Origin: Burkholderiaceae bacterium
Lineage (GTDB): Bacteria > Pseudomonadota > Gammaproteobacteria > Burkholderiales > Burkholderiaceae_C
DNA: 64,000 nucleotides
Assembly (NCBI GenBank): GCA_026125795.1
Contig: JAHCKM010000001.1
Location: 1,302,001 to 1,366,000 of the forward strand
Direction: 5' to 3'
This document shows positions 1 to 64,000 of the stretch, piece by piece; within the stretch, counting starts at the first letter, position 1; the number at the start of each line of letters is the position of its first letter. The notes under the pieces were generated by a model. The model did not search any database, had not been told where the DNA came from, and saw only the letters and a list, made by a program, of their open reading frames with translations. The position numbers and the translations under genes were made by a program.

Positions 1-322
1 ACAGCGCGCCGCGTTCGCGCGCCAGCGCGATCAGCGCCAGGCTGCTGACGTCGACCGACAGGTTCAGCACGAAGTCGCCCGGTTCCAGGCGCGGCGCCAG
101 CACCTGCCGCAGGTTGTCGGCGTCCAGCGCCGTCACCAGGGTCTGCACGCCGGCTTGGTGCGCCGCCTCCAGGTCGCTGTCGTGCGGCTTGATGATCAGG
201 ACCTGCTCGGGCCGCATCGCGATGTGGCGCAGCAGCAGGGGCAAGGTGCCCTGTCCGATGCAGCCGAAGCCGATCATCACCAGCCGGCCGTTGAAGACGT
301 GTTCCTTGTGCGCCTCGCCCAT
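1..322 (-). CDS. hss: Homospermidine synthase, N-terminal part (runs off the left edge)
   Basis: Only the first 107 codons are inside the window. The enzyme makes the polyamine homospermidine from putrescine (or putrescine plus spermidine) in the cytoplasm, using NAD. The start reads MGEAHKEHVFNGRL and is followed at residues 16-30 by MIGFGCIGQGTLPLL, a Rossmann GxGxxG-type dinucleotide loop characteristic of this family, then LIIKPHD and a second beta-alpha unit. ATG at 322 is the only plausible start. The gene is divergent from the acyl-carrier/GNAT gene, with 197 bases between the start codons. A TTG-N8-CAA dyad lies 35 bases upstream of its ATG (358-371). Family assignment is firm; the C-terminal catalytic part cannot be checked here. 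Confidence 0.88.
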   Translation of the reverse strand, partial: MGEAHKEHVFNGRLVMIGFGCIGQGTLPLLLRHIAMRPEQVLIIKPHDSDLEAAHQAGVQTLVTALDADNLRQVLAPRLEPGDFVLNLSVDVSSLALIALARERGAL

Positions 323-357
323 GGATGGTGATTGAACCTGGGCGCTCGAAACCCGCG

Positions 358-371
358 TTGACGCATCTCAA
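358..371. promoter_or_regulatory. Fnr/Anr-like dyad TTGAC-GCAT-CTCAA
   Basis: An imperfect inverted repeat with TTG-N8-CAA spacing, centred 42.5 bp upstream of the hss ATG and about 155 bp upstream of the acyl-carrier/GNAT start. It belongs to a set of six such sites in the first 13 kb. No good TAnnnT -10 element is visible at the expected place, so this is one of the weaker members. The assignment to an Fnr-type activator is an inference from spacing and half-sites only. Confidence 0.4.
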
Positions 372-519
372 TCGAACGAGCGCGCGGCGCGAGCGGCATG
401 AGCCGCCGCAAGTCCTGGAGCCCACGAGCGATGCGAGACTCGCGACCGTGAATCGCGCCGAACCGCCGGTCTGCCCGGGCTCGACCCACGCCGCCGCGGC
501 CGCGCCGCCCGGCCATGCG

Positions 520-1314
520 ATGAGCACCGACGAGATTCGCAAGGTCGTGTCCGACGTCATTGCATCGATCGCGCCGGACTTCGAGCGCGAACGGATCGAG
601 CCCGCGCGCCCGTTGCGACAGCAAGTGGAGCTCGACTCGATGGACTGGATCAACGTGCTGTCGGGCCTGCAGGAGCGGCTGCAGGTCGACATCCCGGCAT
701 GCGATGCGGGCCAGCTGACGACGCTGGACGCGATCGTCGGCTATCTGGCGCTGCGGCTCGCCAAGCCTGTCGAGCCCGCGCAGGCACGCGCCGATGCATG
801 GACGGCGCTGCCCCATGCCTTCGATCTCGCCGATGGCACGCGCGTCACGGTGCGACCCATCCGCGCCGACGACGCGGCGTTGGAGGCGGCTTTCGTGCGC
901 CGCCTGTCGGCCGAGTCGCGCTACATGCGATTCATGGCCACGATGCGCGAGCTGCCGCAGCCCCTTCTGGAGTCGCTGACCGATGTGGACGCGGTCCACC
1001 ACGTGGCGCTGGCGGCCACGGCACGCCGCGACGACAAGGAGGTCCTGCTCGGTGCGGCGCGCTACGTGGTCGACGCCGCGGGCACGGGCTGCGAGTTCGC
1101 CGTGGCCGTCGATGATGCGTGCCAAGGCTCGGGCCTGGCCGGACGCCTGATGCAGACGCTGCTCGAGGTCGCTCGGCAGCGCGGCCTCAAGCGCATGGAA
1201 GGCACGGTGCTGGCCAACAACCGCAGGATGCTGAAGTTCATGCGCCAGCTGGGTTTCAGCGTGCGGCGCGATCCCGACGATCCGCACAACGTGCTGGTGG
1301 CCCGCGCGCTCTGA
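520..1314 (+). CDS. Acyl-carrier-domain / GNAT acetyltransferase fusion protein
   Basis: A 264-residue two-domain protein. Residues about 5-80 look like an acyl carrier domain: helix one, then ELDSMDW with Ser40 placed as a phosphopantetheine attachment site, then a helix III region ending LDAIVGYL. Residues about 100-264 are a GNAT domain starting TRVTVRPIRADD, with SAESRYMRFM and an acetyl-CoA loop QGSGLA at 202-207. This part resembles the C-terminal acetyltransferase domain of Pat/PatZ-type protein acetylases. ATG at 520 opens exactly at the carrier domain; an in-frame upstream extension to 325 is low-complexity and unlikely. Likely role: transfer of an acyl group held on, or recognised through, its own carrier domain; the substrate is unknown. 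Confidence 0.8.
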   Translation: MSTDEIRKVVSDVIASIAPDFERERIEPARPLRQQVELDSMDWINVLSGLQERLQVDIPACDAGQLTTLDAIVGYLALRLAKPVEPAQARADAWTALPHAFDLADGTRVTVRPIRADDAALEAAFVRRLSAESRYMRFMATMRELPQPLLESLTDVDAVHHVALAATARRDDKEVLLGAARYVVDAAGTGCEFAVAVDDACQGSGLAGRLMQTLLEVARQRGLKRMEGTVLANNRRMLKFMRQLGFSVRRDPDDPHNVLVARAL

Positions 1315-1375
1315 AGCGGCGCCTTGGCGCGCCCGCGACGCATCGATCGCCTGTGACCGACGCGGGGCTGTCGGC

Positions 1376-1858
1376 TCAAGCGCCGAGCGGCGTGCCCGAT
1401 ATCGACCGTTCGTGACGCTGCGCCGCCCCCACCGCGTTGGCCAGCGCGCCCATGGCCTCGGCGACGACCGTCAGCACATCGTCGATCGCGACCACGCCGA
1501 CGAGACGGTGGAGCTCGTCGACCACCGGCACGCGGCGCACGCCCTTGCGCTGCATCGTGGCCAGCACGTCGAGCACCGAGTCGCTTTCGCGTGCGGTCAC
1601 GACGCTCGCGCTCATCACGTCGGCGACCCTCAGCGTCTGGGGGTCCTTCTGTGTCGCGACCACCGCGGTGACGATGTCGCGATCGGTCAGCACGCCGACC
1701 ACGTGGCGATCGGTGGTGCTGCGCTCCTGCACGACGACCAGGCTGCCGACGCGCTGGTCGCGCATCACGCGCGCGGCCTCGTCGATCGACAGCTCGGGGT
1801 AGGCCACCGACACGATGCGGGTGCAGATATCGCCAGCGGTCAGTTTGTGCTCGAACAT
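1376..1858 (-). CDS. CBS-pair domain protein
   Basis: About 160 residues made of two CBS motifs and little else. The first runs about residues 10-65 and ends GVLTDRDIV. The second runs about 75-130, from DVMSASVVTARESDSV to RRVPVVDELHRLVGVVAIDDVL. Stand-alone CBS pairs usually bind adenine nucleotides and act as energy sensors; the partner here is unknown. The start was chosen among two adjacent ATGs: AGGAG lies 5 bases before the one at 1858 but only 2 before the one at 1861. It sits in a group of stress genes and has a TTG-N8-CAA dyad about 50 bases upstream (1911-1924). Confidence 0.88.
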   Translation of the reverse strand: MFEHKLTAGDICTRIVSVAYPELSIDEAARVMRDQRVGSLVVVQERSTTDRHVVGVLTDRDIVTAVVATQKDPQTLRVADVMSASVVTARESDSVLDVLATMQRKGVRRVPVVDELHRLVGVVAIDDVLTVVAEAMGALANAVGAAQRHERSISGTPLGA

Positions 1859-1910
1859 CATCGCTCCTGTTGCGCAGCCACCAGCATCAACCGCGCATCG
1901 CGGCGCACGG

Positions 1911-1924
1911 TTGCGCCATGTCAA
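1911..1924. promoter_or_regulatory. Fnr/Anr-like dyad TTGCG-CCAT-GTCAA
   Basis: Imperfect TTG-N8-CAA repeat upstream of the CBS gene. If the centre (1917.5) lies at -41.5, transcription would start at 1876. That leaves a leader of about 15-18 bases containing the AGGAG, and puts GATGCT, with A at -11 and T at -7, at the -10 position. The geometry fits a class II activator site; no experiment is implied. Confidence 0.4.
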
Positions 1925-2043
1925 CCGCGCAGCTGGCCGGCCGCAAGCCGAGCCGCACGGCCACCGGCGCCAGGCTGCGCGCCGTCGTGGGGGCGGCCGG
2001 CCGCCGTGCAGCAGCGCTCAGCACGACGCCTGCCGGGCACGCC

Positions 2044-2853
2044 TCACGCGCGCTCTCCAGGGTCGGGCGAGAACAGGGCGGGCCGGTGCGTCGTGACCGG
2101 CGCGATCGAGTCGGCGAAGTGCCGGCCCAACGACTCGGCCCGGCGCAGGTAATCGAGCCGTGTGCGCACATCGGCACCGTGCACCGCATAGAAGTACTCG
2201 TGCTGCACCTGCTCGATGCCCGGCATATGCAGCGCGAAGTCGTCGACCAGGCGGCCGATCGCATCGCCCAGCCCAGTGGCGTACGAAGCCTCGTCGAACA
2301 GCGTCGGCGTCATCAGCAGCGCCTTGCGATGGCGCAGCAGCGGCCGGCGACCTTCGAGGTCGCCGCGCCAGGCCTCGGGTGACAGTTTGAAGGCGAAGCC
2401 GAGCGTGAAGACGCGCTCGATCCAGCCCTTCAGGATCGCCGGCAGGCCGACGAAGTACAGCGGCGCGACGAACGCCAGCGCATCGGCCGCGGCCACCTTC
2501 TGCTGCTGGATCGCCACGTCGCGCGGCCCGCCGCGTGCATGCAGCTTGCGCACGATGGCGCGCGGGTCGAGTTCGCCCACCCAGCGCTTGATGCGCAGGT
2601 GCTGCAGCGGACCGCGGGCGGCTTCGAACAGCGACTCCGGCAGGTTCATGTGGCGCAGCACGTCGTCGGGCACCGAGTCGTCGATCCAGTTCGGCGCGTC
2701 GCGGCCCCTCAACACCGGATCGAAGCCGATCGCGTGCAGGTCGACGATCTCGTTGTCGTGGCCACCCTCGCGCAGACCTGCATCGAAGTGCTCCAGCAGT
2801 GCATGGCAGAACGAGCGCGGGTTGTGGTGCGCATAGAGGGTCAGGATCTTCAT
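2044..2853 (-). CDS. NAD(P)H dehydrogenase (quinone)-like flavoprotein
   Basis: A 269-residue flavodoxin-fold protein of the NQO1/KefF-like family, which reduces quinones or similar acceptors with NAD(P)H via FMN/FAD. Evidence: N-terminal MKILTLYAHHNPRSFCHALL (first beta strand and flavin phosphate loop), then FVAPLYFVGLPAILKGWIERVFTLGFAF, the family's flavin/active-site segment, at about residues 130-160. The start has GGGAG seven bases upstream. It is divergent from polX, with a good TTG-N8-CAA dyad (2907-2920) between them. A tail of about 40 residues after the fold is not recognised. The physiological substrate is unknown. Confidence 0.85.
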   Translation of the reverse strand: MKILTLYAHHNPRSFCHALLEHFDAGLREGGHDNEIVDLHAIGFDPVLRGRDAPNWIDDSVPDDVLRHMNLPESLFEAARGPLQHLRIKRWVGELDPRAIVRKLHARGGPRDVAIQQQKVAAADALAFVAPLYFVGLPAILKGWIERVFTLGFAFKLSPEAWRGDLEGRRPLLRHRKALLMTPTLFDEASYATGLGDAIGRLVDDFALHMPGIEQVQHEYFYAVHGADVRTRLDYLRRAESLGRHFADSIAPVTTHRPALFSPDPGERA

Positions 2854-2906
2854 CGCGGGTCTCCCGGTGCGGCGCGTGATGTTTGCGCCCGGGCGCCTCG
2901 GTGGAG

Positions 2907-2920
2907 ATGATCGAAATCAA
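2907..2920. promoter_or_regulatory. Fnr/Anr-like box (ATGAT-CGAA-ATCAA; reverse TTGAT-TTCG-ATCAT)
   Basis: The closest match in the window to the classic Fnr/Anr consensus TTGAT-N4-ATCAA: nine of ten fixed positions match. It lies between the quinone reductase-like gene and polX. With the centre at -41.5 for the minus-strand gene, transcription would start at 2872, with AAACAT at the -10 position (A at -11, T at -7) and a 19-base leader carrying GGGAG. The fit for polX is poorer. Confidence 0.5.
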
Positions 2921-3026
2921 GCCGGCGCTGCCCGTCCGCAGGCCGCGCGCCGGCACCCGGGGCGGCGAACCCCTGCGGTTTGATCGCACGCAAGCGCGTG
3001 CCGCCGCCGGCCGGCCACGATGGCGC

Positions 3027-4751
3027 GTGCCCGCCTACAACGCCGACATCGCCCGCGTCTTCGACGAGATCGCCGATCTGCTGGAGCTGCAGCGGGCGAA
3101 CCCGTTTCGCGTGCGCGCGTACCGGCGCGCCGCCCAGACGGTGGGCGATCTCGACCGCAGCCTGGCCACGATGGTCGCGCACGGCGACGATCTCGACGCC
3201 TTGCCCGGCATCGGCAGCGACCTGGCGGCCAAGATCGCCGAGATCGTGCGCACCGGCCGCTGCGCGCTGCTGGAGCAGTTGCGCGCCGAGGTTTCGCCGC
3301 GCCTGGCCACGCTGATGAGGCTGCCCCATCTGGGGCCGGAGCGCGTGCGCACGTTGCACGACGAGCTCGGCGTCGAGACCATCGAGCAGTTGCATGCGGC
3401 GGCCGAGGCGGGGCGTGTGCACGGTGTGCGCGGCTTCGGCGAGCGCCTGGAGCAGGAGATCCTCGAGGCCACGAAGCCGCATCCGGAGCGCCCGGCGCGG
3501 GTCCGCCTGCCGGTGGCCGACGAGGTCGCGCAGTCGCTGCTGGCGCGCCTGCGGGAGGTGCGCGGCGTCGAACGGGCGGAGGCGGCGGGCAGCCTGCGCC
3601 GGCGGCGCGACAGCATCGGCGACCTCGACCTGCTGGCGCAATCGTCGGCCGGCGCCGACGTGATCCAGGCGTTTGTGCACTTTGCCGAGGTCGACAAGGT
3701 GCTCGCGGCCGGCGACACGCGCGCCAGCGTCGTGCTCGCCAACGGCCTGCAGGTGGACCTGCGCGTGGTCGCGCGCGAGAGCTTCGGCGCGGCGTGGCTG
3801 TACTTCACCGGATCGAAGCCGCACAACATCGCGTTGCGCCGGCTGGCGCAGCAGCGCGGCCTCAAGCTCAACGAATACGGCGTGTTCCGCGGCGACGCGC
3901 AGGTGGCCGGGCGCGACGAGGCATCGGTCTACGCCGCGCTCGATCTGAAGCCGATCGCGCCGGAGCTGCGCGAGGACCGCGGCGAGATCGAGGCGGCCCA
4001 GCGCGGCCAGCTGCCGCGGCTGATCGAGCTCGGCGATCTGCGCGGCGACCTGCACGCACACACCCGCGACAGCGACGGACGCGACGACCTCGATGCACTG
4101 GTGGCCGCGGCGCGTGCGCGCGGCCTGGAATACCTCGCGGTCACCGACCATTCGCAGCGGCTGGCCGTGACGCATGGCCTCGATGCCAGGCGCCTGGCGC
4201 AGCAGATGGACCGCATCGACCGTCTCAACCAGCGCTTGCGCGGCTTCAGGGTGCTCAAGGGCATCGAGGTCGACATCCTCGAGGATGGGCGGCTCGACCT
4301 GCCCGACGCCGTGCTGGCCCGGCTCGACCTCGTGGTGGGCGCCGTGCACCAGCACTTCGATCTGTCGAGCGAGCGCCAGACCACGCGCCTGCTCAAGGCG
4401 ATGGACCATCCGCACTTCTCGGTGCTGGCGCATCCCACCGGCCGGCTGATCGAGGAGCGCGCGGGCTGCGTCTTCGACTGGCCGCGCGTGGTGCGCCATG
4501 CGCGCGAGCGCGGCTGCTTTCTCGAGCTGAACGCCCATCCGTCCCGGCTCGACCTCGACGACTCGGCGTGCCGGCTGGCGCGTGACGAGGGCGTGCTGGT
4601 CTGCATCAGCACCGACGCGCACAGTGTGCTCGACCTCGGCAACCAGCGGCACGGCGTCGACCAGGCACGGCGCGGTTGGCTGCGCCGCGGCGACGTGCTG
4701 AACGCGCGCCCGCTGTCGGCGCTGCGGCCGCTGCTGGCGCGCACGATGTGA
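3027..4751 (+). CDS. polX: Family X DNA polymerase with PHP domain
   Basis: A 574-residue bacterial PolX that fills short gaps in base-excision and end-joining repair and has a C-terminal PHP 3'-5' exonuclease. Order: helix-hairpin-helix lyase-like region (DIARVFDEIADLLEL, then LPGIGSDLAAKIAEIV), nucleotidyltransferase core with GSLRRRRDSIGDLDLL and a third acidic site in LQVDLRVV, then PHP motifs DLHAHT and AVTDHS and a late STDAHS. GTG at 3027 was chosen because VPAYNADIARVF aligns with the usual family start; an in-frame ATG at 2907 would add 40 residues of unrelated sequence and falls inside the Fnr-like box. An SRAP-family gene lies 9.5 kb downstream. Confidence 0.93.
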   Translation: MPAYNADIARVFDEIADLLELQRANPFRVRAYRRAAQTVGDLDRSLATMVAHGDDLDALPGIGSDLAAKIAEIVRTGRCALLEQLRAEVSPRLATLMRLPHLGPERVRTLHDELGVETIEQLHAAAEAGRVHGVRGFGERLEQEILEATKPHPERPARVRLPVADEVAQSLLARLREVRGVERAEAAGSLRRRRDSIGDLDLLAQSSAGADVIQAFVHFAEVDKVLAAGDTRASVVLANGLQVDLRVVARESFGAAWLYFTGSKPHNIALRRLAQQRGLKLNEYGVFRGDAQVAGRDEASVYAALDLKPIAPELREDRGEIEAAQRGQLPRLIELGDLRGDLHAHTRDSDGRDDLDALVAAARARGLEYLAVTDHSQRLAVTHGLDARRLAQQMDRIDRLNQRLRGFRVLKGIEVDILEDGRLDLPDAVLARLDLVVGAVHQHFDLSSERQTTRLLKAMDHPHFSVLAHPTGRLIEERAGCVFDWPRVVRHARERGCFLELNAHPSRLDLDDSACRLARDEGVLVCISTDAHSVLDLGNQRHGVDQARRGWLRRGDVLNARPLSALRPLLARTM

Positions 4752-4769
4752 CGCCGACCGCGCGGCGCG

Positions 4770-7391
4770 CTACGGTTTCTGCGCGTGCCGGCCGGCGCTC
4801 GCCGGCAGCGGCACGTGGCGGGCCCGGCGCAGCGGCTCGCGCGCGCCGTGCGCCAGACCGTGCGCCTGGCGCGCACGCGACATCTGCTCGAGCCGTGCGG
4901 CCACCAGGCGGTTGATCGTGCGCTCGGGCAACGCGCCCTTGCCGTCGGGCTCCTGCGCCGGCACGCCGGTCAGCACCTCGATCGCGGTGTCGACGTGGTC
5001 GACCGCGATCACGTGGAAGCGGCCTTGCGCCGCGGCCTCGACCACGTCGTCGCGCAGCATCAGGTGCTGGGCGTTGGCCGCGGGGATCAGCACGCCCTGG
5101 TGGCCGTCGAGGCCGCGCGCGCTGCAGACGTCGAAGAATCCCTCGATCTTCTCGTTGATGCCGCCCACCGCCTGCACCTGCCCGTGCTGGTTGACCGAAC
5201 CGGTGACCGCCAGCGACTGATCGATCGGCACGCCGGCCAGTGCCGACAACAATGCGCACAGCTCGGCCAGCGAGGCGCTGTCGCCTTCCACCGCACCGTA
5301 GGACTGCTCGAACACCAGGCTGGCCGACAGCGACAGCGGCGTGTGCTGCGCAAAGCGCGCGCCGAGGAACGAGGCCAGGATCATCACGCCCTTGGAGTGG
5401 ATCGGCTTGCCGAGCGTGGATTCGCGCTCGATGTCGACCAGGTCGCCTTCGCCGACACGCGCGGTGGCCGTGATGCGCACCGGGTGCCCGAAGCGGAAGC
5501 CCCCGAGCTCGTGCACCGCCAGGCCATTGATCTGGCCCGCGTGCGACCCGCTGCTGGCGATGAGCAGCGTCTCGCGCTGCACCGCCTCTAGCATCGAGCC
5601 ACGCAGCCGGTCGGCGCGGCGGATGCGTGCCGCCAGCGCCTGCGCGACGTGCTCGCGTGCGATCACCGCGAGCCCGCTGCGCGCGGCCTCGTGGTCGGCC
5701 TCGGACAGCACGTCGGCCAGCTCGCGCACGCGCGTCGACAGCTTGTGCGCATCGCCGGCCATGCGCGAGGCGTGTTCCACCAGACGGGCCACCGCGCCGC
5801 GATCGAGCGGCCGGATCGCACGCTCGCGCGCCAGCGAGCCGAGGAGCAGCGCGAACTGCGCCACCCCGGGCTCGTCGCGCGGCACGTCATCTTCGAAGTC
5901 GGCCGCCACCTTGAACAACTCGTCGAACTCGGGGTCGAGATCCTGCAGCAGGTAGTAGTGCAGCCGTTCGCCGAACAGCACCACCTTGACCGACAGCGGG
6001 ATCGGCTCGGGCTCCAGCGGCACGGTGCTCATCCAGCCCATCAGTTGCGCGAGCGACTCGATGCAAAGCCGGCCCGAGCTCAGCGCGCGCTTGAGGCCTT
6101 CCCAGGCGTAGGGCTGGGCGATGACCTTGACCGCATCGAGCATCAAGTAGCCGCCGTTGGCCAGGTGTAGCGCACCCGGCTTGACGAGCATGAAGTTGGT
6201 CAGCAGCGTCCCCATGTGCGCGAACTGGTCGACCCGGCCGGCCAGGTTGGCGTGGGTCGGGTTGTCCGGCTCCACGATCGGCGCATGGTCCTGCGGCCCG
6301 TGGCCCACCAGCAGGTTCACGCGGTAGCGGCCCACCGAGACGGTGCCGGCCAGCCCGCCGAAGGCCTCGTCGTCGACGTCCTTCTGTTCGTGCAGTTGCG
6401 CGCCGGCTTCCGTCACGTCGGCCAGCACCTCGTCGAGGAACGCCTGCACCTGGGGCAGCGCCGCGAAGCGCTCCTTGAGCTCCTCGATCAGGTGCCCGAC
6501 CGCCAGGGCCATGGTCTCGCGCGTTGCGTCGCGCACGCGCTGCTGCATCTCGCGGCGCACCCGCGGCAGCTCGTGCGAGATGCGATCGAGCCGCTCGCGC
6601 AGGCTCTGCACGGTGGCCGCGATGCGATCGCGCTCGGCTTGCGGCAGCTTGTCGAACTGCGCCGGATCGAGCGGCTGTCCGTCCTTCAGCGGCGCGAACG
6701 CGAAGCCGGCCGGCGTGCGCAGCAGCGCCACGCCCTGTTGCGCGGCGCTGTCGCCCAGCTCCTCGAGCGCGCGCTCCTCCTGCTGCTTGAACTCCTTCTG
6801 GATCGCCTCGATGCGCAAGCGGTACTCGTCGCTGTCGAGCGCGGCCGCGATCGCCTTGCCGAGCTCGGCGACAAAACGCTCCATCGCGGCATGCAGGCGG
6901 ATGCCCTCGCCGGCGGGCAGGCTCAACACGCGCGGCTTGTTGGCATCGGCGAAGTTGTTGACGTAGCACCAGTCCGCCGGCGCCGGCCGGGCGGCCGCGT
7001 GGGCCTGCAGCAGGCGTCGCACGGTGGCGTGGCGGCTGCTGCCGGGCTCGCCGAGCACGAAGACGTTGAAGCCGCGGCCGGCGATCGCGAGCGCCCGATC
7101 CACCGCATCGACGGCACGCGCCTGTCCGAACGCCGCGCGCGGTTCGGGCAGCGTGGCGGTGGTCTCGAAGTGGAACTGCGCCGGATCGCAGCGCGCGCAC
7201 AGCGCGCCGGCGTCGAGCGGACGCGCGGCGCCGGCGCGTCCGCCGGCCGGTGCGCCCGGGTCCGGCACGACAGGTGCCGGTGCGCCGCGTTCCTGCGCGG
7301 GTGGCTCGGTCCCGGTGCCGGTCTCGCCGGTTCGCATCGACCGTTGCGCGAGCAGGCTTTGCCTCATGCTCTTGTTCGGAGTCTTGTTCAT
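4770..7391 (-). CDS. Lon-related ATP-dependent protease (AAA_32 / S16 type)
   Basis: An 873-residue member of the Lon-related family in which an N-terminal AAA-type region precedes an S16 serine protease domain. The catalytic dyad is visible: Ser705 in GDSASL and Lys748 in NEKIEGF, 43 residues apart as in classical Lon. The nucleotide-binding loop reads LGEPGSSRHAT, so the GK[ST] of Walker A is not canonical, as in several relatives of this subfamily. A Q/E/R-rich coiled-coil stretch occupies about 190-300. It is divergent from the APH/P-loop gene at 7551, sharing a 159-base promoter region with two mirror-placed dyads. Probable role: protein quality control under stress; substrates are unknown. 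Confidence 0.9.
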   Translation of the reverse strand: MNKTPNKSMRQSLLAQRSMRTGETGTGTEPPAQERGAPAPVVPDPGAPAGGRAGAARPLDAGALCARCDPAQFHFETTATLPEPRAAFGQARAVDAVDRALAIAGRGFNVFVLGEPGSSRHATVRRLLQAHAAARPAPADWCYVNNFADANKPRVLSLPAGEGIRLHAAMERFVAELGKAIAAALDSDEYRLRIEAIQKEFKQQEERALEELGDSAAQQGVALLRTPAGFAFAPLKDGQPLDPAQFDKLPQAERDRIAATVQSLRERLDRISHELPRVRREMQQRVRDATRETMALAVGHLIEELKERFAALPQVQAFLDEVLADVTEAGAQLHEQKDVDDEAFGGLAGTVSVGRYRVNLLVGHGPQDHAPIVEPDNPTHANLAGRVDQFAHMGTLLTNFMLVKPGALHLANGGYLMLDAVKVIAQPYAWEGLKRALSSGRLCIESLAQLMGWMSTVPLEPEPIPLSVKVVLFGERLHYYLLQDLDPEFDELFKVAADFEDDVPRDEPGVAQFALLLGSLARERAIRPLDRGAVARLVEHASRMAGDAHKLSTRVRELADVLSEADHEAARSGLAVIAREHVAQALAARIRRADRLRGSMLEAVQRETLLIASSGSHAGQINGLAVHELGGFRFGHPVRITATARVGEGDLVDIERESTLGKPIHSKGVMILASFLGARFAQHTPLSLSASLVFEQSYGAVEGDSASLAELCALLSALAGVPIDQSLAVTGSVNQHGQVQAVGGINEKIEGFFDVCSARGLDGHQGVLIPAANAQHLMLRDDVVEAAAQGRFHVIAVDHVDTAIEVLTGVPAQEPDGKGALPERTINRLVAARLEQMSRARQAHGLAHGAREPLRRARHVPLPASAGRHAQKP

Positions 7392-7425
7392 CGGTGAACC
7401 TTAGGGTGCGGGCCGGTGGGCGACA

Positions 7426-7439
7426 TTGCGTTGGCGCAA
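7426..7439. promoter_or_regulatory. Perfect dyad TTGCG-TTGG-CGCAA upstream of the Lon-related gene
   Basis: A perfect 5-bp inverted repeat, extended by one more A/T pair. Its centre at 7432.5 is exactly 41.5 bp from the A of the Lon-related ATG (7391). On the minus strand TAAGGT occupies exactly -12 to -7 relative to that A, a fit to the TAnnnT -10 form. TAAGGT could alternatively act as a weak ribosome-binding site, so the leaderless reading is not forced. The factor is unknown; the spacing is that of class II Crp/Fnr-family activation. Confidence 0.6.
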
Positions 7440-7502
7440 TGGGCGGCGACCCTCGCCTTCGGTCGACGCCGGCGCGCAGCGGCCCTGCTGCCTGTGGTGG
7501 GT

Positions 7503-7516
7503 TTGCGCTTGCGCAA
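7503..7516. promoter_or_regulatory. Perfect dyad TTGCG-CTTG-CGCAA upstream of the APH/P-loop gene
   Basis: The second perfect copy in the same intergenic region. Its centre at 7509.5 is again exactly 41.5 bp from an ATG (7551), this time on the plus strand. TAGCCT sits at -12 to -7 and matches TAnnnT. No ribosome-binding sequence is visible before the ATG, which favours a leaderless start. The mirror placement relative to the 7426 site is hard to explain by chance. Confidence 0.62.
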
Positions 7517-7550
7517 CGCCGGACGCAAGGTGTGCCGATAGCCTGCACCG

Positions 7551-9209
7551 ATGAGTCCGGTGACGCAGGAGTCGATGCCCTCGGCCGCAAGCGGGCGCGC
7601 CGAGCTCGACCTCGAGGGCCAGACGCGCATGGTGCGCGCCCTGCGCGAGCGCCTGCGCGAGCGGCACGGCGGCCCGGTTGCGCTGATCGAAACGCACATC
7701 TCGTTCGTGCTGGTGTGCGGCCGCGACGCCTACAAGATCAAGAAGGCGCTGAAGACCCATTTTCTGGACCAGTCCACGCTGGCCCGGCGCCGGCGCGCCT
7801 GCGACGAGGAGCTGCGCCTGAACCGGCGGCTGGCCGCCGACCTGTACCTCGGCGCCGTGCGCATCACCGGCGCGGTCGACGCGCCCGAGCTCGACGGCAG
7901 CGGCGCCGACATCGACTGTGCGGTGCACATGCGCGCCTTTGCGCAGGAAGGCCTGTGGGACCGGCTGGCGGCGGACGGTGCGCTGCAGCCGTCGCAGGTC
8001 GACGAGCTGGTGCGCATCGTGGCGCGCTTTCACGACGGCGCAGCGGTCGCACCCCGCGGCGCCGCGTTCGCCGCGCCGATGCGCGTGCGCGCGGCGATGC
8101 TGGAGACGCTCGACGATCTCGAGCGCGCGATGGCCGGCGCCGACGAGCGGCCAATGCTCTCGGAGCTGCGCGCCGACGAGGCCAGCGCGTTCGCCCGCCT
8201 GCGTTCGGTGATGTCCCAGCGCCTGGCGCGCGGTCGCGTGCGCGAGTGCCATGGCGATCTGCACCTGGGCAACGTGACGTCGATCGAGGGCCGCGCGGTT
8301 GTCTTTGACGGTATCGAATTCAGCGACGAGCTGCGCTGGATCGACGTCATCAGCGAAGTGGCCTTCATGGCGATGGACCTGCACGCGCACGGCCTGCCGA
8401 CACTGGCGCATCGTTTCGTCAACGGCTATCTCGAGGCGAGCGGCGACTACGACGGCCTGAGGCTGCTGCGCTACTACATCGTCTATCGCGCGCTGGTGCG
8501 CGCCAAGGTGGCGCTGCTGCGTGCGTCGCAGTCGGCCGCCGAGGCCGACGCGCAGCGCGCCGCGGCGCGGCGCAACCTCGCGCTGGCGCTGCGCTTCAGC
8601 CGCTCGGCGAGCGGCGCGGCGGCACCCGCGCTGCTGATCACCCACGGCCTGTCGGGCAGCGGCAAGTCGACGCTGACCCAATCGCTGCTCGAGGCGCTGG
8701 GCGCGATCCGCGTGCGCGCCGACCTTGAGCGCAAGCGCATTGCCGGGCTGCAGGCCCTGGACCGCAGCGGCGCCGGCATCGGATCGGCGCTGTACCGGCC
8801 AACGATGACGGCTGCGGTCTACGCGCGGCTGCGCCGCTGCGCCGCGCTCGCGCTCGATGCCGGTTTCCATGTGATCCTGGACGCCACGTTCCTCCACCGC
8901 GCGCAACGGCGGGCGGCACGCCGGGTGGCCGAACGACGCGGGCTCGCCTTCGTCATCCTCGACTTCGACGTCGATGCCGAGCTGTTGCGCCAACGCGTTC
9001 GCCAGCGCGCCGCAGCCGGCGGCGACCCGTCCGATGCCGACGAGGCGGTGCTGGCGCAGCAGCTACGCAGCGCGCAACCGCTGCAGGCCGATGAGCGGGC
9101 GGCGGTCCATTCCTGCAGCGCGGCCGCGAGTGCGCCGGACGGCGCGGCGCGCGCCGACTGGACGCCATTGCTGCGCCGGCTGGCCGGCACCCCGGCACCG
9201 CTACCATGA
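7551..9209 (+). CDS. APH-like kinase fused to P-loop NTPase (AAA family)
   Basis: A 552-residue fusion found in many Proteobacteria. The N-terminal half resembles aminoglycoside phosphotransferases: CHGDLHLGN at about 233-241 supplies the catalytic His-Gly-Asp, and VFDGIEF about 12 residues later the metal-binding Asp. The C-terminal half starts at about 360 with Walker A GLSGSGKST (366-374) and resembles small-molecule or polynucleotide kinases; VILDATFLHRAQR is a likely Walker B. The substrate is unknown and nothing here points to antibiotic resistance. Its stop overlaps no gene; the P-type ATPase begins 12 bases later and is probably co-transcribed. Confidence 0.87.
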   Translation: MSPVTQESMPSAASGRAELDLEGQTRMVRALRERLRERHGGPVALIETHISFVLVCGRDAYKIKKALKTHFLDQSTLARRRRACDEELRLNRRLAADLYLGAVRITGAVDAPELDGSGADIDCAVHMRAFAQEGLWDRLAADGALQPSQVDELVRIVARFHDGAAVAPRGAAFAAPMRVRAAMLETLDDLERAMAGADERPMLSELRADEASAFARLRSVMSQRLARGRVRECHGDLHLGNVTSIEGRAVVFDGIEFSDELRWIDVISEVAFMAMDLHAHGLPTLAHRFVNGYLEASGDYDGLRLLRYYIVYRALVRAKVALLRASQSAAEADAQRAAARRNLALALRFSRSASGAAAPALLITHGLSGSGKSTLTQSLLEALGAIRVRADLERKRIAGLQALDRSGAGIGSALYRPTMTAAVYARLRRCAALALDAGFHVILDATFLHRAQRRAARRVAERRGLAFVILDFDVDAELLRQRVRQRAAAGGDPSDADEAVLAQQLRSAQPLQADERAAVHSCSAAASAPDGAARADWTPLLRRLAGTPAPLP

Positions 9210-9221
9210 CGGGCGGGCTCT

Positions 9222-11807
9222 TTGGGCATTGACGGCACCGGTCCGGCGGCGCCGGGGGCACCCGGCGCATGGTGGAGCCAGGATGCAGCCGCGCTGTTCG
9301 CCGCACTCGGCAGCGAGCCGCGCGGGCTGTCGGCCGGCGAGGCGCAGCGGCGGCTGGCGGCCGTGGGCCCCAACACGATGGTCGATGTGCGCGTCGCCAC
9401 GCGTTGGCAACTGCTCGGTCGGCAGCTCGCGAGCCCGCTGACGCTCATCCTGGTGGCCGGGGCGGCGATCTCGCTCGGGGTCGGCGAGTGGATCGATGCG
9501 CTGACCATCCTGCTGATCATCGCGATCGGCACGGGCATCGGCTTCGTGCAGGAGCTGCGCGCCGGCCATGCGCTGCAGGCGCTGCGCCGCCGTCTTGCCA
9601 TCGAGGTGCAGGTGCGGCGCCCCGACGGCATGCTGCGCCGCGCCGCCAGCCTGCTGGTGCCGGGCGATGTGATCGAGCTCTCAGCAGGCAACCTCGTGCC
9701 GGCCGACGGCCTGGTCTTGCAGGCGCGCGATTTCCTGGTGGACCAGTCGAGCCTGACCGGCGAGTCGCTGCCGGTGGAGAAGCGGGCTGCGGCGGTGCCT
9801 GCCGACGCGGCGCTGAACGCGCGCACCAATGCGGTCTTTCTCGGCAGCTCGGTGCGCAGCGGCACCGCCGCCGTGCTCGTCGTATCCACCGGGCGTGCCA
9901 CCGCCATGGCCGGCATCGCGGCGCGCATCGCCGCACCGGACGAGCAGACGCAGTTCGAACGCGGCGTGCGCCGCTTCGGCGACCTGCTGCTGCGTGTGAT
10001 GGTCGGCGTGGTGGTCGGCGTGCTGCTGGTGAACCAGCTGTTCGGCCAGCCCGGCATCCACTCGGCGTTGTTCGCGGTCGCGCTGGCGGTGGGCCTGTCG
10101 CCCGAGCTGCTGCCGGCGATCGTCAGCGTGTCGCTGGCGCGCGGTGCACGCCGCCTGGCGCGCGGCGGCGTGCTGGTGCGCCGGCTCGATGCCATCGAGG
10201 ACCTCGGCGGCATCGACACCTTGTGCACCGACAAGACCGGCACGCTGACGCTCGGCGTGATGGCGCTCGATGGCGCGCTCGATGCGCGTGGCCATCCGTC
10301 GGCTGAAACGCTGCAGGCTGCATGGCTCAATGCCGCGTTCGAAACCGGCATTCGCAACCCGATCGACGCCGCGCTGGTGCAGGCCGGCCGTGCCGCGGGA
10401 CTGTCCACCGACGGATGGGTCAAGGTCGACGAGATCCCGTACGACTTCGTGCGGCGCCGTCTCACGATCGTGCTGGCCGCGGCGGCCGACACCACGCGCC
10501 ACCGCCTGATCAGCAAAGGTGCATGCGCCGAGACCCTGGCCGCCTGCACCCAGGTGCGCGACGGCGGCCAGGCGCACGATCTCGACGACGCGTGGCGCGG
10601 CCGGCTCCAGGCCTTCGTGCAGGGGCAGGGCGAGCGCGGCGTGCGCGTGCTTGCGGTGGCGGTGGCCGACCGGGCCGCGCAGGCGAGCTGGGGCCATGGG
10701 GACGAGTCCGGCCTCACGCTGATCGGGTTCCTGTGCTTCAGCGACCCGCCCAAGCCCGACGCACGCGAGGCCATCTCGGCATTGGCCGGGCGCGGCGTGC
10801 GCGTGAAGATGATCACCGGCGACAACCGGCACGTGGCGGCGCATCTCGCGCGCGAGGTGGGCCTCGATGCGCAGGCGCTGCTGACGGGCGCGGCGCTCGA
10901 TGCCATGCGCGACGAGGCGCTGTGGGCGCTGGCCGAGCGCACCGATCTGTTCGTGGAGGTCGATCCGGCGCAGAAGGAGCGCATCGTGCGCGCGTTGCAG
11001 CGCACCGGCCATGCGGTGGGCTACCTCGGCGACGGCATCAACGACGCGCCGGCGCTGCACGCCGCCGACGTGGGCATCTCGGTGCACGGCGCGGCCGACG
11101 TGGCGCGCGAAAGCGCCGACATCGTGCTGCTCGGGCCCGATCTCGGCATGCTGCGCCGCGGGCTCGAGGAAGGGCGCCGCACCTTCGCCAACACGCTGAA
11201 GTACATCTACATCACCACCAGCGCCAACTTCGGCAACATGGTCAGCATGGCGCTGGCGACGCCGCTGCTGCCGTTTCTGCCGCTCACCGCGACCCAGATC
11301 CTGCTGAACAACCTGCTGTCGGACGTGCCGTCGATGGCGATCTCCACCGATCGTGTCGACGCCGCGGCGATCGAGCGCGTGCCGCGCTGGGACATGGCCG
11401 AGGTGCGCCGCTTCATGATCGTGTTCGGCCTGGTCAGCTCGGCGTTCGATCTGGCCGCCTTCGCGCTGCTGCGCCTGGTGTTTGATGCCGATGCCGTGCT
11501 GTTCCACAGCGCGTGGTTCGTGATGTCGCTGCTCACCGAGCTGGTGGTGCTGCTGGTGCTGCGCACCCGCGAGGCCGCGTGGCGCAGTGCGCCCAGCGGC
11601 CTGCTGGCCGGTCTGACCGTGGCCGTTGCCGCCATCGCGCTGGGGTTGCCGCATTGGCCCTGGAGCGCCACGCTTTTCGGCCTGACCGCGCCGCCGCTCG
11701 CGGTGTGGGGCGCGCTGCTCGCTCTGGTGTGCGCTTACGGCGTGGCCACCGAGATCACGAAGCGGTGGTTCTTCAGGTCCACCGAGCGTGGCGTCAGTGC
11801 GCCATGA
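9222..11807 (+). CDS. mgtA: Magnesium-transport P-type ATPase (P3B, MgtA-like)
   Basis: An 861-residue inner-membrane cation pump. Seen in order: N-terminal regulator-like segment PRGLSAGEAQRRLAAVGPN, two hydrophobic hairpins, actuator motif TGES, phosphorylation site DKTGTLT with Asp337, nucleotide-binding region with KMITGDN, hinge GDGINDAP, then six C-terminal membrane helices with TATQILLNNLLSD. The start is inferred as TTG at 9222. It is the first possible start after an in-frame stop at 9207, and the conserved N-terminal segment follows closely; no ATG or GTG fits. The last 14 bases overlap the convergent usp gene. An MgtC/SapB-like gene lies 1.1 kb downstream. Confidence 0.88.
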   Translation: MGIDGTGPAAPGAPGAWWSQDAAALFAALGSEPRGLSAGEAQRRLAAVGPNTMVDVRVATRWQLLGRQLASPLTLILVAGAAISLGVGEWIDALTILLIIAIGTGIGFVQELRAGHALQALRRRLAIEVQVRRPDGMLRRAASLLVPGDVIELSAGNLVPADGLVLQARDFLVDQSSLTGESLPVEKRAAAVPADAALNARTNAVFLGSSVRSGTAAVLVVSTGRATAMAGIAARIAAPDEQTQFERGVRRFGDLLLRVMVGVVVGVLLVNQLFGQPGIHSALFAVALAVGLSPELLPAIVSVSLARGARRLARGGVLVRRLDAIEDLGGIDTLCTDKTGTLTLGVMALDGALDARGHPSAETLQAAWLNAAFETGIRNPIDAALVQAGRAAGLSTDGWVKVDEIPYDFVRRRLTIVLAAAADTTRHRLISKGACAETLAACTQVRDGGQAHDLDDAWRGRLQAFVQGQGERGVRVLAVAVADRAAQASWGHGDESGLTLIGFLCFSDPPKPDAREAISALAGRGVRVKMITGDNRHVAAHLAREVGLDAQALLTGAALDAMRDEALWALAERTDLFVEVDPAQKERIVRALQRTGHAVGYLGDGINDAPALHAADVGISVHGAADVARESADIVLLGPDLGMLRRGLEEGRRTFANTLKYIYITTSANFGNMVSMALATPLLPFLPLTATQILLNNLLSDVPSMAISTDRVDAAAIERVPRWDMAEVRRFMIVFGLVSSAFDLAAFALLRLVFDADAVLFHSAWFVMSLLTELVVLLVLRTREAAWRSAPSGLLAGLTVAVAAIALGLPHWPWSATLFGLTAPPLAVWGALLALVCAYGVATEITKRWFFRSTERGVSAP

Positions 11808-12612
11808 GCACCGGCAAGGTCATCGTTTGCAGCACGCTGCGCGTGGCGCCGCCCAGCACCAGTTCACGCCCGCGCGAGTGGCCATAACAGCCCATCACCA
11901 TCAGGCCGGCGCCGACCTCGGCGGCCATCGACAGCAGCGCGTCGCCGGCCTGCGGTGCCGGGCTGGCCAGCCGATGGAACCGTGCCTCCACGTCGTGGCG
12001 CCGCAGAAACTGCTGCAGCAGCGCGTGGTGCTCGTCGCCGATGGCGTCGTCGATCGCGACGTGCACCGAGCCGGCCCTGGCCAGCAGCGGCATCGCGGCG
12101 CTCAACGCCCGCGCACTCACGCGCGATTCTTTCCAGGCCACCAGCACGGTCTCGAAATCCGCGCCGTGCCGCTCGGCGCAGGGCACCACCAGCGCGGGCT
12201 TGCCGGTGCCGATCACCACCGTCTGGACGAAGTCCGGCGCCACGCCGGTCTGCTGCCGGTCACCCTGGTGCTGGCCGAGCACCAGCAGGTCGGCATAGAG
12301 CGACTGCCGCATGAATTCGTGCTCGGGCGCCGCGCCGGCCTCGCGCCACTCGATCTGCACGCCGGGGTCGGCGCAGGCGTCGGCGACCAGCTTGCGCGCA
12401 GCGGCAAGCCGGGATTCATCGAGGTCCAGCCGCTCGGGGCTTGCCAGGCCCGCGGTGAACACCAGCGACAGCTCGGCGGCGGCGGGCGTGACCGCGTACA
12501 GGGCGCTGACGCTGGCGCCGAGCTGACCGCCCAAGGTCCGTGCGATCTTCAGGCGCGAGCCGTTGTGCGGCCCGGCGTCCACGTGGACCAGGATGGATTG
12601 GATCGGGTTCAT
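11794..12612 (-). CDS. Universal stress protein, two Usp domains
   Basis: A 272-residue tandem Usp protein. Domain one begins IQSILVHVDAGPHN; domain two begins about residue 150 with FETVLVAWKESRVSARAL. The second domain keeps the ATP-binding signature G-x2-G-x9-G in MGCYGHSRGRELVLGGAT near the C-terminus; the first domain does not. AAGGAG lies ten bases before the ATG. Usp proteins bind ATP and modulate survival under energy, oxygen or oxidative stress. The gene is convergent with mgtA (14-base overlap) and divergent from the YdaT-like gene. Confidence 0.9.
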   Translation of the reverse strand: MNPIQSILVHVDAGPHNGSRLKIARTLGGQLGASVSALYAVTPAAAELSLVFTAGLASPERLDLDESRLAAARKLVADACADPGVQIEWREAGAAPEHEFMRQSLYADLLVLGQHQGDRQQTGVAPDFVQTVVIGTGKPALVVPCAERHGADFETVLVAWKESRVSARALSAAMPLLARAGSVHVAIDDAIGDEHHALLQQFLRRHDVEARFHRLASPAPQAGDALLSMAAEVGAGLMVMGCYGHSRGRELVLGGATRSVLQTMTLPVLMAH

Positions 12613-12697
12613 GGCCGTTGTGCTCCTTGTTGCCCGGCGCAGACTGCAAGCGAATCACGCATGAGTGCGCAAGCTACCCGCTGCGCGGGTTTCGCCT

Positions 12698-12711
12698 TTG
12701 CGATGCATCAA
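12698..12711. promoter_or_regulatory. Fnr/Anr-like dyad TTGCG-ATGC-ATCAA
   Basis: A hybrid site with a perfect Fnr-type right half (ATCAA) and a TTGCG left half. Its centre at 12704.5 is exactly 41.5 bp upstream of the A of the YdaT-like ATG (12746), the same distance as for the two 7.4-7.5 kb sites. The -10 region is weaker (GACACT, one base off). No ribosome-binding sequence precedes that ATG. It could also act on the divergent usp gene, but the -10 fit there is poor. Confidence 0.5.
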
Positions 12712-12745
12712 TGCGACAGGCCGACGCGAGCGCGGACACTTCCGC

Positions 12746-12949
12746 ATGCCCTGGACTCCCGAGCGCTACCCGCCTGCGATGCGTCATCTTGCACCTTGGG
12801 TGCGCGACAAGGCGATCGCCATCGCCAACGCCTTGCTCGAAGAAGGCCTCGACGAAGGCCTGGCGATCCGCATCGCGATCGCCAAGGCCAGGCAGTGGGC
12901 CGAGCGCCATGCGGCGCCCACGGGCAGCGGCGGTGGGCTCGCACGCTGA
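12746..12949 (+). CDS. Small YdaT/DUF2188-type N-terminal domain protein
   Basis: A 67-residue protein beginning MPWTPERYPPAMRHL and continuing VRDKAIAIANALL, then DEGLAIRIAIAKARQW. This is the signature of small bacterial proteins related to the N-terminus of Bacillus YdaT, often annotated as stress-associated; no biochemical role is established. ATG at 12746 starts precisely at the conserved MPW; an in-frame ATG at 12665 gives a non-conserved extension. No ribosome-binding sequence is seen, and an Fnr-like dyad is centred 41.5 bp upstream. The gene overlaps the possible start of the next gene. Confidence 0.78.
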   Translation: MPWTPERYPPAMRHLAPWVRDKAIAIANALLEEGLDEGLAIRIAIAKARQWAERHAAPTGSGGGLAR

Positions 12950-14201
12950 CACCCTGGCAGCCGCCCAGGGAATCGGCGCCGCGCTCGCGATCGGCCTGCT
13001 GATCGGCGTGGAGCGCGGCTGGCGCGAGCGCGATGCGCCGGAGGGCGGTCGCATCGCCGGCCTGCGCACGTTTGCCCTGACGGGCTTGCTCGGCGGCGTG
13101 CTGGCCGTGGTGCCCGGCGAGGGCGGCGCGTGGCTGCTGGCGGCCGGGTTCTTCGCGCTGGCGATCCTGCTGGCGGTGTCGTACCTGGAAGGCCAGCGCT
13201 CCACCGGCAACCTGAGCATCACGTCGGCCGCCGCCATGCTGCTGACCTATGCGCTGGGCATCCTCGCGGCACGCGGCGCACCCACGCTGGCGCTGGCCGC
13301 GGCCGTGGTGGCCGCGGTGCTGCTGAACCTCAAGCCCACGTTGCACGGTTGGCTGCGCCAGATCGAGCACACCGAGCTGAGCGCGGCGCTGCAGCTGCTC
13401 GTGCTCTCGGTCGTGATCCTGCCGGTCCTGCCGGACGAGGGCTACGGGCCGTATCACGCGCTGAATCCCTACCGGCTGTGGTGGGCCGTGGTGCTGATTG
13501 CGGGACTTTCGCTGAGCGGCCACCTCGCGATGCGCATCACCGGTGCGCAGCGCGGACTGCTGTGGACCGGATTGCTCGGCGGCCTGGCGTCGTCGACGGC
13601 GGCCACGCTGGCGCTGGCGCGCCATTCCGGACGGCAACCCGGCCTGGCCGGCGCGGCGGCGGCGGGCATCCTCGGCGCCTGCGGCGTCATGTTCCTGCGC
13701 ATGATCGTCCTGCTCGCCTCGATTCAGCCGCTGCTGCTGCGCCAGCTGGCCTTTGCGCTGGGCGCTGCGGCTGCGGTGCTGATCGTGGCGGCGGCGGTGC
13801 AGTGGCGGCGCGCGCGGCCGCTGCAGGCCGACGCCGAAGCGGTGGAGCGCATGGCGCCGTTCGACCTGTCCACGGCGTTGGGCTTCGGCATGTTCCTGGC
13901 GGCCATGGCCGTGCTCGTGCCCGCCGCGCAGCAGTGGATCGGCGACCCGGGCACCTATGCATTGGCCGCCCTGTCGGGCATGGCCGATGTCGACGCCAGC
14001 CTGATCTCGCTGGCGCGCCTGGAGGGTGCCGGCGGCCTGCCGACGCCGGTGGCCGTGGCCGCGATCGGCGTCACCACGGCGAGCAACATGACCGTCAAGG
14101 CGGTCATGGCGTGGGTCAGCGGCGGCAGGACCACCGGCACGCCGGTGCTGTGGGGTTTTGCGCTGGCGATGCTCGCCGGCGCGGCCGCGCTCGCGGTGTG
14201 A
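12909..14201 (+). CDS. MgtC/SapB and DUF4010 membrane protein
   Basis: A roughly 430-residue inner-membrane protein with about eleven or twelve hydrophobic segments. The N-terminal part is MgtC/SapB-like, with GIGAALAIGLLIGVERGWRE followed by GLRTFALTGLLGG. The C-terminal part matches DUF4010, with LSGMADVDASLISLAR and TASNMTVKAVMA as recognisable blocks. Two starts are possible: ATG 12909, overlapping the upstream small gene, or GTG 12933, which gives a more typical short N-terminus (GSHADTLAAAQG). The function of this subgroup is unknown; MgtC proteins are tied to growth at low magnesium, and an MgtA-like pump is close by. Confidence 0.85.
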   Translation: MRRPRAAAVGSHADTLAAAQGIGAALAIGLLIGVERGWRERDAPEGGRIAGLRTFALTGLLGGVLAVVPGEGGAWLLAAGFFALAILLAVSYLEGQRSTGNLSITSAAAMLLTYALGILAARGAPTLALAAAVVAAVLLNLKPTLHGWLRQIEHTELSAALQLLVLSVVILPVLPDEGYGPYHALNPYRLWWAVVLIAGLSLSGHLAMRITGAQRGLLWTGLLGGLASSTAATLALARHSGRQPGLAGAAAAGILGACGVMFLRMIVLLASIQPLLLRQLAFALGAAAAVLIVAAAVQWRRARPLQADAEAVERMAPFDLSTALGFGMFLAAMAVLVPAAQQWIGDPGTYALAALSGMADVDASLISLARLEGAGGLPTPVAVAAIGVTTASNMTVKAVMAWVSGGRTTGTPVLWGFALAMLAGAAALAV

Positions 14202-14263
14202 CCCGCCGGCGCCTTGAAGGGGCCGGTGCCGTTAGCATGCGGCTGCAGCGACAGGAGAAGCTC

Positions 14264-15196
14264 GTGTGTTATTCGGCTCGGATCCTGGCCGACTACCGCC
14301 GCTACGTGCGTTTGTTCGGCGCCACGGCGAGCCTGCGCGAGTTCGTCGATCTGTTCCTGCGGCGCCAGAACGACCCCGAGGCCCGGATCATCGTCCCCAA
14401 GGGCGTCGAGGCGGCCTTCGACACGCCGCACGGTGACGAGGAGCGCCAGGCCAAGCAGGCCATCGACGCGTTCCGCGCGTTGCAGGCCACGCGGTTCGAG
14501 CAGGAGCTGTTCAAGCAGCGCAAGCGGCTGGCCGATGCCGAACGCACGCTGGCGGCAAAGCCCACCAAGGCGGCGCTGGAGAGCCGGCGCATCGCCACCG
14601 AGAAGGTTCAGTGGCTGCTCGGCAAGCTGGCCGGCCTGCGCAGCAGCGAGCTGACCGAGGACGATCTGCGCATCTTTCCGGGTCACTATGCGCCGGTGAT
14701 GGTTTGGGAAGGCGGGCGGCGCGTCGTCAAGCCGATGCGTTATCAATGCCGTCCGCCGGGCAAGCCGCCGCACTGGGATGCGAAGTACCCCGGCACGTAC
14801 AACGCGCGGCGCGACAACCTCGAGGGCGAGTTCTGGCGCGGGCTGTTCGGCCTGTCGCACGGCATCATGGTGATCAGCGGCTTCTACGAGCATGTCAAGC
14901 GCGACGGCGACAACGTGGTGCTGGAGTTCAGCCCGCAACCGGAGCAGGACATGCTGGTGGCCTGCCTGTGGGCGCGCTGGCGCGCACCGGGCAAGCCCGA
15001 TCTGCTGTCGTTTGCGGCCATCACCGACGAGCCGCCGGCGGAAATCGCAGCCGCCGGACACGACCGCTGCGTGATCCCGATCCGGCCCGAGCATGTGGAT
15101 GCGTGGCTGAACCCGGATCCGAAGAACCTCGCGTCGCTCTACGCGATCCTCGACGACCGCGCACGGCCGCACTACGCGCACCGGCTGGCGGCCTGA
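14264..15196 (+). CDS. SRAP (YedK/HMCES-like) family protein
   Basis: A 310-residue protein of the SOS-response-associated peptidase family, which forms a covalent thiazolidine crosslink with abasic sites in single-stranded DNA through Cys2. GTG at 14264 was chosen because it has AGGAG seven bases upstream and exposes Cys as residue 2 (VCYSARI); an upstream ATG at 14237 would bury this Cys. Later active-site blocks are ISGFYEH (the GFYEW-like motif with the catalytic Glu) and AAGHDRCVIP (the conserved His). The charged helical insertion at about residues 60-125 is longer than in E. coli YedK. A repair role fits polX in the same island. Confidence 0.82.
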   Translation: MCYSARILADYRRYVRLFGATASLREFVDLFLRRQNDPEARIIVPKGVEAAFDTPHGDEERQAKQAIDAFRALQATRFEQELFKQRKRLADAERTLAAKPTKAALESRRIATEKVQWLLGKLAGLRSSELTEDDLRIFPGHYAPVMVWEGGRRVVKPMRYQCRPPGKPPHWDAKYPGTYNARRDNLEGEFWRGLFGLSHGIMVISGFYEHVKRDGDNVVLEFSPQPEQDMLVACLWARWRAPGKPDLLSFAAITDEPPAEIAAAGHDRCVIPIRPEHVDAWLNPDPKNLASLYAILDDRARPHYAHRLAA

Positions 15197-15400
15197 GGCG
15201 ACCGGCTTCGCCCGCGCGAGGCGCGCCTTCAGCGGCGGCAGCCCGCAACATTTGCGGCAAGCGACCCGCCATGCGTCGTGTGGCGTCGCCCGCCACGCCG
15301 GCCGCGGGCACGATGGGCTCGTCAATCACGGTTGGACATGGGCACAGCGCTTGCCTTGAGCAGGCCGCGGCATATCGCCGATCCACCCAAGGAGCGACAG

Positions 15401-15574
15401 ATGGAACAGCAGAGAGAACAGCAGAAACCCAACGAGAACCCGCGTGAGCAGGGCCAGGGCGGCCAAGGCCAGGAACCGCGTCGCGAAGGGCAACGCGACC
15501 AGGAGGGCCAGCGCGAAGAAGAACCACGCGAAGAACGCGAGCAGGTGCAGCGCCGCGACGAACAGGGCCGCTGA
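15401..15574 (+). CDS. Small Q/E/R-rich hydrophilic protein
   Basis: A 57-residue protein beginning MEQQREQQKP and built almost entirely of Gln, Glu, Arg, Gly and Pro, with no predicted membrane segment or fold. AAGGAG stands six bases before the ATG, a better ribosome-binding site than most genes here, which argues that it is translated. The composition suggests an intrinsically disordered or stress-type hydrophilin, but I do not recognise a family. It lies 205 bases after the SRAP gene and 46 before the DUF2244 gene. Confidence 0.6.
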   Translation: MEQQREQQKPNENPREQGQGGQGQEPRREGQRDQEGQREEEPREEREQVQRRDEQGR

Positions 15575-15620
15575 CAGCGACAAGAAAGAAAGAAGAAAGG
15601 CCCGGCGAAGCAGGTGACCG

Positions 15621-16067
15621 GTGGTCCAGTGGCGGCTGCGGCGCAATTGCGCGATCGGTCCGCGCCAGACGCTGATCGGCTTCGCCGGGCTGTGCGCCTT
15701 CAACGCGCTGATCGGCGCGGCGTTCCTGCTGCTGGGCTATCCGCTGGTCATGCTGTTCGTCGTGCTGGTGCTGGCCGGCTTCGCGATCGCGTTGCTCGCC
15801 TATGCGCGCCACGCCGGTGATTGCGAGACGCTGACGCTCGACGATGGCCGGCTCACGATCGAACAATGCTGCGGCGCGCAGGTGACGCGCACCGAGCTGC
15901 AGGCCGTGTGGGTGAGGGTGGTGGTACCGCGCGAGGCGGGCGATCTGGTGGCGCTGTGCGAGCGTCGCAGGTCGGTGCAAGTGGGCCGCCACGTGATGCC
16001 CGGACTGCGCCCGCGCATCGCGCACGAGCTTCGCCAAGCGCTGGCCGAGCAGCGCGCCGGCGGATGA
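15621..16067 (+). CDS. DUF2244 membrane protein
   Basis: A 148-residue protein starting VQWRLRRNCAIGPRQTL, the usual opening of DUF2244 proteins in Proteobacteria. Two membrane helices follow at about 22-65, then a cytoplasmic beta-rich part with LTLDDGRLTIEQ and WVRVVVPRE. GTG at 15621 is required by the conserved N-terminus. Function is unknown; relatives are often found beside cytochrome oxidase genes, but no such neighbour exists here. The gene converges on a ferritin-like gene, with a strong hairpin between them. Confidence 0.83.
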   Translation: MVQWRLRRNCAIGPRQTLIGFAGLCAFNALIGAAFLLLGYPLVMLFVVLVLAGFAIALLAYARHAGDCETLTLDDGRLTIEQCCGAQVTRTELQAVWVRVVVPREAGDLVALCERRRSVQVGRHVMPGLRPRIAHELRQALAEQRAGG

Positions 16068-16076
16068 GCGCGACCC

Positions 16077-16110
16077 GAAAGGCCAGACTTCGGGAAAGGC
16101 CAGGCTTCGG
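16077..16110. repeat. Two tandem 17-bp repeats
   Basis: The unit GAAAGGCCAGACTTCGG at 16077-16093 is followed directly by a copy differing at one base (16094-16110). It lies in the convergent gap just after the DUF2244 stop and before the hairpin at 16122. It may be a simple duplication; no protein-binding role is apparent. Confidence 0.75.
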
Positions 16111-16121
16111 TTCACCACGTG

Positions 16122-16152
16122 GCGGCCGCCGCGGCCTCCCTCCGGCGGCCGC
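16122..16152. terminator. GC-rich hairpin between convergent genes
   Basis: Perfect 10-bp stem GCGGCCGCCG / CGGCGGCCGC with an 11-base loop, placed between the DUF2244 stop (16067) and the ferritin-like stop (16173). It has no U-tract on either side, so it is a likely RNA end-stabiliser or bidirectional terminator rather than a textbook intrinsic terminator. Confidence 0.55.
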
Positions 16153-16172
16153 TGCGGCGCTGGGTCCGCAGG

Positions 16173-17351
16173 TCAGGCGGCCTTGAGCTGCGCGGCTGCG
16201 CGCGCCAGCTCGGTGCCGGGCGACCAGCGGTAGGTGGCCGACACGATCTCCGACGGCGAGCCGTCGCTGTTGAGCTGCTGCCGGTGCGCCAGCGAGCTCT
16301 TGCCCTCGTTGGCCTCGGCGACAAACTGCGCGCCGTCCTTGCGCATCGTGCTCTCTTGCTCGACCACGCCGCGCACGAAGTCGCGGTGGCTCTTGAAAGC
16401 GATCCGCTCGGGCAGCTTGCCGTCGCCCAGCAGCTCGGCGGGGTCGCGCCGTTCGTGCTCCTTGAACAGCTGGATCGCCATCTGCAGGTGACCGAGCTCG
16501 TAGTCGAGGAAACGCTCCCAGATCGACTTGATGCGCGGATTGTTCTCCTGCTCGACGCAGGCGCAGTAGTTCCACACCTCGCACGCTTCCTGCAGTAACA
16601 GTTTCTCCAGCGGCGATTCGTTCGGGTTGAGCATGCTGCCGTAGTGCACGATGTGCTGCGACTCCACCGAAGCGATCTCCGCATAGAGCTGGCGCGCGAG
16701 CGGGTCGGTGAACAGCGGACCGATGTTCATGTAGTAATCGTGCGTCTGGTACTCGCCGCCGGTCAGCGTCAGCGCATGCAGCTTGGTGGCCAGCGCCGCG
16801 TCCATCCCGTAAGGCTCGACCAGGTCGTGCTCCGGCGCACGGTGGTGCACCCGCGTGGGCCGCGCCGGCACGATGTCGGTGTGGCCCTGGGTGATGTTGT
16901 TGGCATCCTTGCCCTCGAGGCGATCGAGCAGCGCGCTGTAGCGGTAGAGGTGGTCAAAGTCCTCCAGCAGCGCATAGCGGTAGGCCTGCGCGAGGTAGGC
17001 ATCGGGTTCCAGCTGCGCGACCGAGGCCGTCACTTCGATCGCGGTCTGCTCGTAGCCGATGGTGGTCTCGATCGGCGAGTGGTCGGCGCCAATCAGCCAG
17101 TTGACCAGCGTGGCCTGGTGCTGCTCCACGCGCATCAGCTGCGCGATCGGGGCGCGCAGCGGCCCGTTGGTGCGCAGCATGGCCTGCTTGACGCGCAGCG
17201 AGTCGAGCTCCACGCCGTTCATCAGAATGGTGCGCACGCGCGTGAAGGCGTCGTCGTCGAGCTTGCTGATCGGATTGCGCACCAGGTCTTTCCAGGTGAA
17301 CTGCTGGCGCTCCAGGGGTTGACCGCGGTCGGTCAGGAGATTGATGGCCAT
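16173..17351 (-). CDS. Ferritin-like domain protein (large)
   Basis: A 392-residue protein with several helix-borne metal-ligand patterns: EDFDHLYRYS, ASVESQHIVHYGS and LDYELGHLQMA, each with ExxH or DxxH spacing expected of a diiron four-helix bundle. The start MAINLLTDRGQP has AAGGA seven bases upstream. It is probably co-transcribed with the second ferritin-like gene immediately upstream (17372-18157, 20-base gap). I cannot assign a reaction; oxygen or peroxide detoxification, or iron handling, would suit the fold and the stress neighbours. Confidence 0.8.
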   Translation of the reverse strand: MAINLLTDRGQPLERQQFTWKDLVRNPISKLDDDAFTRVRTILMNGVELDSLRVKQAMLRTNGPLRAPIAQLMRVEQHQATLVNWLIGADHSPIETTIGYEQTAIEVTASVAQLEPDAYLAQAYRYALLEDFDHLYRYSALLDRLEGKDANNITQGHTDIVPARPTRVHHRAPEHDLVEPYGMDAALATKLHALTLTGGEYQTHDYYMNIGPLFTDPLARQLYAEIASVESQHIVHYGSMLNPNESPLEKLLLQEACEVWNYCACVEQENNPRIKSIWERFLDYELGHLQMAIQLFKEHERRDPAELLGDGKLPERIAFKSHRDFVRGVVEQESTMRKDGAQFVAEANEGKSSLAHRQQLNSDGSPSEIVSATYRWSPGTELARAAAQLKAA

Positions 17352-17371
17352 GATGTTCCTTCCAGGTCTCT

Positions 17372-18157
17372 TCAGGCCGCGACGCCGTTCTTCTCGGTGA
17401 CGATCGCGGACAGCCATGCCCTGATGATCGCGAGGTGCTCCTGCTCCTGGCCGAGGGCGGCGAGGAAGCGGCCCGCGAGCTCGTTCTGCCCGGCCTCGTC
17501 GGCCAGGCTGGCGAGCATTTCCCAGCCCGCGTTGTCGGCAAGTTCCACTGCCAGCATGGCGTTCAGGCATTGGGCCAGCGTGGTCCGCGGATCGTTGAGC
17601 ACCTGCATGAAACCGCTGGAGGCCACCGCGGTCACGTCGGCGCACGGCGTCTGCGCGGTCGGGTCACCGCCCATCGCGGCCATCGCCTCGGTCAGCATCG
17701 TGAAGTGCTCGAACTCATCGGCGCGGATGCGCTCCAGCGTTTCGCCGGGTTCTTCGGTGGCCAGGCCGGCGTCGTCGGTCAGCAGGCTTCCCGCCGGCGG
17801 CAGCACGTCGGCGTCGGCTTGCTGCGCGGCGCGGTACTTGACGATCAAGGCCTCGTACAGCCGGATGCCGGTGCGCTCGTAAGCCAGGCGCTCGCCGAGC
17901 TTGTCGAGAAAGATCGTCGGATGGCCGCCCTTGAAGACGGCGACGCCGGCTTTGGCGACGCCCTTGATTGACGTCGGCAAGGGCACCGAGCCCACGGCTT
18001 CGGCCTCGCCGATGAAAGCCATCTTCTGCGCCTCCATGCCGGAGGTGTCGATGTCCATGAAGGGCGTGAGCATGTCGGCTGCATCGTTCATCGAGCGCAC
18101 GGCCATGGGCGACAGGGCCGCGCCGGTGAGGTTGTGGCCCAAGGAAGTGGGTTGCAT
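17372..18157 (-). CDS. Ferritin-like domain protein (small)
   Basis: A 261-residue protein; the C-terminal two thirds is ferritin-like. Metal-ligand candidates are RADEFEHFTMLTEAM (ExxH), LAVELADNAGWEML and GQEQEHLAIIRAWL (ExxH). The first 90 residues carry no signal peptide and include a short GVAKAGVAVFKGGHP segment. It is the first gene of a two-gene unit with the larger ferritin-like gene. Function is not known; the pairing suggests the two act together. Confidence 0.78.
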   Translation of the reverse strand: MQPTSLGHNLTGAALSPMAVRSMNDAADMLTPFMDIDTSGMEAQKMAFIGEAEAVGSVPLPTSIKGVAKAGVAVFKGGHPTIFLDKLGERLAYERTGIRLYEALIVKYRAAQQADADVLPPAGSLLTDDAGLATEEPGETLERIRADEFEHFTMLTEAMAAMGGDPTAQTPCADVTAVASSGFMQVLNDPRTTLAQCLNAMLAVELADNAGWEMLASLADEAGQNELAGRFLAALGQEQEHLAIIRAWLSAIVTEKNGVAA

Positions 18158-18493
18158 GTGAAAGGCTCCGGGGTGATCGAGGGTTCGTCGAAGGCAGCAA
18201 GTGATGTGCCGGTGCGAGAGAACCCTGCAAGCGCGCACGTGTCAGCGGCTTCTTCTGGCCGAGTTCAAGAAGGCATCGGAATCGGCGAAGGACGGCAAGG
18301 TTCGCGCACCGCCGTCACGGTGGCCAGCGCATCGTGCGGCGGTGTGCGGCGGTGTGCGGCGGTGGGGCGAAAGTCCGCCGCCACGCCACCCGGCACGCCG
18401 AATGCCATCATCGCCAAAAAAGAACCAAGGCCTGCTCTCTTGTCTGCCGCATCTCCCCGCAAGGCGCCGTTGTGCGCGGCGCCCTCGTGGCTC
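18158..18493. other. Intergenic region between ferritin-like operon and lpxR
   Basis: A 336-base gap with divergent genes on either side. It holds a small direct repeat of about three GGTGTGCGGC-like units (about 18334-18366) and a purine-rich stretch near 18415-18430. No TTG-N8-CAA dyad, RNA gene or convincing small gene was seen. Part of the right end may be coding if lpxR starts at TTG 18440. Confidence 0.5.
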
Positions 18494-19516
18494 ATGGGTT
18501 GCCTGCTGTCGTGTGCCGCGGCGGCCGCCGGCGCGGCCTGCGAACGGCCGGTGCGCTGGTCCGATCTGCAGCCCACGCTGGGCATCCGCATCGACAACGA
18601 TGCGCTCACCGGCGACGAAGAGGATCGCGGCTACACCAACGGCCTGCAGGTCACGTTGCGCAGCGGCAACCTGCAAGGTTTTGCCGAGCCCGATTGCCTG
18701 CCGCTGCCGGTGCGCGCGGTCGACCGCGTGATCGAGGCGCTGCACGACGGCGACCTGCAGCAGAAGAACGTGCTGTTCAGCGTGTTCCATGGCGTGTTCA
18801 CACCGGCCGACCACACAGCCACCACGGTGATCCGCAACGACCGGCCGTATGCCGCCGTGCTGCTGCTCGGCGTGGGCTACAACGCGCGCCGCAGCGACCG
18901 CGCGATGCACAGCACGCAGCTGCGCTTGGGCATGGTCGGGCCGTCGGCCAAGGGCGAGCAGCTGCAGAACGGACTGCACAAGATCATCGGCGTCAACGAG
19001 TACCGCGGCTGGGGCAACCAGCTGCGCGACGAGCCGCTGCTGCAGCTGTTGCACGAGCGGCTGCGCCGAGTGCGCTTCGGCGCCACGCCGTTTGACCTGG
19101 AGTCGGACCTGATCGGCCACTGGGGCGGCTCGCTCGGCAACTTTGCCACCTATGCCAACGCGGGTGCCGAATGGCGCTTTGGCCGCAACCTGTCCACCGA
19201 CTTCGGCACCGATCCGCTGCGCGCCGACGGCGAGAACGTGGCGCGCGGCGATGCCCCGCCGCAGCGCTTGGCCTGGCATGCGTTCCTCAGCTTCGACGTG
19301 CGCGCGGTGGCGCACGACGTCACGCTCGACGGCAACACCTGGAAGGACAGCCACGGCGTGCAGAAGAAGCGCTGGGTGGCCGACGTGGGCTATGGCGTGG
19401 CCGTGGTGCACGGCTCGTGGAAGCTGGTGCTGTCGCAGTACCTGCGCACGCGCGAGTTCTACGGCCAGCGCCACCGTTCGTTGTTTGGCACGCTCACGCT
19501 GGTGCGCGAGCTGTGA
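18494..19516 (+). CDS. lpxR: Lipid A deacylase, LpxR family
   Basis: About 340 residues. LpxR is an outer-membrane beta-barrel that removes the 3'-acyloxyacyl group of lipid A. Evidence: an Asn-Asp pair in RIDNDALTGDEEDRGYTNG near the mature N-terminus (matching the catalytic Asn/Asp region), VIRNDRPYAA, GWGNQLRDEP, FATYANAGAEWRFG and alternating amphipathic strands to a terminal aromatic-poor strand ending LTLVREL. A signal-like hydrophobic stretch CLLSCAAAAAGA lies at the start. ATG 18494 gives almost no n-region; TTG at 18440 would add SPRK before the hydrophobic core and a more normal signal peptide, so the true start may be there. Confidence 0.82.
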   Translation: MGCLLSCAAAAAGAACERPVRWSDLQPTLGIRIDNDALTGDEEDRGYTNGLQVTLRSGNLQGFAEPDCLPLPVRAVDRVIEALHDGDLQQKNVLFSVFHGVFTPADHTATTVIRNDRPYAAVLLLGVGYNARRSDRAMHSTQLRLGMVGPSAKGEQLQNGLHKIIGVNEYRGWGNQLRDEPLLQLLHERLRRVRFGATPFDLESDLIGHWGGSLGNFATYANAGAEWRFGRNLSTDFGTDPLRADGENVARGDAPPQRLAWHAFLSFDVRAVAHDVTLDGNTWKDSHGVQKKRWVADVGYGVAVVHGSWKLVLSQYLRTREFYGQRHRSLFGTLTLVREL

Positions 19517-19575
19517 CGTTGGGGCGCAGCGCAACGCACAATGGCGGCCTCATTACAACTCCCCAAGGGAACCGA

Positions 19576-20226
19576 ATGGCTGCCGCTCCAGCGCACCGCC
19601 TCACTTCGCAGGTTCTTCGAACCGAGGCGCAACTGCGCGCGCTCCTGGGTGAGCCCGCCGAGTTGACGTGCGCCAAGATCACCGATCGGCTGAACCCGAT
19701 GACGCGGTTGTTCATCGAGCGCTCGCCTTTCGTCTGTGTGGCCACCAGCGACGCCGACGGCAACTGCGACCTCAGTCCGCGCGGCGATCCCGCCGGCTTC
19801 GTGCGCATCCTGGACGATCGCACCTTGCTGATCCCCGAGCGTCCGGGCAACCGGCTGGCCGATTCGCTGCGCAACATGCTCGCCAACCCACACGTCGGCC
19901 TGCTCTTCGTCGTGCCCGGGGTGACCGACACGTTTCGCGTGAACGGCCGTGCCACGATCTCGGTTGATGCCGAGCTTCTGGCGCCGTGCGCCGTCGAGGG
20001 CAAGCCGCCGCTGCTCGGCGTGCTGATCGACATCGACGAGGCCTACACGCAGTGTTCCAAGGCCTTTCTGCGCTCGCACCTGTGGGACCCCGAGCGTTTT
20101 GTCGACTCCAAGACGATGCCCACCGGCGGCCAGGTGCACCGCGCCATCCAGGGCGCGCAGTTCGACGCGGACCAGTACGACCAGGAGCGCGCCGAGCGCT
20201 ACCGCCGCCGGGTCGGGTTCTATTGA
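19576..20226 (+). CDS. FMN-dependent PPOX-fold flavoprotein (MSMEG_1061 type)
   Basis: A 216-residue pyridoxamine-5'-phosphate-oxidase-like split-barrel protein. Recognisable blocks are SPFVCVATSDADGNCDLSPRGD, LIPERPGNRLADSLRNML and TFRVNGRATI, followed by CSKAFLRSHLW. This subgroup binds FMN but has no known substrate. The ATG at 19576 has AAGGGA five bases upstream. It converges on the nagAb gene with only nine bases between stops. Probably not part of the nag pathway. Confidence 0.85.
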   Translation: MAAAPAHRLTSQVLRTEAQLRALLGEPAELTCAKITDRLNPMTRLFIERSPFVCVATSDADGNCDLSPRGDPAGFVRILDDRTLLIPERPGNRLADSLRNMLANPHVGLLFVVPGVTDTFRVNGRATISVDAELLAPCAVEGKPPLLGVLIDIDEAYTQCSKAFLRSHLWDPERFVDSKTMPTGGQVHRAIQGAQFDADQYDQERAERYRRRVGFY

Positions 20227-20235
20227 GCGGTTTCT

Positions 20236-20553
20236 TCAATCGACCCGCAGCCAGACGCGCGCACCTTCCACCTTGACCGGATAGCTGCGCAGCGGATCCT
20301 CGGCCGGTTCGCAGGTGGGCTTGCCGCTGCGCACGTCGAACTTGCCCTGGTGCAGCGGGCATTCGATGTGGTGGCCGTCGAGAAAGCCGTCGCTCAGGCA
20401 AGCCTGGCCGTGGGTGCAGATGTTGTCGGTGGCGTAGACCGCGTCGCCCACGGTATAGATCGCGATGTCGCGGCCGGCGACCTCGACGCCGATCACGTCG
20501 TCGGCGGGCAGCTCGTCGGCGGCCATCGCGTCGACCCAGTTCGCTTCGCTCAT
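20236..20553 (-). CDS. nagAb: Rieske ferredoxin of salicylate 5-hydroxylase
   Basis: A 105-residue Rieske [2Fe-2S] ferredoxin that passes electrons from NagAa to the oxygenase. Cluster ligands are Cys46/His48 (CTHG) and Cys65/His68 (CPLH). It is last in the order reductase, alpha, beta, ferredoxin, the order of nagAa-nagG-nagH-nagAb in naphthalene/salicylate degraders of the Ralstonia U2 type. Only seven bases separate its start from the nagH stop, consistent with one transcript from the promoter at about 23.45 kb. Confidence 0.88.
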   Translation of the reverse strand: MSEANWVDAMAADELPADDVIGVEVAGRDIAIYTVGDAVYATDNICTHGQACLSDGFLDGHHIECPLHQGKFDVRSGKPTCEPAEDPLRSYPVKVEGARVWLRVD

Positions 20554-20560
20554 TGCGGCC

Positions 20561-21046
20561 TCAGATGGGGTAGATGATCGAGTTGGGGATCATCTCGCTG
20601 TCGTAGATGCACTCGCGCGACGCGAACTTGAGCCCTTGCGGCGTGCGCACCACGGTGTCGAGATAACGCCCGACGTTGAACACCGTGCTCGCCTCCGACA
20701 GCTTGGTGCGGAACACCGCGTAGTTGGCCTCGCATTGAAAGCGCCCCGGCTCGACCTTGCGCAGCACCGGCGCGCCGACCACGTGGCGCTGGTAGTACGG
20801 GTCGTGAAACAGCGTCTCCTTGATGCCGTAGACGCGGTCCTTCAGCATGCCCTTGCTGGTGAAGGCCAGCGTCGCGAGCGGAAAGCCGCGCTCGTGGTTC
20901 TCGCGCGGCACCAGCCGGTAGACGCAATCGTCGGTGAAGAATTCGGGCCACAGGTCCCAGTTGCCGGAGTCGACGGCGCTGGCGTAGTCGGCATAGAGCT
21001 GGGTGAGGGCGAGCCAATCTTCGAAGTTGAGGTTGACGGCAGTCAT
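20561..21046 (-). CDS. nagH: Salicylate 5-hydroxylase small (beta) oxygenase subunit
   Basis: A 161-residue beta subunit of a ring-hydroxylating oxygenase with the cone-shaped SnoaL-like fold: FEDWLALTQLYADYASAVDSG, then WPEFFTDDCVYRLVPREN and later CIYDSEMIPNSIIYPI. It is structural and helps shape the hexamer; it has no metal centre. Its ATG overlaps the nagG stop in an ATGA junction, implying coupled translation and equal stoichiometry. Confidence 0.88.
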   Translation of the reverse strand: MTAVNLNFEDWLALTQLYADYASAVDSGNWDLWPEFFTDDCVYRLVPRENHERGFPLATLAFTSKGMLKDRVYGIKETLFHDPYYQRHVVGAPVLRKVEPGRFQCEANYAVFRTKLSEASTVFNVGRYLDTVVRTPQGLKFASRECIYDSEMIPNSIIYPI

Positions 21047-22392
21047 TGATCGCGCTCCATGACTTTGCGCCAATAGCGGTACATGCCGCGGATCAGCGTC
21101 TCGGTGACCATGTGCTCGGTGTTCTCGACCTCGCGCCCGCCGAGCTCGGCCAGCGTGCGGTGAAACGGCTTGCTTTCGAAGGCCTGCTGCGAGAACTCGA
21201 TCACCTCGCCGTCGTCGGCCGACACGAAGCCGGCGGGGCCGAACAGATTGGCCTGGCGCAGGCGGCGCTGCGTCATCTCTTCGGTGTCGTCGTCGAAGCC
21301 GAAGTGCGTCCACACGAAATCGAAGCTGCCCGGGCCGCTCGGCTGGATGTGGCGCGTGCTGACGCTGTTGACCTGCTGCTGCAGGATCACGCTCGGAAAG
21401 ATCGTCGTCATCACCGCGGTAGGAACGGGTGCCCCCACGCTCGGCACTTCGTGCACTTCGCTGCCCCCCGAGGGGGCGTCCGACGCCTTGGGGCGGCCCG
21501 GCGGCGTCGGGCCCCACCACGGCTCGGGCACGATGTCGAGAAAGCTCGGGTCGTGGAGCTGCATGCTCTGCTTGAAGCTGCCCACCTGCGACACCTCGGA
21601 GGCCTTGCCGGCGTTGCCGCGTGTCGAGATCATCGCCGCGTGGCGGTGCCGGGCGTCCATGCGCAGCTGCGCCTTGTTGTCGGCGCGCCAGAGGCCGAAG
21701 GTGACGAACCAGGTGTGCAGCAGACCGGGGTGGTAGGGGTCCTTGATGTTCTCCTGCATCAGCTTCCAGTTGCCCGGGATGCGCTGCCGGTTGTAGCCCA
21801 GGACCTTCAGCTTGCGGCCGTTGAACAGGCGGTCGTACCAACCGAGGATCTCCGGGCCGAGGTAGTCTTCGAACGGCTCCACGTCGGCGTCGAAGCTCGC
21901 GAACACCACGCCGCCGCGCGTGGCCACCTTCAGCTTCGTCAGCCCGTGCTCGGCGGTGTTGAAGTCCGGCGGCATGCCGCCGTGCACCTGGCCGTCCTGC
22001 TTGACACCGCGCCGGAACGGCACGCCCTGCAGGTCGCCCTTGAGCGTGTAGCTCCACTGGTGGTAGGGACAGACGAACTCCTTGCGGTTGCCGTGGCGCT
22101 CGCGGCAAAAGCGCATGCCGCGGTGCGCGCAGACGTTCTCCACCACGTGGACGCCGCCGTCGGCGGCGCGTGTCAGGATCACCGAGCGCTCGCCGATGGC
22201 GGTGCGCTTGAAGTCGCCCGGGTTCGGGATCTCGGCCTCCAGGCCGACGTAACACCAGTGGCCCTTGTAGAAGAAGCGCTCAAGCTCGCGCTTGTACAGG
22301 TCATCGCTCGTATAGGCGACGAACGGGATGCGCGAAGTCTCCTCGCGTTCCCAATGCGCCTCGGTAGGGAACACGGTCGACGTGTCGTTCAT
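21043..22392 (-). CDS. nagG: Salicylate 5-hydroxylase large (alpha) subunit, with repeat-derived insert
   Basis: A 449-residue Rieske oxygenase subunit that hydroxylates salicylate to gentisate. Rieske ligands: Cys88/His90 (CAHRG) and Cys108/His111 (CPYH). Mononuclear iron ligands: Asp218, His221 and His226 in NIKDPYHPGLLH. The start at 22392 has AAGGAG five bases upstream; an in-frame ATG eight codons earlier lacks this. Residues about 295-323 (from PTPPGRPKAS to VGAPV) interrupt the expected WWG-PTAVMTTIFPS junction and are encoded by a GC-rich dispersed repeat at 21431-21504. The frame is kept and everything downstream is intact, so the subunit may still be active. Confidence 0.9.
   Translation of the reverse strand: MNDTSTVFPTEAHWEREETSRIPFVAYTSDDLYKRELERFFYKGHWCYVGLEAEIPNPGDFKRTAIGERSVILTRAADGGVHVVENVCAHRGMRFCRERHGNRKEFVCPYHQWSYTLKGDLQGVPFRRGVKQDGQVHGGMPPDFNTAEHGLTKLKVATRGGVVFASFDADVEPFEDYLGPEILGWYDRLFNGRKLKVLGYNRQRIPGNWKLMQENIKDPYHPGLLHTWFVTFGLWRADNKAQLRMDARHRHAAMISTRGNAGKASEVSQVGSFKQSMQLHDPSFLDIVPEPWWGPTPPGRPKASDAPSGGSEVHEVPSVGAPVPTAVMTTIFPSVILQQQVNSVSTRHIQPSGPGSFDFVWTHFGFDDDTEEMTQRRLRQANLFGPAGFVSADDGEVIEFSQQAFESKPFHRTLAELGGREVENTEHMVTETLIRGMYRYWRKVMERDQ
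21431..21504 (-). repeat. Dispersed GC-rich repeat, copy A, inside nagG
   Basis: On the minus strand it reads GGCCGCCCCAAGGCG, then GCCCCC-TC-GGGGGGC, then GCAGCGAAGTG and GAGCGTGGGGGC. The same order of blocks appears in copy B at 41144 in a non-coding gap. Here it is translated as an extra segment in nagG of about 28 residues, without a frameshift. Confidence 0.8.
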
Positions 22393-22422
22393 GTGGTCTC
22401 CTTGATCGCCCTTCAATCGCCT

Positions 22423-23406
22423 TCAAGCCGGCTGTGCGTAGAACGCATCGGCATGGATGTGCGATGGCTGGATGCCGCGCTGTCGCACCAACGCGCTGGC
22501 CGCCTCCACCATCGGCGGCGCGCCGCAAAGATACGCGCGCCAGCCGTCCAGGCTGCCGAGGTCGCGCTCGATCGCCTCGGTGACGAGACCGCAGCGCTGC
22601 GCGCGCGCGTCGCCGCCCGAAGCCACCACCACCTGCACGCGCAGCGCCGGATGCCGGCGCTGCAGCTCGGCCAGCCAGTGCGCGCCATACGCGTCGCGCG
22701 GCGAACGCACGCCGAAGTACAGGTGAATCGCGTTGCGCAGGCCGGCGGCGATCGCGCCGCGCACGATCGACAGGATCGGCGCCAGCCCGGTGCCACCGGC
22801 CACGCACAACATCGGGCCGGCGTGCCGCTGGCGCAGGTAGGCGGTGCCGAGCGGCCCGCTGACGCGCACCGTGTCGCCGACCTTGAGTTCACTCGCGACA
22901 TAGCCCGACACGCGCCCGTCCGGCACGACGCGCACGTGGAACTCCATCGAGCCGTCGTGGCTCAGGCCGGCCATCGAATAGGGCCGTGCGTGCTCGGGCG
23001 TGAACTGCAGCTGCGCGTACTGGCCGGGCGAGAACTGCATCGGCTTGTTGGTCTTCAGCAGCAGCCGCCTGACGTCGTGCGCCAAGGTCTCGATCGCCTG
23101 CACCGTGGCCTTGACGATGCGCGCCGGGTGCACCACCACCTCGTCGGGCTCGGGGATCTCGATCGTGCAGGGCTGCGTCAGCACGGTCTGGCACGCCAGC
23201 ACGTGGGCGTCGTGCCCGCCGAGCGGGCCTTGTTCGCCGCCATGATCGAGCACGTCGCCGGCCACCACGCGGCAGCGGCAGGTGCCGCAGCGGCCGGCCA
23301 TGCAGCTGTACGACACCGGGATCTGCGCGTCGCGCAGTGCGTCGAGCAGGTTGGTGCCGGGTTGCACCGCGATCACTTTCTGCAGCGGCTCGATGCGCAC
23401 GTCCAT
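22423..23406 (-). CDS. nagAa: Ferredoxin reductase of salicylate 5-hydroxylase
   Basis: A 327-residue NAD(P)H-ferredoxin reductase. N-terminal plant-type [2Fe-2S] domain with Cys35, Cys40, Cys43 and Cys72 ([10 protein letters not shown] and LAC). FAD-binding barrel with ARPYSMAG at about 140. NAD-binding domain beginning [13 protein letters not shown] and ending YLCGAPPMV. First gene of the nagAa-G-H-Ab operon, divergent from nagR. No ribosome-binding sequence is visible before its ATG. Similar reductases serve naphthalene dioxygenase systems. Confidence 0.9.
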
Positions 23407-23466
23407 ATGGCGCGCATGTTCGGCGCGCGCCGCCGATCAGCCAATGCGATTTGGCATATAAGCTGT

Positions 23467-23481
23467 ATCACTATCCGTGAT
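23467..23481. promoter_or_regulatory. Likely NagR operator in the nagR/nagAa divergent promoter
   Basis: Perfect dyad ATCAC-TATCC-GTGAT, which also satisfies the LysR-type T-N11-A rule (23468 to 23480). A palindrome-like ATATAA/TTATAT at 23457-23462 can serve as the -10 for nagAa, and then the dyad overlaps its -35 position. NahR/NagR proteins bind upstream of their catabolic promoters and respond to salicylate; the exact contacts here are inferred. Confidence 0.5.
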
Positions 23482-23497
23482 GGAGAGGTGGCCGGGC

Positions 23498-24409
23498 ATG
23501 GAACTGCATGAGCTCGATCTGAACCTGCTCGTCGTGTTCGACCAGCTGCGGGTGGAGCGCCGCGTGTCGAAGGTGGCCGACAACCTGGGCATCTCGCAGC
23601 CGGCGGTGAGCAACTCGCTGGCCAAGCTGCGCAAGCTGTTCGGCGACGAGCTGTTCCTGCGCACGCCCAAGGGCATGGAGCCGACGCCCTACGCCGAGCA
23701 GCTGGCCGAGTCGGTGGGTTATGCGCTGGCCATGATCCACAGCGGCGTCAACCAGCGCACCAGCTTCGATCCGAAGAACGCCGCGCGGCCGGTCACGATC
23801 GGCATGACCGACATCGGCGAGATCTATTTCCTGCCGGCGCTGATCGAGCGCCTGCGTCGCGAGGCGCCCGGCGTGACCCTGAGCACGGTGCGCAACACCG
23901 CGGTCAACCTGCGCGACGACCTCGAGTCGGGCAAGGTCGACCTGGCGATCGGCCTGCTGCCGCAACTGAAGGCCGGCTTCTTCCAGCGCCGCCTGTTCAC
24001 GCAGAGCTACGTCTGCCTGATGCGGCGCGGACACCGGCTCGACAAGCGCCGGATGTCGTTGCACGAGTACGCCGGAGCCGAGCACCTGGTGGTGGTGTCG
24101 GCCGGCACCGGCCACGGCCGGGTCGACGAGCTGCTGGCCCGCAGCGGCGTCGAGCGCATGGTGCGCCTGACCGTGCCGCACTACGTCAGCGTCGGCCACA
24201 TCCTGCAGGCCTCCGACCTGATCACCACCGTGCCCGAGCGGCTGGCCGATCGGCTGCTCGACCCTTTCAAGCTGGCCAAGGTGCCGCACCCGGCCAAGCT
24301 GCCCGACATCGCGATCAACGTCTTCTGGCACGCCAAGTACCACCGGGCGCCGGCCAACCGCTGGCTGCGCGGTGTGGTGTTCGAGCTCTTCAGCAGCGAC
24401 CCGGGCTGA
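23498..24409 (+). CDS. nagR: LysR-type regulator NagR/NahR
   Basis: A 303-residue LysR regulator. The start MELHELDLNLLVVFDQL and the helix-turn-helix ending GISQPAVSNSLAKLR match NahR/NagR closely, as do MTDIGEIYFLPALIERL, LLPQLKAGFFQRRLF, GTGHGRVDELL and INVFWHAKYH. NahR-type proteins activate naphthalene and salicylate genes with salicylate as inducer. ATG 23498 aligns with the family start and has GGAGAGG nine bases upstream; an in-frame upstream start at 23477 lies inside the operator dyad. It is divergent from nagAa and followed after two bases by a pirin gene. Confidence 0.92.
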   Translation: MELHELDLNLLVVFDQLRVERRVSKVADNLGISQPAVSNSLAKLRKLFGDELFLRTPKGMEPTPYAEQLAESVGYALAMIHSGVNQRTSFDPKNAARPVTIGMTDIGEIYFLPALIERLRREAPGVTLSTVRNTAVNLRDDLESGKVDLAIGLLPQLKAGFFQRRLFTQSYVCLMRRGHRLDKRRMSLHEYAGAEHLVVVSAGTGHGRVDELLARSGVERMVRLTVPHYVSVGHILQASDLITTVPERLADRLLDPFKLAKVPHPAKLPDIAINVFWHAKYHRAPANRWLRGVVFELFSSDPG

Positions 24410-24411
24410 CA

Positions 24412-25323
24412 ATGGCGGCGATGGACGTGAACACTTGGCAGCGCAGCGCCGCGCGCCGCGCCGATCTGGGCGGCGGCTTCAACATCGCCCGCGCGTTGCC
24501 GAGCGCGGCACGGCGCAGCGTGGGCGCGTGGTGTTTTCTCGATCACGCGGGGCCGGCGCAGTTCCCACCGGGGGCCGGCATGCGCGTGGGGCCGCACCCG
24601 CACATCGGGCTGCAGACCTTCACCTGGATGATCGAAGGCGAGGTGCTGCACCACGACAGCCTCGGCAACCGGCAGGTCATCCGTCCCGGCGAGGTCAACC
24701 TGATGACCGCCGGCCGCGGCATCGCGCACAGCGAGGAGTCGCTCGGCGAGCGCGGCGTGGTGCATGCGGCGCAGCTGTGGATCGCGTTGCCCGATGCGCA
24801 TCGGCAGGTGGAGCCGGCCTTCGTGCACCACCCGTCGCTGCCGGTGGCCGATGCCGACGGCTTTCGTGCCACCGTGTTGGCCGGACACGCGTTCGGTCGG
24901 CGCTCGCCGGTGCAGCTGCATTCCGAGCTGGTGGGCGTCGACCTGGCGGCCGAAGGCGCCGCGGGCACGCGTGTCGAGCTCGATGCGCGCTTCGAGCACG
25001 CGCTGTTGTGCCTGCGCGGTGCGGCACAGGTCGATCACGAACCGATCGAGCCCGGCACCTTGCTCTACGCCGCGCCGGGTCGTACGCGCCTCGAGCTGCG
25101 CTGCGACGCCGCCGCGCAGCTGCTGCTGATCGGCGGCACCCCGTTTCCCGAGCCGATCCTGATGTGGTGGAACTTCGTCGCACGCACGCCGCAGGAGATC
25201 CAGCGCGCGGCCGCCGACTGGAACGCCGGCCGTCGCTTTGCCGACGTGCCCGGCACGCAGCTGGCGCGTGTGCCGGCGCCGGACGCCAGCGCGCTCAGGC
25301 TCAAGCCACGCGCCGCTCGCTGA
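24412..25323 (+). CDS. Pirin family protein
   Basis: A 303-residue bicupin. Metal ligands of the N-terminal cupin are visible: HPHIGL near residue 62 and HSEES about 45 residues later. The family block GEVNLMTAGRGIAHSEE is intact. Pirins are iron-binding; some show quercetin dioxygenase activity and others bind regulators, so the role here is open. The gene begins two bases after nagR, so the two are almost surely co-transcribed and a link to aromatic metabolism is possible. Confidence 0.9.
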   Translation: MAAMDVNTWQRSAARRADLGGGFNIARALPSAARRSVGAWCFLDHAGPAQFPPGAGMRVGPHPHIGLQTFTWMIEGEVLHHDSLGNRQVIRPGEVNLMTAGRGIAHSEESLGERGVVHAAQLWIALPDAHRQVEPAFVHHPSLPVADADGFRATVLAGHAFGRRSPVQLHSELVGVDLAAEGAAGTRVELDARFEHALLCLRGAAQVDHEPIEPGTLLYAAPGRTRLELRCDAAAQLLLIGGTPFPEPILMWWNFVARTPQEIQRAAADWNAGRRFADVPGTQLARVPAPDASALRLKPRAAR

Positions 25324-25328
25324 GGCGG

Positions 25329-27212
25329 CTACGCCGCCTGCGGTCCAGCCACGCAGACGCGGTTGCGCCCCTGGCTCTTGGCGGCGTAGAGCGCGCCATC
25401 GGCGCGCTGCAGCAGCGCCTCGGAGGATTCGCCGTCGCCGCGGTGCGATGCGGCCCCGATGCTGACGGTGAGCGCCAGCGCGCCGCGCGGCGTGGGGCAC
25501 GGCGATGCGGCCACCGCTTCGCGCATGCGCTCGGCGATCGAGCGTGTGTGGTCCAGCGAGGCATCGGGCAGCACGGCGAGGAACTCCTCGCCGCCGAGCC
25601 GGCCGACCCAGTCGCCGGCGCGCAGCGCCTTGGTGAGCAACGCGGCGAGGTGGCGCAGCACCTGGTCGCCCGCCGCATGGCCGTGCGTGTCGTTGATCGA
25701 CTTGAAATGATCGGCGTCCACCATCAGCACCGACACCGGGTGGCGGTTGCGTCGCGCGCGCTGCAGCTCGGCGTCCAGGCGCTGCAGCAGCGCGCGCCGG
25801 TTCAGCAGGCCGGTCAGTTCGTCGCCCATCGCCAGCGTGCCGAGGCGGCGCGCCTCGTGCCGCTTCTGCACGCCAAACCAGACCGCGGCGCCGAGCAGCG
25901 CAACGAACAGCGCCAGCGCGAGCGCCTGCGTGTGCAGCAACTGCGTGCGCTGCGCGTCGAGTGTGCGCAGGGCCTGCAGCTCGGCGAGATCCTGCGTGCG
26001 GTTGAACTGCATGCGCAGGCGCGCCGATTGTTGCGACAGCTGCTGCGCCTGCTCGCGCTGCAGGTAGGCCTCGGCGGCTTTCAACGACTCGTAGGCCTCG
26101 CGCCAGCCGCCGGTCTGGCTCTGCGCCTGCGCGTGCGCGCGATGCCAGTCGGCGAGCAACGGCTCGTCGCCCCGCGCCTGCACCGTGGTGGCCACGGCGC
26201 GCAGCTGTGTCAGCGCCTGCGTCGTCTGCTTCAGCTCGTTGTGCAGCGTGGCGATCAGGACCGCGATGCGCAGCGATTGTTGCGGGTCGTTGCCGTCGGC
26301 CAGCAGCGCTGCCGCGTGCTGGGCGCGCGGCATCGCGTCGGCGGCACGGCCCTTTCTCAGCAGCGCGTGGGCGGCACCGAACTCCGCATAGGCCAGGCCG
26401 ATGGTGTCGCCCGCGTCGTGCGCCACCGCGCGCGAGGCTTCGAAGTTGGCCAGCGCCAGATCCCACTCCTGCCGCGTGAAGCGGATCTGCGCCAGCCCGT
26501 GCAGGTACACGCCGGCATCGGCGTGCGCGCCGCGCGCACGCGCCGCCTGCAGCAACGGTTCCAGCAGCCGCAGCGCCTCGTCGGTGTCGCCCATGCGCTT
26601 GTAGTGGTTGGCCAGGTGCGAATGGCACAGCTCGAGGTCGAGCGCCAGCGCGCGTGCCTGCAGTTCGGTGCAGGCGCGCAGCAGGTCGGCCTGGCCAGTC
26701 ACCAGTTCGCCGGCGCGCGAGCGGTGCAAGCCGCGCTCCAGCAGGGCCATAACGCCGGCCTCGCCGAGCGCGGGATCGCCGCCGGCTTGCTCGAGCAGTT
26801 GGTCGAGCTCGCGCCCGCCTTGCTCGGCGCCACCCAGATCGAGCAGCACGCCGGCGCCGCAGGCTGCCAGCCGCATCGCCGCCACGCGCACGCCGGCGTC
26901 GACCGGGGCTGGCAGAGCCACCGCGGCAGCGGCCTCGGCGAGCTGGCGCGCGAGCTTGGGATCGCTGTCGCTCAGGATGCGGCATTGCGCCTCGTCGGCC
27001 TGCAAGCGTAGTGCAAGCGCATCGCCCGGCTCGCGTCGCTTGATCTCCTGCAGCTTGCTCAGCGCGGCCCGCGGATCGCGCCCGGCAAGCAGGCGCGCGG
27101 CGTGCACCTGCGCATGCGACGGCGCCGCCTGGGCCGCCGCCGGTGCGGGCGACACCGTGCCGGCCGTGACGATCACGAGCCCGAGAGCCGCTGTGACCGC
27201 CCGAAAACCCAT
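25329..27212 (-). CDS. TPR-containing membrane diguanylate cyclase
   Basis: A 627-residue protein: signal peptide (AVTAALGLVIVTAGTVSPAPAAAQA), a periplasmic region of TPR-like helices from about 40 to 420, one membrane helix (ALALALFVALLGAAVWFGV) and a C-terminal GGDEF domain. The active-site loop reads GGEEF, with MGDELTGLLNRRAL and VDADHFKSINDTHGH before it, so cyclic-di-GMP synthesis is expected. No RxxD inhibitory site is obvious just before GGEEF. The TPR part presumably senses a periplasmic protein or peptide. It converges on the pirin gene, five bases between stops. Confidence 0.9.
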   Translation of the reverse strand: MGFRAVTAALGLVIVTAGTVSPAPAAAQAAPSHAQVHAARLLAGRDPRAALSKLQEIKRREPGDALALRLQADEAQCRILSDSDPKLARQLAEAAAAVALPAPVDAGVRVAAMRLAACGAGVLLDLGGAEQGGRELDQLLEQAGGDPALGEAGVMALLERGLHRSRAGELVTGQADLLRACTELQARALALDLELCHSHLANHYKRMGDTDEALRLLEPLLQAARARGAHADAGVYLHGLAQIRFTRQEWDLALANFEASRAVAHDAGDTIGLAYAEFGAAHALLRKGRAADAMPRAQHAAALLADGNDPQQSLRIAVLIATLHNELKQTTQALTQLRAVATTVQARGDEPLLADWHRAHAQAQSQTGGWREAYESLKAAEAYLQREQAQQLSQQSARLRMQFNRTQDLAELQALRTLDAQRTQLLHTQALALALFVALLGAAVWFGVQKRHEARRLGTLAMGDELTGLLNRRALLQRLDAELQRARRNRHPVSVLMVDADHFKSINDTHGHAAGDQVLRHLAALLTKALRAGDWVGRLGGEEFLAVLPDASLDHTRSIAERMREAVAASPCPTPRGALALTVSIGAASHRGDGESSEALLQRADGALYAAKSQGRNRVCVAGPQAA

Positions 27213-27322
27213 GACGGATTTTCGGCGCCGGCGCCACCGGCTTGACCTGGCCGCACCGCGCCGCGGCGCTGCAGCGTCAGCGGTCGTGAATTTGGAGCAC
27301 GCCGGCGTCGTGCACGACGCGG

Positions 27323-28360
27323 TCAGCCAGTGACCACGCACACCCCCCGCTCGGGCAGGTGCAGTGTCACGGCGTCGCCCACCTGCCATTGGCGCTGCAC
27401 ATCGGAGGATCTGACAAAGATCGCGCCCAGCGAGGTGTCGATCGTCAGCTCCTGGAAACTGCCGAGGTATGCGTGTTTGACCACCGTGCCAGGAACGCCA
27501 TCCCGGCCCGGCGCGTCGACCCGCCATGCCTCGGGGCGAATCGCCACCGTGACCGGCCCGGCTGCGGTGTTGTGAACCGACTTCGTGCGCACCGGGCCGA
27601 TCTGCACGACGTCGCCGTCGAGCGCCTCGCCCGCGAACAGCATCGCCTCGCCCATGAACCCGGCAACGAACTGGGTGGCCGGACGCTCGTACAGGGTTTC
27701 CGGCGTGCCGGCCTGGGCGATGACGCCGCCATCCATCACGATGATCTGATCGCTCACCGCCAGGGCTTCGCTCTGGTCGTGCGTGACGTAGGCCACCGTC
27801 AGTTTGAGGCGCTGCTGCAGCGCGCGGATCTCCTCGCGCATCGAGCGGCGCAGGCGCGCGTCGAGATTGGACAGCGGCTCGTCGAACAGCAGCACCGATG
27901 GCTCGAGCACCAGCGCACGCGCCACCGCAACGCGCTGCTGCTGCCCGCCCGACAGCTCGCTGGGCAGGCGCTGGTCGTAGCCGACCAGGCCCACCGACTC
28001 GAGCGAGGCGCGCGTGCGCCGCCGCACCTCGTCACGCGAGACGCCGCTGACCACCAGGCCGTAGGCCACGTTGTCGATCACGTTCAGGTGCGGAAACAGC
28101 GCGTAGCTCTGGAACACCATGCTGACGTTGCGCTCTGCGGGACCGAGCGTCGTCACGTCGCGGCCGTCGATCAGGATCGTGCCCCCGCTGGGCGTCTCCA
28201 GCCCGGCAATCATGCGCAACGTGGTCGTCTTGCCGCAGCCCGACGGGCCGAGGATCGTGGTCAGCGTTCCTTTGGGCACCGTGAAATCAATGCCCTTGAC
28301 CACCAGCGGGCCGTCGTTCGTGTAACGCTTGGTGACGCCCCTGAATTCGACGCCGCTCAT
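27323..28360 (-). CDS. ABC transporter ATP-binding protein (Fbp/Afu/Pot type)
   Basis: A 345-residue ATPase. Walker A GPSGCGKTT (38-46), Q-loop FQSYALFPHL, signature LSGGQQQR, Walker B SVLLFDEP, and a C-terminal TOBE-like domain from about 245. The start overlaps the stop of the upstream permease in an ATGA junction. It is the last gene of the binding protein-permease-ATPase set. The family transports iron(III), hexose phosphates, phosphoglycerate, phosphonates or polyamines, so the substrate cannot be read from this subunit. Confidence 0.9.
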   Translation of the reverse strand: MSGVEFRGVTKRYTNDGPLVVKGIDFTVPKGTLTTILGPSGCGKTTTLRMIAGLETPSGGTILIDGRDVTTLGPAERNVSMVFQSYALFPHLNVIDNVAYGLVVSGVSRDEVRRRTRASLESVGLVGYDQRLPSELSGGQQQRVAVARALVLEPSVLLFDEPLSNLDARLRRSMREEIRALQQRLKLTVAYVTHDQSEALAVSDQIIVMDGGVIAQAGTPETLYERPATQFVAGFMGEAMLFAGEALDGDVVQIGPVRTKSVHNTAAGPVTVAIRPEAWRVDAPGRDGVPGTVVKHAYLGSFQELTIDTSLGAIFVRSSDVQRQWQVGDAVTLHLPERGVCVVTG

Positions 28361-30567
28361 GACGCGGTGCCCCCGCTTCTGCGGCCGAGCTGGCGCTCGC
28401 CGACGAGCAACTGGATGGCCGCGGTGGCCGCCGACATCAGCAGGATCAGGACCGTGCAGTAGGCCAGCGACACGCCGTAGTCGCCGTTCTGCACGCGGCC
28501 GATGATGTAGGTGGTGGCCAGCTCGTTCTCCGCCGTGACCAGGAAGATTACCGCCGAGACCGTGGTCATCGAGCGCACGAACGAATAAACGAGCGCGGCC
28601 ACCAGCGCGGGCTTCAACAGCGGCAGCACGACGCGGCGCAGGGTCGTGGCGGTGCCTGCGCGCAGCATGATGCTGGCTTCGTCCAGGCTCTTGTCGAGCT
28701 GCTTGAAGCTCGCCGTACCGGCGCGCACGCCCACCGGAAGGTTGCGGAACACGAAGCACAGCACGATGATCAGCGCGGTGCCGGTCAGCTCCAGCGGCGG
28801 CACGTTGAAGGCCAGGATGTAGCTCACGCCCAGCACGGTGCCCGGAATCGCAAAGGCGAGCAGCGCGGCGAACTCGAAGGCGCCCTGGCCCTTGAACTGC
28901 GTGCGCGCGAGCAGCCACGAGATCGTCAGCCCGAGCGCCGCGCAGATCGGTGCTGCGATCGCCGCCAGCTTGACCGTGGTAAACAGCGAGTTCCACGCGG
29001 TGCCGGCCCATACCAGGCCGTGCGCGCCCCATTGCAGGTCGAATGCGGTCTCGAAATGCGCCAGCGTGGGTGTGTAGTCGCGGCCCCAGGTCCGCACGAA
29101 GCCGCCGATGAAGGCAAACACGTAGACGACGGCGGTGAATCCGAGCCAGGGCCCGGCCACGCCTGTGGCCACGCGCCGCACGCCGTCGGGCAAGCGCATC
29201 GGCAGGCCGGCGTCGCCTTTGCCGCCGACCGTGGTGAAGCTGGTCTTGCCGAGCATCCGGCGCTGGATGAAGAAGACCACGAGCGCGAACATCGTGAGGA
29301 TCAGCGCCAGCGACGCCGCACGACCCTGGTCGTACTGCGCGCCGACGATGGCGAAGAAGATGTCGGTGGACAGCACGGCGTAGGGCCCGCCGACCACGAT
29401 CGGGTTGCCGAAGTCGGCGATGCTCTCGATGAATCCGACGAGAAAGGCGTTCGCGAGTCCGGGCTTGAGCAGCGGCAGCGTCACGGTGAAGAAAGTGGTG
29501 CGCCGACTCGCGCGCAGCGTTTGAGCCGCTTCCTCCAGCGAAGGCGCGATGCCCTGGACCACGCCGCGCATGATCATGAAGGCGATCGGCGTGAAGGCGA
29601 AGGTCTGCGCCAGCCACACGCCGAACAGGCCGTAGAACCAGCGTGTCGGCTCGATGCCGAAGGCCCACTCGAGGAACTGGTTGACCAGCCCGGCGCGGCC
29701 AAAGAGCAGGATCAGGCCGAGGCCGACGACGAAAGGCGGCGTAATGATCGGCAGCAGCGCCACGATGTTGAGCGCGCGGCCGTGCGCCTTGCGCGCGCCG
29801 CGCTCGCTCCACAGCGCGATCAGCGTGCCCAGCACGGTGGTGCTGACGGCGCTCAACAAGGCGAGGAACAGGGTGTTCCATGCCACGCCGCAGCGCACGC
29901 CGCCCACCAGGCAATTCAGGCCCCACACGCGCTCGCTGCCGATGCGAGCGGCAAGCGCGAACACCGAGAACGTTCCATCCTCGTCGAAGAATGCGCCGGT
30001 CAGCGACTTGGCCACCGGCAGCGCGACGAACAGCAGCAGCAGGGCCGAGCACACCACCACCGCACCGGCCACGAACAGGTCGCCGCGGAAGTAGCCCAGC
30101 CGCGCGATGCCCGCGCCGAGCAACACCAGCAGAGAGGCCAGGAAGAGCGCGCCGCCCCAGCCGATGCCGAACTGGCCCTGCGGCAAGGCCCCGAACCAGG
30201 CCTCCAGCCAGGCGAACGACCAGCCGCGCGCGCCGATCGCAAAGCCGCTGAACCCGAGGCCGACCAGCCCGAGCAGCGCACCGGCTACCACCACCTTGCC
30301 TTGCGCGCGCCCGACCGGCATGCGCCAGCCCACGGCGGCGATCAGCAGCCCGGCCAGGCCCAGCCACAGCCACGGCCGGCCGTGGCGCACGGCCTGCACC
30401 GCGGCGCTGGCGGCATCGGCACCGCCGAGCACGCCAGGCAGCGCCTGCCACAGCGACTTGTCCTGCAGGAAGTACCAGGGCAGCAGCGCGAAGGCGCCCA
30501 GCCCCAGCATCAACCACGCCAGGATAGCGCGCTCGCCCGGCGCGCTGGCTCCACGCGGCGCGCTCAC
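28357..30567 (-). CDS. Fused ABC transporter permease (FbpB/AfuB type)
   Basis: A 736-residue inner-membrane protein with two permease halves in one chain and additional N-terminal helices. EAA-like cytoplasmic loops are visible twice: EEAAQTLRASRRTTFFTVTLPLLKPG in the first half and DEASIMLRAGTATTLRRVVLPLLKPA in the second. Such double-length permeases occur in the iron/hexose-phosphate (Fbp/Afu) group. Its start lies ten bases downstream of the binding-protein stop, and its stop overlaps the ATPase start. Confidence 0.9.
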   Translation of the reverse strand: MSAPRGASAPGERAILAWLMLGLGAFALLPWYFLQDKSLWQALPGVLGGADAASAAVQAVRHGRPWLWLGLAGLLIAAVGWRMPVGRAQGKVVVAGALLGLVGLGFSGFAIGARGWSFAWLEAWFGALPQGQFGIGWGGALFLASLLVLLGAGIARLGYFRGDLFVAGAVVVCSALLLLFVALPVAKSLTGAFFDEDGTFSVFALAARIGSERVWGLNCLVGGVRCGVAWNTLFLALLSAVSTTVLGTLIALWSERGARKAHGRALNIVALLPIITPPFVVGLGLILLFGRAGLVNQFLEWAFGIEPTRWFYGLFGVWLAQTFAFTPIAFMIMRGVVQGIAPSLEEAAQTLRASRRTTFFTVTLPLLKPGLANAFLVGFIESIADFGNPIVVGGPYAVLSTDIFFAIVGAQYDQGRAASLALILTMFALVVFFIQRRMLGKTSFTTVGGKGDAGLPMRLPDGVRRVATGVAGPWLGFTAVVYVFAFIGGFVRTWGRDYTPTLAHFETAFDLQWGAHGLVWAGTAWNSLFTTVKLAAIAAPICAALGLTISWLLARTQFKGQGAFEFAALLAFAIPGTVLGVSYILAFNVPPLELTGTALIIVLCFVFRNLPVGVRAGTASFKQLDKSLDEASIMLRAGTATTLRRVVLPLLKPALVAALVYSFVRSMTTVSAVIFLVTAENELATTYIIGRVQNGDYGVSLAYCTVLILLMSAATAAIQLLVGERQLGRRSGGTAS

Positions 30568-30577
30568 CGGGAGACGC

Positions 30578-31594
30578 TCAGCGCGGCAGCGAGTTGACTT
30601 CCTTCTCCCACTTGGCGATCAGGCGTCGTCGTTCGGCACTCGCGCCGTACTTGGCGTAGTCGTAGTCGATGAACTTGATCTTCTTGAAGTCGGGAACGCG
30701 CGGGTCGACCTTGGCGCTCTTGTTGCTCGGCAGCTGGAACTGCTTGGCCGCTGCACCCATTTCCTGTGCTGCAGGCGACAGCGCCCACTCGTAGAACTTC
30801 TTGGCCGCCTCGAGATTGCGCGCGCCCTTGATGATCGACATCGAGCCGATCTCGGCGCCGGTGCCCTCGGTGGGCGTGATCGTCTCGACCGGAAAGCCCT
30901 GCATCTTCTCCCCCGGCCCGTCGTGCACGAAGCTGATCGACAAGCTGGTCTCGCCGCGCGCCACCGCCTTGATCGGCCCGGTGCCGCTGCGCGTGTAGGT
31001 CTGGATGTTCTTGTGCAGGCCCTTCATGTAGTCGAAGGCCTTGTCCTCGCCCATCAGCTGCACCAGCGTGGCCACCATGGTGTACGCGGTGCCCGACGAT
31101 GCCGGGTTGGCGACCTGAATCTCGTTCTTGTAGTCGGGCTTGAGCAGGTCGGCCCAGGTCTTGGGCACGGCGAGCTTCTTCTTGGCCAGCAGCTCGGGGT
31201 TGTAGCCGAAGCCCAGCGGGCCGGAGTAGATGCCCACCGTCTTGTACTTGCTCTGCGCGGCCTGTTGCTGCGCCCAGCCGTGCAGCTGCGGCAACGACGG
31301 GCTCTTGTACTCCAGTGACAGATCCTGCTCGGCGGCCTGCAAGTGCGGGTCGCCGGTGCCGCCGAACCAGATGTCGGTCTTGGGGTTGGCCTTCTCGGCG
31401 ATCAGCTGCGCCAGTGCCTCGCCCGAGCCCTTGAGCGACATGTTGACCTTGACGCCCGTCGTGCGCGCGTAGACGGTCTGGATCATGTTGCACCACTCGG
31501 CCTGCACCGAGCAGATGACGTTGAGCGTGCCCTCCTGCGCCGACGCGCCACCGGCACAAAGCGCCGCGACCACGGCCACCAAGCATTTCTTCAT
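30578..31594 (-). CDS. Periplasmic substrate-binding protein of the Fbp/Afu-type ABC transporter
   Basis: A 338-residue protein with a clear Sec signal (MKKCLVAVVAALCAGGASAQ). It contains KANPKTDIWFGGTGDPHLQAA, GIYSGPLGFGYNPELL, PASSGTAYTMVATLVQLMGE and YEWALSPAAQEMG, typical of the FbpA-like fold. The adjacent tyrosine pair used by FbpA to hold ferric iron was not found, so iron is not assured and an organophosphate or other anion is equally plausible. Its ATG overlaps the stop of the upstream histidine kinase gene (ATGA), tying its expression directly to the two-component system. Confidence 0.87.
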   Translation of the reverse strand: MKKCLVAVVAALCAGGASAQEGTLNVICSVQAEWCNMIQTVYARTTGVKVNMSLKGSGEALAQLIAEKANPKTDIWFGGTGDPHLQAAEQDLSLEYKSPSLPQLHGWAQQQAAQSKYKTVGIYSGPLGFGYNPELLAKKKLAVPKTWADLLKPDYKNEIQVANPASSGTAYTMVATLVQLMGEDKAFDYMKGLHKNIQTYTRSGTGPIKAVARGETSLSISFVHDGPGEKMQGFPVETITPTEGTGAEIGSMSIIKGARNLEAAKKFYEWALSPAAQEMGAAAKQFQLPSNKSAKVDPRVPDFKKIKFIDYDYAKYGASAERRRLIAKWEKEVNSLPR

Positions 31595-32613
31595 TCCTTG
31601 TCTCCTTCGGCCATCACACCAGAAATCGTCTCGCGGCGCCGCCAGCGCACCGCTGCATCGACGCCCACCACACGTTCACCGTCGCTGCGGTTGAACAGTT
31701 CCACGCTCGCGCCCATGGCCTGCGCGAGCTGGCGGCAGATCGACAGGCCCAGTCCCACACCGGTGCCGCGCGTGGCCGCGGCAAAGGGTTCGAACACGCG
31801 TTCGCGCACCTCGTCGGCGATGCCGCCGCCGCTGTCCCAGACCACCAGCTCGGGAGCACCGAACGCGTGCCGCACGACGATGCCCAGCGGGGCGCCTTCC
31901 TCGGAGTGGCCGATCGCGTTGGCGAGCAGGTTGCGCACCAGTTCGCCCAGCATCCAGGCATCGGCCTTGACCGCCACCGGCAGCGCGTCGAGCTCGAAGG
32001 CCAAGCGCTTGTTGGCGATCAGCGGCGAGAACTCGAGCGCCGCCTCGCGCGCCACGTCGTCCAGGCGCAGCTCGGGCCAGTCGGCGCTGTCGCGTGCGAC
32101 CAGCCGCTGCTCGAGCCGCATCTGCGCCAGGAACTCGTTGGCCACGTCAGTGGCCCGATCCACCGTGCGCAGCATCTGCGGCACGCGCTGCGCCACCGAT
32201 TCACCGGGCGTGGACTGCAGCTGCGCGCGCAGCGCCGCCAGCGGCGTGCGCAACTGGTGCGCGGCATCGGCCACCATGCGCTTCTGGCGCTCGGTGGCGG
32301 CGTGCTGGTGCGCCAGCACCGTGTTGACCGCAGCGATCAGCGCACGCGCCTCGGCAGGCCCTTGCAGGGCCAGCGGCGACAGGTCGGCGGCATCGCGCGC
32401 CGTGATGGCCGCGCGAACGCGGGCCCAGGCGCGCGCCGCGAGCGCGCCCGCCGCCAAGGCGCTCGAGCCGATCACGGCCAGTCCCCAGGCGATGCGCGTT
32501 GCGCCCTCGCCGGACTGTGCCCACACCCACAGCGCCGACACCGGCAGTGCGGTGCACCAGCCCACGCGCGCGCCGATCGACACGCGGGGATCGAGCACCT
32601 GCCATCGGCTCAA
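31591..32613 (-). CDS. Sensor histidine kinase (TctE-like)
   Basis: A 340-residue kinase. One membrane segment at about 42-62 and a short HAMP-like linker, then phosphoacceptor His119 in VADAAHQLRTPLAALR, N box NLLANAIGHSEEG, and glycine boxes WDSGGGIAD and GVGLGLSICRQL. DAAHQLRTPL is the TctE-group wording. The N-terminal sensing part is very short, so it may sense through the membrane or via the binding protein. The start is TTG at 32613, whose last two bases plus the next A form the response regulator's TGA (TTGA overlap); no ATG fits the frame. Confidence 0.87.
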   Translation of the reverse strand: MSRWQVLDPRVSIGARVGWCTALPVSALWVWAQSGEGATRIAWGLAVIGSSALAAGALAARAWARVRAAITARDAADLSPLALQGPAEARALIAAVNTVLAHQHAATERQKRMVADAAHQLRTPLAALRAQLQSTPGESVAQRVPQMLRTVDRATDVANEFLAQMRLEQRLVARDSADWPELRLDDVAREAALEFSPLIANKRLAFELDALPVAVKADAWMLGELVRNLLANAIGHSEEGAPLGIVVRHAFGAPELVVWDSGGGIADEVRERVFEPFAAATRGTGVGLGLSICRQLAQAMGASVELFNRSDGERVVGVDAAVRWRRRETISGVMAEGDKE

Positions 32614-33299
32614 GAACGAACCCCCACCAAGGCCGCCTTGTCCTCGGACAGCGCGTAGCCCACGCCGCGCAGCGTGACGATGTCTGCCGCGGCACCTGCC
32701 AGGCGCTTGCGCAGACGGTGCACCACGACCTCGATCGCATCGGGCTGCGGCGCTTGGTCCTCGGACGCGAACACGACGGCGTGCAGCTTCTCCTTGGACA
32801 CCGCACGGCCGGCGTGCGCGATCAACGCACGCAGCAGCGCGGCCTCGCGCGGCGCCAGGTCGAGCGGCCTTTCGTTCAGGAACAGCGCTCCGCCCGTGCG
32901 TTCGCAGCGTAGGAAGCCGCAGCGCCAGTCGCCTTCGCCCTGGTAGCGGCGAATCAGTGCGCGCACGCGCGCCTCCAGCTCGTCGAGGTCGAACGGCTTG
33001 GCCAGATAGTCGTCGGCGCCGGCGTTCAGGCCCGCGACGCGCTCACCGACGGCGCCGCGCGCGGTCAACACGAGCACCGGCGTGAGGTCGTCGCTGCGGC
33101 GCAGGCGTTGCAGCACGTGCAGTCCATCCAGGCCGGGCAGGCTCAGGTCGAGCACGATGGCGTCGAAGTCGCGACGCCGCGCCAGCAGCAGTGCCTCGCT
33201 GCCATCGCCGCAGCTCACCAGCTCGAAGCCGCGCGCGGCCAGCGCACGGGTGAGCGCCTGCACCAGGTCGGCGTCGTCTTCGACGAGCAGCAATCGCAT
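32610..33299 (-). CDS. OmpR-family response regulator (TctD-like)
   Basis: A 229-residue regulator. Receiver domain with the acidic pocket VEDDAD, phosphorylation site Asp51 in IVLDLSLPG, Thr in VLTARG and Lys in DYLAKPFD; then a winged helix with HAGRAVSKEKLHAVVF and IEVVVHRLRKRL. ATG 33299 starts at the conserved MRLLLVEDD. TctD relatives control carboxylate uptake; here the genes directly downstream suggest control of the Fbp/Afu-like transporter. Its stop overlaps the kinase start. Confidence 0.9.
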   Translation of the reverse strand: MRLLLVEDDADLVQALTRALAARGFELVSCGDGSEALLLARRRDFDAIVLDLSLPGLDGLHVLQRLRRSDDLTPVLVLTARGAVGERVAGLNAGADDYLAKPFDLDELEARVRALIRRYQGEGDWRCGFLRCERTGGALFLNERPLDLAPREAALLRALIAHAGRAVSKEKLHAVVFASEDQAPQPDAIEVVVHRLRKRLAGAAADIVTLRGVGYALSEDKAALVGVRS

Positions 33300-33386
33300 G
33301 ATGGCCCCAAGCGTTGCACCGCTGCGCGCGCCGGACCACGGTGGAATCACCGGCCGAACCTGAAAGGCAGCGGAAAGCATTGGTCT

Positions 33387-34430
33387 TCAGCCCAGCACGG
33401 CGGCGCCGCCCGCGTCGATGGTCAGCGACGCCGGTGCGCCGATTTCATAGGTGCGGCGCGCCCCCGCGCTGACCACCAGCACCTCGCCCAACGCGCACAG
33501 CACCGTGGTCTCGATGCCGCGGCCCAGGTAGGCGCTGCGCAGCACGCGTGCCGGCAGGCCGCGCGACGAAGCCGGCTCGATGCGCCAGCCATGCGGCCGC
33601 ACCATCACCTGCACCGTCCCGGGCGCGAGGGCGCGCCCACTGGGCACTACGAGCGTGCCGGCGATGCGCAGCAAGCCGTCGTCGCCGACCTGGGCATCGA
33701 TCAATCGACCTTCGCCCATGAAGCCGGCCACGAAGGGCGACGCCGGATGCTCGTACAACTCGCGCGGGCGGCCGACCTGGGCGACCCGTCCTTCGTTCAT
33801 GACGACCACGCGGTCGCTCACCGCCATGGCTTCGGCCTGATCGTGCGTGACGTACAACACCGTCAGCCCGAGCCGGCGCTGCAGGGTGCGGATCTGTTCG
33901 CGCACCTGGCGCCGCAGGGCCTCGTCGAGGTTGGACAGCGGCTCGTCGAACAACAGCACCGCCGGCTCGAGCGCGAGCGCGCGCGCCAGCGCCACGCGCT
34001 GCTGCTGGCCGCCCGACAACGCATGCGTCGCGCGATCGGTCACGCCGTCGAGCTCCACGAGCTCAAGCGCGGCGTGCGCCTGCTCCCGTGCGCGTTCGGC
34101 CGACTGCCCCGACGCACGCAAGCCGAAGGCCACGTTGTCGAGCACGCTCAGGTGCGGAAACAGCGCATAGTTCTGGAACACCAGGCTGACCGGCCGCTCG
34201 CTGGGTGCCAGAGCGGTGACGTCGGCACCGTCGATGCGGATACGGCCGGCGTCGGGCGGCTCGAGGCCCGCGACCATGCGCAACACGGTGGTCTTGCCAC
34301 AGCCCGAGGGTCCGAGCAGCGCGACCAGCTCGCCGGCGGCCACGGCGAGATCGAAGCGCTGCACCGCCGCGCGTGCCGCGCCAGCGTGCCGCCGCACCAG
34401 GCCTTCGAGTTGGAGTCGCGCGCGGCTCAT
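33387..34430 (-). CDS. Second Fbp/Afu-type ABC transporter ATP-binding protein
   Basis: A 347-residue ATPase paralogous to the one at 27323-28360. Walker A GPSGCGKTT (40-48), FQNYALFPHL, LSGGQQQR, VLLFDEPLSNLD and a C-terminal TOBE-like domain. No permease or binding protein is attached to it; it stands between cydB and the response regulator. It may be a duplicated or alternative energising subunit for the same permease, or the remnant of a second transporter. Its C-terminal domain has drifted more than its nucleotide-binding part. Confidence 0.88.
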   Translation of the reverse strand: MSRARLQLEGLVRRHAGAARAAVQRFDLAVAAGELVALLGPSGCGKTTVLRMVAGLEPPDAGRIRIDGADVTALAPSERPVSLVFQNYALFPHLSVLDNVAFGLRASGQSAERAREQAHAALELVELDGVTDRATHALSGGQQQRVALARALALEPAVLLFDEPLSNLDEALRRQVREQIRTLQRRLGLTVLYVTHDQAEAMAVSDRVVVMNEGRVAQVGRPRELYEHPASPFVAGFMGEGRLIDAQVGDDGLLRIAGTLVVPSGRALAPGTVQVMVRPHGWRIEPASSRGLPARVLRSAYLGRGIETTVLCALGEVLVVSAGARRTYEIGAPASLTIDAGGAAVLG

Positions 34431-34484
34431 CGCGGCGCCAGTGTCACACGCAACCCGGCACGCACGTGCCGTGCTGCGTCCGAC

Positions 34485-35489
34485 TCAGGCGTACTTCAGC
34501 TCGCCGGTCTTGCCGCGGAACACGCGATAGGAGAAAACCGTGTACCCGGCGATTGCCGGCACCGAGATGCACACGCCGACGAAGATGAACTTCAGCGCGG
34601 CGGTGCCGCTGGCGGCCTGCCACACCGTGAGCCGGTCGATCACCACGTACGGATAGATGCTGTACGCGAGGCCGAGAAAGCTCAGCACGAACACGACGAT
34701 CAGCAGCACGAACGGCAGCCAGCACACCGGCCCCAGCACCTGCCGCGTGTTGAGCAGACCGCGCACCGCCAGCAGCGCGACGCCGGTCATCAGCGGGATC
34801 GCCATCAGCGCAATGATCTCCGGCAGCACGAACCAGCGCGTGCGCACGGTGGCGCTGATCCACGGCGTGGCCATCGAGATCAGCACCAGCCCGACGACCA
34901 TCGGCAGCCACGCCCGCTTGGCCCACGCCACCGCGCGGCGCTGCAGCTCGCCTTCGGTCTTGAGGATCAACCAGCAGGCGCCGAGCAGCACGTAGGCCAT
35001 CGGCAGCGTCAGCGCGATCGCGCCGGCAAACAGCGGATAGTTCCAGCCGCTGCCGAAGCCGCTGACGTAGCGGCCGAGCATCCAGCCTTGCGACAGCGCG
35101 GCCAGCGTCGAGCCGGCGAAGAACGCGCGATCCCACATCGGCTTGCGCACCGCGCGCGCCTTGACGCGAAAGTCGAACGCCACACCGCGCAGGATCAGCC
35201 CCACCAGCATCAGCGCCACCGGCAGGTAGAGCTCGGTCAGCACCAGGCCGTGCGCCTTGGGAAACGCCACCAGCAGGATGCCGATGCCAAGCACGAGCCA
35301 GGTCTCGTTGGCATCCCAGAACGGACCGATCGAGGCGATCATCACGTCCTTTTCTTCCGGCGTGGCGCGGTGCATCAGCATGCCCACGCCGAGGTCGTAG
35401 CCGTCGCTGACCACGTAGATCAGCATCGCCAGCCCCATCAGCGCCATGAAGATCACCGGCAACGCTTCGTCGAACGACATGAAACTCAT
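34485..35489 (-). CDS. cydB: Cytochrome bd-type quinol oxidase subunit II (CioB-like)
   Basis: A 334-residue membrane protein with about eight helices. It begins MSFMSFDEALPVIFMALMG and has VSDGYDLGVGML and PFWDANETWLVLG, the family's conserved N-terminal blocks, then GVAFDFR. Together with CydA it oxidises quinol and reduces oxygen without pumping protons, useful at low oxygen or with cyanide or sulfide present. Its ATG overlaps the cydA stop (ATGA). Confidence 0.92.
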   Translation of the reverse strand: MSFMSFDEALPVIFMALMGLAMLIYVVSDGYDLGVGMLMHRATPEEKDVMIASIGPFWDANETWLVLGIGILLVAFPKAHGLVLTELYLPVALMLVGLILRGVAFDFRVKARAVRKPMWDRAFFAGSTLAALSQGWMLGRYVSGFGSGWNYPLFAGAIALTLPMAYVLLGACWLILKTEGELQRRAVAWAKRAWLPMVVGLVLISMATPWISATVRTRWFVLPEIIALMAIPLMTGVALLAVRGLLNTRQVLGPVCWLPFVLLIVVFVLSFLGLAYSIYPYVVIDRLTVWQAASGTAALKFIFVGVCISVPAIAGYTVFSYRVFRGKTGELKYA

Positions 35490-36886
35490 GTGCGGCCTTC
35501 CTGCACCACCGGCGCCGTGATGGCGCCGGGCGGTGTCGTGGCGCGCTCGGCCGCCTCTGTGGCGAGCAGCTCCTCGGACTTTTCAGCCATGTATTTCAGC
35601 ACCGCCACGTAAGCCGCCACGAGCAGCAAGTACAACACCACGTAGAGCGTCAGCGTGAGGCCGATCATCGGCGCGCTGACCTGCGACGCGATGTCGGCGG
35701 TGCGCAGCAGCCCGTGGATGATGAACGGCTGGCGGCCGATCTCGGTGACCCACCAGCCGGCCACGGTGGCGACCCAGCCGGAGAAGGTCATCGCGGCGAG
35801 CCACCACAGCAGCGGGCGCGGCAACTGTTCGGCCTGCCAGCCGCGGCGGCGATACAGCCACCAGCCGAGCCAGCTGGTGGCGAGCATCAGCACGCCGACG
35901 CCGACCATGACGCGGAACGACCAGAACACCGCGAACACCGGCGGGTGGAGGTCGCGGAAGTCGTTAAGGCCCTTGACCTCGGCGTCGAGATCGTGCCCGA
36001 GGATCAGGCTGGCGAGCTTGGGGATCGCGATCTCGAAGCGGTTCTCGCGTTTGTCTCCGTCGGGGATGGCAAACAGCACCAGCGGCGCGCCGCGCGTCGT
36101 CTGCCACAGGCCTTCCATCGCGGCGATCTTCTGGGGCTGGTGCTCCAGCGTGTTGAGGCCGTGCTGGTCGCCGACGAAGATCTGCACCGGGATCAAGACG
36201 GCGCCGAGCGTCAAACCGACGCGCAGCACCTTGGCCGCGGAGCCGCGCGCCGAGCCCTTGAGCAGTTGCCAGGCGCTCAGGCCGCTGAGCAGGAACGCGC
36301 AGGTCAGCGTCGAGGCCAGCAGCATGTGCGTCAAGCGGTACGGGAACGACGGGTTGAAGATCACCTGCAGCCAGCTGTCGACCACGAAGCGGCCGTCGAC
36401 CACCGTGTGGCCGGTGGGCGTCTGCATCCACGAGTTGAGCGCCAGGATCCAGAACGCGCTGAGCGTGGTGCCGAAGGCGACAAAGAAGGTAGACCACAGG
36501 TGCACGCGTTCGCTCACCTTGCCGTGGCCGAACAGCATCACGCCGAGAAAGCCCGCCTCGAGAAAGAACGCGGTCAGCACCTCGTAGGCGAGCAGCGGCC
36601 CGGCCACGTCGCCGGCGCGCTCCATGAAGCCGGGCCAGTTGGTGCCGAACTGAAAGCTCATCGTCACGCCGCTGACCACGCCGAGCGCGAAGGTCAGCGC
36701 GAACACCTTGGTGTAGAAGCGGTAGGCGTTGAGCCAGGCCTGCTTCACGTCGGCGGCCGCCGCGCGCAGATAACGCCAGCGAAAGAACAGCAACAGCCAG
36801 CCGAGCGCGATGCTGATCGCGGGGAACAGGATGTGAAAGGTGATGTTGGCGGCGAACTGCATGCGCGCCAACAGGATGGGATCCAT
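35486..36886 (-). CDS. cydA: Cytochrome bd-type quinol oxidase subunit I (CioA-like)
   Basis: A 466-residue haem-bearing subunit. MDPILLARMQFAANITFHILFP places the conserved His of helix I near residue 18; GTNWPGFMERAGDVAGPLLAYE and FLEAGFLGVMLFG are family blocks. The quinol loop is short, as in cyanide-insensitive (Cio) oxidases rather than E. coli CydA. ATG 36886 was preferred to an in-frame start 19 codons upstream. It heads a long minus-strand gene series and is divergent from the mscS-like gene; no Fnr-like dyad is seen in the 113-base promoter gap. Confidence 0.92.
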   Translation of the reverse strand: MDPILLARMQFAANITFHILFPAISIALGWLLLFFRWRYLRAAAADVKQAWLNAYRFYTKVFALTFALGVVSGVTMSFQFGTNWPGFMERAGDVAGPLLAYEVLTAFFLEAGFLGVMLFGHGKVSERVHLWSTFFVAFGTTLSAFWILALNSWMQTPTGHTVVDGRFVVDSWLQVIFNPSFPYRLTHMLLASTLTCAFLLSGLSAWQLLKGSARGSAAKVLRVGLTLGAVLIPVQIFVGDQHGLNTLEHQPQKIAAMEGLWQTTRGAPLVLFAIPDGDKRENRFEIAIPKLASLILGHDLDAEVKGLNDFRDLHPPVFAVFWSFRVMVGVGVLMLATSWLGWWLYRRRGWQAEQLPRPLLWWLAAMTFSGWVATVAGWWVTEIGRQPFIIHGLLRTADIASQVSAPMIGLTLTLYVVLYLLLVAAYVAVLKYMAEKSEELLATEAAERATTPPGAITAPVVQEGRT

Positions 36887-36999
36887 GGGTCGGGGTCTTC
36901 GGTGAGCGTCGCGTGCAGGATAGCGCGGCGGCAACAATGTCACCTCGTACGGAACTTTGACGGGTTCGCATCTCCAACGTCGCGAGGAAGGAGAGGACG

Positions 37000-37947
37000 A
37001 TGGACGCCATCAACCGGTTCATCGCCGGCATCGACTGGTCGCGCTGGAGCGGGCCGGCGATGTCGGCCCTGCGCATTGTGCTGATCATCGTGGCGGCATG
37101 GGTCGCCATCGCGGTGCTGCAGCGCCTGGTGCGCGGCGTGCGCCTGCGCGTGGCCAGCCGCCTGGGCGGGATCGACACCGCGCGCCGAGCCGAGACCCTG
37201 GGGCGCGTGGTGCGCTACCTGATCGCGCTGGTGGTCAGCGCGGTGGCGGTGATGCTGGTGCTGGCCGAGGTGGGCGTCTCGCTGGCACCGATCCTGGGCG
37301 CGGCCGGTGTGGTGGGGCTCGCCGTTGGTTTCGGCGCGCAGAGCCTGGTGAAGGACTACTTCACCGGCTTCTTTATCCTGTTCGAGGACCAGATCCGCAC
37401 CGGCGACGTGGTCAAGGTGGCCGACATCGGCGGCCTGGTCGAGGACATCACGCTGCGTCACGTGCGGCTGCGCGACTACGACGGCAACGTGCATTTCATC
37501 CCCAACAGCCTGATCACCACAGTGACCAACATGAGCCGGCTATTCGCGCAGGCCGTGGTCGACGTGGGCGTGGCCTACGGCGAGAACGTCGACCAGGCGC
37601 TGGGCGTGATGAGGCAGGTGGGCGCCGACATGCGCGCCGATGCCGTGTTCGGCCCCAAGATCCTCGAGGACCTGGAGATCGCCGGGGTGGAGCGGCTCGA
37701 TGACAGTGCGGTGGTGCTGCGCTGCCGTTTCAAGGTGCAACCGCTGGAACAGTGGAACGTGCGCCGCGAGTACCTGCGCCGCATCAAGGCCGCGTTTGAC
37801 GAAAGCGGCATCGAGATCCCGTTCCCGCACATCACCTTCTACGCCGGCAAGCACGGCGACGCGCTGCCGCTGCGCTTGCTGGGCGACGGCGCGGCGCAGC
37901 CGGACGACGCGCCTGCGTCAGACCGTGGCGACCGGCGTCACCGGTGA
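37000..37947 (+). CDS. MscS-family mechanosensitive channel
   Basis: A 315-residue inner-membrane channel that releases solutes on hypo-osmotic shock. Three membrane helices occupy the first 120 residues. The pore-lining TM3 region reads GVVGLAVGFGAQSLVKDYFTGFFILFEDQ, with the usual Gly/Ala pattern, followed by the beta domain (GDVVKV, VRLRDYDGNVHFIPNS). GAGGAAGGAGAGG precedes the ATG. Its last 30 bases overlap the convergent cyclase-family gene, and the C-terminal tail is charged and not conserved. Confidence 0.9.
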   Translation: MDAINRFIAGIDWSRWSGPAMSALRIVLIIVAAWVAIAVLQRLVRGVRLRVASRLGGIDTARRAETLGRVVRYLIALVVSAVAVMLVLAEVGVSLAPILGAAGVVGLAVGFGAQSLVKDYFTGFFILFEDQIRTGDVVKVADIGGLVEDITLRHVRLRDYDGNVHFIPNSLITTVTNMSRLFAQAVVDVGVAYGENVDQALGVMRQVGADMRADAVFGPKILEDLEIAGVERLDDSAVVLRCRFKVQPLEQWNVRREYLRRIKAAFDESGIEIPFPHITFYAGKHGDALPLRLLGDGAAQPDDAPASDRGDRRHR

Positions 37948-38964
37948 GCCCACGGCGCCCGGCAGGCGCAACGGCGGTGCGGTGAGCAGGCAGCGGCTGC
38001 GCTGCTGTGCCCGCAGGTGCAGCGCAAGGTCGTGCAGCCACCACAGCTCGCCGAGCGGCACGCCGAGCTTGAACAAGCAGTGCTGGTGCAGCGGCAGCGC
38101 CGGGCGTTCGCCGTCCTGCTCGCGCGCCGGGTAGTGCTCCACCGCGTAGTTGTCGGCGCACAGGGCGACGACGCCGGAATCGCTCACCCAGTTGAGCAGC
38201 GCGGGGTCGCGGCCATCCAGCGCCGGGCACGAGCGGTTCAGCCGCTCGATGTCGGGCTTGAGGTTCATGCCCAACAGCAGGGTGGAGTATCCGGTGTGCA
38301 GCAGCACCATGTCGCCGCGTTCCACGGTCACGCGATCGGCGTCCAGCACGCGCTGCAGCGTGGCCGCATCGATCAGCTTGCGCTCGTCGCCGAAATGCTT
38401 GTGCAGATCGATCAGCACCGCGCGGCCCTGGATCGCTTTGACGGCAAAGTTCTCGATGCCCAGCGCCTCGGCGCACGACGGGCCCTCGCACGGGTCGCCG
38501 ACGAACTGGTAGTCGCTCGGGCCCTTGACATGCTGGTGCGCGCGGTAGCCGTTGTAGTAGACCATTTCCGGCTTGCCGTCGCCGTCGGCATCGAACCAGG
38601 AGCCGACGTGCGCGAAGCTGTCCCACTGCGTGCTGTACTGCAGCGTCATCAGCACCTGGTCGTCGCAGATCACGTCGGTGTTGCGCGCGTCGAGCTCGCG
38701 CAGCGGGAAGTTGAGGAACGGTCTGCCGTTGAGGTGGGTCGGCTTGAGCTGCGGCGGCTTGCGGCGTACGTTGAGCTTGGATTCGCCGGGGCAGTTCAGC
38801 GGCAGGCTCAGGCAGAACGACAGACCGTCGCGCACCTCGGCGATGCCTTGCTTGACCTTGTGCGGCGTCAGCAGGTTGAGCCGGCCGATCTGGTCGTCGG
38901 CCCCGAAGTCGCCCCAGGTCGAGCCTTCGGGACGCTGTTTCCAACGCGGGCTGGTCTCGTTCAT
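37918..38964 (-). CDS. Cyclase-family hydrolase (kynurenine formamidase-like fold)
   Basis: A 348-residue member of the cyclase/SCP-type hydrolase family. The metal-site region reads WDSFAHVGSWFD, a variant of the HxGTHxD motif, and later ALPLHQHCLFKLGVPLGELWWL is a family block. N-terminal RWKQRPEGSTWGDFGADDQIGRLNLLTP matches larger family members found in aromatic and fungal-metabolite degraders. The substrate is unknown; amide or lactone hydrolysis is likely. It stands alone, converging on the mscS-like gene. Confidence 0.87.
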   Translation of the reverse strand: MNETSPRWKQRPEGSTWGDFGADDQIGRLNLLTPHKVKQGIAEVRDGLSFCLSLPLNCPGESKLNVRRKPPQLKPTHLNGRPFLNFPLRELDARNTDVICDDQVLMTLQYSTQWDSFAHVGSWFDADGDGKPEMVYYNGYRAHQHVKGPSDYQFVGDPCEGPSCAEALGIENFAVKAIQGRAVLIDLHKHFGDERKLIDAATLQRVLDADRVTVERGDMVLLHTGYSTLLLGMNLKPDIERLNRSCPALDGRDPALLNWVSDSGVVALCADNYAVEHYPAREQDGERPALPLHQHCLFKLGVPLGELWWLHDLALHLRAQQRSRCLLTAPPLRLPGAVGSPVTPVATV

Positions 38965-39127
38965 CGAGGCTCCTCGTGTTCGCGCGATGCTAACGCGTAC
39001 AAGAGCAGCGACGAATACGCGGCCTGGGCCCGGGCCACTTACGCGCTCGGAGCGCGCGCTGATCGAGCGCCTCGGCCTGCTGGCGAGATCAGGAGGAGCA
39101 GGGCACCGGCCGGCGGCCGGCTGCCCG

Positions 39128-39940
39128 TCAATCGGCGTCGGCGCGCGCGTGGGCGCCCGGCAGCAGCGTGTGGCCGCGTGTCACCGCCTCGAGCCCCGCG
39201 CCGTCGAGCACCAGCAGGCGCTGCGGGCCGAGCTGCACGATGCCCATCTGCTGCATCTGGCGCAGCGCGCGGTTCACGCGCTGGCGGCTGCCGCCCACCA
39301 TCGAGGCCAGGTCGCCTTGCGAGATCGCCAGGTCGATGCGCACGCCGCTGTCGGTGGGGTGGCCGAACTGCCGCGCCAGCCGTTGCACCTGCTTGGCCAG
39401 GCGCTGCGGCAACGTCAAGGCATGGCGCTCCTCGCAGCGCTTGACCATGCGGCGCAGGCGCTGGCAGTTGAGCTGCGCCAGCGCGTCGCGAAACTCGCTG
39501 CTCAGGGCCATCAGCTCGTGCATGTCGGGCTTGGCCAGCAGCAGCAGCGTGGACGGCACGTGCGCCACGATGTCGAGATCGACGCTGCGCTGGTCCACCA
39601 GCTCGATGTCGCCGAACCACTGGCCCGGGCCGATGAAGTCGAGCGTGAACACGCGGCCGTCGGGCAGCGCGCTGCCCAGGCGCACCGCGCCGCGCGCCAC
39701 GCCGACCCAGTGGCCCGCGGCATCGCCGCGCTGCGTGATGCGCGCACCCGCGTTCACGCGCTGCACGCGCGAGCGCTCGACGATCGCATGGCGCAACGGC
39801 TCCGGCAGCGAGCCGAACCAGCGGCCGGCATGCAGTGCGTGCAGTTCGTCTTCGCGCAGCCCGGCGGTCACGGTCGGCGTGGGCCGCGCCGCGGGCGACC
39901 GGCGCCACATCCAGGCGCGTTCGGCAACGATCGCTTCCAT
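39128..39940 (-). CDS. Crp/Fnr-family regulator
   Basis: A 270-residue regulator: cyclic-nucleotide-type beta-roll (GARITQRGDAAGHWVGVARGAVRLG and FIGPGQWFGDIELVD) and a C-terminal winged helix (QGDLASMVGGSRQRVNRALRQMQ). No N-terminal cysteine cluster, so it is not an oxygen-sensing Fnr. The recognition helix SRQRVNRA lacks the ExxSR of Fnr, so it is a poor candidate for the TTG-N8-CAA sites of the first 13 kb. It follows the thiolase gene after 11 bases and is likely the last gene of the SDR-FadB/J-like-thiolase operon. Confidence 0.9.
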   Translation of the reverse strand: MEAIVAERAWMWRRSPAARPTPTVTAGLREDELHALHAGRWFGSLPEPLRHAIVERSRVQRVNAGARITQRGDAAGHWVGVARGAVRLGSALPDGRVFTLDFIGPGQWFGDIELVDQRSVDLDIVAHVPSTLLLLAKPDMHELMALSSEFRDALAQLNCQRLRRMVKRCEERHALTLPQRLAKQVQRLARQFGHPTDSGVRIDLAISQGDLASMVGGSRQRVNRALRQMQQMGIVQLGPQRLLVLDGAGLEAVTRGHTLLPGAHARADAD

Positions 39941-39951
39941 CGGATCCTCCG

Positions 39952-41133
39952 TCAGGCCACTTCAAACAGGCCGGCGGCGCCCTGGCCCCCGCCGATGCAC
40001 ATCGTGACCACGACGTGCTTGACGCCGCGCCGCCGGCCTTCGATCAACGCATGCGCGGTCAGGCGCGAGCCGCTCACGCCGTACGGGTGGCCCACCGCGA
40101 TCGCGCCGCCGTTGACGTTGAGGCGCTCGTCGGGAATGCCGAGCTTGTCGCGGCAGTACAGCACCTGCACCGCAAACGCCTCGTTGAGCTCCCACAGCCC
40201 GATGTCGCCCACCTTCAGTCCGGCACGCTCGAGCAGGCGCGGCACGGCGGCCACCGGGCCGATGCCCATTTCATCGGGCTCGCAGCCGGCGACCGCAAAG
40301 CCGCGGAAGATGCCCAGGGCCTTCAGGTTGCGTCGTTGCGCGAGCCGGGCGTCCATCAGCACACACGCCGACGAGCCGTCGGAAAACTGGCTGGCGTTGC
40401 CCGCGGTGATCACGCCGCCTGGCATCGCGCTCCTGATCTTGCTCACGCCCTCGAGCGTGGTGTCGGCCCGGATGCCTTCGTCGGCCGCGATCGTCACCTC
40501 TTTGCGCGTGATGCGTCCGCTGGCCTTGTCGACCACGCCCATCACGGTGGTCATCGGCACGATCTCGTCATTGAACTTGCCGGCTGCGGCTGCGGCCGCC
40601 GCGCGCTGCTGGCTGCGCACGCCGTACTCGTCCTGCGCGAGCTTGGGGATGTTGTAGCGCTTGGCCACCTGCTCGGCGGTCTGCAGCATGGTCCAGTAGA
40701 TCTCGGGCTTGGACTCGAGCATCGCCGGATCCACGCGCATGTGGCGGTTGGCCTCGTTCTGCACGCAGCTGATGCTCTCCACGCCGCCGGCCACCATCAC
40801 CGGCACGCGGTCGACGATGATGCGTTGCGCGGCCATCGCGATCGCCTGCAGCCCCGACGAGCAGAAGCGGTTGACCGTGACGCCCGCGGTCGTCACCGGC
40901 AGGCCGGCGCGCAACGCGGCCACGCGCGCGATGTTGCCGCCGGTGGTGCCCTCGGGCGTGGCGCTGCCGAGGATCACGTCTTCGACCTCGGCCGGGTCGA
41001 TGCCGGCGCGCTGCACCGCGTGCCGGATCGAATGCGCGGCGAGCGTGGCGCCGTAGGTCATGTTGAACGCGCCCTTCCAGCTCTTGGCCAGGCCGGTGCG
41101 CGCGGTGGAGACGATCACTGCTTCGGTGGTCAT
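39952..41133 (-). CDS. Acetyl-CoA C-acyltransferase (thiolase)
   Basis: A 393-residue thiolase for the last step of beta-oxidation. Nucleophilic Cys in [10 protein letters not shown] near residue 90, His in [15 protein letters not shown] and second Cys in [13 protein letters not shown]. Length and motifs are complete. It is separated from the preceding FadB/J-like gene by 90 bases occupied by dispersed repeat copy B, yet the order (SDR, FadB/J, thiolase, Crp) still looks like one transcription unit. Confidence 0.92.
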
Positions 41134-41143
41134 GTCAGCGCCG

Positions 41144-41205
41144 CCCGGCCGCCCGAAGGCGCTGAAGCGCCCCCTCGGGGGCAGCGAACATAGTGAGCGT
41201 GGGGG
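41144..41205 (+). repeat. Dispersed GC-rich repeat, copy B, between fadB/J-like and thiolase genes
   Basis: Reads GGCCGCCCGAAGGCG, then GCCCCC-TC-GGGGGC with a perfect 6-bp stem, then GCAGCGAACATAGT and GAGCGTGGGGG. It fills most of the gap between two co-directional genes. As RNA the central inverted repeat can fold, so it might attenuate or stabilise the transcript at this point. Confidence 0.8.
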
Positions 41206-41223
41206 TCATCAGTAGCTCGCTGA

Positions 41224-43311
41224 TCAGTTGAACGTCTTGCCGTCGTCGGCCAGCTGCTGCAGCAGCGGCGCCGGCTGCCACCAGGCCTCGGCGCCGGGCT
41301 CGGCGGCAAAACGCCTGAGCGTGCGCGCCACGTTGGGCAGGCCGACGATGTCGGCGTACAGCATCGGGCCGCCGCGGTGCTGCGGAAAGCCGTAGCCGTT
41401 GAGGTAGACGACGTCGATGTCGCTGGCGCGCGCGGCGATCTTCTCCTGCAGGATGCGCGCACCTTCGTTGACCAGCGCGTAGACGCAGCGTTCCACCACC
41501 TCGTCGTCGCCGATCTTGCGCGGCTGGATGCCGCGCTCGCTGCGGAACGCCTCGATGATCCCGGTGACCACCGGATCGGGAATCGGTTCGCGCGCGCCGG
41601 CCTCGTAGCGGTACCAGCCCGACCCGGTCTTCTGGCCGAAGCGGCCCTGCTCGCAGATGGCATCGGCCACCACGCGTTGGTAGGCGGCCGGGTTCTCGGC
41701 GGCACGGCGCTTGCGGCCGGCCCAGCCGATGTCGAGCCCCGCCAGATCGCCGACGCGAAACGGCCCCATCGCGAAGCCGAACTTCTCGAGCGCCTTGTCC
41801 ACCTGCTGCGGCAGCGCGCCTTGCATCAGCAGGCCGTTGGCCGCGGCGCCGTAGCGGGCCAGCATGCGGTTGCCGATGAAGCCGTCGCACACGCCGGAGA
41901 CCACGCCGATCTTCTTGATGGTCTTGGCCATCGCCATGCACGTGGCCAGCACGTCGGGCGCGGTCTTGTCGCCGCGCACGATCTCCATCAGCCGCATCAC
42001 GTTGGCCGGGCTGAAGAAATGCAGGCCGATCACGTCCTGCGGGCGCCTGGTGAAGCCGGCGATGGTGTTGAGGTTCAGCGCCGACGTGTTCGACGCCAGG
42101 ATCGCGCCGGGCTTGCACACCTCGTCGAGCGCCTGGAACACCTGCTGCTTGACGCCGATGTCCTCGAACACCGCCTCGATCGCGAGGTCGACGTCCTTCA
42201 GCGCGTCATAACCGAGCGTGGGCTGGATCAGCGCCAAACGCTCGCCAACCTGCGCCTCGGTGATGCGGCCCCTCTTGGCGGTGTTGTCGTAGTTCCTGCG
42301 AATCGTGGCCAGGCCCTTGTCGAGCGCCTCTTGCTTCGTCTCGAGGAGCACCACCGCGATACCGGCGTTGGCAAAGCTCATCGCGATGCCGCCGCCCATC
42401 GTGCCCGCGCCGATGATGCCCACCTTGCGGATCGGACGCAGCGGCGTGGTTTCCGGTACGTCGGCGATCTTGGACGCCGCGCGCTCGGCGGCAAAGATGT
42501 GGCGCAGCGCGCGCGACTCCGGCGTGTTCATCAGCGACAGGAAGGTCTCGCGCTCGATGCGCAGCGCCTCGTCGATCGGCTTGTTGAGCGACATCGCCAC
42601 CGCCTCGACACATTTCAGCGGCGCCTGGAAGTTCTTCGACGTGGCGGCCACCGTGTTGCGCGCGAACTGCAGGAACGCTTCGGCCTGCGGATCGGTGACC
42701 TTCAGGTCGCGCACGCGTTTCAGCGGCAGCTTGTCGGCCACCACCTTGTCGGCCAGCGCGAGCGCCGCGGGCACGGGATCGCCGTCGACCACGTCGTCGA
42801 ATAGCGCCGTGCCCTTGAGCTTGGCGGCCGGCACGGTGGCACCCGAGACGATCATGTTGAGCGCGGCTTCCAGGCCGATCGCGCGCGGCAGGCGCTGCGT
42901 GCCGCCGGCGCCAGGCAACAGCCCGAGCTTCACTTCGGGCAGCGCGATCTGCGCATCGGCCTTGGCCACGCGGTAGTGCGCGCCGAGCGCCAACTCGAGG
43001 CCGCCGCCCATGCACACCCCCGAGATGGCGGCGATCACCGGCTTGGGCGAGTTCTCGAACGCGCTGATCAACGCCGGCAGCCGCGGCTCGCGCAACGAGT
43101 TGGGCGTGCCGAACTCCTTGACGTCGGCGCCGCCGGAGAACGCGCGCTCGCTGCCGGTGACGACGACCGCCTTCACGGCGGCATCGGCGAGCGCGCGGTC
43201 GAGCGCCTGCAACAGGCCCTGGCGCAACGCGGCGCCGAGGCCGTTGACGGGCGGGTAATCCAGGCGGATCAGCGCGGTCGCGCCGCGCGTTTCATACGAC
43301 GTACTGGCCAT
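41224..43311 (-). CDS. Enoyl-CoA hydratase / 3-hydroxyacyl-CoA dehydrogenase (FadB/FadJ-like)
   Basis: A 695-residue bifunctional enzyme. The N-terminal crotonase domain has GADVKEFG and GVCMGGGLELALGAHYRV plus ALPEVKLGLLPGAGGTQRLPRA with the catalytic Glu. The dehydrogenase domain begins VGIIGAGTMGGGIAMSFANAG at about 300 and holds HFFSPANVMRLMEIV with the catalytic His. ATG 43311 has AGGAG five bases upstream. It is the second gene after the SDR. The substrate may be fatty acyl-CoA or an aromatic or dicarboxylic acyl-CoA. Confidence 0.92.
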   Translation of the reverse strand: MASTSYETRGATALIRLDYPPVNGLGAALRQGLLQALDRALADAAVKAVVVTGSERAFSGGADVKEFGTPNSLREPRLPALISAFENSPKPVIAAISGVCMGGGLELALGAHYRVAKADAQIALPEVKLGLLPGAGGTQRLPRAIGLEAALNMIVSGATVPAAKLKGTALFDDVVDGDPVPAALALADKVVADKLPLKRVRDLKVTDPQAEAFLQFARNTVAATSKNFQAPLKCVEAVAMSLNKPIDEALRIERETFLSLMNTPESRALRHIFAAERAASKIADVPETTPLRPIRKVGIIGAGTMGGGIAMSFANAGIAVVLLETKQEALDKGLATIRRNYDNTAKRGRITEAQVGERLALIQPTLGYDALKDVDLAIEAVFEDIGVKQQVFQALDEVCKPGAILASNTSALNLNTIAGFTRRPQDVIGLHFFSPANVMRLMEIVRGDKTAPDVLATCMAMAKTIKKIGVVSGVCDGFIGNRMLARYGAAANGLLMQGALPQQVDKALEKFGFAMGPFRVGDLAGLDIGWAGRKRRAAENPAAYQRVVADAICEQGRFGQKTGSGWYRYEAGAREPIPDPVVTGIIEAFRSERGIQPRKIGDDEVVERCVYALVNEGARILQEKIAARASDIDVVYLNGYGFPQHRGGPMLYADIVGLPNVARTLRRFAAEPGAEAWWQPAPLLQQLADDGKTFN

Positions 43312-43327
43312 CAAAGCTCCTGCGGAT

Positions 43328-44092
43328 TCAGATCGTGACACCGCCGTCGATGACGATGCTCTGGCCGGTCATGAACGACGACGCCGGCGACGCCAGGTAG
43401 ACCGCGGCACCGGCGATCTCGTCGGGCTCGCCGATGCGGCGCAACGGCGTCGCGTCGGTGCGCTGCTTCAGCGCCGCGGGGTCCTCCCACAACGCACGCG
43501 CGAAGTCGGTCTTGATCAGGCCGGGCGCGATGCAGTTGACGCGCACGTTGTGCGGCCCGTATTCGAGTGCCAGGTTGCGCGCGAGCTGGAAGTCGGCCGC
43601 CTTGCTGATGCAGTAGGCGCCGATCACCGGCGAGGCGCGCAGCCCGCCGATCGACGACACGATGATGATCGAGCCGTCGCGCCGCTCGATCATCTGCGGC
43701 ACGGTGAAGTTGATCAGCCAGTGGTTGGCGATCACGTTGTTCTCGAGGATCTTGCGGAACTGCTCGTCCTCGATGCCGGCCTGCGGGCCGTAGTACGGGT
43801 TGGACGCCGCGTTGCACACCAGCACGTCGATCCGGCCGAGCTGCCGCGTGGCGCTGTCGACCAGGTTCTTCAGCTCGTCCTTGCGCGAGATGTTGGCAGG
43901 CACGGAGATCGCGCGGCCGGCGCCGAACTTCGCATTGATCGTTTCGGCCACCTGCTGGCAAGGCTCGGCCTTGCGCGACGAGATCACCACACGCGCGCCG
44001 TGCTCGGCCAGGCGTTCGGCGATCGCCTGGCCGATGCCGCGCGACGAGCCGGTGATGACGGCCACCTTGCCGTCGAGCGAGAACAGCGACAT
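43328..44092 (-). CDS. SDR-family oxidoreductase
   Basis: A 254-residue short-chain dehydrogenase. Cofactor loop TGSSRGIGQ near residue 15, NAAS at about 90, catalytic Ser in VSSIGG, Tyr and Lys in YCISKAA (YxxxK), then NCIAPGLIKTDF. Arg/Lys content after the first strands (SSRKAE) suggests NADP preference. First gene of the SDR-FadB/J-thiolase-Crp unit; CAGGAGA lies ahead of the ATG. The role in that unit, possibly 3-hydroxyacyl or acyl-CoA-linked alcohol oxidation, is inferred. Confidence 0.9.
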   Translation of the reverse strand: MSLFSLDGKVAVITGSSRGIGQAIAERLAEHGARVVISSRKAEPCQQVAETINAKFGAGRAISVPANISRKDELKNLVDSATRQLGRIDVLVCNAASNPYYGPQAGIEDEQFRKILENNVIANHWLINFTVPQMIERRDGSIIIVSSIGGLRASPVIGAYCISKAADFQLARNLALEYGPHNVRVNCIAPGLIKTDFARALWEDPAALKQRTDATPLRRIGEPDEIAGAAVYLASPASSFMTGQSIVIDGGVTI

Positions 44093-44138
44093 GTGTGTCT
44101 CCTGGGTGCGCCGCGCTCGGGTCCCTTACGCCAAACCC

Positions 44139-44197
44139 GATTTTCTGAAAGCCCGGTATGCTGCTCGGCGGGGCGAACATACCAGACTTTTTGAAAG
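44139..44197. promoter_or_regulatory. Repeated elements in the SDR / hydrolase divergent promoter
   Basis: Two direct repeats, GATTTTCTGAAAG (44139-44151) and GACTTTTTGAAAG (44185-44197), start 46 bp apart and enclose an inverted repeat GGTATG-N17-CATACC (44155-44183). TATGTT on the minus strand (44181-44176) can serve as a -10 for the SDR gene. This is the most AT-rich patch for several kilobases and a natural operator for the tandem TetR protein encoded downstream of the hydrolase. Confidence 0.5.
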
Positions 44198-44301
44198 GCG
44201 AAAATGGGCAGTTGCTGGCAGGGCCTTGCGATGGCCTCGGCACGTTGAGCGCCGACGCTGCGCCGCTGGCCGCCGGGAGCAGCCTCGCGGCTCCACTGGC
44301 G

Positions 44302-45216
44302 ATGCTCGGCGCCGCCGTGCCCGAGCGGCCGCGCTGGTTCATCGACGCGCTGGCGCACGAGCCGGCGCGCAGATGGCACGTGGTGCAGGGCGCGCGCATC
44401 GAGACGCTGAGCTGGGGTGCGCGCGGCAAGCCCGGCTTGCTGCTGCTGCACGGCAAGATGGCGCACGCCGATTGGTGGAGCTTCATCGCGCCGTTTTTCG
44501 CCGGGACCCACCGCGTGGTTGCGCCGTCGTTCGGCGGCATGGGCGGCTCGGACTGGCGCAGCGCCTATTCGATGCAAGCGGTGGCCGACGAGGCGATGGC
44601 CGCTGCCGAGCACGAGGGCCTGTTCGACGCCGCGACGCCGCCGGTGGTGGTGGGCCATTCGTTCGGCGGCTTCGTGTCGCTGCTGTGCGCGCAGTTGCAC
44701 GGTGCACGGCTGGGCGGCGTGTTCACGCTCGACATGCCGTTGATGTCGCGCGAGCAGCGCGCCGCGCGCACTCGGCCCGGACTGCGCTCGTTCACACCGC
44801 GGCCGACCAAGCTGTACCCGACGCTGCAGGCCGCTCTGGCGCGCTTTCGCTTCGCGCCCGAGCAGCCGTGCGACAACCTCTACATCGCCGACCACATCGC
44901 GCGCACGTCGTTGAAGACGGTGCGTGCCGACGACGGGTCGCCCGCCTGGACCTGGCGCTTCGACCCGCGGGTGGCGCCGCTCGGACCCGGCAATCCGGCG
45001 CAGGCGCTGCGTGAGGCCGCGTGCCCGGTGGCGATCGGCTGGGGCACCGACTCTGCGCTGGTGACGCCGCCGGTCGCGGCCTATGCATGCGACCTGGCCG
45101 GACCGCAGGCGCCGCGCGTGCCGATCGCCGCGGCGCGCCACCATGTGATGGTCGATCAGCCGCTGGCCCTGGTGGACGCGCTGCGCGAGCTGCTGCGGCG
45201 CTGGCCTGCGAAGTGA
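44302..45216 (+). CDS. Alpha/beta hydrolase
   Basis: A 304-residue alpha/beta hydrolase. LLLLHGKMAHADWW gives the oxyanion HG region, nucleophile elbow GHSFGG holds Ser near residue 116, and RHHVMVDQP near the end supplies the His. ATG 44302 begins LGAAVPERPRWFIDAL, the usual family opening; an in-frame start at 44158 would run through the operator repeats and is rejected. The substrate is unknown; an ester or a thioester linked to the divergent beta-oxidation-like genes is possible. Followed closely by the tandem TetR gene. Confidence 0.85.
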   Translation: MLGAAVPERPRWFIDALAHEPARRWHVVQGARIETLSWGARGKPGLLLLHGKMAHADWWSFIAPFFAGTHRVVAPSFGGMGGSDWRSAYSMQAVADEAMAAAEHEGLFDAATPPVVVGHSFGGFVSLLCAQLHGARLGGVFTLDMPLMSREQRAARTRPGLRSFTPRPTKLYPTLQAALARFRFAPEQPCDNLYIADHIARTSLKTVRADDGSPAWTWRFDPRVAPLGPGNPAQALREAACPVAIGWGTDSALVTPPVAAYACDLAGPQAPRVPIAAARHHVMVDQPLALVDALRELLRRWPAK

Positions 45217-45259
45217 TCCCTGCCGTGTGCACATAATGCGCCGCCTCGCAGCGCCACCG

Positions 45260-46525
45260 ATGCCCAAGCGCCCAGCTCAGACCTCGCGCTACCAGGAAAA
45301 GCGCGAGGCCGTGCTCAACGCCGCCGCGGTGCTGTTCAACGAGCGCGGCGTCAAGGGCGCGACGCTGTCGGACATCGCCGCCAACGTCGGCCTGGTGACC
45401 AACAGCGTCACTTATTACTACCGCAAGAAGGAAGACCTGGCGACCGCCTGCTTCCTGCGCACGATCGACGCGTTCAACGGCCTGGCGGCGGCCGCGGCCC
45501 GCGAAACCAGCACCGAGGCGCGCATCAGCGCGTTCTTCTCGCTCCTGGCGCAGCTGCTGGGCGACATCGAGCTGCAGCGCCATGCGCCGATCGTCAACTT
45601 CAACGACATCCGCGCGCTGCCCGGCTCGCACGCCGACCAGGTGTTCAGCGCCTACACCGATATGTTCCGCCACGTGCGTGCACTGATCGTGGCGCCCGAG
45701 GCCACGCGGCTGGGGCGCGTGGCGCTCAACGCGCGCGGCCACATCGTGCTGTCGGTGGCGCACAACCTGCGCCAGTGGATCGACGGCTATGAGGTGGAGG
45801 AGTATCCGCGCGTGGCCAGGCGGCTGGCCGACATCGTGCTGCACGGGCTGGCCGCGCCGGGCGCCAACTGGGACGGCGCCGACGGCGAGCAGCACTGGAA
45901 GCTCGGCGAGGATTCCGGCGGCACCAGCGAGGCCTTTCTGCGCGCGGCGACCGTGCTGGTCAACGAGCAGGGCTATCGCGGCGCGTCGGTCGACAAGATC
46001 TCGGCGCGCATCAACCTGACCAAAGGGTCGTTCTATCACCACAACGACAACAAGCACGACCTGATCGCCGAGTGCTTCGAGCGCACGTTCGCCGTGGTGC
46101 GGCGCGCGCTCAGCCTGGCCGAGAACGGGCCGGGCAGCGGCTGGAGCCGCGCCTGCGCCGCGGCGCGGGCGCTGGTGCGCTTCCAGCTGTCCGATGAGGG
46201 CCCGTTGCTGCGCTCCACCGCGGTCAGCGCGCTGCCCGACGATGCGCGGCGCGTGGCGGTCCGGCGCACGTTGCAGCGTCTGACCGAACGCATGACCAGC
46301 GTGGTGGTCGACGGCATGATCGACGGCTCGATCCGCGCGCTCGATCCGCACATTGCCGCGCAGGCCTCGATCGCGGCGATCAACGCCGCCGCCGAGCTGC
46401 GCCGCTGGGTGGCCAGCGCCACGCCCGACAACGCCGCCGATCTGTTCGTGCGGCCGGCACTGCAAGGCGTTTTGTGCCCGGGTTTCGAAGACACGCGCGC
46501 CGGCGCGGGGCTGAATGCACCGTAG
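45260..46525 (+). CDS. Tandem TetR/AcrR-type regulator with two DNA-binding domains
   Basis: A 421-residue protein, twice the usual TetR length. First helix-turn-helix: EAVLNAAAVLFNERGVKGATLSDIAANVG at about 20-48, ending SVTYYYRKKEDL. Second: FLRAATVLVNEQGYRGASVDKISARINLTKGSFYHHNDNKHDL at about 225-267. Each is followed by an all-helical ligand or dimer domain. This looks like a duplication giving a built-in pseudo-dimer with two different recognition helices. ATG 45260 was chosen for a compact N-terminus (MPKRPAQTSR); ATG 45236 is possible. Likely target: the repeats at 44139-44197. Confidence 0.85.
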   Translation: MPKRPAQTSRYQEKREAVLNAAAVLFNERGVKGATLSDIAANVGLVTNSVTYYYRKKEDLATACFLRTIDAFNGLAAAAARETSTEARISAFFSLLAQLLGDIELQRHAPIVNFNDIRALPGSHADQVFSAYTDMFRHVRALIVAPEATRLGRVALNARGHIVLSVAHNLRQWIDGYEVEEYPRVARRLADIVLHGLAAPGANWDGADGEQHWKLGEDSGGTSEAFLRAATVLVNEQGYRGASVDKISARINLTKGSFYHHNDNKHDLIAECFERTFAVVRRALSLAENGPGSGWSRACAAARALVRFQLSDEGPLLRSTAVSALPDDARRVAVRRTLQRLTERMTSVVVDGMIDGSIRALDPHIAAQASIAAINAAAELRRWVASATPDNAADLFVRPALQGVLCPGFEDTRAGAGLNAP

Positions 46526-46611
46526 GAAAGCGCCGCGATTGCATTCGGTTGCGCCTGCCAAAGACCGCTCGTCCTTGAAGGGGCGCCGGTCGTCCCGATA
46601 ATTCCCGCGCA

Positions 46612-48108
46612 ATGCGAGATCAGACGCCGAGCCCCGCCAGGTGGCGCATGGTTGCCGCGCTGTTCGTGTGTGCGCTGGCCGCGGCCCCCGCGGCCGCCTT
46701 CGACTTCGAAGACGTGGCGCGCGAGGCCGAGCGGCTGGCGCGTGCGCCGTACAAGAAGCCGCCACCGCCCGACCCCGCGCTGGCGATGAGTTACGACGCC
46801 TATCGCAAGCTGCGCTTCAAGAACGATCACTCCACCTGGCGCGACAGCGGCTCGGCGTTCGAGCTGCGCTACTTCCCGCTCGGCCGCAGCTTCACCCGTC
46901 CGCTCACGCTGTACGAGGTGGTCGGCGGCGAGCCCAGGCCGCTCACGCTGCCGAACAACGTGTTCGAAGGCACGGCCTCCAGCGCGGTGGCGGGCTGGCG
47001 CCTGCACCGCTGGGTCGGCGAGCCGCGGCGCAGCGACGAGGTGGGCGCCTTCCTGGGAGCGAGCTACTTCCGGCTGGTGGCACAGGGATTGCGTTATGGA
47101 CTGTCGGCGCGCGGCTTGGCCATCGACACGGTGGGCGGCAGCGGTGAAGAATTTCCAGAGTTCACCACCTATTGGCTGCAAAGACCGCAACCCGGCGACA
47201 GCGAGGTGCGCTTCTGGGCGCTGCTGGAGTCCGAGCGCGTGACCGGGGCCTATGGTTTCGTGCTGCGTCCGAGCGCTGGCAACACGGTTGCCGAAGTGCG
47301 CGCTCGCCTGATCCTGCGCGCCCCGGTGGCGCGCTTGGGGCTGGCGCCGCTGACCAGCATGTTCCTGGGCGGCGAGAACCAGCAGCCGGTCGACGACTAC
47401 CGTCCCGAGGTGCACGATTCCGACGGCCTGCAGGTGGTCAGCGGCAGCGGCGAGTGGCTGTGGCGCCCGCTCACCAACCCGCGCGGCGTGTTCGTCACCA
47501 GCTTCGCGATGCCGTCGCTGCGCGGCTTCGGGCTGATGCAGCGCGACCGTTCGTTCGCCAACTACCAGGATCTGGAGGCGCACTACGAGTTGCGGCCCAG
47601 CGCCTGGGTGGAGCCCATGAGCGACTGGGGCGCCGGCCGCGTCGAGCTGCTGCAGTTCCACACCCCCGACGAGACCCACGACAACATCGGCACCTATTGG
47701 GTGCCCGACAAGGTCGCCCCGCCCGGCCAGTCGATGGATTTCTCCTGGCGCGTCACGGTCACCGACCAAAAGCCCCTACCTCCGGGGGCCTGGGTGGTGC
47801 AAAGCCGTGCGGGATTCGGCTATCGGGAGGGAAAATTGCCCCCCGGCCGCATGCAGTTCCACATCGACTTCACCGGACCGGCCTTGCAAGGCCTGCCGGA
47901 GGAAGAAGTCGAGGCGGTGGCCAGCGGTAACAACAACGTGCGCGACATGCGAGTCATCCTGCAGTTCAATCCTGCCGTTTCAGGCTGGCGCGTCACGTTG
48001 GACTACGAACGCGTCAACCCCAAACAACCCGTGGAACTGCGCGCCTTCCTACGCGCCGGCTCCCGTACCCTGTCCGAGACTTGGTCCCATGCGATCGCTC
48101 CCGAATAG
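46612..48108 (+). CDS. opgG: Periplasmic glucan biosynthesis protein G/D
   Basis: A 498-residue periplasmic protein needed for osmoregulated periplasmic glucan backbone branching or length control. Signal peptide RMVAALFVCALAAAPAAA, then FDFEDVAREAERLARAPY, the typical mature start, followed by YDAYRKLRFK, FPLGRSF, FASSAV-like EGTASSAVAGWRLH and ARGLAIDTVGGSGEEFPEFTTYWLQRP. The opgH start overlaps the last 20 bases, so the pair is coupled. The substrate is the beta-1,2-glucan made by OpgH. Confidence 0.92.
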   Translation: MRDQTPSPARWRMVAALFVCALAAAPAAAFDFEDVAREAERLARAPYKKPPPPDPALAMSYDAYRKLRFKNDHSTWRDSGSAFELRYFPLGRSFTRPLTLYEVVGGEPRPLTLPNNVFEGTASSAVAGWRLHRWVGEPRRSDEVGAFLGASYFRLVAQGLRYGLSARGLAIDTVGGSGEEFPEFTTYWLQRPQPGDSEVRFWALLESERVTGAYGFVLRPSAGNTVAEVRARLILRAPVARLGLAPLTSMFLGGENQQPVDDYRPEVHDSDGLQVVSGSGEWLWRPLTNPRGVFVTSFAMPSLRGFGLMQRDRSFANYQDLEAHYELRPSAWVEPMSDWGAGRVELLQFHTPDETHDNIGTYWVPDKVAPPGQSMDFSWRVTVTDQKPLPPGAWVVQSRAGFGYREGKLPPGRMQFHIDFTGPALQGLPEEEVEAVASGNNNVRDMRVILQFNPAVSGWRVTLDYERVNPKQPVELRAFLRAGSRTLSETWSHAIAPE

Positions 48109-50332
48109 TCTAATCCCCGCGCCTTCGCCGCGGGCACGCACCGCACCGCCGCTGCAACGCGGCTCGATGACGCCCTCGCCGTGGTTCGGCTTCTGGCGCG
48201 GCCTGCTGTTTGCGCTGTGGCCGGGCATTCGCTACACCGGCGCGGCCCACTTCGATTGCGCCTGGCACGCGGCCGCGCGGCGGCGCCGCCGCGTGTTGCT
48301 CGTGCTGGTGGCGGCGATGGTGGGCGCGGCCATGGCGCTGCGCATTGACACCGCACCGTTCAACCCCGATGCCTGGTGGTGGGCCACCACGGCGCTGATG
48401 ACCTTGTTGTTCGCCTGGGTCGGCGTGGGCTGCGCCACCGCGGTGATGGGGGCATGGTCGCTCTGGCGCGGCGACCCCCATGCGCCGCGCCTGCGCGATG
48501 CCAACGCACCGATCCACCCGAGTGCTCGCACCGCGCTCGTGATGCCGATCTGCAACGAGGACATCGCCGAGGTGTTCGCCGGGCTGCGCGCCACCTGCGA
48601 GTCGCTGGTCGACACCGGCAAGCTGCAGCTCTTCGACGTGTTCGTGCTGTCCGACACCAAGGATCCGGCGTTGCAGCAAGCCGAGGTGCACGCGTTCGAA
48701 CGGTTGCGCACGATGCTGGCCGACAGCGGCGTGCGGCTGTTCTACCGCTGGCGCAAGCGCCGCACCAAGCGCAAGTCGGGCAACGTGGCCGACTTCTGCC
48801 GCCGCTGGGGCCGCAACTACCGCTACATGGTGGTGCTCGACGCCGACAGCACGATGAGCGGCGACACGCTGGTCAACCTGGTGCGCCTGATGGAGCAGCA
48901 CCCGCGCGCCGGCATCATCCAGACGCTGCCGCAGGTGGCCAACCCGGCCACGCTGCACGCGCGTGCGCAGCACTTTGCGGGCCGCGTCACCGGACGACTG
49001 TTTGCACTCGGCATGGCGTGGTGGCAGCTGGGCGACGCGCACTACTGGGGCCACAACGCCATCCTGCGCGTCGAGGCGTTCATGCGCCATTGCGCGCTGG
49101 CCAAGCTGCCCGGCCGCGGCGGCCTGGCCGGCGAGATCCTGTCGCACGACTTCGTCGAAGCGGCGATGATGGGCCGCCAGGGCTATGAGGTGTGGCTGGT
49201 ACCCGACCTCGGGGGCAGTTGGGAGCAGAGCCCGTCGAACCTGCTCGACGAGTTGCAGCGCGACCGCCGCTGGTGCCAGGGCAATCTGCAGAACGTGCGC
49301 CTGGTGGCCGAACCCGGCTGGCGGCCGGCGCACCGCGTGATGTTCACCGTGGGTGCGCTGTCGTACCTGGTGGCCCCGTTGTGGCTGCTGTTCATCGTGC
49401 TGGGGTTGGGCGGCGGCAGCCTGCTCGGCCGCGACCTGTCGCTGTGGCTGCTGACGTTGACGCTGCTGGTGCTGCCGCGTGTGCTGGGCGTGGCCGTGAT
49501 CGCCGCGCGCGGCGAAGCGGCCGCCTTCGGCGGCACGCTGCGCCTGTCGATCGGTGCCGTCATCGAGCTGTTGATGTCGACCATCCAGGCGCCGATCCGC
49601 ATGCTCGCGCACTGCATGTTCGTGCTGGGCGCGCTCACCGGCCTGAAGCTCGAGTGGAAGTCGCCGCCGCGCGGCGCCGAGGCGGTGAGCTGGCGCGATG
49701 CGGCGCGCCGCATGGGCTCGCTGACGCTGATGCCGCTAGCGGCCAGCCTCGGGCTGCTGCGGCTGCACGCGGCCTTTGTCGCGATGGTGCCGATGCTGCT
49801 GCCGCTGTCTCTGGCCGTGCCGTTCACCGTGGTGACCGGCCACCCGCGCGCCGGGCGTGCGATGGCGCGCCTCGGGCTGCTGCGCACGCCGGAGGAATGG
49901 CGCCCCACGCGCGAGCTGGTGCGCGCCGCCGAACGCAACAGCTTCGTCGATCTCGTGCCGCTGCCGGCGGCGGCGCCGCCGCTGTTGCCGCCGGTGTGGT
50001 CGGCGCGGCCACGGCGGGCGCTGCGACTGGCATCGGCCGGCGTGATGATGGGCGTGGCGGCGCTGGCGATGACGCTGCCGCAATCGGGCATCGCGCCGGA
50101 GCTTTCGCCGGCCGTGCGGGCACAGTCCGACATGGCGCTGGCCTGGCGTGCCGAGCAGGAAGTGGTGGCGTACTGGACCGAGCCGATGCTGCCGGTGGTC
50201 CAGCAGCCGCCGGTGCGCAAGCGCACGGTGGCGCGTGTCGAGAAGCCCGCGCGCATGATCGACGATGCGTTGCGCCAGCGCGCGCTGGAGGCGGTGCGCG
50301 AGCTGATGCTGACACAAAGCCCTCCCGTCTGA
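48089..50332 (+). CDS. opgH: Glucans biosynthesis glucosyltransferase H
   Basis: A 747-residue inner-membrane GT2 enzyme that polymerises UDP-glucose into linear beta-1,2-glucan. Two N-terminal helices (LVAAMVGAAMALRI and the next), cytosolic catalytic part with VMPICNED, VVLDADSTMSG and the acceptor motif QRDRRWCQGN, then about six C-terminal helices. ATG 48089 lies inside the end of opgG; no ATG further downstream keeps the whole N-terminus. The C-terminal 150 residues after the last helices are poorly conserved, as is normal. Confidence 0.9.
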   Translation: MRSLPNSLIPAPSPRARTAPPLQRGSMTPSPWFGFWRGLLFALWPGIRYTGAAHFDCAWHAAARRRRRVLLVLVAAMVGAAMALRIDTAPFNPDAWWWATTALMTLLFAWVGVGCATAVMGAWSLWRGDPHAPRLRDANAPIHPSARTALVMPICNEDIAEVFAGLRATCESLVDTGKLQLFDVFVLSDTKDPALQQAEVHAFERLRTMLADSGVRLFYRWRKRRTKRKSGNVADFCRRWGRNYRYMVVLDADSTMSGDTLVNLVRLMEQHPRAGIIQTLPQVANPATLHARAQHFAGRVTGRLFALGMAWWQLGDAHYWGHNAILRVEAFMRHCALAKLPGRGGLAGEILSHDFVEAAMMGRQGYEVWLVPDLGGSWEQSPSNLLDELQRDRRWCQGNLQNVRLVAEPGWRPAHRVMFTVGALSYLVAPLWLLFIVLGLGGGSLLGRDLSLWLLTLTLLVLPRVLGVAVIAARGEAAAFGGTLRLSIGAVIELLMSTIQAPIRMLAHCMFVLGALTGLKLEWKSPPRGAEAVSWRDAARRMGSLTLMPLAASLGLLRLHAAFVAMVPMLLPLSLAVPFTVVTGHPRAGRAMARLGLLRTPEEWRPTRELVRAAERNSFVDLVPLPAAAPPLLPPVWSARPRRALRLASAGVMMGVAALAMTLPQSGIAPELSPAVRAQSDMALAWRAEQEVVAYWTEPMLPVVQQPPVRKRTVARVEKPARMIDDALRQRALEAVRELMLTQSPPV

Positions 50333-50394
50333 GCGCGGCTGCGTGAGCGCGCCGGCACGGCCCGCGCGCCGCGCCACAATGCCGGGATGAATCC

Positions 50395-50470
50395 GCCCCC
50401 ACGCCCGCGTTGCTCGCTGCCCGCAGGGCCACGAAGGATCTGCTTCGCGGTTCCCGGGGCGCGTCGGCGC
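50395..50470 (-). repeat. Dispersed GC-rich repeat, degenerate copy E, upstream of iorA
   Basis: On the minus strand it has GGGCAGCGAGCA and GGGCGTGGGGGC in the order seen in copies A and B, but the central inverted repeat is lost. It accounts for most of the leader of the iorA gene and for a 35-codon ATG-to-TGA frame at 50388-50494 that ends just before the iorA start. Confidence 0.5.
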
Positions 50471-50495
50471 CGTCGGGCAATTGTGGGCCGCTGAC

Positions 50496-52721
50496 ATGGA
50501 AGTCCAGTTCACCCAGGAGGTCGAGCGCCTGCGCCTGGGGGCGGGCGCGACCTTCCACGGCGAGGGCATCCTCGCGGTGACGAAGGCGCTGCTGCAGTCG
50601 GGCGTGTCGTACGTCGGCGGCTACCAGGGCGCTCCGGTGTCGCACCTTCTCGACGTGATGGTGCAGGCGCGGCCGTACCTCGACGAGCTCGGCGTGCACG
50701 TGGAGGCCTGCTCCAACGAAGCGTCGGCCGCTGCGATGCTCGGCGCGTCGATCCACTATCCGCTGCGCGGCGCGGTGACGTGGAAGTCGATCGTCGGCAC
50801 CAACGTCGCCAGCGATGCGCTGTCGAACCTGAGCTCGCCCGGCGTCACCGGCGGCGCGCTGATCGTGGTCGGCGAGGACTACGGCGAAGGTGCGTCGGTG
50901 ATCCAGGAGCGCACGCACGCGTTCGCGCTCAAGAGCACCATGCTGCTGCTCGATCCGCGGCCCGATCTGTCGCGCATGGTCGACATGGTGGAGCATGCGT
51001 TCTCGATGTCCGAGGCGTCGAACATGCCAGCCATCCTGGAGCTGCGCATCCGTGCCTGCCACGTGCGCGGCAGCTTCGAGTGCAAGAACAATGTCGCGCC
51101 CCGGCTGTCGACACGCGCGCTGCAGGAGGAACCGGCGCCGTTCGACTACATGCGGCTGGCGCACCCGCCGGTCACGTTCAGGCAGGAGAAGCTCAAGGGC
51201 GACGAGCGCATCCCGGCGGCGCGGCGCTACATCGTCGAGCACGGGCTCAATGAACACTGGCCCGGCGCGCACGGCGACCTCGGGCTGATCGTGCAGGGCG
51301 GCCTGAGCCACGCGCTGGTCGGCGCGTTGCAGCGCTTCGGCCTGGCCGATGCGTTCGGCACGGTCGAGATCCCGACGCTGGTGCTGAACGTCACCTATCC
51401 GCTGGTGCCCGATGAACTGGTGCCTTTCTGCGCCGGCAAGCGTGCGGTGCTGCTGTTCGAAGAGGGGCAGCCCGAGTTCATCGAGCAGGAGCTGGCCACG
51501 CTGCTGCGCCGGCGCGACGTGCAGACGCCCCTGCACGGCAAGGACCTGCTGCCCGCGGCCGGCGAATACACGGTGGAGGTGATGGCCGGCGCGCTGCTGC
51601 AGTTCGTGCAGCGCCACCTGCCCAAGCATCCGGTGGACAGTGTCATGGCCTGGCTCGACGGCAACCGCATGCGCCGTGAGGCGGCTGCACAGTCGCTTGC
51701 CGCGCCGCTACCGCCGCGGCCGCCGGGCTTCTGCATCGGCTGCCCGGAGCGGCCGGTGTTCTCGGCGCTCAAGCTGGCGCAACAACAGGTCGGGCGGGTG
51801 CACATCGCCGCCGACATCGGCTGCCACGCCTTCGGCACCTTCGAGCCGTTCGGCTTCGGCCACTCGATCCTCGGCTACGGCATGAGCCTGGCGAGCCGCG
51901 CCGGCGTGTCGCCGGTGATGGCGCGGCGCACGCTGGCGATCGTCGGCGACGGCGGGTTCTGGCACAACGGGCTGCTCACCGGCGTGCAGAGCGCATTGTT
52001 CAACGGCGACGACGCGGTGCTCCTGATCTTCAAGAACGGCTACACCTCGGCCACCGGCACGCAGGAGATCATCTCCACGCCCGACGAAGAGGCGCGCGAG
52101 CATGCGGCCGATCCGCGCGAGAGCCTGGTCGACAAGAACTCGACGATCGAGCGGACACTGGGAGGTCTCGGCGTGCGCTGGCTGCGCACCGTGCACACCT
52201 ACGAGGTCGAGACCATGCGGCGCACGCTGATCGAGGCGCTGACCAGCGACTTCGAAGGCCTGAAGGTGATCGTGGCCGAGGGCGAGTGCCAGCTGGAGCG
52301 GCAGCGCCGCCTGCGCCCGTGGATCGCGTCGCTGCTGCAGCGCGGCGAGCGTGTGGTGCGCACCCGGTACGGCGTCGACGACGAGGTGTGCAACGGCGAC
52401 CATGCGTGCATCCGCCTGTCGGGCTGCCCGACGCTGACCTTGAAGGACAACCCCGACCCGCTGAAGATCGACCCGGTGGCCACCGTGATCGACGGCTGCG
52501 TCGGCTGCGGGCTGTGCGGCTCCAATGCGCACGCGGCCACGCTGTGCCCGAGCTTCTACCGCGCCGAGGTGGTCAGCAACCCGCGCTGGCACGAGCGTCT
52601 GCTGGCCGGCGTGCGCGGCGCGGTGCGCCGGGCATTGGTCTCGGCCGGCGAGCGCCGGGGCGCCCCAAGCGAGCCGCTCCCCCTTGGGGGAACGAGGCGC
52701 AGCGCCAAGGAGGCCACATGA
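50496..52721 (+). CDS. iorA: Indolepyruvate ferredoxin oxidoreductase, alpha-type subunit
   Basis: A 741-residue thiamine-diphosphate enzyme that oxidatively decarboxylates arylpyruvates to aryl-acetyl-CoA using ferredoxin. N-terminal pyruvate-family pyrimidine domain (GAGATFHGEGILAV, CSNEASAAAMLGA), then C-terminal TPP domain (FCIGCPERPVFSAL, IAADIGCHAFGTFEPF, VGDGGFWHNGLLTGVQSALFN). Iron-sulfur sites: CNGDHACIRLSGC and CVGCGLCGSNAHAATLC. The last 21 residues (from RGAPSEPLPL to the stop) are encoded by repeat copy C and are not part of the family. The stop overlaps the iorB start (ATGA). Confidence 0.9.
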   Translation: MEVQFTQEVERLRLGAGATFHGEGILAVTKALLQSGVSYVGGYQGAPVSHLLDVMVQARPYLDELGVHVEACSNEASAAAMLGASIHYPLRGAVTWKSIVGTNVASDALSNLSSPGVTGGALIVVGEDYGEGASVIQERTHAFALKSTMLLLDPRPDLSRMVDMVEHAFSMSEASNMPAILELRIRACHVRGSFECKNNVAPRLSTRALQEEPAPFDYMRLAHPPVTFRQEKLKGDERIPAARRYIVEHGLNEHWPGAHGDLGLIVQGGLSHALVGALQRFGLADAFGTVEIPTLVLNVTYPLVPDELVPFCAGKRAVLLFEEGQPEFIEQELATLLRRRDVQTPLHGKDLLPAAGEYTVEVMAGALLQFVQRHLPKHPVDSVMAWLDGNRMRREAAAQSLAAPLPPRPPGFCIGCPERPVFSALKLAQQQVGRVHIAADIGCHAFGTFEPFGFGHSILGYGMSLASRAGVSPVMARRTLAIVGDGGFWHNGLLTGVQSALFNGDDAVLLIFKNGYTSATGTQEIISTPDEEAREHAADPRESLVDKNSTIERTLGGLGVRWLRTVHTYEVETMRRTLIEALTSDFEGLKVIVAEGECQLERQRRLRPWIASLLQRGERVVRTRYGVDDEVCNGDHACIRLSGCPTLTLKDNPDPLKIDPVATVIDGCVGCGLCGSNAHAATLCPSFYRAEVVSNPRWHERLLAGVRGAVRRALVSAGERRGAPSEPLPLGGTRRSAKEAT
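52656..52708 (+). repeat. Dispersed GC-rich repeat, copy C, at the end of iorA
   Basis: Contains GGCGCCCCAAGCGAG, a perfect TCCCCC-TT-GGGGGA inverted repeat and CGCAGCGCC. It is translated as the C-terminal tail of IorA. It is followed at once by AAGGAGG, the iorB ribosome-binding site, placing a foldable RNA element directly before that site. Confidence 0.75.
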
Positions 52722-54304
52722 AGCCGATCACGTTGCTGGTGTGCGCACTCGGCGGCGAGGGCGGCGGCGTGCTGGCGCAGTGGCTGGTCGAAGTCGCCAC
52801 GCGTGCCGGGCATGCGGCCCAGAGCACGTCGATTCCCGGCGTCGCGCAGCGCACCGGCGCCACCACCTACTACCTGGAGTTTTTTCCGCAGCCGCAGTCG
52901 GCCATTGGCGGCCGGCGGCCGGTGTTCGGGCTGGTGCCGGTGCCCGGTGCGCTCGATGCGCTGGTGTGCTCCGAGTTGCTCGAGGCCACGCGCCAGGTGA
53001 CGCTCGGTCTCGTCGATGCGCAGCGCACTCTGGTGATCGCATCGAGCGCGCGCACCTTGACCACCGCCGAGCGCATGCCGCTGGGCGACGGCCGCGTCGA
53101 CTCCGAGACGTTGCTCGCGCTGCTGCGCGCGCACAGCCGCGAGCACCACGTGCTCGACTTGAACGCGCTGGCGCGCGAGGCCGGCACCGTGGTCAGCGCG
53201 GTGATGTTCGGTGCCATCGCCGCCAGCGGTCTGCTGCCGTTTGCGCGCGAGCACTACGAGGCGGTGCTGGCCCGCAGCGGCCGCGGCGCCGAAGCGAGCC
53301 GGCGCGGCTTCGACCTGGCCCATGCGCGCGTGGCGTCGGCACGCGCGCACGGCTCGTTCGTCGAGCACGTGGTCGCGAACGCCGAGACCACGGCTGTGGC
53401 CGCGCCGCCGGCACTTCCGGCCGACGTGGCGGCGGCGTTTCCGGCCGTCGTGCATGCGATGCTGGCCCTGGGCCTTGCCCGCGTGCGCGAGTACCAGGAT
53501 GCCGACTACTCGGCGTTGTATCTGCAGCGGCTGGCGCGTGTGCACGATGCCGAGCGTGCGCGCGACCCGGCCGGCGCGCAGGGCTTCGCCACCACGCGCG
53601 AAGCCGCGCGGTGGCTCGCCCTGTGGATGGCGTTCGACGACATCGTGCGCGTGGCGTCGCTCAAGCTCAAAGACGAACGTTGGGCGCGTGTGCGGCGCGA
53701 GGTGCGCGCCGGCGAGAGCGACGTGTTGAAGGTCTACGACCATTTCAAACCCGGTGTGCACGAGTTCGCCGGCTTGCTGCCGCCACACCTGGCCCGGGCG
53801 CTGCAGCGCTGGGACGCGCGCCGCCGCGAGCGCGGCGAGCCGCCCTGGGCGATGCCGCTTCAGCTCGGCACCCACACTGTCTTCGGCACCGTGCTGCTCA
53901 AGCTGCTGGCGTCATTGCGCTGGCTGCGCCGGCGTGGCCAGCGCCACGCCGACGAGCAGGCGCTGATCGAGCGCTGGCTCGACGCCGTGGTGCGCCACAC
54001 CAGCACCGACTGGCGGCTCGGCCACGAAGTGGTGCTGTGCGGCCGGCTGATCAAAGGCTACGGCAGCACGCACGAGCGCGGCCGCGCCAACCTGCTGCAC
54101 ATCCTCGATCAGCTCGCCGAGCGCACGCCGTTTCCGTCAGCGGCCGAACGCGCGCAGGCGATCGCGCAGGCGCGCGGCGCGGCGTTGGCCGACGACGGCG
54201 GCACGGCACTCGACGCGGCGCTGACGCGCCATGGTGCCGCGGCGCGGCCGGTGCGCGAAGTGCCGATCCGCTTCGTGCGCCGGCCGAGGCAAACGCAAGC
54301 CTGA
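52718..54304 (+). CDS. iorB: Indolepyruvate oxidoreductase, beta/gamma-type subunit with DUF6537-like tail
   Basis: A 528-residue partner of IorA. The N-terminal domain of about 190 residues is the 2-oxoacid oxidoreductase gamma-type fold (ALGGEGGGVLAQWLVE, STSIPGVAQRTGATTYYLEFF). The rest is the large alpha-helical DUF6537-like extension, with KVYDHFKPGVHEFAGLLP and EVVLCGRLIKGYGSTHERGRANL. In many Proteobacteria these parts are fused into one 1150-residue protein; here they are two genes joined by an ATGA overlap. AAGGAGG lies four bases before the ATG. Confidence 0.88.
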   Translation: MKPITLLVCALGGEGGGVLAQWLVEVATRAGHAAQSTSIPGVAQRTGATTYYLEFFPQPQSAIGGRRPVFGLVPVPGALDALVCSELLEATRQVTLGLVDAQRTLVIASSARTLTTAERMPLGDGRVDSETLLALLRAHSREHHVLDLNALAREAGTVVSAVMFGAIAASGLLPFAREHYEAVLARSGRGAEASRRGFDLAHARVASARAHGSFVEHVVANAETTAVAAPPALPADVAAAFPAVVHAMLALGLARVREYQDADYSALYLQRLARVHDAERARDPAGAQGFATTREAARWLALWMAFDDIVRVASLKLKDERWARVRREVRAGESDVLKVYDHFKPGVHEFAGLLPPHLARALQRWDARRRERGEPPWAMPLQLGTHTVFGTVLLKLLASLRWLRRRGQRHADEQALIERWLDAVVRHTSTDWRLGHEVVLCGRLIKGYGSTHERGRANLLHILDQLAERTPFPSAAERAQAIAQARGAALADDGGTALDAALTRHGAAARPVREVPIRFVRRPRQTQA

Positions 54305-54310
54305 ACAGCT

Positions 54311-54342
54311 CCGGCGCGGCGCGCCCACGCGCGCCGCGCCGG
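54311..54342. terminator. Perfect 14-bp GC hairpin between convergent iorB and esterase genes
   Basis: Stem CCGGCGCGGCGCGC / GCGCGCCGCGCCGG with a four-base loop CCAC, starting seven bases after the iorB stop and ending 11 bases before the end of the convergent gene. It is almost certainly a bidirectional terminator or transcript-end stabiliser, although no U-run follows. Confidence 0.75.
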
Positions 54343-54353
54343 CCTCCCTCCGG

Positions 54354-56150
54354 TCAATCGTGATCGTGGTGGTCGTGGCCGTACGCGTGACCATGGTGGC
54401 CGCGGCACTGCCAGTTGCTCGCGCGCTCGATGCTGCCGCGGCCATCGTAGCGCGCCACCTGCGGGTACGGACACAGCGGCCGCGTGCGATCGGGCGCCCA
54501 GTCGGCCGGCACCTCGGGGTTGACGGCGGCGGCATTGCCCGGGCCCCGTGCCGTGGCGATGATCGCCTCCGGTTCGCGCCCGCGTTCGACCCAGTTGACC
54601 AGCGGCGTGATGAAGTCGGCCTGGTCGGTGGACGGGCCGCCGCTGCAGTGGCCCATGCCGGGCACGCGATACAGCCGCGCGAAGTCGTCGGCGCGGCCGC
54701 CGCTGGAGCGGTCGATGCCGCGGTACCAGCGCTCGGTGTCGGCCACCGAGAAGATCGGGTCGCTGACGCCGTGGTAGACGATGATCTTCGCGCCGCGCCG
54801 CCGCACGTCGTTCATGTCGGTGGCATCGGGCGGCGTCATGAAGCTCATCGCCGATTCGGTGTAGATGGCGTCGGTGGCGAACAGCTCGGCGAGCGCCTGG
54901 TCGATGTTGAGGCCGAGCGCGAATCCGGGCCCGTTGGTCAGCGCGTCGAGCGACGGCGGCACCTTGAAGATGATGCCCACGGCGCCGGAGTCGAGCACCA
55001 GCGGCGCGGTGAACTCCCAGAACGGGATGCCGCCGGCCCCGATGCCGCTGTCGAACCAGAACGGCGCGTAGAAGCGCGTGCCGTTGGCGGTGGTGGCGCC
55101 GCTGAAGATCGGCGCGATCGCGATCTTCTGCGCCTGCGTGAGACACGTGCCGTCGCGCGCACCGGCGCAGGTGGGCACATCGCGTTTGAAGTCAAACTTC
55201 TTCTGGCAGGTGCGCGTGTCCTGCACCAGGCCGTCGGTGGCACCGTCGAGCGCGTCGCAGCGCGCCAGCACCGCGGCGGCCACGGTCTTGCGCTCGGCCG
55301 TGGTGAACGCGGACTCAAGGCCTTGCGGCGTGGCGGGATTGTGGGGCGCTTCGACCAGCGATGCATAACGCTGGCCGCCGAAGATGTTGGCCAGGGCGGC
55401 CAGCGGCAGGTTGTAGCCGGGCGCGCCGGCGAGGTAGCCGTCGTACTCGTGCGGCAGGCGCGCGGCGGTCACCAGCGTGTGGCGGCCGCCGTTGGAGCAG
55501 CCGCCGAAGTACGAGCGGTCAGGGCCCTTGCCGTACGCACGCGCAATCGCTTCCTTGGCCATCGGCGTCAGCTTGGCCACCGCCTGATAGCCGTAGTCCA
55601 GGCGCGCCTGCGGATCGAAGCCGAATGCGGGGCCGCCGTTGGCCGCATTGGAGTGGCCGGCGTCGGAGCTGAGCACCGCGAATCCCTGCAGCAGCGTGCT
55701 GGTCAGCGGCCCGCCGCCGAACGCGGCGTTGGCCAGGACCACGGTGCCGTCGATGCCGCCGTTGCCCTGGTGGAAGAAGCGGCCGTTCCAGGCCTTGGGC
55801 AGGCGCATCTCGAACTGGATCGAATAGGTCTTGCCGTCGATCGGGCTCATGCGCTCGTGCATCTTGCCGGTGACACGGCAGTGCTCGGCGATCGGCTGGC
55901 CGGCCACGTTGAGCGTGCCGGCTGCGATGGTGGTGCTATCGGTGATCACGGTGTTGGCCAGGCCGGCGAGGCGTGCGGTGAGCTCCTCGCAGGCGCCGAC
56001 CAGCGTGGCCGGCTTGGCCGGGCTCAGTTGCGGCAGGCGGTGGCGGTCGCGCCCGTGATCGTGCGCAGCGGCGCCGACGGCCGATGCCGCCAGCGTCGCT
56101 GCGGCGATACTGCGCGCCAGCCGGCGCTGCGCTTGGGTGGGCGATGGCAT
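54354..56150 (-). CDS. Tannase/feruloyl-esterase family hydrolase
   Basis: A 598-residue secreted esterase. Signal peptide in ARSIAAATLAASAVGAAAH; nucleophile elbow GGCSNGG; acid residue in YHGVSDPIF; late His in PGMGHCSGG. The family hydrolyses esters of gallic, ferulic or other hydroxycinnamic acids, or terephthalate half-esters. The extreme C-terminus is unusual: CRGHHGHAYGHDHHDHD, seven His in 17 residues, after the last conserved block; a short HDHGRDRH also sits just after the signal peptide. Divergent from the MarR gene. Aromatic ester hydrolysis would suit the neighbouring ring-degradation genes. Confidence 0.88.
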   Translation of the reverse strand: MPSPTQAQRRLARSIAAATLAASAVGAAAHDHGRDRHRLPQLSPAKPATLVGACEELTARLAGLANTVITDSTTIAAGTLNVAGQPIAEHCRVTGKMHERMSPIDGKTYSIQFEMRLPKAWNGRFFHQGNGGIDGTVVLANAAFGGGPLTSTLLQGFAVLSSDAGHSNAANGGPAFGFDPQARLDYGYQAVAKLTPMAKEAIARAYGKGPDRSYFGGCSNGGRHTLVTAARLPHEYDGYLAGAPGYNLPLAALANIFGGQRYASLVEAPHNPATPQGLESAFTTAERKTVAAAVLARCDALDGATDGLVQDTRTCQKKFDFKRDVPTCAGARDGTCLTQAQKIAIAPIFSGATTANGTRFYAPFWFDSGIGAGGIPFWEFTAPLVLDSGAVGIIFKVPPSLDALTNGPGFALGLNIDQALAELFATDAIYTESAMSFMTPPDATDMNDVRRRGAKIIVYHGVSDPIFSVADTERWYRGIDRSSGGRADDFARLYRVPGMGHCSGGPSTDQADFITPLVNWVERGREPEAIIATARGPGNAAAVNPEVPADWAPDRTRPLCPYPQVARYDGRGSIERASNWQCRGHHGHAYGHDHHDHD

Positions 56151-56294
56151 GTGTGTCTCCTGGATGGGCCCGGCGTTCCGGCGCCGGTGCGGTCCCTGTT
56201 TGGTTATGGTACTTATCTAATTTTTCCGATCGGTTGAGGCCAAACCCTAAGAACCGGCACCGGCGACCGTTAACAAAATTTCCGTATCGATGAC
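56151..56294. promoter_or_regulatory. Divergent promoter region, esterase / MarR
   Basis: A 144-base gap that is unusually AT-rich for this window (TTATGGTACTTATCTAATTT near 56203-56222 and GTTAACAAAATTTCC near 56269-56283). It contains CCGATCGG (56226-56233) as a short palindrome that a MarR dimer could use. No TTG-N8-CAA site. A ribosome-binding CAGGAGA precedes the esterase ATG. Confidence 0.45.
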
Positions 56295-56786
56295 ATGCCA
56301 CGCGCCACACCGCTCGCCACCGAAGACCGCACGCCGCTGACGCGCCTGCGCGAAGGCGCCGCGCACGGGATCGTCGGCTACCAGCTGGCGCAGGCTGCCA
56401 TCGTCACCAATCAGGTGTTCGACGAGCGCGTGGGCCATGCGCGCGGGGCCTTGAGGCGCGTGGAGTTCACGATCCTGGCGCTGGTGCAGACCAACCGCGA
56501 CGTCACCGCACGCCAGCTGGCGCGCGCGCTCGCCGTGACGCCGCCCAACATCGCGATCTGGCTCGACAAGCTGGAGTCGCGCGGCCTGATCGAACGTGAG
56601 CGCAGCGTGAGCGACGCGCGCATGCAGCACGTGCGGCTGACGGCGCGCGGCCACGCGCTGGTCGAGCGTTCGGTGCAAGCGCTGCTCGAAGGCGAACGCG
56701 AGGCGCTCGATGCCTTGAGCAGCGCAGAGCGGGCCATGCTCGTGGAGCTGCTGCACAAGGTGGCGCTGTCGCGCCGCAAGCTTTAG
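56295..56786 (+). CDS. MarR-family regulator
   Basis: A 163-residue winged-helix protein. Recognition region [48 protein letters not shown] is a clear MarR core, flanked by dimerisation helices. MarR regulators in such settings usually respond to phenolic acids or their CoA esters. It is divergent from the esterase and convergent with hmgA (4-base overlap of stops), so it may control the esterase. Confidence 0.9.
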
Positions 56787-58072
56787 CGGAAGCGGTCCTT
56801 CAAGCCGGTCCAGCAGCTCGCGTAGTCGGGGTCGAGCGCGCCGCCTCCCATCGCGAAGGCGCTGGGCACGAAGCGCCAGCGGCTTTCGAACATGAAGGCC
56901 AGCGTGTCGTCGAGCTTGTGCGGCGCCAGCTTGGCGCTGGAGGCCTTGTCGAACGCCTCGGCGTCCGGGCCGTGCGGCACCATGCTGTTGTGCAGGCTGG
57001 CGCCGCCGGGCCTGAAGCCCTCCGGCTTGGCGTCGTACTGGCCCTTGACCAGCCCCATGAACTCGCTCATCACGTTGCGGTGGTACCAGGGCGGCCGGAA
57101 GGTGTCCTCGGCCACCATCCAGCGCGGCGGAAAGATCACGAAGTCGCAGTTGGCGGTGCCGGGCGTGTCGGATGGCGACGTCAGCACGGTGAAGATGCTC
57201 GGATCGGGATGGTCGAAGCTGACGGTGCCGAGCGTCATGAAGCGCGCGGTGTCGTACTTGAAGGGCACGAGGTTGCCGTGCCAGGCCACCACGTTGAACG
57301 GCGTGGCGCGCTGCGCGTTGCGCCACAGCCGGCCGCCGAACTTGCGGAGCACTTCGACCGGTCCGGCGTCGTCTTCGAACGCAGCCACCGGCGTCAGGAA
57401 GTCGCGTGCATTGGCCAGGCCATTGGAGCCGATCGGGCCCAGCTCGGGCAGGCGGAAGAACGCACCGTAGTTCTCGCACACATAACCGCGCGACGCACCG
57501 TCGGACAGCGCGATGCGCATCGCCAGACCGCGCGGCACCAGCGCGATCTCGCCCGGGCTCACATCGATGCGGCCCAACTCGGTGGTGATGTCGAGCCGGC
57601 CTTGCTGCGGCACGAACAGCATCTCGGCATCGGCGTTGACCAGCACGCGCCGATCCATCGAACGGTTGGCCGTGTAGACCAGCGCCGCCATGCCCGATTG
57701 CGCCTGCACGTCGCCGTTGGCGACGATCGTGCGCACGCCGTCGACGAAGTCCAGCGGCCCATCGGGGATCGGAAACGGGTTCCAGCGCAGCGGATCGGGC
57801 GGCATGTCGACGCCGCCCGCGGCGCCGCTGGTCCACAGTGGTTGCTCGTAGGCTGCGTACGCACCGCTCACCACCGAAGGCTGGCGGCGGTACATCCAGG
57901 TGCGGCGGTTGACGGCACGGGGTGCGGTGAACGCGGTGCCGGAGATCAGTTCGGCATACAGCCCGTGCGGCGCCTGCTGCGGGCTGTTGCGGCCCTGCGG
58001 CAACGCGCCTGGAACCGCCTCGGTGGCGAACTCGTTGCCGAAGCCGCTCTGGTAGGCAAGCGGAGCGCTCAT
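56783..58072 (-). CDS. hmgA: Homogentisate 1,2-dioxygenase
   Basis: A 429-residue iron(II) ring-cleaving enzyme that turns homogentisate into maleylacetoacetate. It begins [28 protein letters not shown], the family signature. Iron ligands lie in [14 protein letters not shown] (His and Glu) and [15 protein letters not shown] (His). Length is complete. It is the last gene of the minus-strand unit MBL, VOC, FAD hydroxylase, DUF2783, hmgA. The later enzymes of the pathway (isomerase, fumarylacetoacetase) are not in this window. Confidence 0.95.
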
Positions 58073-58086
58073 CGGAAAAGCTCCTT

Positions 58087-58332
58087 CTACGCCGCGGCGG
58101 CCGTGCCGAGCCCGTTGCGTGCCGCGTGCAGCGCCTCGTGCAGCACGCGCAGGTCGCCGATGTGGTTGGCCAGCAGCAGCACCAGCCGCGCGTTGAGCAG
58201 GCGGCTCGTGTCGTCATCGAGGCCGCGGTGCGCCTCGATCAGCGCCTCGTAGAAATCGTCGCCGGGCGTGAAGGCATGCAGCGGGCGCTGGCCGGGCGTG
58301 CCGAAATTGGGTTGGGTGTTCAGGTGGGTCAT
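58087..58332 (-). CDS. DUF2783 small protein, possible hydroxylase coupling protein
   Basis: An 81-residue protein: [40 protein letters not shown] is the DUF2783 core. It sits between an FAD hydroxylase and hmgA. In Pseudomonas putida U the 3-hydroxyphenylacetate 6-hydroxylase consists of a flavoprotein (MhaA) and a small coupling protein (MhaB) beside homogentisate genes; this gene is a good positional candidate for the MhaB role, which is an inference. ATG 58332 starts just before the conserved part; longer in-frame starts run into the hydroxylase gene. Confidence 0.78.
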
Positions 58333-58357
58333 CGCGGTCTCGCTCGTTGGACTGACT

Positions 58358-60112
58358 TCAGGTATTGCAGGTGGCGCGCGCCAGCGCCGTACGGACCGCG
58401 GCGGCGTCGAAGCGGCGCCAGCGCGCCGCCACGTGCTGGTCGGGGCGCAGCAGGTAGGCGGTGCCGGGCCGCGCATCGAAGCGGCGCGCCGCAACGCCGC
58501 GCACGTCGGTGACGCAGGCCAGCGCATCGGGCGCACCGCCGTCGCGCTCGCTGACGATCAGCGTGTGCACCGGGATCGGTGCGTCGGCCAGCGCGCGCAG
58601 CGCGCGCACGGTGGTCGCGTCGAGCGCGCCGGCGTCGGGCACGAACAGCAGAAGCACGAAACGCTCGCCGGTGTGTTGCAGCAGCCAGCCGTCGGTGCCG
58701 GCGCTGCGCACCGGCGCATCGGCAATCGGGGCGCCCGGATGCATCACGCCTTCGAACGGATCGGCATCCGGCGTGTTCAGCGCCGATGCGCTGAGGTGCG
58801 CCGGCACCGACAGGCGGCCGGAGTTGACCAGCGCGCGCGCGAACGCATGCTCGCGCGCCAGCGTCAGCACCGCGTTGCGCAGGTCGCGCGAGGCCTGGCT
58901 CTTGGGGGTGATGAAGTCGGTGGAGCGCGTGGAATTGAGGATGTTCTCGTCGGCCGCGGCGACGCGTTCGTCGCTGTAGCTGTCGAGCAGGGACTCGGGC
59001 GCCTTGCCGTCGAGCACGAGTGCGAGTTTCCACACCAGGTTGTCGGTGTCCTGGATGCCGGAGTTGGCGCCGCGCGCGCCGAACGGCGACACCTGATGCG
59101 CCGCGTCGCCGACGAACAGCACACGGCCGTGCCGAAAGCGCTGCATGCGGCGGCACTGGAACGTGTAGACGCTGACCCACTCCAGGTCGAAGGGATGTTG
59201 CTCGGCCGGCGACGGGCCGTCCCGAGCCGGCTGCGTCCCCTCCGGAGGTGGCGACGGCGAAGCCGGAGACGGGGGGCGCGCTTTGGCCAGCATCGCGCGG
59301 ATGCGCGGGATCACACGCTCGGGCTTCTTTTCCTCCTCGGGGTCCGCCTCCCAGCCGAGCTGGAAGTCGATGCGCCAGACGCCGGCGGCCTGGCGGTGCA
59401 GCAGCACACTCTGGCCGCGATGGAACGGCGGGTCGAACCAGAACCAGCGTTCGGCGGGAAAGTCGGCCTTCATCACAACGTCGGCGATCAGGAAGCGGTC
59501 CTGGAACACCTTGCCCTCGACGTCGAGCCCGAGCATGCGCCGGATCGGGCTGCGCGCCCCGTCGGCCACGATCAGCCAATCGGCGTGCAGGGCGTAGCGG
59601 CCATCGGCCGTCTCGACCTGGAGCCGCGCGCCGTCCGCACCCGGTGCCACCGCGGTGACCTTGTTTTTCCAGCGCAGGTCGATCCCGGGCAGTGCCATCG
59701 CGCGCTCGACCAGTGCCTGCTCGAGATAGTACTGCTGCAGGTTGACCATGGCCGGCCGCCGATGGTCGGCCTCCGGCAGCAGGTTGAACCGGAACACCTC
59801 CTGCTCGCCGAAGAAGGTGCGGCCCACGCTCCAGTTGACGCCCTGGCTCACCACCGTGTCGCCGCAGCCGAGGCGATCGAGGATCTCGAGCGCGCGCTTG
59901 GCATAACACAGACCGCGCGAGCCCACGCTGACGGTGTCATCCTCGTCGAGGAGCAACACTCGCAAGCCGTGTTGCGCCAGGTCGATCGCCGCCGCCAGGC
60001 CGACCGGTCCGGCGCCCACCACCACCACCGGGTGGCGCGGCACGGTGCCCGGGCGGTCCAGCTCGGCCGGACGGCGGTAGGCGTAGCGCGGATAGGTGTA
60101 GGTGCTGAGCAT
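58358..60112 (-). CDS. FAD-dependent aromatic hydroxylase, with repeat-like insert
   Basis: A 584-residue class A flavin monooxygenase (MhpA/PheA group). FAD loop VVVGAGPVGLAAA near 29-41, DG-type motif LIVADGARSPIRRMLG, and GD motif VLFVGDAAHQVSPFGARGANSG, then a C-terminal thioredoxin-like domain. The context (DUF2783, hmgA) suggests hydroxylation of 3-hydroxyphenylacetate to homogentisate. Residues about 278-304, from RPPSPASPSPPP to DGPSPAEQ, interrupt a normally compact loop before LEWVSVYTFQCR and come from a GC-rich repeat. An in-frame GTG at 60124 overlapping the VOC stop (GTGA) is an alternative start. Confidence 0.88.
   Translation of the reverse strand: MLSTYTYPRYAYRRPAELDRPGTVPRHPVVVVGAGPVGLAAAIDLAQHGLRVLLLDEDDTVSVGSRGLCYAKRALEILDRLGCGDTVVSQGVNWSVGRTFFGEQEVFRFNLLPEADHRRPAMVNLQQYYLEQALVERAMALPGIDLRWKNKVTAVAPGADGARLQVETADGRYALHADWLIVADGARSPIRRMLGLDVEGKVFQDRFLIADVVMKADFPAERWFWFDPPFHRGQSVLLHRQAAGVWRIDFQLGWEADPEEEKKPERVIPRIRAMLAKARPPSPASPSPPPEGTQPARDGPSPAEQHPFDLEWVSVYTFQCRRMQRFRHGRVLFVGDAAHQVSPFGARGANSGIQDTDNLVWKLALVLDGKAPESLLDSYSDERVAAADENILNSTRSTDFITPKSQASRDLRNAVLTLAREHAFARALVNSGRLSVPAHLSASALNTPDADPFEGVMHPGAPIADAPVRSAGTDGWLLQHTGERFVLLLFVPDAGALDATTVRALRALADAPIPVHTLIVSERDGGAPDALACVTDVRGVAARRFDARPGTAYLLRPDQHVAARWRRFDAAAVRTALARATCNT
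59216..59280 (-). repeat. GC-rich repeat-like insert, copy D, inside the FAD hydroxylase gene
   Basis: Contains a perfect CCTCCGGAGG palindrome flanked by GC-rich arms (GCCGGCTCGGGACGG on one side, CCCCCCGTCTCCGGC on the other). It encodes a Pro/Ser-rich segment. It resembles copies A-C in composition, in palindromic core and in being frame-neutral, but shares fewer exact blocks, so it may be a separate repeat family. Confidence 0.5.
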
Positions 60113-60120
60113 CGCCTGCG

Positions 60121-60669
60121 TCACCAGCCGCCGGTGCCGGCGAGTTCCTTCTCGTGCATCCAGGCCGCGTGGCGCGGCGCGCGCCTGGTGCGCGCCCATT
60201 CGTCGAGCATCTCCCACTTCACCGCATCGAGCCTGGCGGTCATCTCCGGCGTCGCCGTATCGGCGGCCAGCTCGACGCGATGCCCGTTGGGATCGAAGAA
60301 GTAGATCGACTGGAAGATGGTGTGGTCGGTGATGCCGATCACCGGGATGCCGCTGGACTCCAGCCGCGCCTTGGCCGCCTTGAGCTCGTCGAGCGAGCCG
60401 ACCTTGAATGCGATGTGCTGCACCCAATCGGGCGTGTTCACGTCACGGCCCATCGGCGGCGAATTGGGGATCTCGAAGAACGCCAGCACGTTGCCGTTGC
60501 CGGCATCGAGGAACACGTGCATGTACGGATCGCTTTCGTGCGTCGACGGCACGCGGTCTTCGGCGATGGCGAGCACGAAGTCCATGCCGAGGTACTCGCG
60601 GTACCACTGCACCGTTTGTTTGGCATCGCGGCAGCGGTAAGCGACGTGGTGGATGCGCTGGATCTTCAT
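60121..60669 (-). CDS. VOC-fold protein (glyoxalase/dioxygenase superfamily)
   Basis: A 182-residue vicinal-oxygen-chelate protein. IQRIHHVAYRCRDAKQTVQWYREYLG opens the first module with a metal His; HVFLDAGNGNVLAFFEIP carries the first Glu; DWVQHIAFKVGS and YFFDPNGHRVELAA supply the second His and Glu. A metal site is therefore complete. Whether it is an extradiol dioxygenase, isomerase or lyase is not decided by sequence. The operon with the FAD hydroxylase and hmgA suggests action on an aromatic or ring-cleavage intermediate. Confidence 0.87.
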   Translation of the reverse strand: MKIQRIHHVAYRCRDAKQTVQWYREYLGMDFVLAIAEDRVPSTHESDPYMHVFLDAGNGNVLAFFEIPNSPPMGRDVNTPDWVQHIAFKVGSLDELKAAKARLESSGIPVIGITDHTIFQSIYFFDPNGHRVELAADTATPEMTARLDAVKWEMLDEWARTRRAPRHAAWMHEKELAGTGGW

Positions 60670-60693
60670 GACGCTCTCCTTGACTTGAACGGT

Positions 60694-61647
60694 TCAGGAC
60701 TCCAGGGCCTGCCACATCTGGCGATCCCGCTCGGCGGTCCAGACCCGCGGATCCTTGTATTGCGTGGCCTCGTCGTAGCAGCGCGTGACGTCGAACGGCA
60801 TGCAGTGGTCGAAGATGACCCAGTGGCCGTACTTGGGGCGCAGCCGCTCGAGGGTCTGCTTGTAGACCGCGTTGAGGTCCTTGCCGGCCGCCACGCCGCT
60901 CTGCACGCTGGCCCACACGTCGGCGATGAAGTCGCGCGTGCCCTTGAGGCCGGCGGCCACGGCATCGGGCGTGGTGAGGGCCGCGCCGCGGCCGGGCACG
61001 AGCGCGCGCGGTCTCATCGCCGCCAGCTTGTCGAGCGTGTGCGGCCAGTCCTGAAAGTAAGCGTCGCCGGCGTACGGCGTGGCGTCGAACTCCACCAGGT
61101 CGCCGGAGAACAGGATCTTCTGCTCGGGCAGCCACACGATCGTGTCGCCCTTGGTATGGCCGCGGCCCACCTGCAGCAGTTGCACCTCGAGCTTGCCGAG
61201 CCAGAGGCTCATCGAGCCGGTGAAGGTGATGGTCGGCCACGTGAGGCCCGGCGGCACGCTCTCGACGTTGCGGAACAGGCGCGGAAAGCGGCCGATCTCG
61301 CTGGCCTTGTCGGCCTCGCCGCGCTCGACGATGAGATCGTAGGTGTCGCGGCTGGCGATCACGTGCTCCGGCCGGTAGGCCGATGCGCCTAGCACGCGCA
61401 CCGCGTGGTAGTGGCTCAGCACCACGTACTTGATCGGCTTGTCAGTGACGCCGCGGATGTGCCGGATGACGTCCTGCGCCATCACCGGCGTGGCCTGCGT
61501 GTCGATCACCATCACCGCGTCGTCGCCGACGATCACGCCGGTATTGGGGTCGCCTTCGGCGGTGTAGGCATAGGCATTGGGGGATAGCTGCGTGAAGGTG
61601 ACCTTCTTGTCGGCGAGATCGGCCTGCGAGGCAAAGGCTTTGGACAC
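60694..61647 (-). CDS. MBL-fold metallo-hydrolase with altered metal motif
   Basis: A 317-residue metallo-beta-lactamase-fold protein. Strand NTGVIVGDDAVMVIDTQATP, then the metal region SHYHAVRVLGA, where HxHxDH has become HYHAVR: both first His remain, but the Asp and third His are replaced. Downstream GRGHTKGDTIVWLP and FSGDLVEFD keep a later His and the bridging Asp. So only part of the two-zinc site is present. GTG 61647 was chosen because GGAG lies six bases before it; the ATG at 61668 has no such site. First gene of the homogentisate unit. Confidence 0.85.
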   Translation of the reverse strand: MSKAFASQADLADKKVTFTQLSPNAYAYTAEGDPNTGVIVGDDAVMVIDTQATPVMAQDVIRHIRGVTDKPIKYVVLSHYHAVRVLGASAYRPEHVIASRDTYDLIVERGEADKASEIGRFPRLFRNVESVPPGLTWPTITFTGSMSLWLGKLEVQLLQVGRGHTKGDTIVWLPEQKILFSGDLVEFDATPYAGDAYFQDWPHTLDKLAAMRPRALVPGRGAALTTPDAVAAGLKGTRDFIADVWASVQSGVAAGKDLNAVYKQTLERLRPKYGHWVIFDHCMPFDVTRCYDEATQYKDPRVWTAERDRQMWQALES

Positions 61648-61683
61648 GGTTGTCTCCGGATGGGGCATCGGCTAAGCTGATCG

Positions 61684-61705
61684 GACTATAACAAACGCAT
61701 TAGTC
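61684..61705. promoter_or_regulatory. Operator-like dyad GACTA-N12-TAGTC over a minus-strand promoter
   Basis: A perfect 5-bp inverted repeat spanning 22 bases. It overlaps a good minus-strand promoter for the homogentisate unit: TCGACA as -35 (61713-61708), a 17-bp spacer and TATAGT as -10 (61690-61685). The IclR ATG is two bases to the right. Placement fits binding by IclR with control of both directions. Confidence 0.55.
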
Positions 61706-61706
61706 T

Positions 61707-62519
61707 ATGTCGAACGAGGTGACACCGACACCAGGGCGTGCAAGGCGCGGCATCCAGAGCGTGGAGGTCGGCGGCCGCTTGCTGCGCGCCTTGGCGCACC
61801 TGGGCCAGCCGATGGCGCTCAAAGACCTCGCGGCCGAGGCCGGCATGAGCCCGGCCAAAGCCCACCCGTACCTGGTGAGCTTCGGCCACATCGGCCTGGT
61901 GGAGCAGCAGCGCGACAGCGGCCGTTATGCGCTCGGCCCGCTGGCCCTGCAGATGGGCCTGATCAGCCTGCAGCAGGCCGACCCCGTGCGCATCGCGGCC
62001 CCGCTGCTGCCCGACCTCGCGGCGCGCAGCGGCCAGACGGTGGCGCTGGTGGTATGGGGGACGCGCGGGCCGACCATCGTGCTGCGCGAGGCGTCGCCCT
62101 CGGCGGTGCATGTCGACATGCGGCACGGCACCGTGTTCTCGATCGTCGGCACGGCATCGGGCCGGTTGTTCGCGGCGTTCCTGCCGGCCGATGTGGTGCG
62201 CCCGGTGTACGAGGCCGAGCGCCGCGCGGCGCCAGCCGGCACGGCGCCCACGTGGGCGCAGCTGCAGCGCGAGCTCGACGAGGTGCGGCGCCACGGCCTC
62301 GGCCGCGCCGAGGGCGCGGTGGTGGCCGGCGTCAGCGCGCTGTCGGCACCGGTGTTCGACCATCGGGGCGCGATGGTGCTGGCGATCACCGCGATCGGAC
62401 CCTCGGCCGCGCTCGATACCCGTTGGAGCGGCGCGGTGGCGGCCACTTTGCGCGATGCAGCACGTTCGGTGTCGGCGCGCTTGGGCCACCGCGCACCTGC
62501 GACGCCCGGCGAGCGCTGA
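61707..62519 (+). CDS. IclR-family regulator
   Basis: A 270-residue regulator. N-terminal winged helix (GIQSVEVGGRLLRALAHLGQPMALKDLAAEAGMSPAKAHPYLVSF) and a C-terminal effector domain (GPLALQMGL, SGRLFAAFLP, GVSALSAPVFDHRGAMVLAITAIG). Divergent from the MBL-VOC-hydroxylase-DUF2783-hmgA unit with a 59-base gap holding the dyad. IclR proteins commonly govern homogentisate, protocatechuate or phenylacetate genes, so local control is likely; the inducer may be homogentisate or its precursor. Confidence 0.9.
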   Translation: MSNEVTPTPGRARRGIQSVEVGGRLLRALAHLGQPMALKDLAAEAGMSPAKAHPYLVSFGHIGLVEQQRDSGRYALGPLALQMGLISLQQADPVRIAAPLLPDLAARSGQTVALVVWGTRGPTIVLREASPSAVHVDMRHGTVFSIVGTASGRLFAAFLPADVVRPVYEAERRAAPAGTAPTWAQLQRELDEVRRHGLGRAEGAVVAGVSALSAPVFDHRGAMVLAITAIGPSAALDTRWSGAVAATLRDAARSVSARLGHRAPATPGER

Positions 62520-62649
62520 GCACAAATCCGGCGCGGCGTCAGCCCGGCGCGGCGATCACCCTCGATGTGCAGGGTCAGCAGGAAAGTCCGCGCCCCGTTA
62601 CGATGCGGCCCAACCCGCGGCAGGCGGTGATTCAACCAGGGGACAGAAG

Positions 62650-64000
62650 TTGAAACGAACGAATGACCGGCTTGCCAGGCTCTCGATCGACCGGCTGCGC
62701 GGCATGCGCCGCGGCATCGAGAAGGAAAGCCTGCGCGTGCTGCCCGGCGGCGCGCTGGCGTTGACGCCGCATCCGGTCGCGCTCGGTTCGGCGCTGACGC
62801 ACGCGCGCATCACCACCGACTACAGCGAGTCGCAGCTCGAGCTGATCACCGGAGTGCACACCGACGCGCAGGCGTGCGCGCGCGAGCTGACCGAAGTGCA
62901 CCAGTTCGTCTACCGCGTGCTGCAAGGCTGCGGCGACGAGATGCTGTGGGTGGCCAGCATGCCGTGCGGGCTGCCCGCCGACGAGACGATTCCGATCGGC
63001 CGCTACGGCACGTCGAACATCGGGCATGCCAAGAGCGTGTACCGCGTAGGCCTGGGCCACCGCTATGGCCGGCGCATGCAGACGATCTCGGGCATCCACT
63101 ACAACTGGTCGCTGCCGGGCCTGGGCAACGACGAGTACCTTGCGCTGATCCGCAACTTCAGGCGCCATTCGTTCGTGCTGCTCGCGCTGTTCGGCGCGTC
63201 GCCGGCGGTGTGTTCGAGCTTCGTGGCCGGCCGCGAGCACGGCTTGCAGCCGCTGTCGCCGCACACTTTGCACCTTCCGCACGCCACGTCGTTGCGCATG
63301 GGGCGCCTCGGCTACCAGAGTGACGCGCAAGCATCGATCGCGGTGAGCTACAACAATCTGGAGAGTTATGCGGCCTCGCTGCACGAAGCGCTGACCAAGC
63401 CCTATCCGGCCTACGAGGCGATCGGCGTGCGCAATCCGGGCGGCGAGTACAACCAGCTCGCCACCACGCTGCTGCAGATCGAGAACGAGTTCTACGGCAC
63501 GATCCGGCCCAAGCGCGTGATCCGCAGCGGCGAGCGGCCGCTGCACGCGCTGCGCGAACGCGGCATCGAGTATGTCGAGGTGCGTTGTTTGGACCTCGAT
63601 CCGTTCGTCTCGGTGGGCATCGAGGCGTCGACGATGTGCTTCATCGACCTGTTCCTGCTGCATTGCCTGCTCAGCGACAGCCCGCCCGACACGCGCGAGG
63701 AGATCGCGGCGCTGGCGCGCAACCAGCACGCCACCGCCGCGCGCGGCCGCGAGCCGGGCCTGAAGCTCGAGCGCGGACGCGGCAGCGTCACGCTGGCCGA
63801 TTGGGGCGCGGAGCTGATCGAAGGCTGCGGCCCGATCGCGGCGCGGCTCGATGCCGCGTTTGGCGGCCACGCGTATCGCGACGCGTTCGGCGCGGCGCAA
63901 CGCGCATGGCGCGCGCCGCAGCAGTTGCCGTCGGCGCGCGTGCTCGATGCGATCGCGCGCTCCGAAGGATGCGGCTACACCGCGTTCGTGCACGAGCGTT
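62650..64000 (+). CDS. gshA: Glutamate-cysteine ligase (runs off the right edge)
   Basis: The first 450 codons of the ATP-dependent enzyme that joins glutamate and cysteine in glutathione synthesis. Matching blocks: RGIEKESLRVLPGGALALTPHP, TTDYSESQLELITG, SMPCGLP, IPIGRYGTSNIGHAKSVYRVGLGHRYG, QTISGIHYNWSLP, IGVRNPGGEYNQL, IENEFYGTIRPKR and YVEVRCLDLDPF. The start is inferred as TTG at 62650, with AGGGG upstream, because no ATG or GTG precedes the conserved N-terminus closely enough; the first in-frame ATG (Met19) lies at the conserved block itself. About 70 C-terminal residues are missing. Confidence 0.93.
   Translation, partial: MKRTNDRLARLSIDRLRGMRRGIEKESLRVLPGGALALTPHPVALGSALTHARITTDYSESQLELITGVHTDAQACARELTEVHQFVYRVLQGCGDEMLWVASMPCGLPADETIPIGRYGTSNIGHAKSVYRVGLGHRYGRRMQTISGIHYNWSLPGLGNDEYLALIRNFRRHSFVLLALFGASPAVCSSFVAGREHGLQPLSPHTLHLPHATSLRMGRLGYQSDAQASIAVSYNNLESYAASLHEALTKPYPAYEAIGVRNPGGEYNQLATTLLQIENEFYGTIRPKRVIRSGERPLHALRERGIEYVEVRCLDLDPFVSVGIEASTMCFIDLFLLHCLLSDSPPDTREEIAALARNQHATAARGREPGLKLERGRGSVTLADWGAELIEGCGPIAARLDAAFGGHAYRDAFGAAQRAWRAPQQLPSARVLDAIARSEGCGYTAFVHER

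Follow-up and report, generated by a model that had tools for sequence, protein, structure and literature searches.

A mirror-image pair of putative Fnr-type class II promoters with predicted leaderless messages in a stress-gene island of a Burkholderiaceae bacterium

Introduction

Class II promoters activated by Escherichia coli FNR carry a TTG-N8-CAA dyad centred at -41.5 and a -10 box at -12 to -7, and the consensus half-site of Fnr is TTGAT. The N-terminal cysteine cluster of oxygen-sensing FNR holds a [4Fe-4S] cluster, and the arrangement CxxC-x5-C occurs in such Fe-S FNR proteins. Leaderless mRNAs, like Fnr class II promoters, are well known in their own right.

In Herbaspirillum seropedicae, which has several Fnr orthologues, promoters of Fnr1 and Fnr3 with different motifs, as well as hybrid sites, are described in the accessible portions of the report, with uspA among the targets; the Fnr3 motif shows weak outer T/A and a C/G and C/T preference at positions 6-7 (PMC5934665). 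The hybrid dyads with TTGCG in the genome analysed here recall these Fnr1/Fnr3 hybrid promoters, but TTGCG itself is not described for Fnr3 in those portions, and the term “leaderless” is absent from the main text as available (PMC5934665). The low-oxygen-activated locus lxa of Burkholderia cenocepacia comprises, according to the accessible parts of two papers, six universal stress proteins together with metabolism, stress and transport genes (PMC9104464, PMC3759415). The island described below is alike in kinds of genes only, and induction by low oxygen would be an analogy with what the accessible text reports for lxa (PMC9104464). Analysis of B. cenocepacia J2315 by dRNA-seq returned 72 genes that start at the annotated start codon, with an AT-rich promoter motif directly upstream and an over-representation of transcriptional regulators; FNR as a term is absent from this paper in the text available (PMC4603805).

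A search of the open-access literature, some of it accessible in part and with most subscription papers outside its scope, returned no paper on leaderless Fnr-activated messages. The element that appears to be new, in that it was not found in the open-access texts searched, is the systematic combination of Fnr class II promoters with leaderless messages, together with a variant half-site and a stress island. Here we describe a pair of dyads in a window of 64,000 nucleotides, the whole stretch of DNA that was analysed (C1:1302001-1366000 of a genome of 6.57 Mb; GC about 70%). Neighbouring stretches were added, and 244 kb were scanned.

Two dyads between the protease and kinase genes

A gap of 159 bases (7392-7550) separates two divergent genes. 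On the minus strand lies a Lon-like AAA+ protease of 873 amino acids with AAA_32, LonB LID and Lon_C domains (4770-7391), and on the plus strand a P-loop (AAA_33) kinase-like protein of 552 amino acids (7551-9209). A magnesium-type P-type ATPase (9222-11807, plus strand) follows 12 bp downstream of the kinase, with which it probably shares one transcript. The gap holds two Fnr-type dyads. The first, TTGCG-TTGG-CGCAA (TTGCGTTGGCGCAA), occupies 7426-7439 in the protease promoter, and its centre at 7432.5 is 41.5 bp from the ATG at 7391. The second, TTGCG-CTTG-CGCAA (TTGCGCTTGCGCAA), occupies 7503-7516 in the kinase promoter, and its centre at 7509.5 is likewise 41.5 bp from the ATG at 7551. The -10 hexamers TAAGGT (7398-7403, minus strand) and TAGCCT (7539-7544, plus strand) each lie at -12 to -7 of the ATG concerned. 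The preliminary description had reported this arrangement, and the two dyads, both distances and both hexamer positions proved exact on direct reading.

Compared to the E. coli promoters, the pair shares the palindromic TTG-N8-CAA dyad, with 5-bp halves and a 4-bp spacer at both sites, and the -10 position, with each dyad 22 bp upstream of its hexamer and its centre near 41.5 bp from a +1 that is predicted here. It differs in that +1 appears to coincide with the start codon, and in that both halves of both dyads are the variant TTGCG rather than TTGAT. A YANNNT box at offset 20-25 from each dyad is present on the side of its own gene only, with none towards the opposite gene, and each dyad therefore seems to serve its own gene.

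The exact motif TTGCGN4CGCAA is found only twice in the window, at the pair itself, where 0.19 occurrences are expected; two were reached in 2 of 100 shuffles. When the gap itself (158 of its 159 bases) was subjected to 20,000 dinucleotide shuffles, none produced two dyads and none a dyad at 41.5 bp. Genome-wide, the bare motif is hardly enriched: its exact sites number 20, those of the reversed pattern 13, and allowing one mismatch brings it below that control (406 against 606), so enrichment of the bare motif was rejected as a signal. The signal in the dyad pair is carried by position and geometry, not by the bare motif. A chance arrangement would agree with these motif counts, but it is at odds with the outcome of the gap shuffles and with the recurrence of the layout in another genus (genome G316) and in the family; we regard it as scarcely credible.

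Predicted promoters and start codons

In the mechanism that we propose, an Fnr-type dimer would bind each of the two dyads as a class II activator, covering the -35 region of one of the two divergent promoters and recruiting RNA polymerase to the YANNNT -10 box 22 bp downstream. From the position of that box, the first transcribed base should coincide with the A of the ATG or miss it by about one base at most, which makes the protease ATG at 7391 the predicted 5′ end of its transcript. Both messages would thus be leaderless or nearly so. The pair would moreover be part of a TTGCG-rich regulon that fills about 107 kb of stress/low-oxygen type genes, and the likeliest activator of this regulon would be L025, a Crp/Fnr protein encoded within it, with binding, activation and inducing signal all predicted. 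Judged from sequence, we give this reading as a whole a probability of roughly 0.77. Class II Crp/Fnr geometry with a leaderless mRNA had been suggested beforehand, and the suggestion gains support from the spacing test, six sites in the island core, a peak of family promoters at the same gap together with its controls, and a second mirror pair in G316.

No kinase start before 7551 is possible, because the TAG of the -10 box is in frame with the gene. An alternative start at 7575 has AGGAG upstream, and the computed anti-Shine-Dalgarno pairing is +0.3 kcal/mol for the kinase at 7551, -6.2 kcal/mol at 7575, where AGGAG takes part, and -3.8 kcal/mol for the protease at 7391. A kinase leader of 24 nt from the same transcription start is therefore possible. 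Relatives of the protease mostly start near residue 51-55 of the window protein. Within the extension, residues 1-25 look coding in the annotated frame by their codon usage (1.3 against -24.5 and -4.0); for residues 26-55 the frame does not stand out (-4.9 against -2.7 and -11.5). No Shine-Dalgarno sequence was found before the later protease starts.

These observations bear on an alternative in which the same Fnr-type class II promoters operate, but translation begins at later starts behind short leaders, at 7575 in the kinase and at a later in-frame codon in the protease. The AGGAG before ATG 7575 and the lack of conservation of the protease extension are what it would predict. The coding appearance of residues 1-25 and the later protease starts without a Shine-Dalgarno sequence speak against it, as does the repetition of both 41.5-bp distances in G316. 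We consider this alternative unlikely; comparisons within the family, given below, bear on it in both directions.

The surrounding island

Dyads of the form TTG[AC]N6[TG]CAA number 42 in the 244 kb scanned (17 per 100 kb); the control DNA, 160 kb in all, contains 6 (3.75 per 100 kb). In the core of the island, 107 kb at C1:1209000-1316000, there are 34 TTG[AC]-N4-[TG]CAA dyads versus 1-4 at each of nine other spacings, so that the 4-bp spacer alone is enriched, whereas the control DNA (160 kb) gives a flat profile of 3-13 dyads across all ten spacings. Enrichment of this spacer alone is the signature that an Fnr-type dimer would leave. TTGCG is the commonest half-site of the 40 TTGN8CAA dyads in the core (25 of 80 halves), followed by TTGAC (13), TTGAG (12) and TTGAT (12). 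Among chance TTGN8CAA sites of the control DNA, TTGCG makes up 9 of 44 halves; per 100 kb, this corresponds to 23 in the core versus 6 in the control.

Factors of the TetR or MarR type commonly have short palindromes in divergent gaps, and the two dyads might accordingly be operators of such an unrelated repressor. This is very improbable in view of the sole enriched spacing, TTG/CAA with N4, of half-sites that grade into TTGAT and TTGAC, and of the -41.5 position, which recurs at six island promoters.

Genes named in the core include two universal stress proteins, an FtsH-type protease, a nicotinate phosphoribosyltransferase and a helix-hairpin-helix protein, in addition to a PolX-type DNA polymerase, the Lon-like protease, the kinase and the magnesium-type ATPase. 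The complete layout, dyad-N22-YANNNT-N6-ATG, has seven exact matches in the genome, six of them in the core with the window pair included; the reversed pattern has none. Five of the core matches precede the nicotinate phosphoribosyltransferase, the helix-hairpin-helix protein, a 118-residue protein, the protease and the kinase. The sixth, at 1276223, opens only 16 codons and was not counted as a gene.

Four further promoters are close variants, with a one-base shift or a poorer -10 box. The dyad of the FtsH-type protease is at 40.5 bp. In the window, the dyad TTGATCGCACGCAA (2980-2993), with a -10 box CACGAT (3016-3021), lies 40.5 bp from GTG 3027, the likely start of PolX (HHH, polymerase beta thumb and PHP domains; 3027-4751, plus strand). 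From this codon the protein reads VPAYNADIA, resembling the starts of relatives, and GTG 3027 is probably the true start rather than 2883 of the longer open reading frame. The dyad TTGCGATGCATCAA (12698-12711) is 41.5 bp from the ATG at 12746 of a small protein of 67 amino acids (MPWTPERYP, MPWTPERYPPAMRHL; 12746-12949, plus strand). The -10 position there reads GGACAC, a poor match, and this candidate, for which no Pfam or NCBIfam match was found, is possibly leaderless. Finally, the dyad TTGACGCATCTCAA (358-371) stands 42.5 bp away from the ATG, at 322, of a minus-strand gene for a 472-residue protein; this gene continues beyond the left edge.

As a minor observation, the perfect layout at C1:1276223 (L151/L168) stands before a 16-codon open reading frame, MSELAKERGPWPHSCC. 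This could be a chance occurrence, or else a mini-ORF that precedes the next gene and is itself leaderless.

The layout across the family

The exact layout is present in 178 of 299 genomes of the family, whereas 7 contain the reversed pattern. A 3-nt shift of the ATG away from the -10 box gives matches in 80 of the 299 genomes, against 14 for the same pattern reversed. Since this shifted control exceeds its own reversed control, the background is not negligible; some of the 80 shifted matches are ATGATG starts, however, and the estimate of the background is therefore high.

A profile of the spacing was obtained with canonical dyads (TTGAYN4RTCAA) in 120 genomes, leaving the gap between -10 box and ATG free from 3 to 30 nt. 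Among the 150 matches listed, 24 have a gap of 6 and 11 a gap of 7; the other gaps in the range 3-13 average 3.2 matches each, and a broad second mode extends from 22 to 28. These matches include six from the genome studied here, one of which is at gap 6, and a dyad with two ATGs counts as two matches. In many sequences of the second mode, AGGA or GGAG can be recognized by eye. A comparison with 103 genomes of the class that belong to other families, and that differ in size and GC content, shows no peak, with only 6 of the 144 matches listed (after removal of six own-genome matches) at gap 6. Many family Fnr promoters thus have their ATG 22-28 nt after the -10 box, as translation from later starts would have it, but start codons at +1 are the simplest explanation of the peak at gap 6.

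The genes under the family matches inspected include HemN in five genomes, a copper-type P-type ATPase at five loci and four Crp/Fnr regulators, and also DksA/TraR-type proteins and a PilJ/GAF histidine kinase, which we take to be of the NarX kind. HemN, copper-type P-type ATPases, Crp/Fnr regulators and sensor kinases are known kinds of Fnr target. The names were checked by Pfam for each of the five HemN and four Crp/Fnr matches and for three of the P-type ATPases, the other two (L177, L179) being named by sequence likeness. Six of 43 distinct family matches inspected open fewer than 60 codons. Anti-Shine-Dalgarno pairing is weak at these starts: it reaches -4 kcal/mol or lower in 7 of 39 starts with this layout (37 distinct, as lon and the kinase are counted twice, L169 and L170) versus 115 of 188 other genes.

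The recurrence in many relatives points to a habit of the lineage by which low-oxygen type genes would be read without a leader. Should the predicted 5′ ends hold, leaderless translation in the family would be fed by a class of Fnr-type promoters, low-oxygen or stress genes could gain whenever leaderless initiation is favoured, and promoter position could serve to re-annotate the start codons of many Fnr targets.

Orthologous loci and a second mirror pair

When orthologues were chosen by protein rather than by promoter, hemN was matched in 35 of 45 genomes, and 30 loci (L210-L239) were examined. All 30 have an upstream dyad, and 11 have an in-frame ATG 40.5-42.5 bp from it. Three of these 11 (L214, L218, L226) also have a later in-frame ATG, and the remaining loci have a later start, many of them after an AGGA-like sequence. 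That most hemN loci start later is again in line with short leaders. The hemN orthologues thus alternate between an ATG at 40.5-42.5 bp and a later start while the core of the Fnr promoter stays constant, and this natural series, with leader and without, makes a switch of translation mode directly testable. The -10 box is frequently CACAGT or CACATT among these loci.

The kinase was matched by protein in 111 of 298 genomes and 30 loci were taken, the window's own (L240) not being counted. From the 29 others we dropped L243, which begins at a contig end, and left out L266. Five of the resulting 27 (L252, L261, L262, L268, L269) have a dyad 40.5-42.5 bp from an in-frame ATG; the other 22 are without this layout, and L263, with its ATG at 39.5 bp, was not counted. 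The closest kinase, that of G238, was rejected as a match, its dyad being 80.5 bp from the ATG.

For the protease, the closest Lon relatives are at most 60% identical, and an in-frame start 40.5-42.5 bp from a dyad was found at none of the 46 Lon loci examined (of 80). By these comparisons, the protease side is without confirmation from orthologues. A site in G161 was rejected as the same Lon promoter, since the gene there encodes an ODP-family protein.

The second mirror pair was found in G316, a genome of another genus (L271, 5528-5646). The kinase site there, TTGCGCCACCGCAA, is 41.5 bp from the kinase ATG, and 35 bp from it lies TTGAGCAAACGCAA, which is 41.5 bp from the ATG of a divergent PolX gene. 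The two distances are those of the window pair, whereas the partner is PolX and not the protease, and an extra base separates each -10 box from its ATG (gap 7 versus gap 6). The expectation that dyads and 41.5-bp distances would be kept in relatives was thus borne out for the kinase in one other genus, and found no support for the protease at the 46 Lon loci.

Candidate activators

Five of the genome's own Crp/Fnr proteins (L021, L022, L023, L025, L027) have an FNR-like helix of the form L(T/K)(L/V)E(T/S)VSR, and two (L024, L029) a TPE(H/Y)FSR helix. The sequence CxxC-x5-C is present in L022 and L023 and absent from L021, L024, L025, L027 and L029. L025 and L029 are the regulators encoded in the core. 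L025 has the helix LTLETVSR and is without the N-terminal cysteine cluster of the oxygen-sensing Fe-S FNR; it scores 122.8 bits with the NCBIfam Fnr model, below the cut-off of 228, and FNR is the closest among solved structures. G316 encodes a protein of the L025 type about 0.6 kb from the PolX start, with 57-58% identity to L025 and L027, and the 71-kb stretch around the mirror pair contains one further Fnr-type gene.

TTGCG accounts for 21 of 42 half-sites in the G316 island and 25 of 80 in the core of the genome studied here, compared to none of 24 at 12 GC-rich hemN loci, a count that takes the last dyad before each hemN and so omits one TTGCG half at L219. With 46 of 122 halves in the two islands against 0 of 24 at hemN, drift in GC content alone looks insufficient, although hemN is one gene only. 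The activator might instead be a classical Fe-S FNR (L022 or L023), with TTGCG a product of GC drift from TTGAT. Both proteins combine CxxC-x5-C with the same kind of helix. One TTGCG half each is found at the genome's own fnr/hemN and ccoI-like promoters, as well as at two hemN promoters of relatives (among five that had been picked by the geometry itself), and the chance sites of the control DNA also show TTGCG. The half-site counts at hemN oppose such an FNR, and so does the presence of an L025-type protein in both islands, although G316 has its second Fnr-type gene too. On balance we find this assignment somewhat doubtful.

L029, at C1:1211676, has the helix TPEYFSR and is presumably DNR-like. 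As the activator it has in its favour its place within the core and a dyad that precedes its start by 71.5 bp, but no gene of its type was found in the 71 kb around the G316 mirror pair, and we think it an improbable choice. The likeliest activator would therefore be L025, a cysteine-less relative of Fnr, with others possible.

The preliminary description had proposed an uncommon Fnr/Dnr-type regulator or a variant. The abundance of TTGCG in the two islands and its absence from the hemN count agree with this idea; its frequency in the control DNA and its presence at the genome's own fnr/hemN promoter do not, and the idea holds in part. In a more far-reaching version, which we put forward tentatively and hold at less than even odds, a dedicated cysteine-less Fnr paralogue with a half-site of its own, TTG(C/A)G, might run the stress/low-oxygen island and be systematically coupled to leaderless messages, so that one module would fix the starts of both transcription and translation, and hemN-like promoters would shift to a short leader with the core fixed. 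This version is weakened because TTGCG also forms 9 of the 44 control halves and because L029 is a second candidate in the island.

The window itself contains a Crp/Fnr gene at 39128-39940 (minus strand), which was set aside as the regulator on account of its helix, SRQRVNR; the CxxC cluster is absent from its product. A last observation concerns the genome's own divergent gap between fnr (L023) and hemN (L278, C1:1831116). It holds a hybrid dyad, TTGCGTTTTATCAA, and the ATG of the FNR gene is 40.5 bp away, so that FNR itself may be leaderless.
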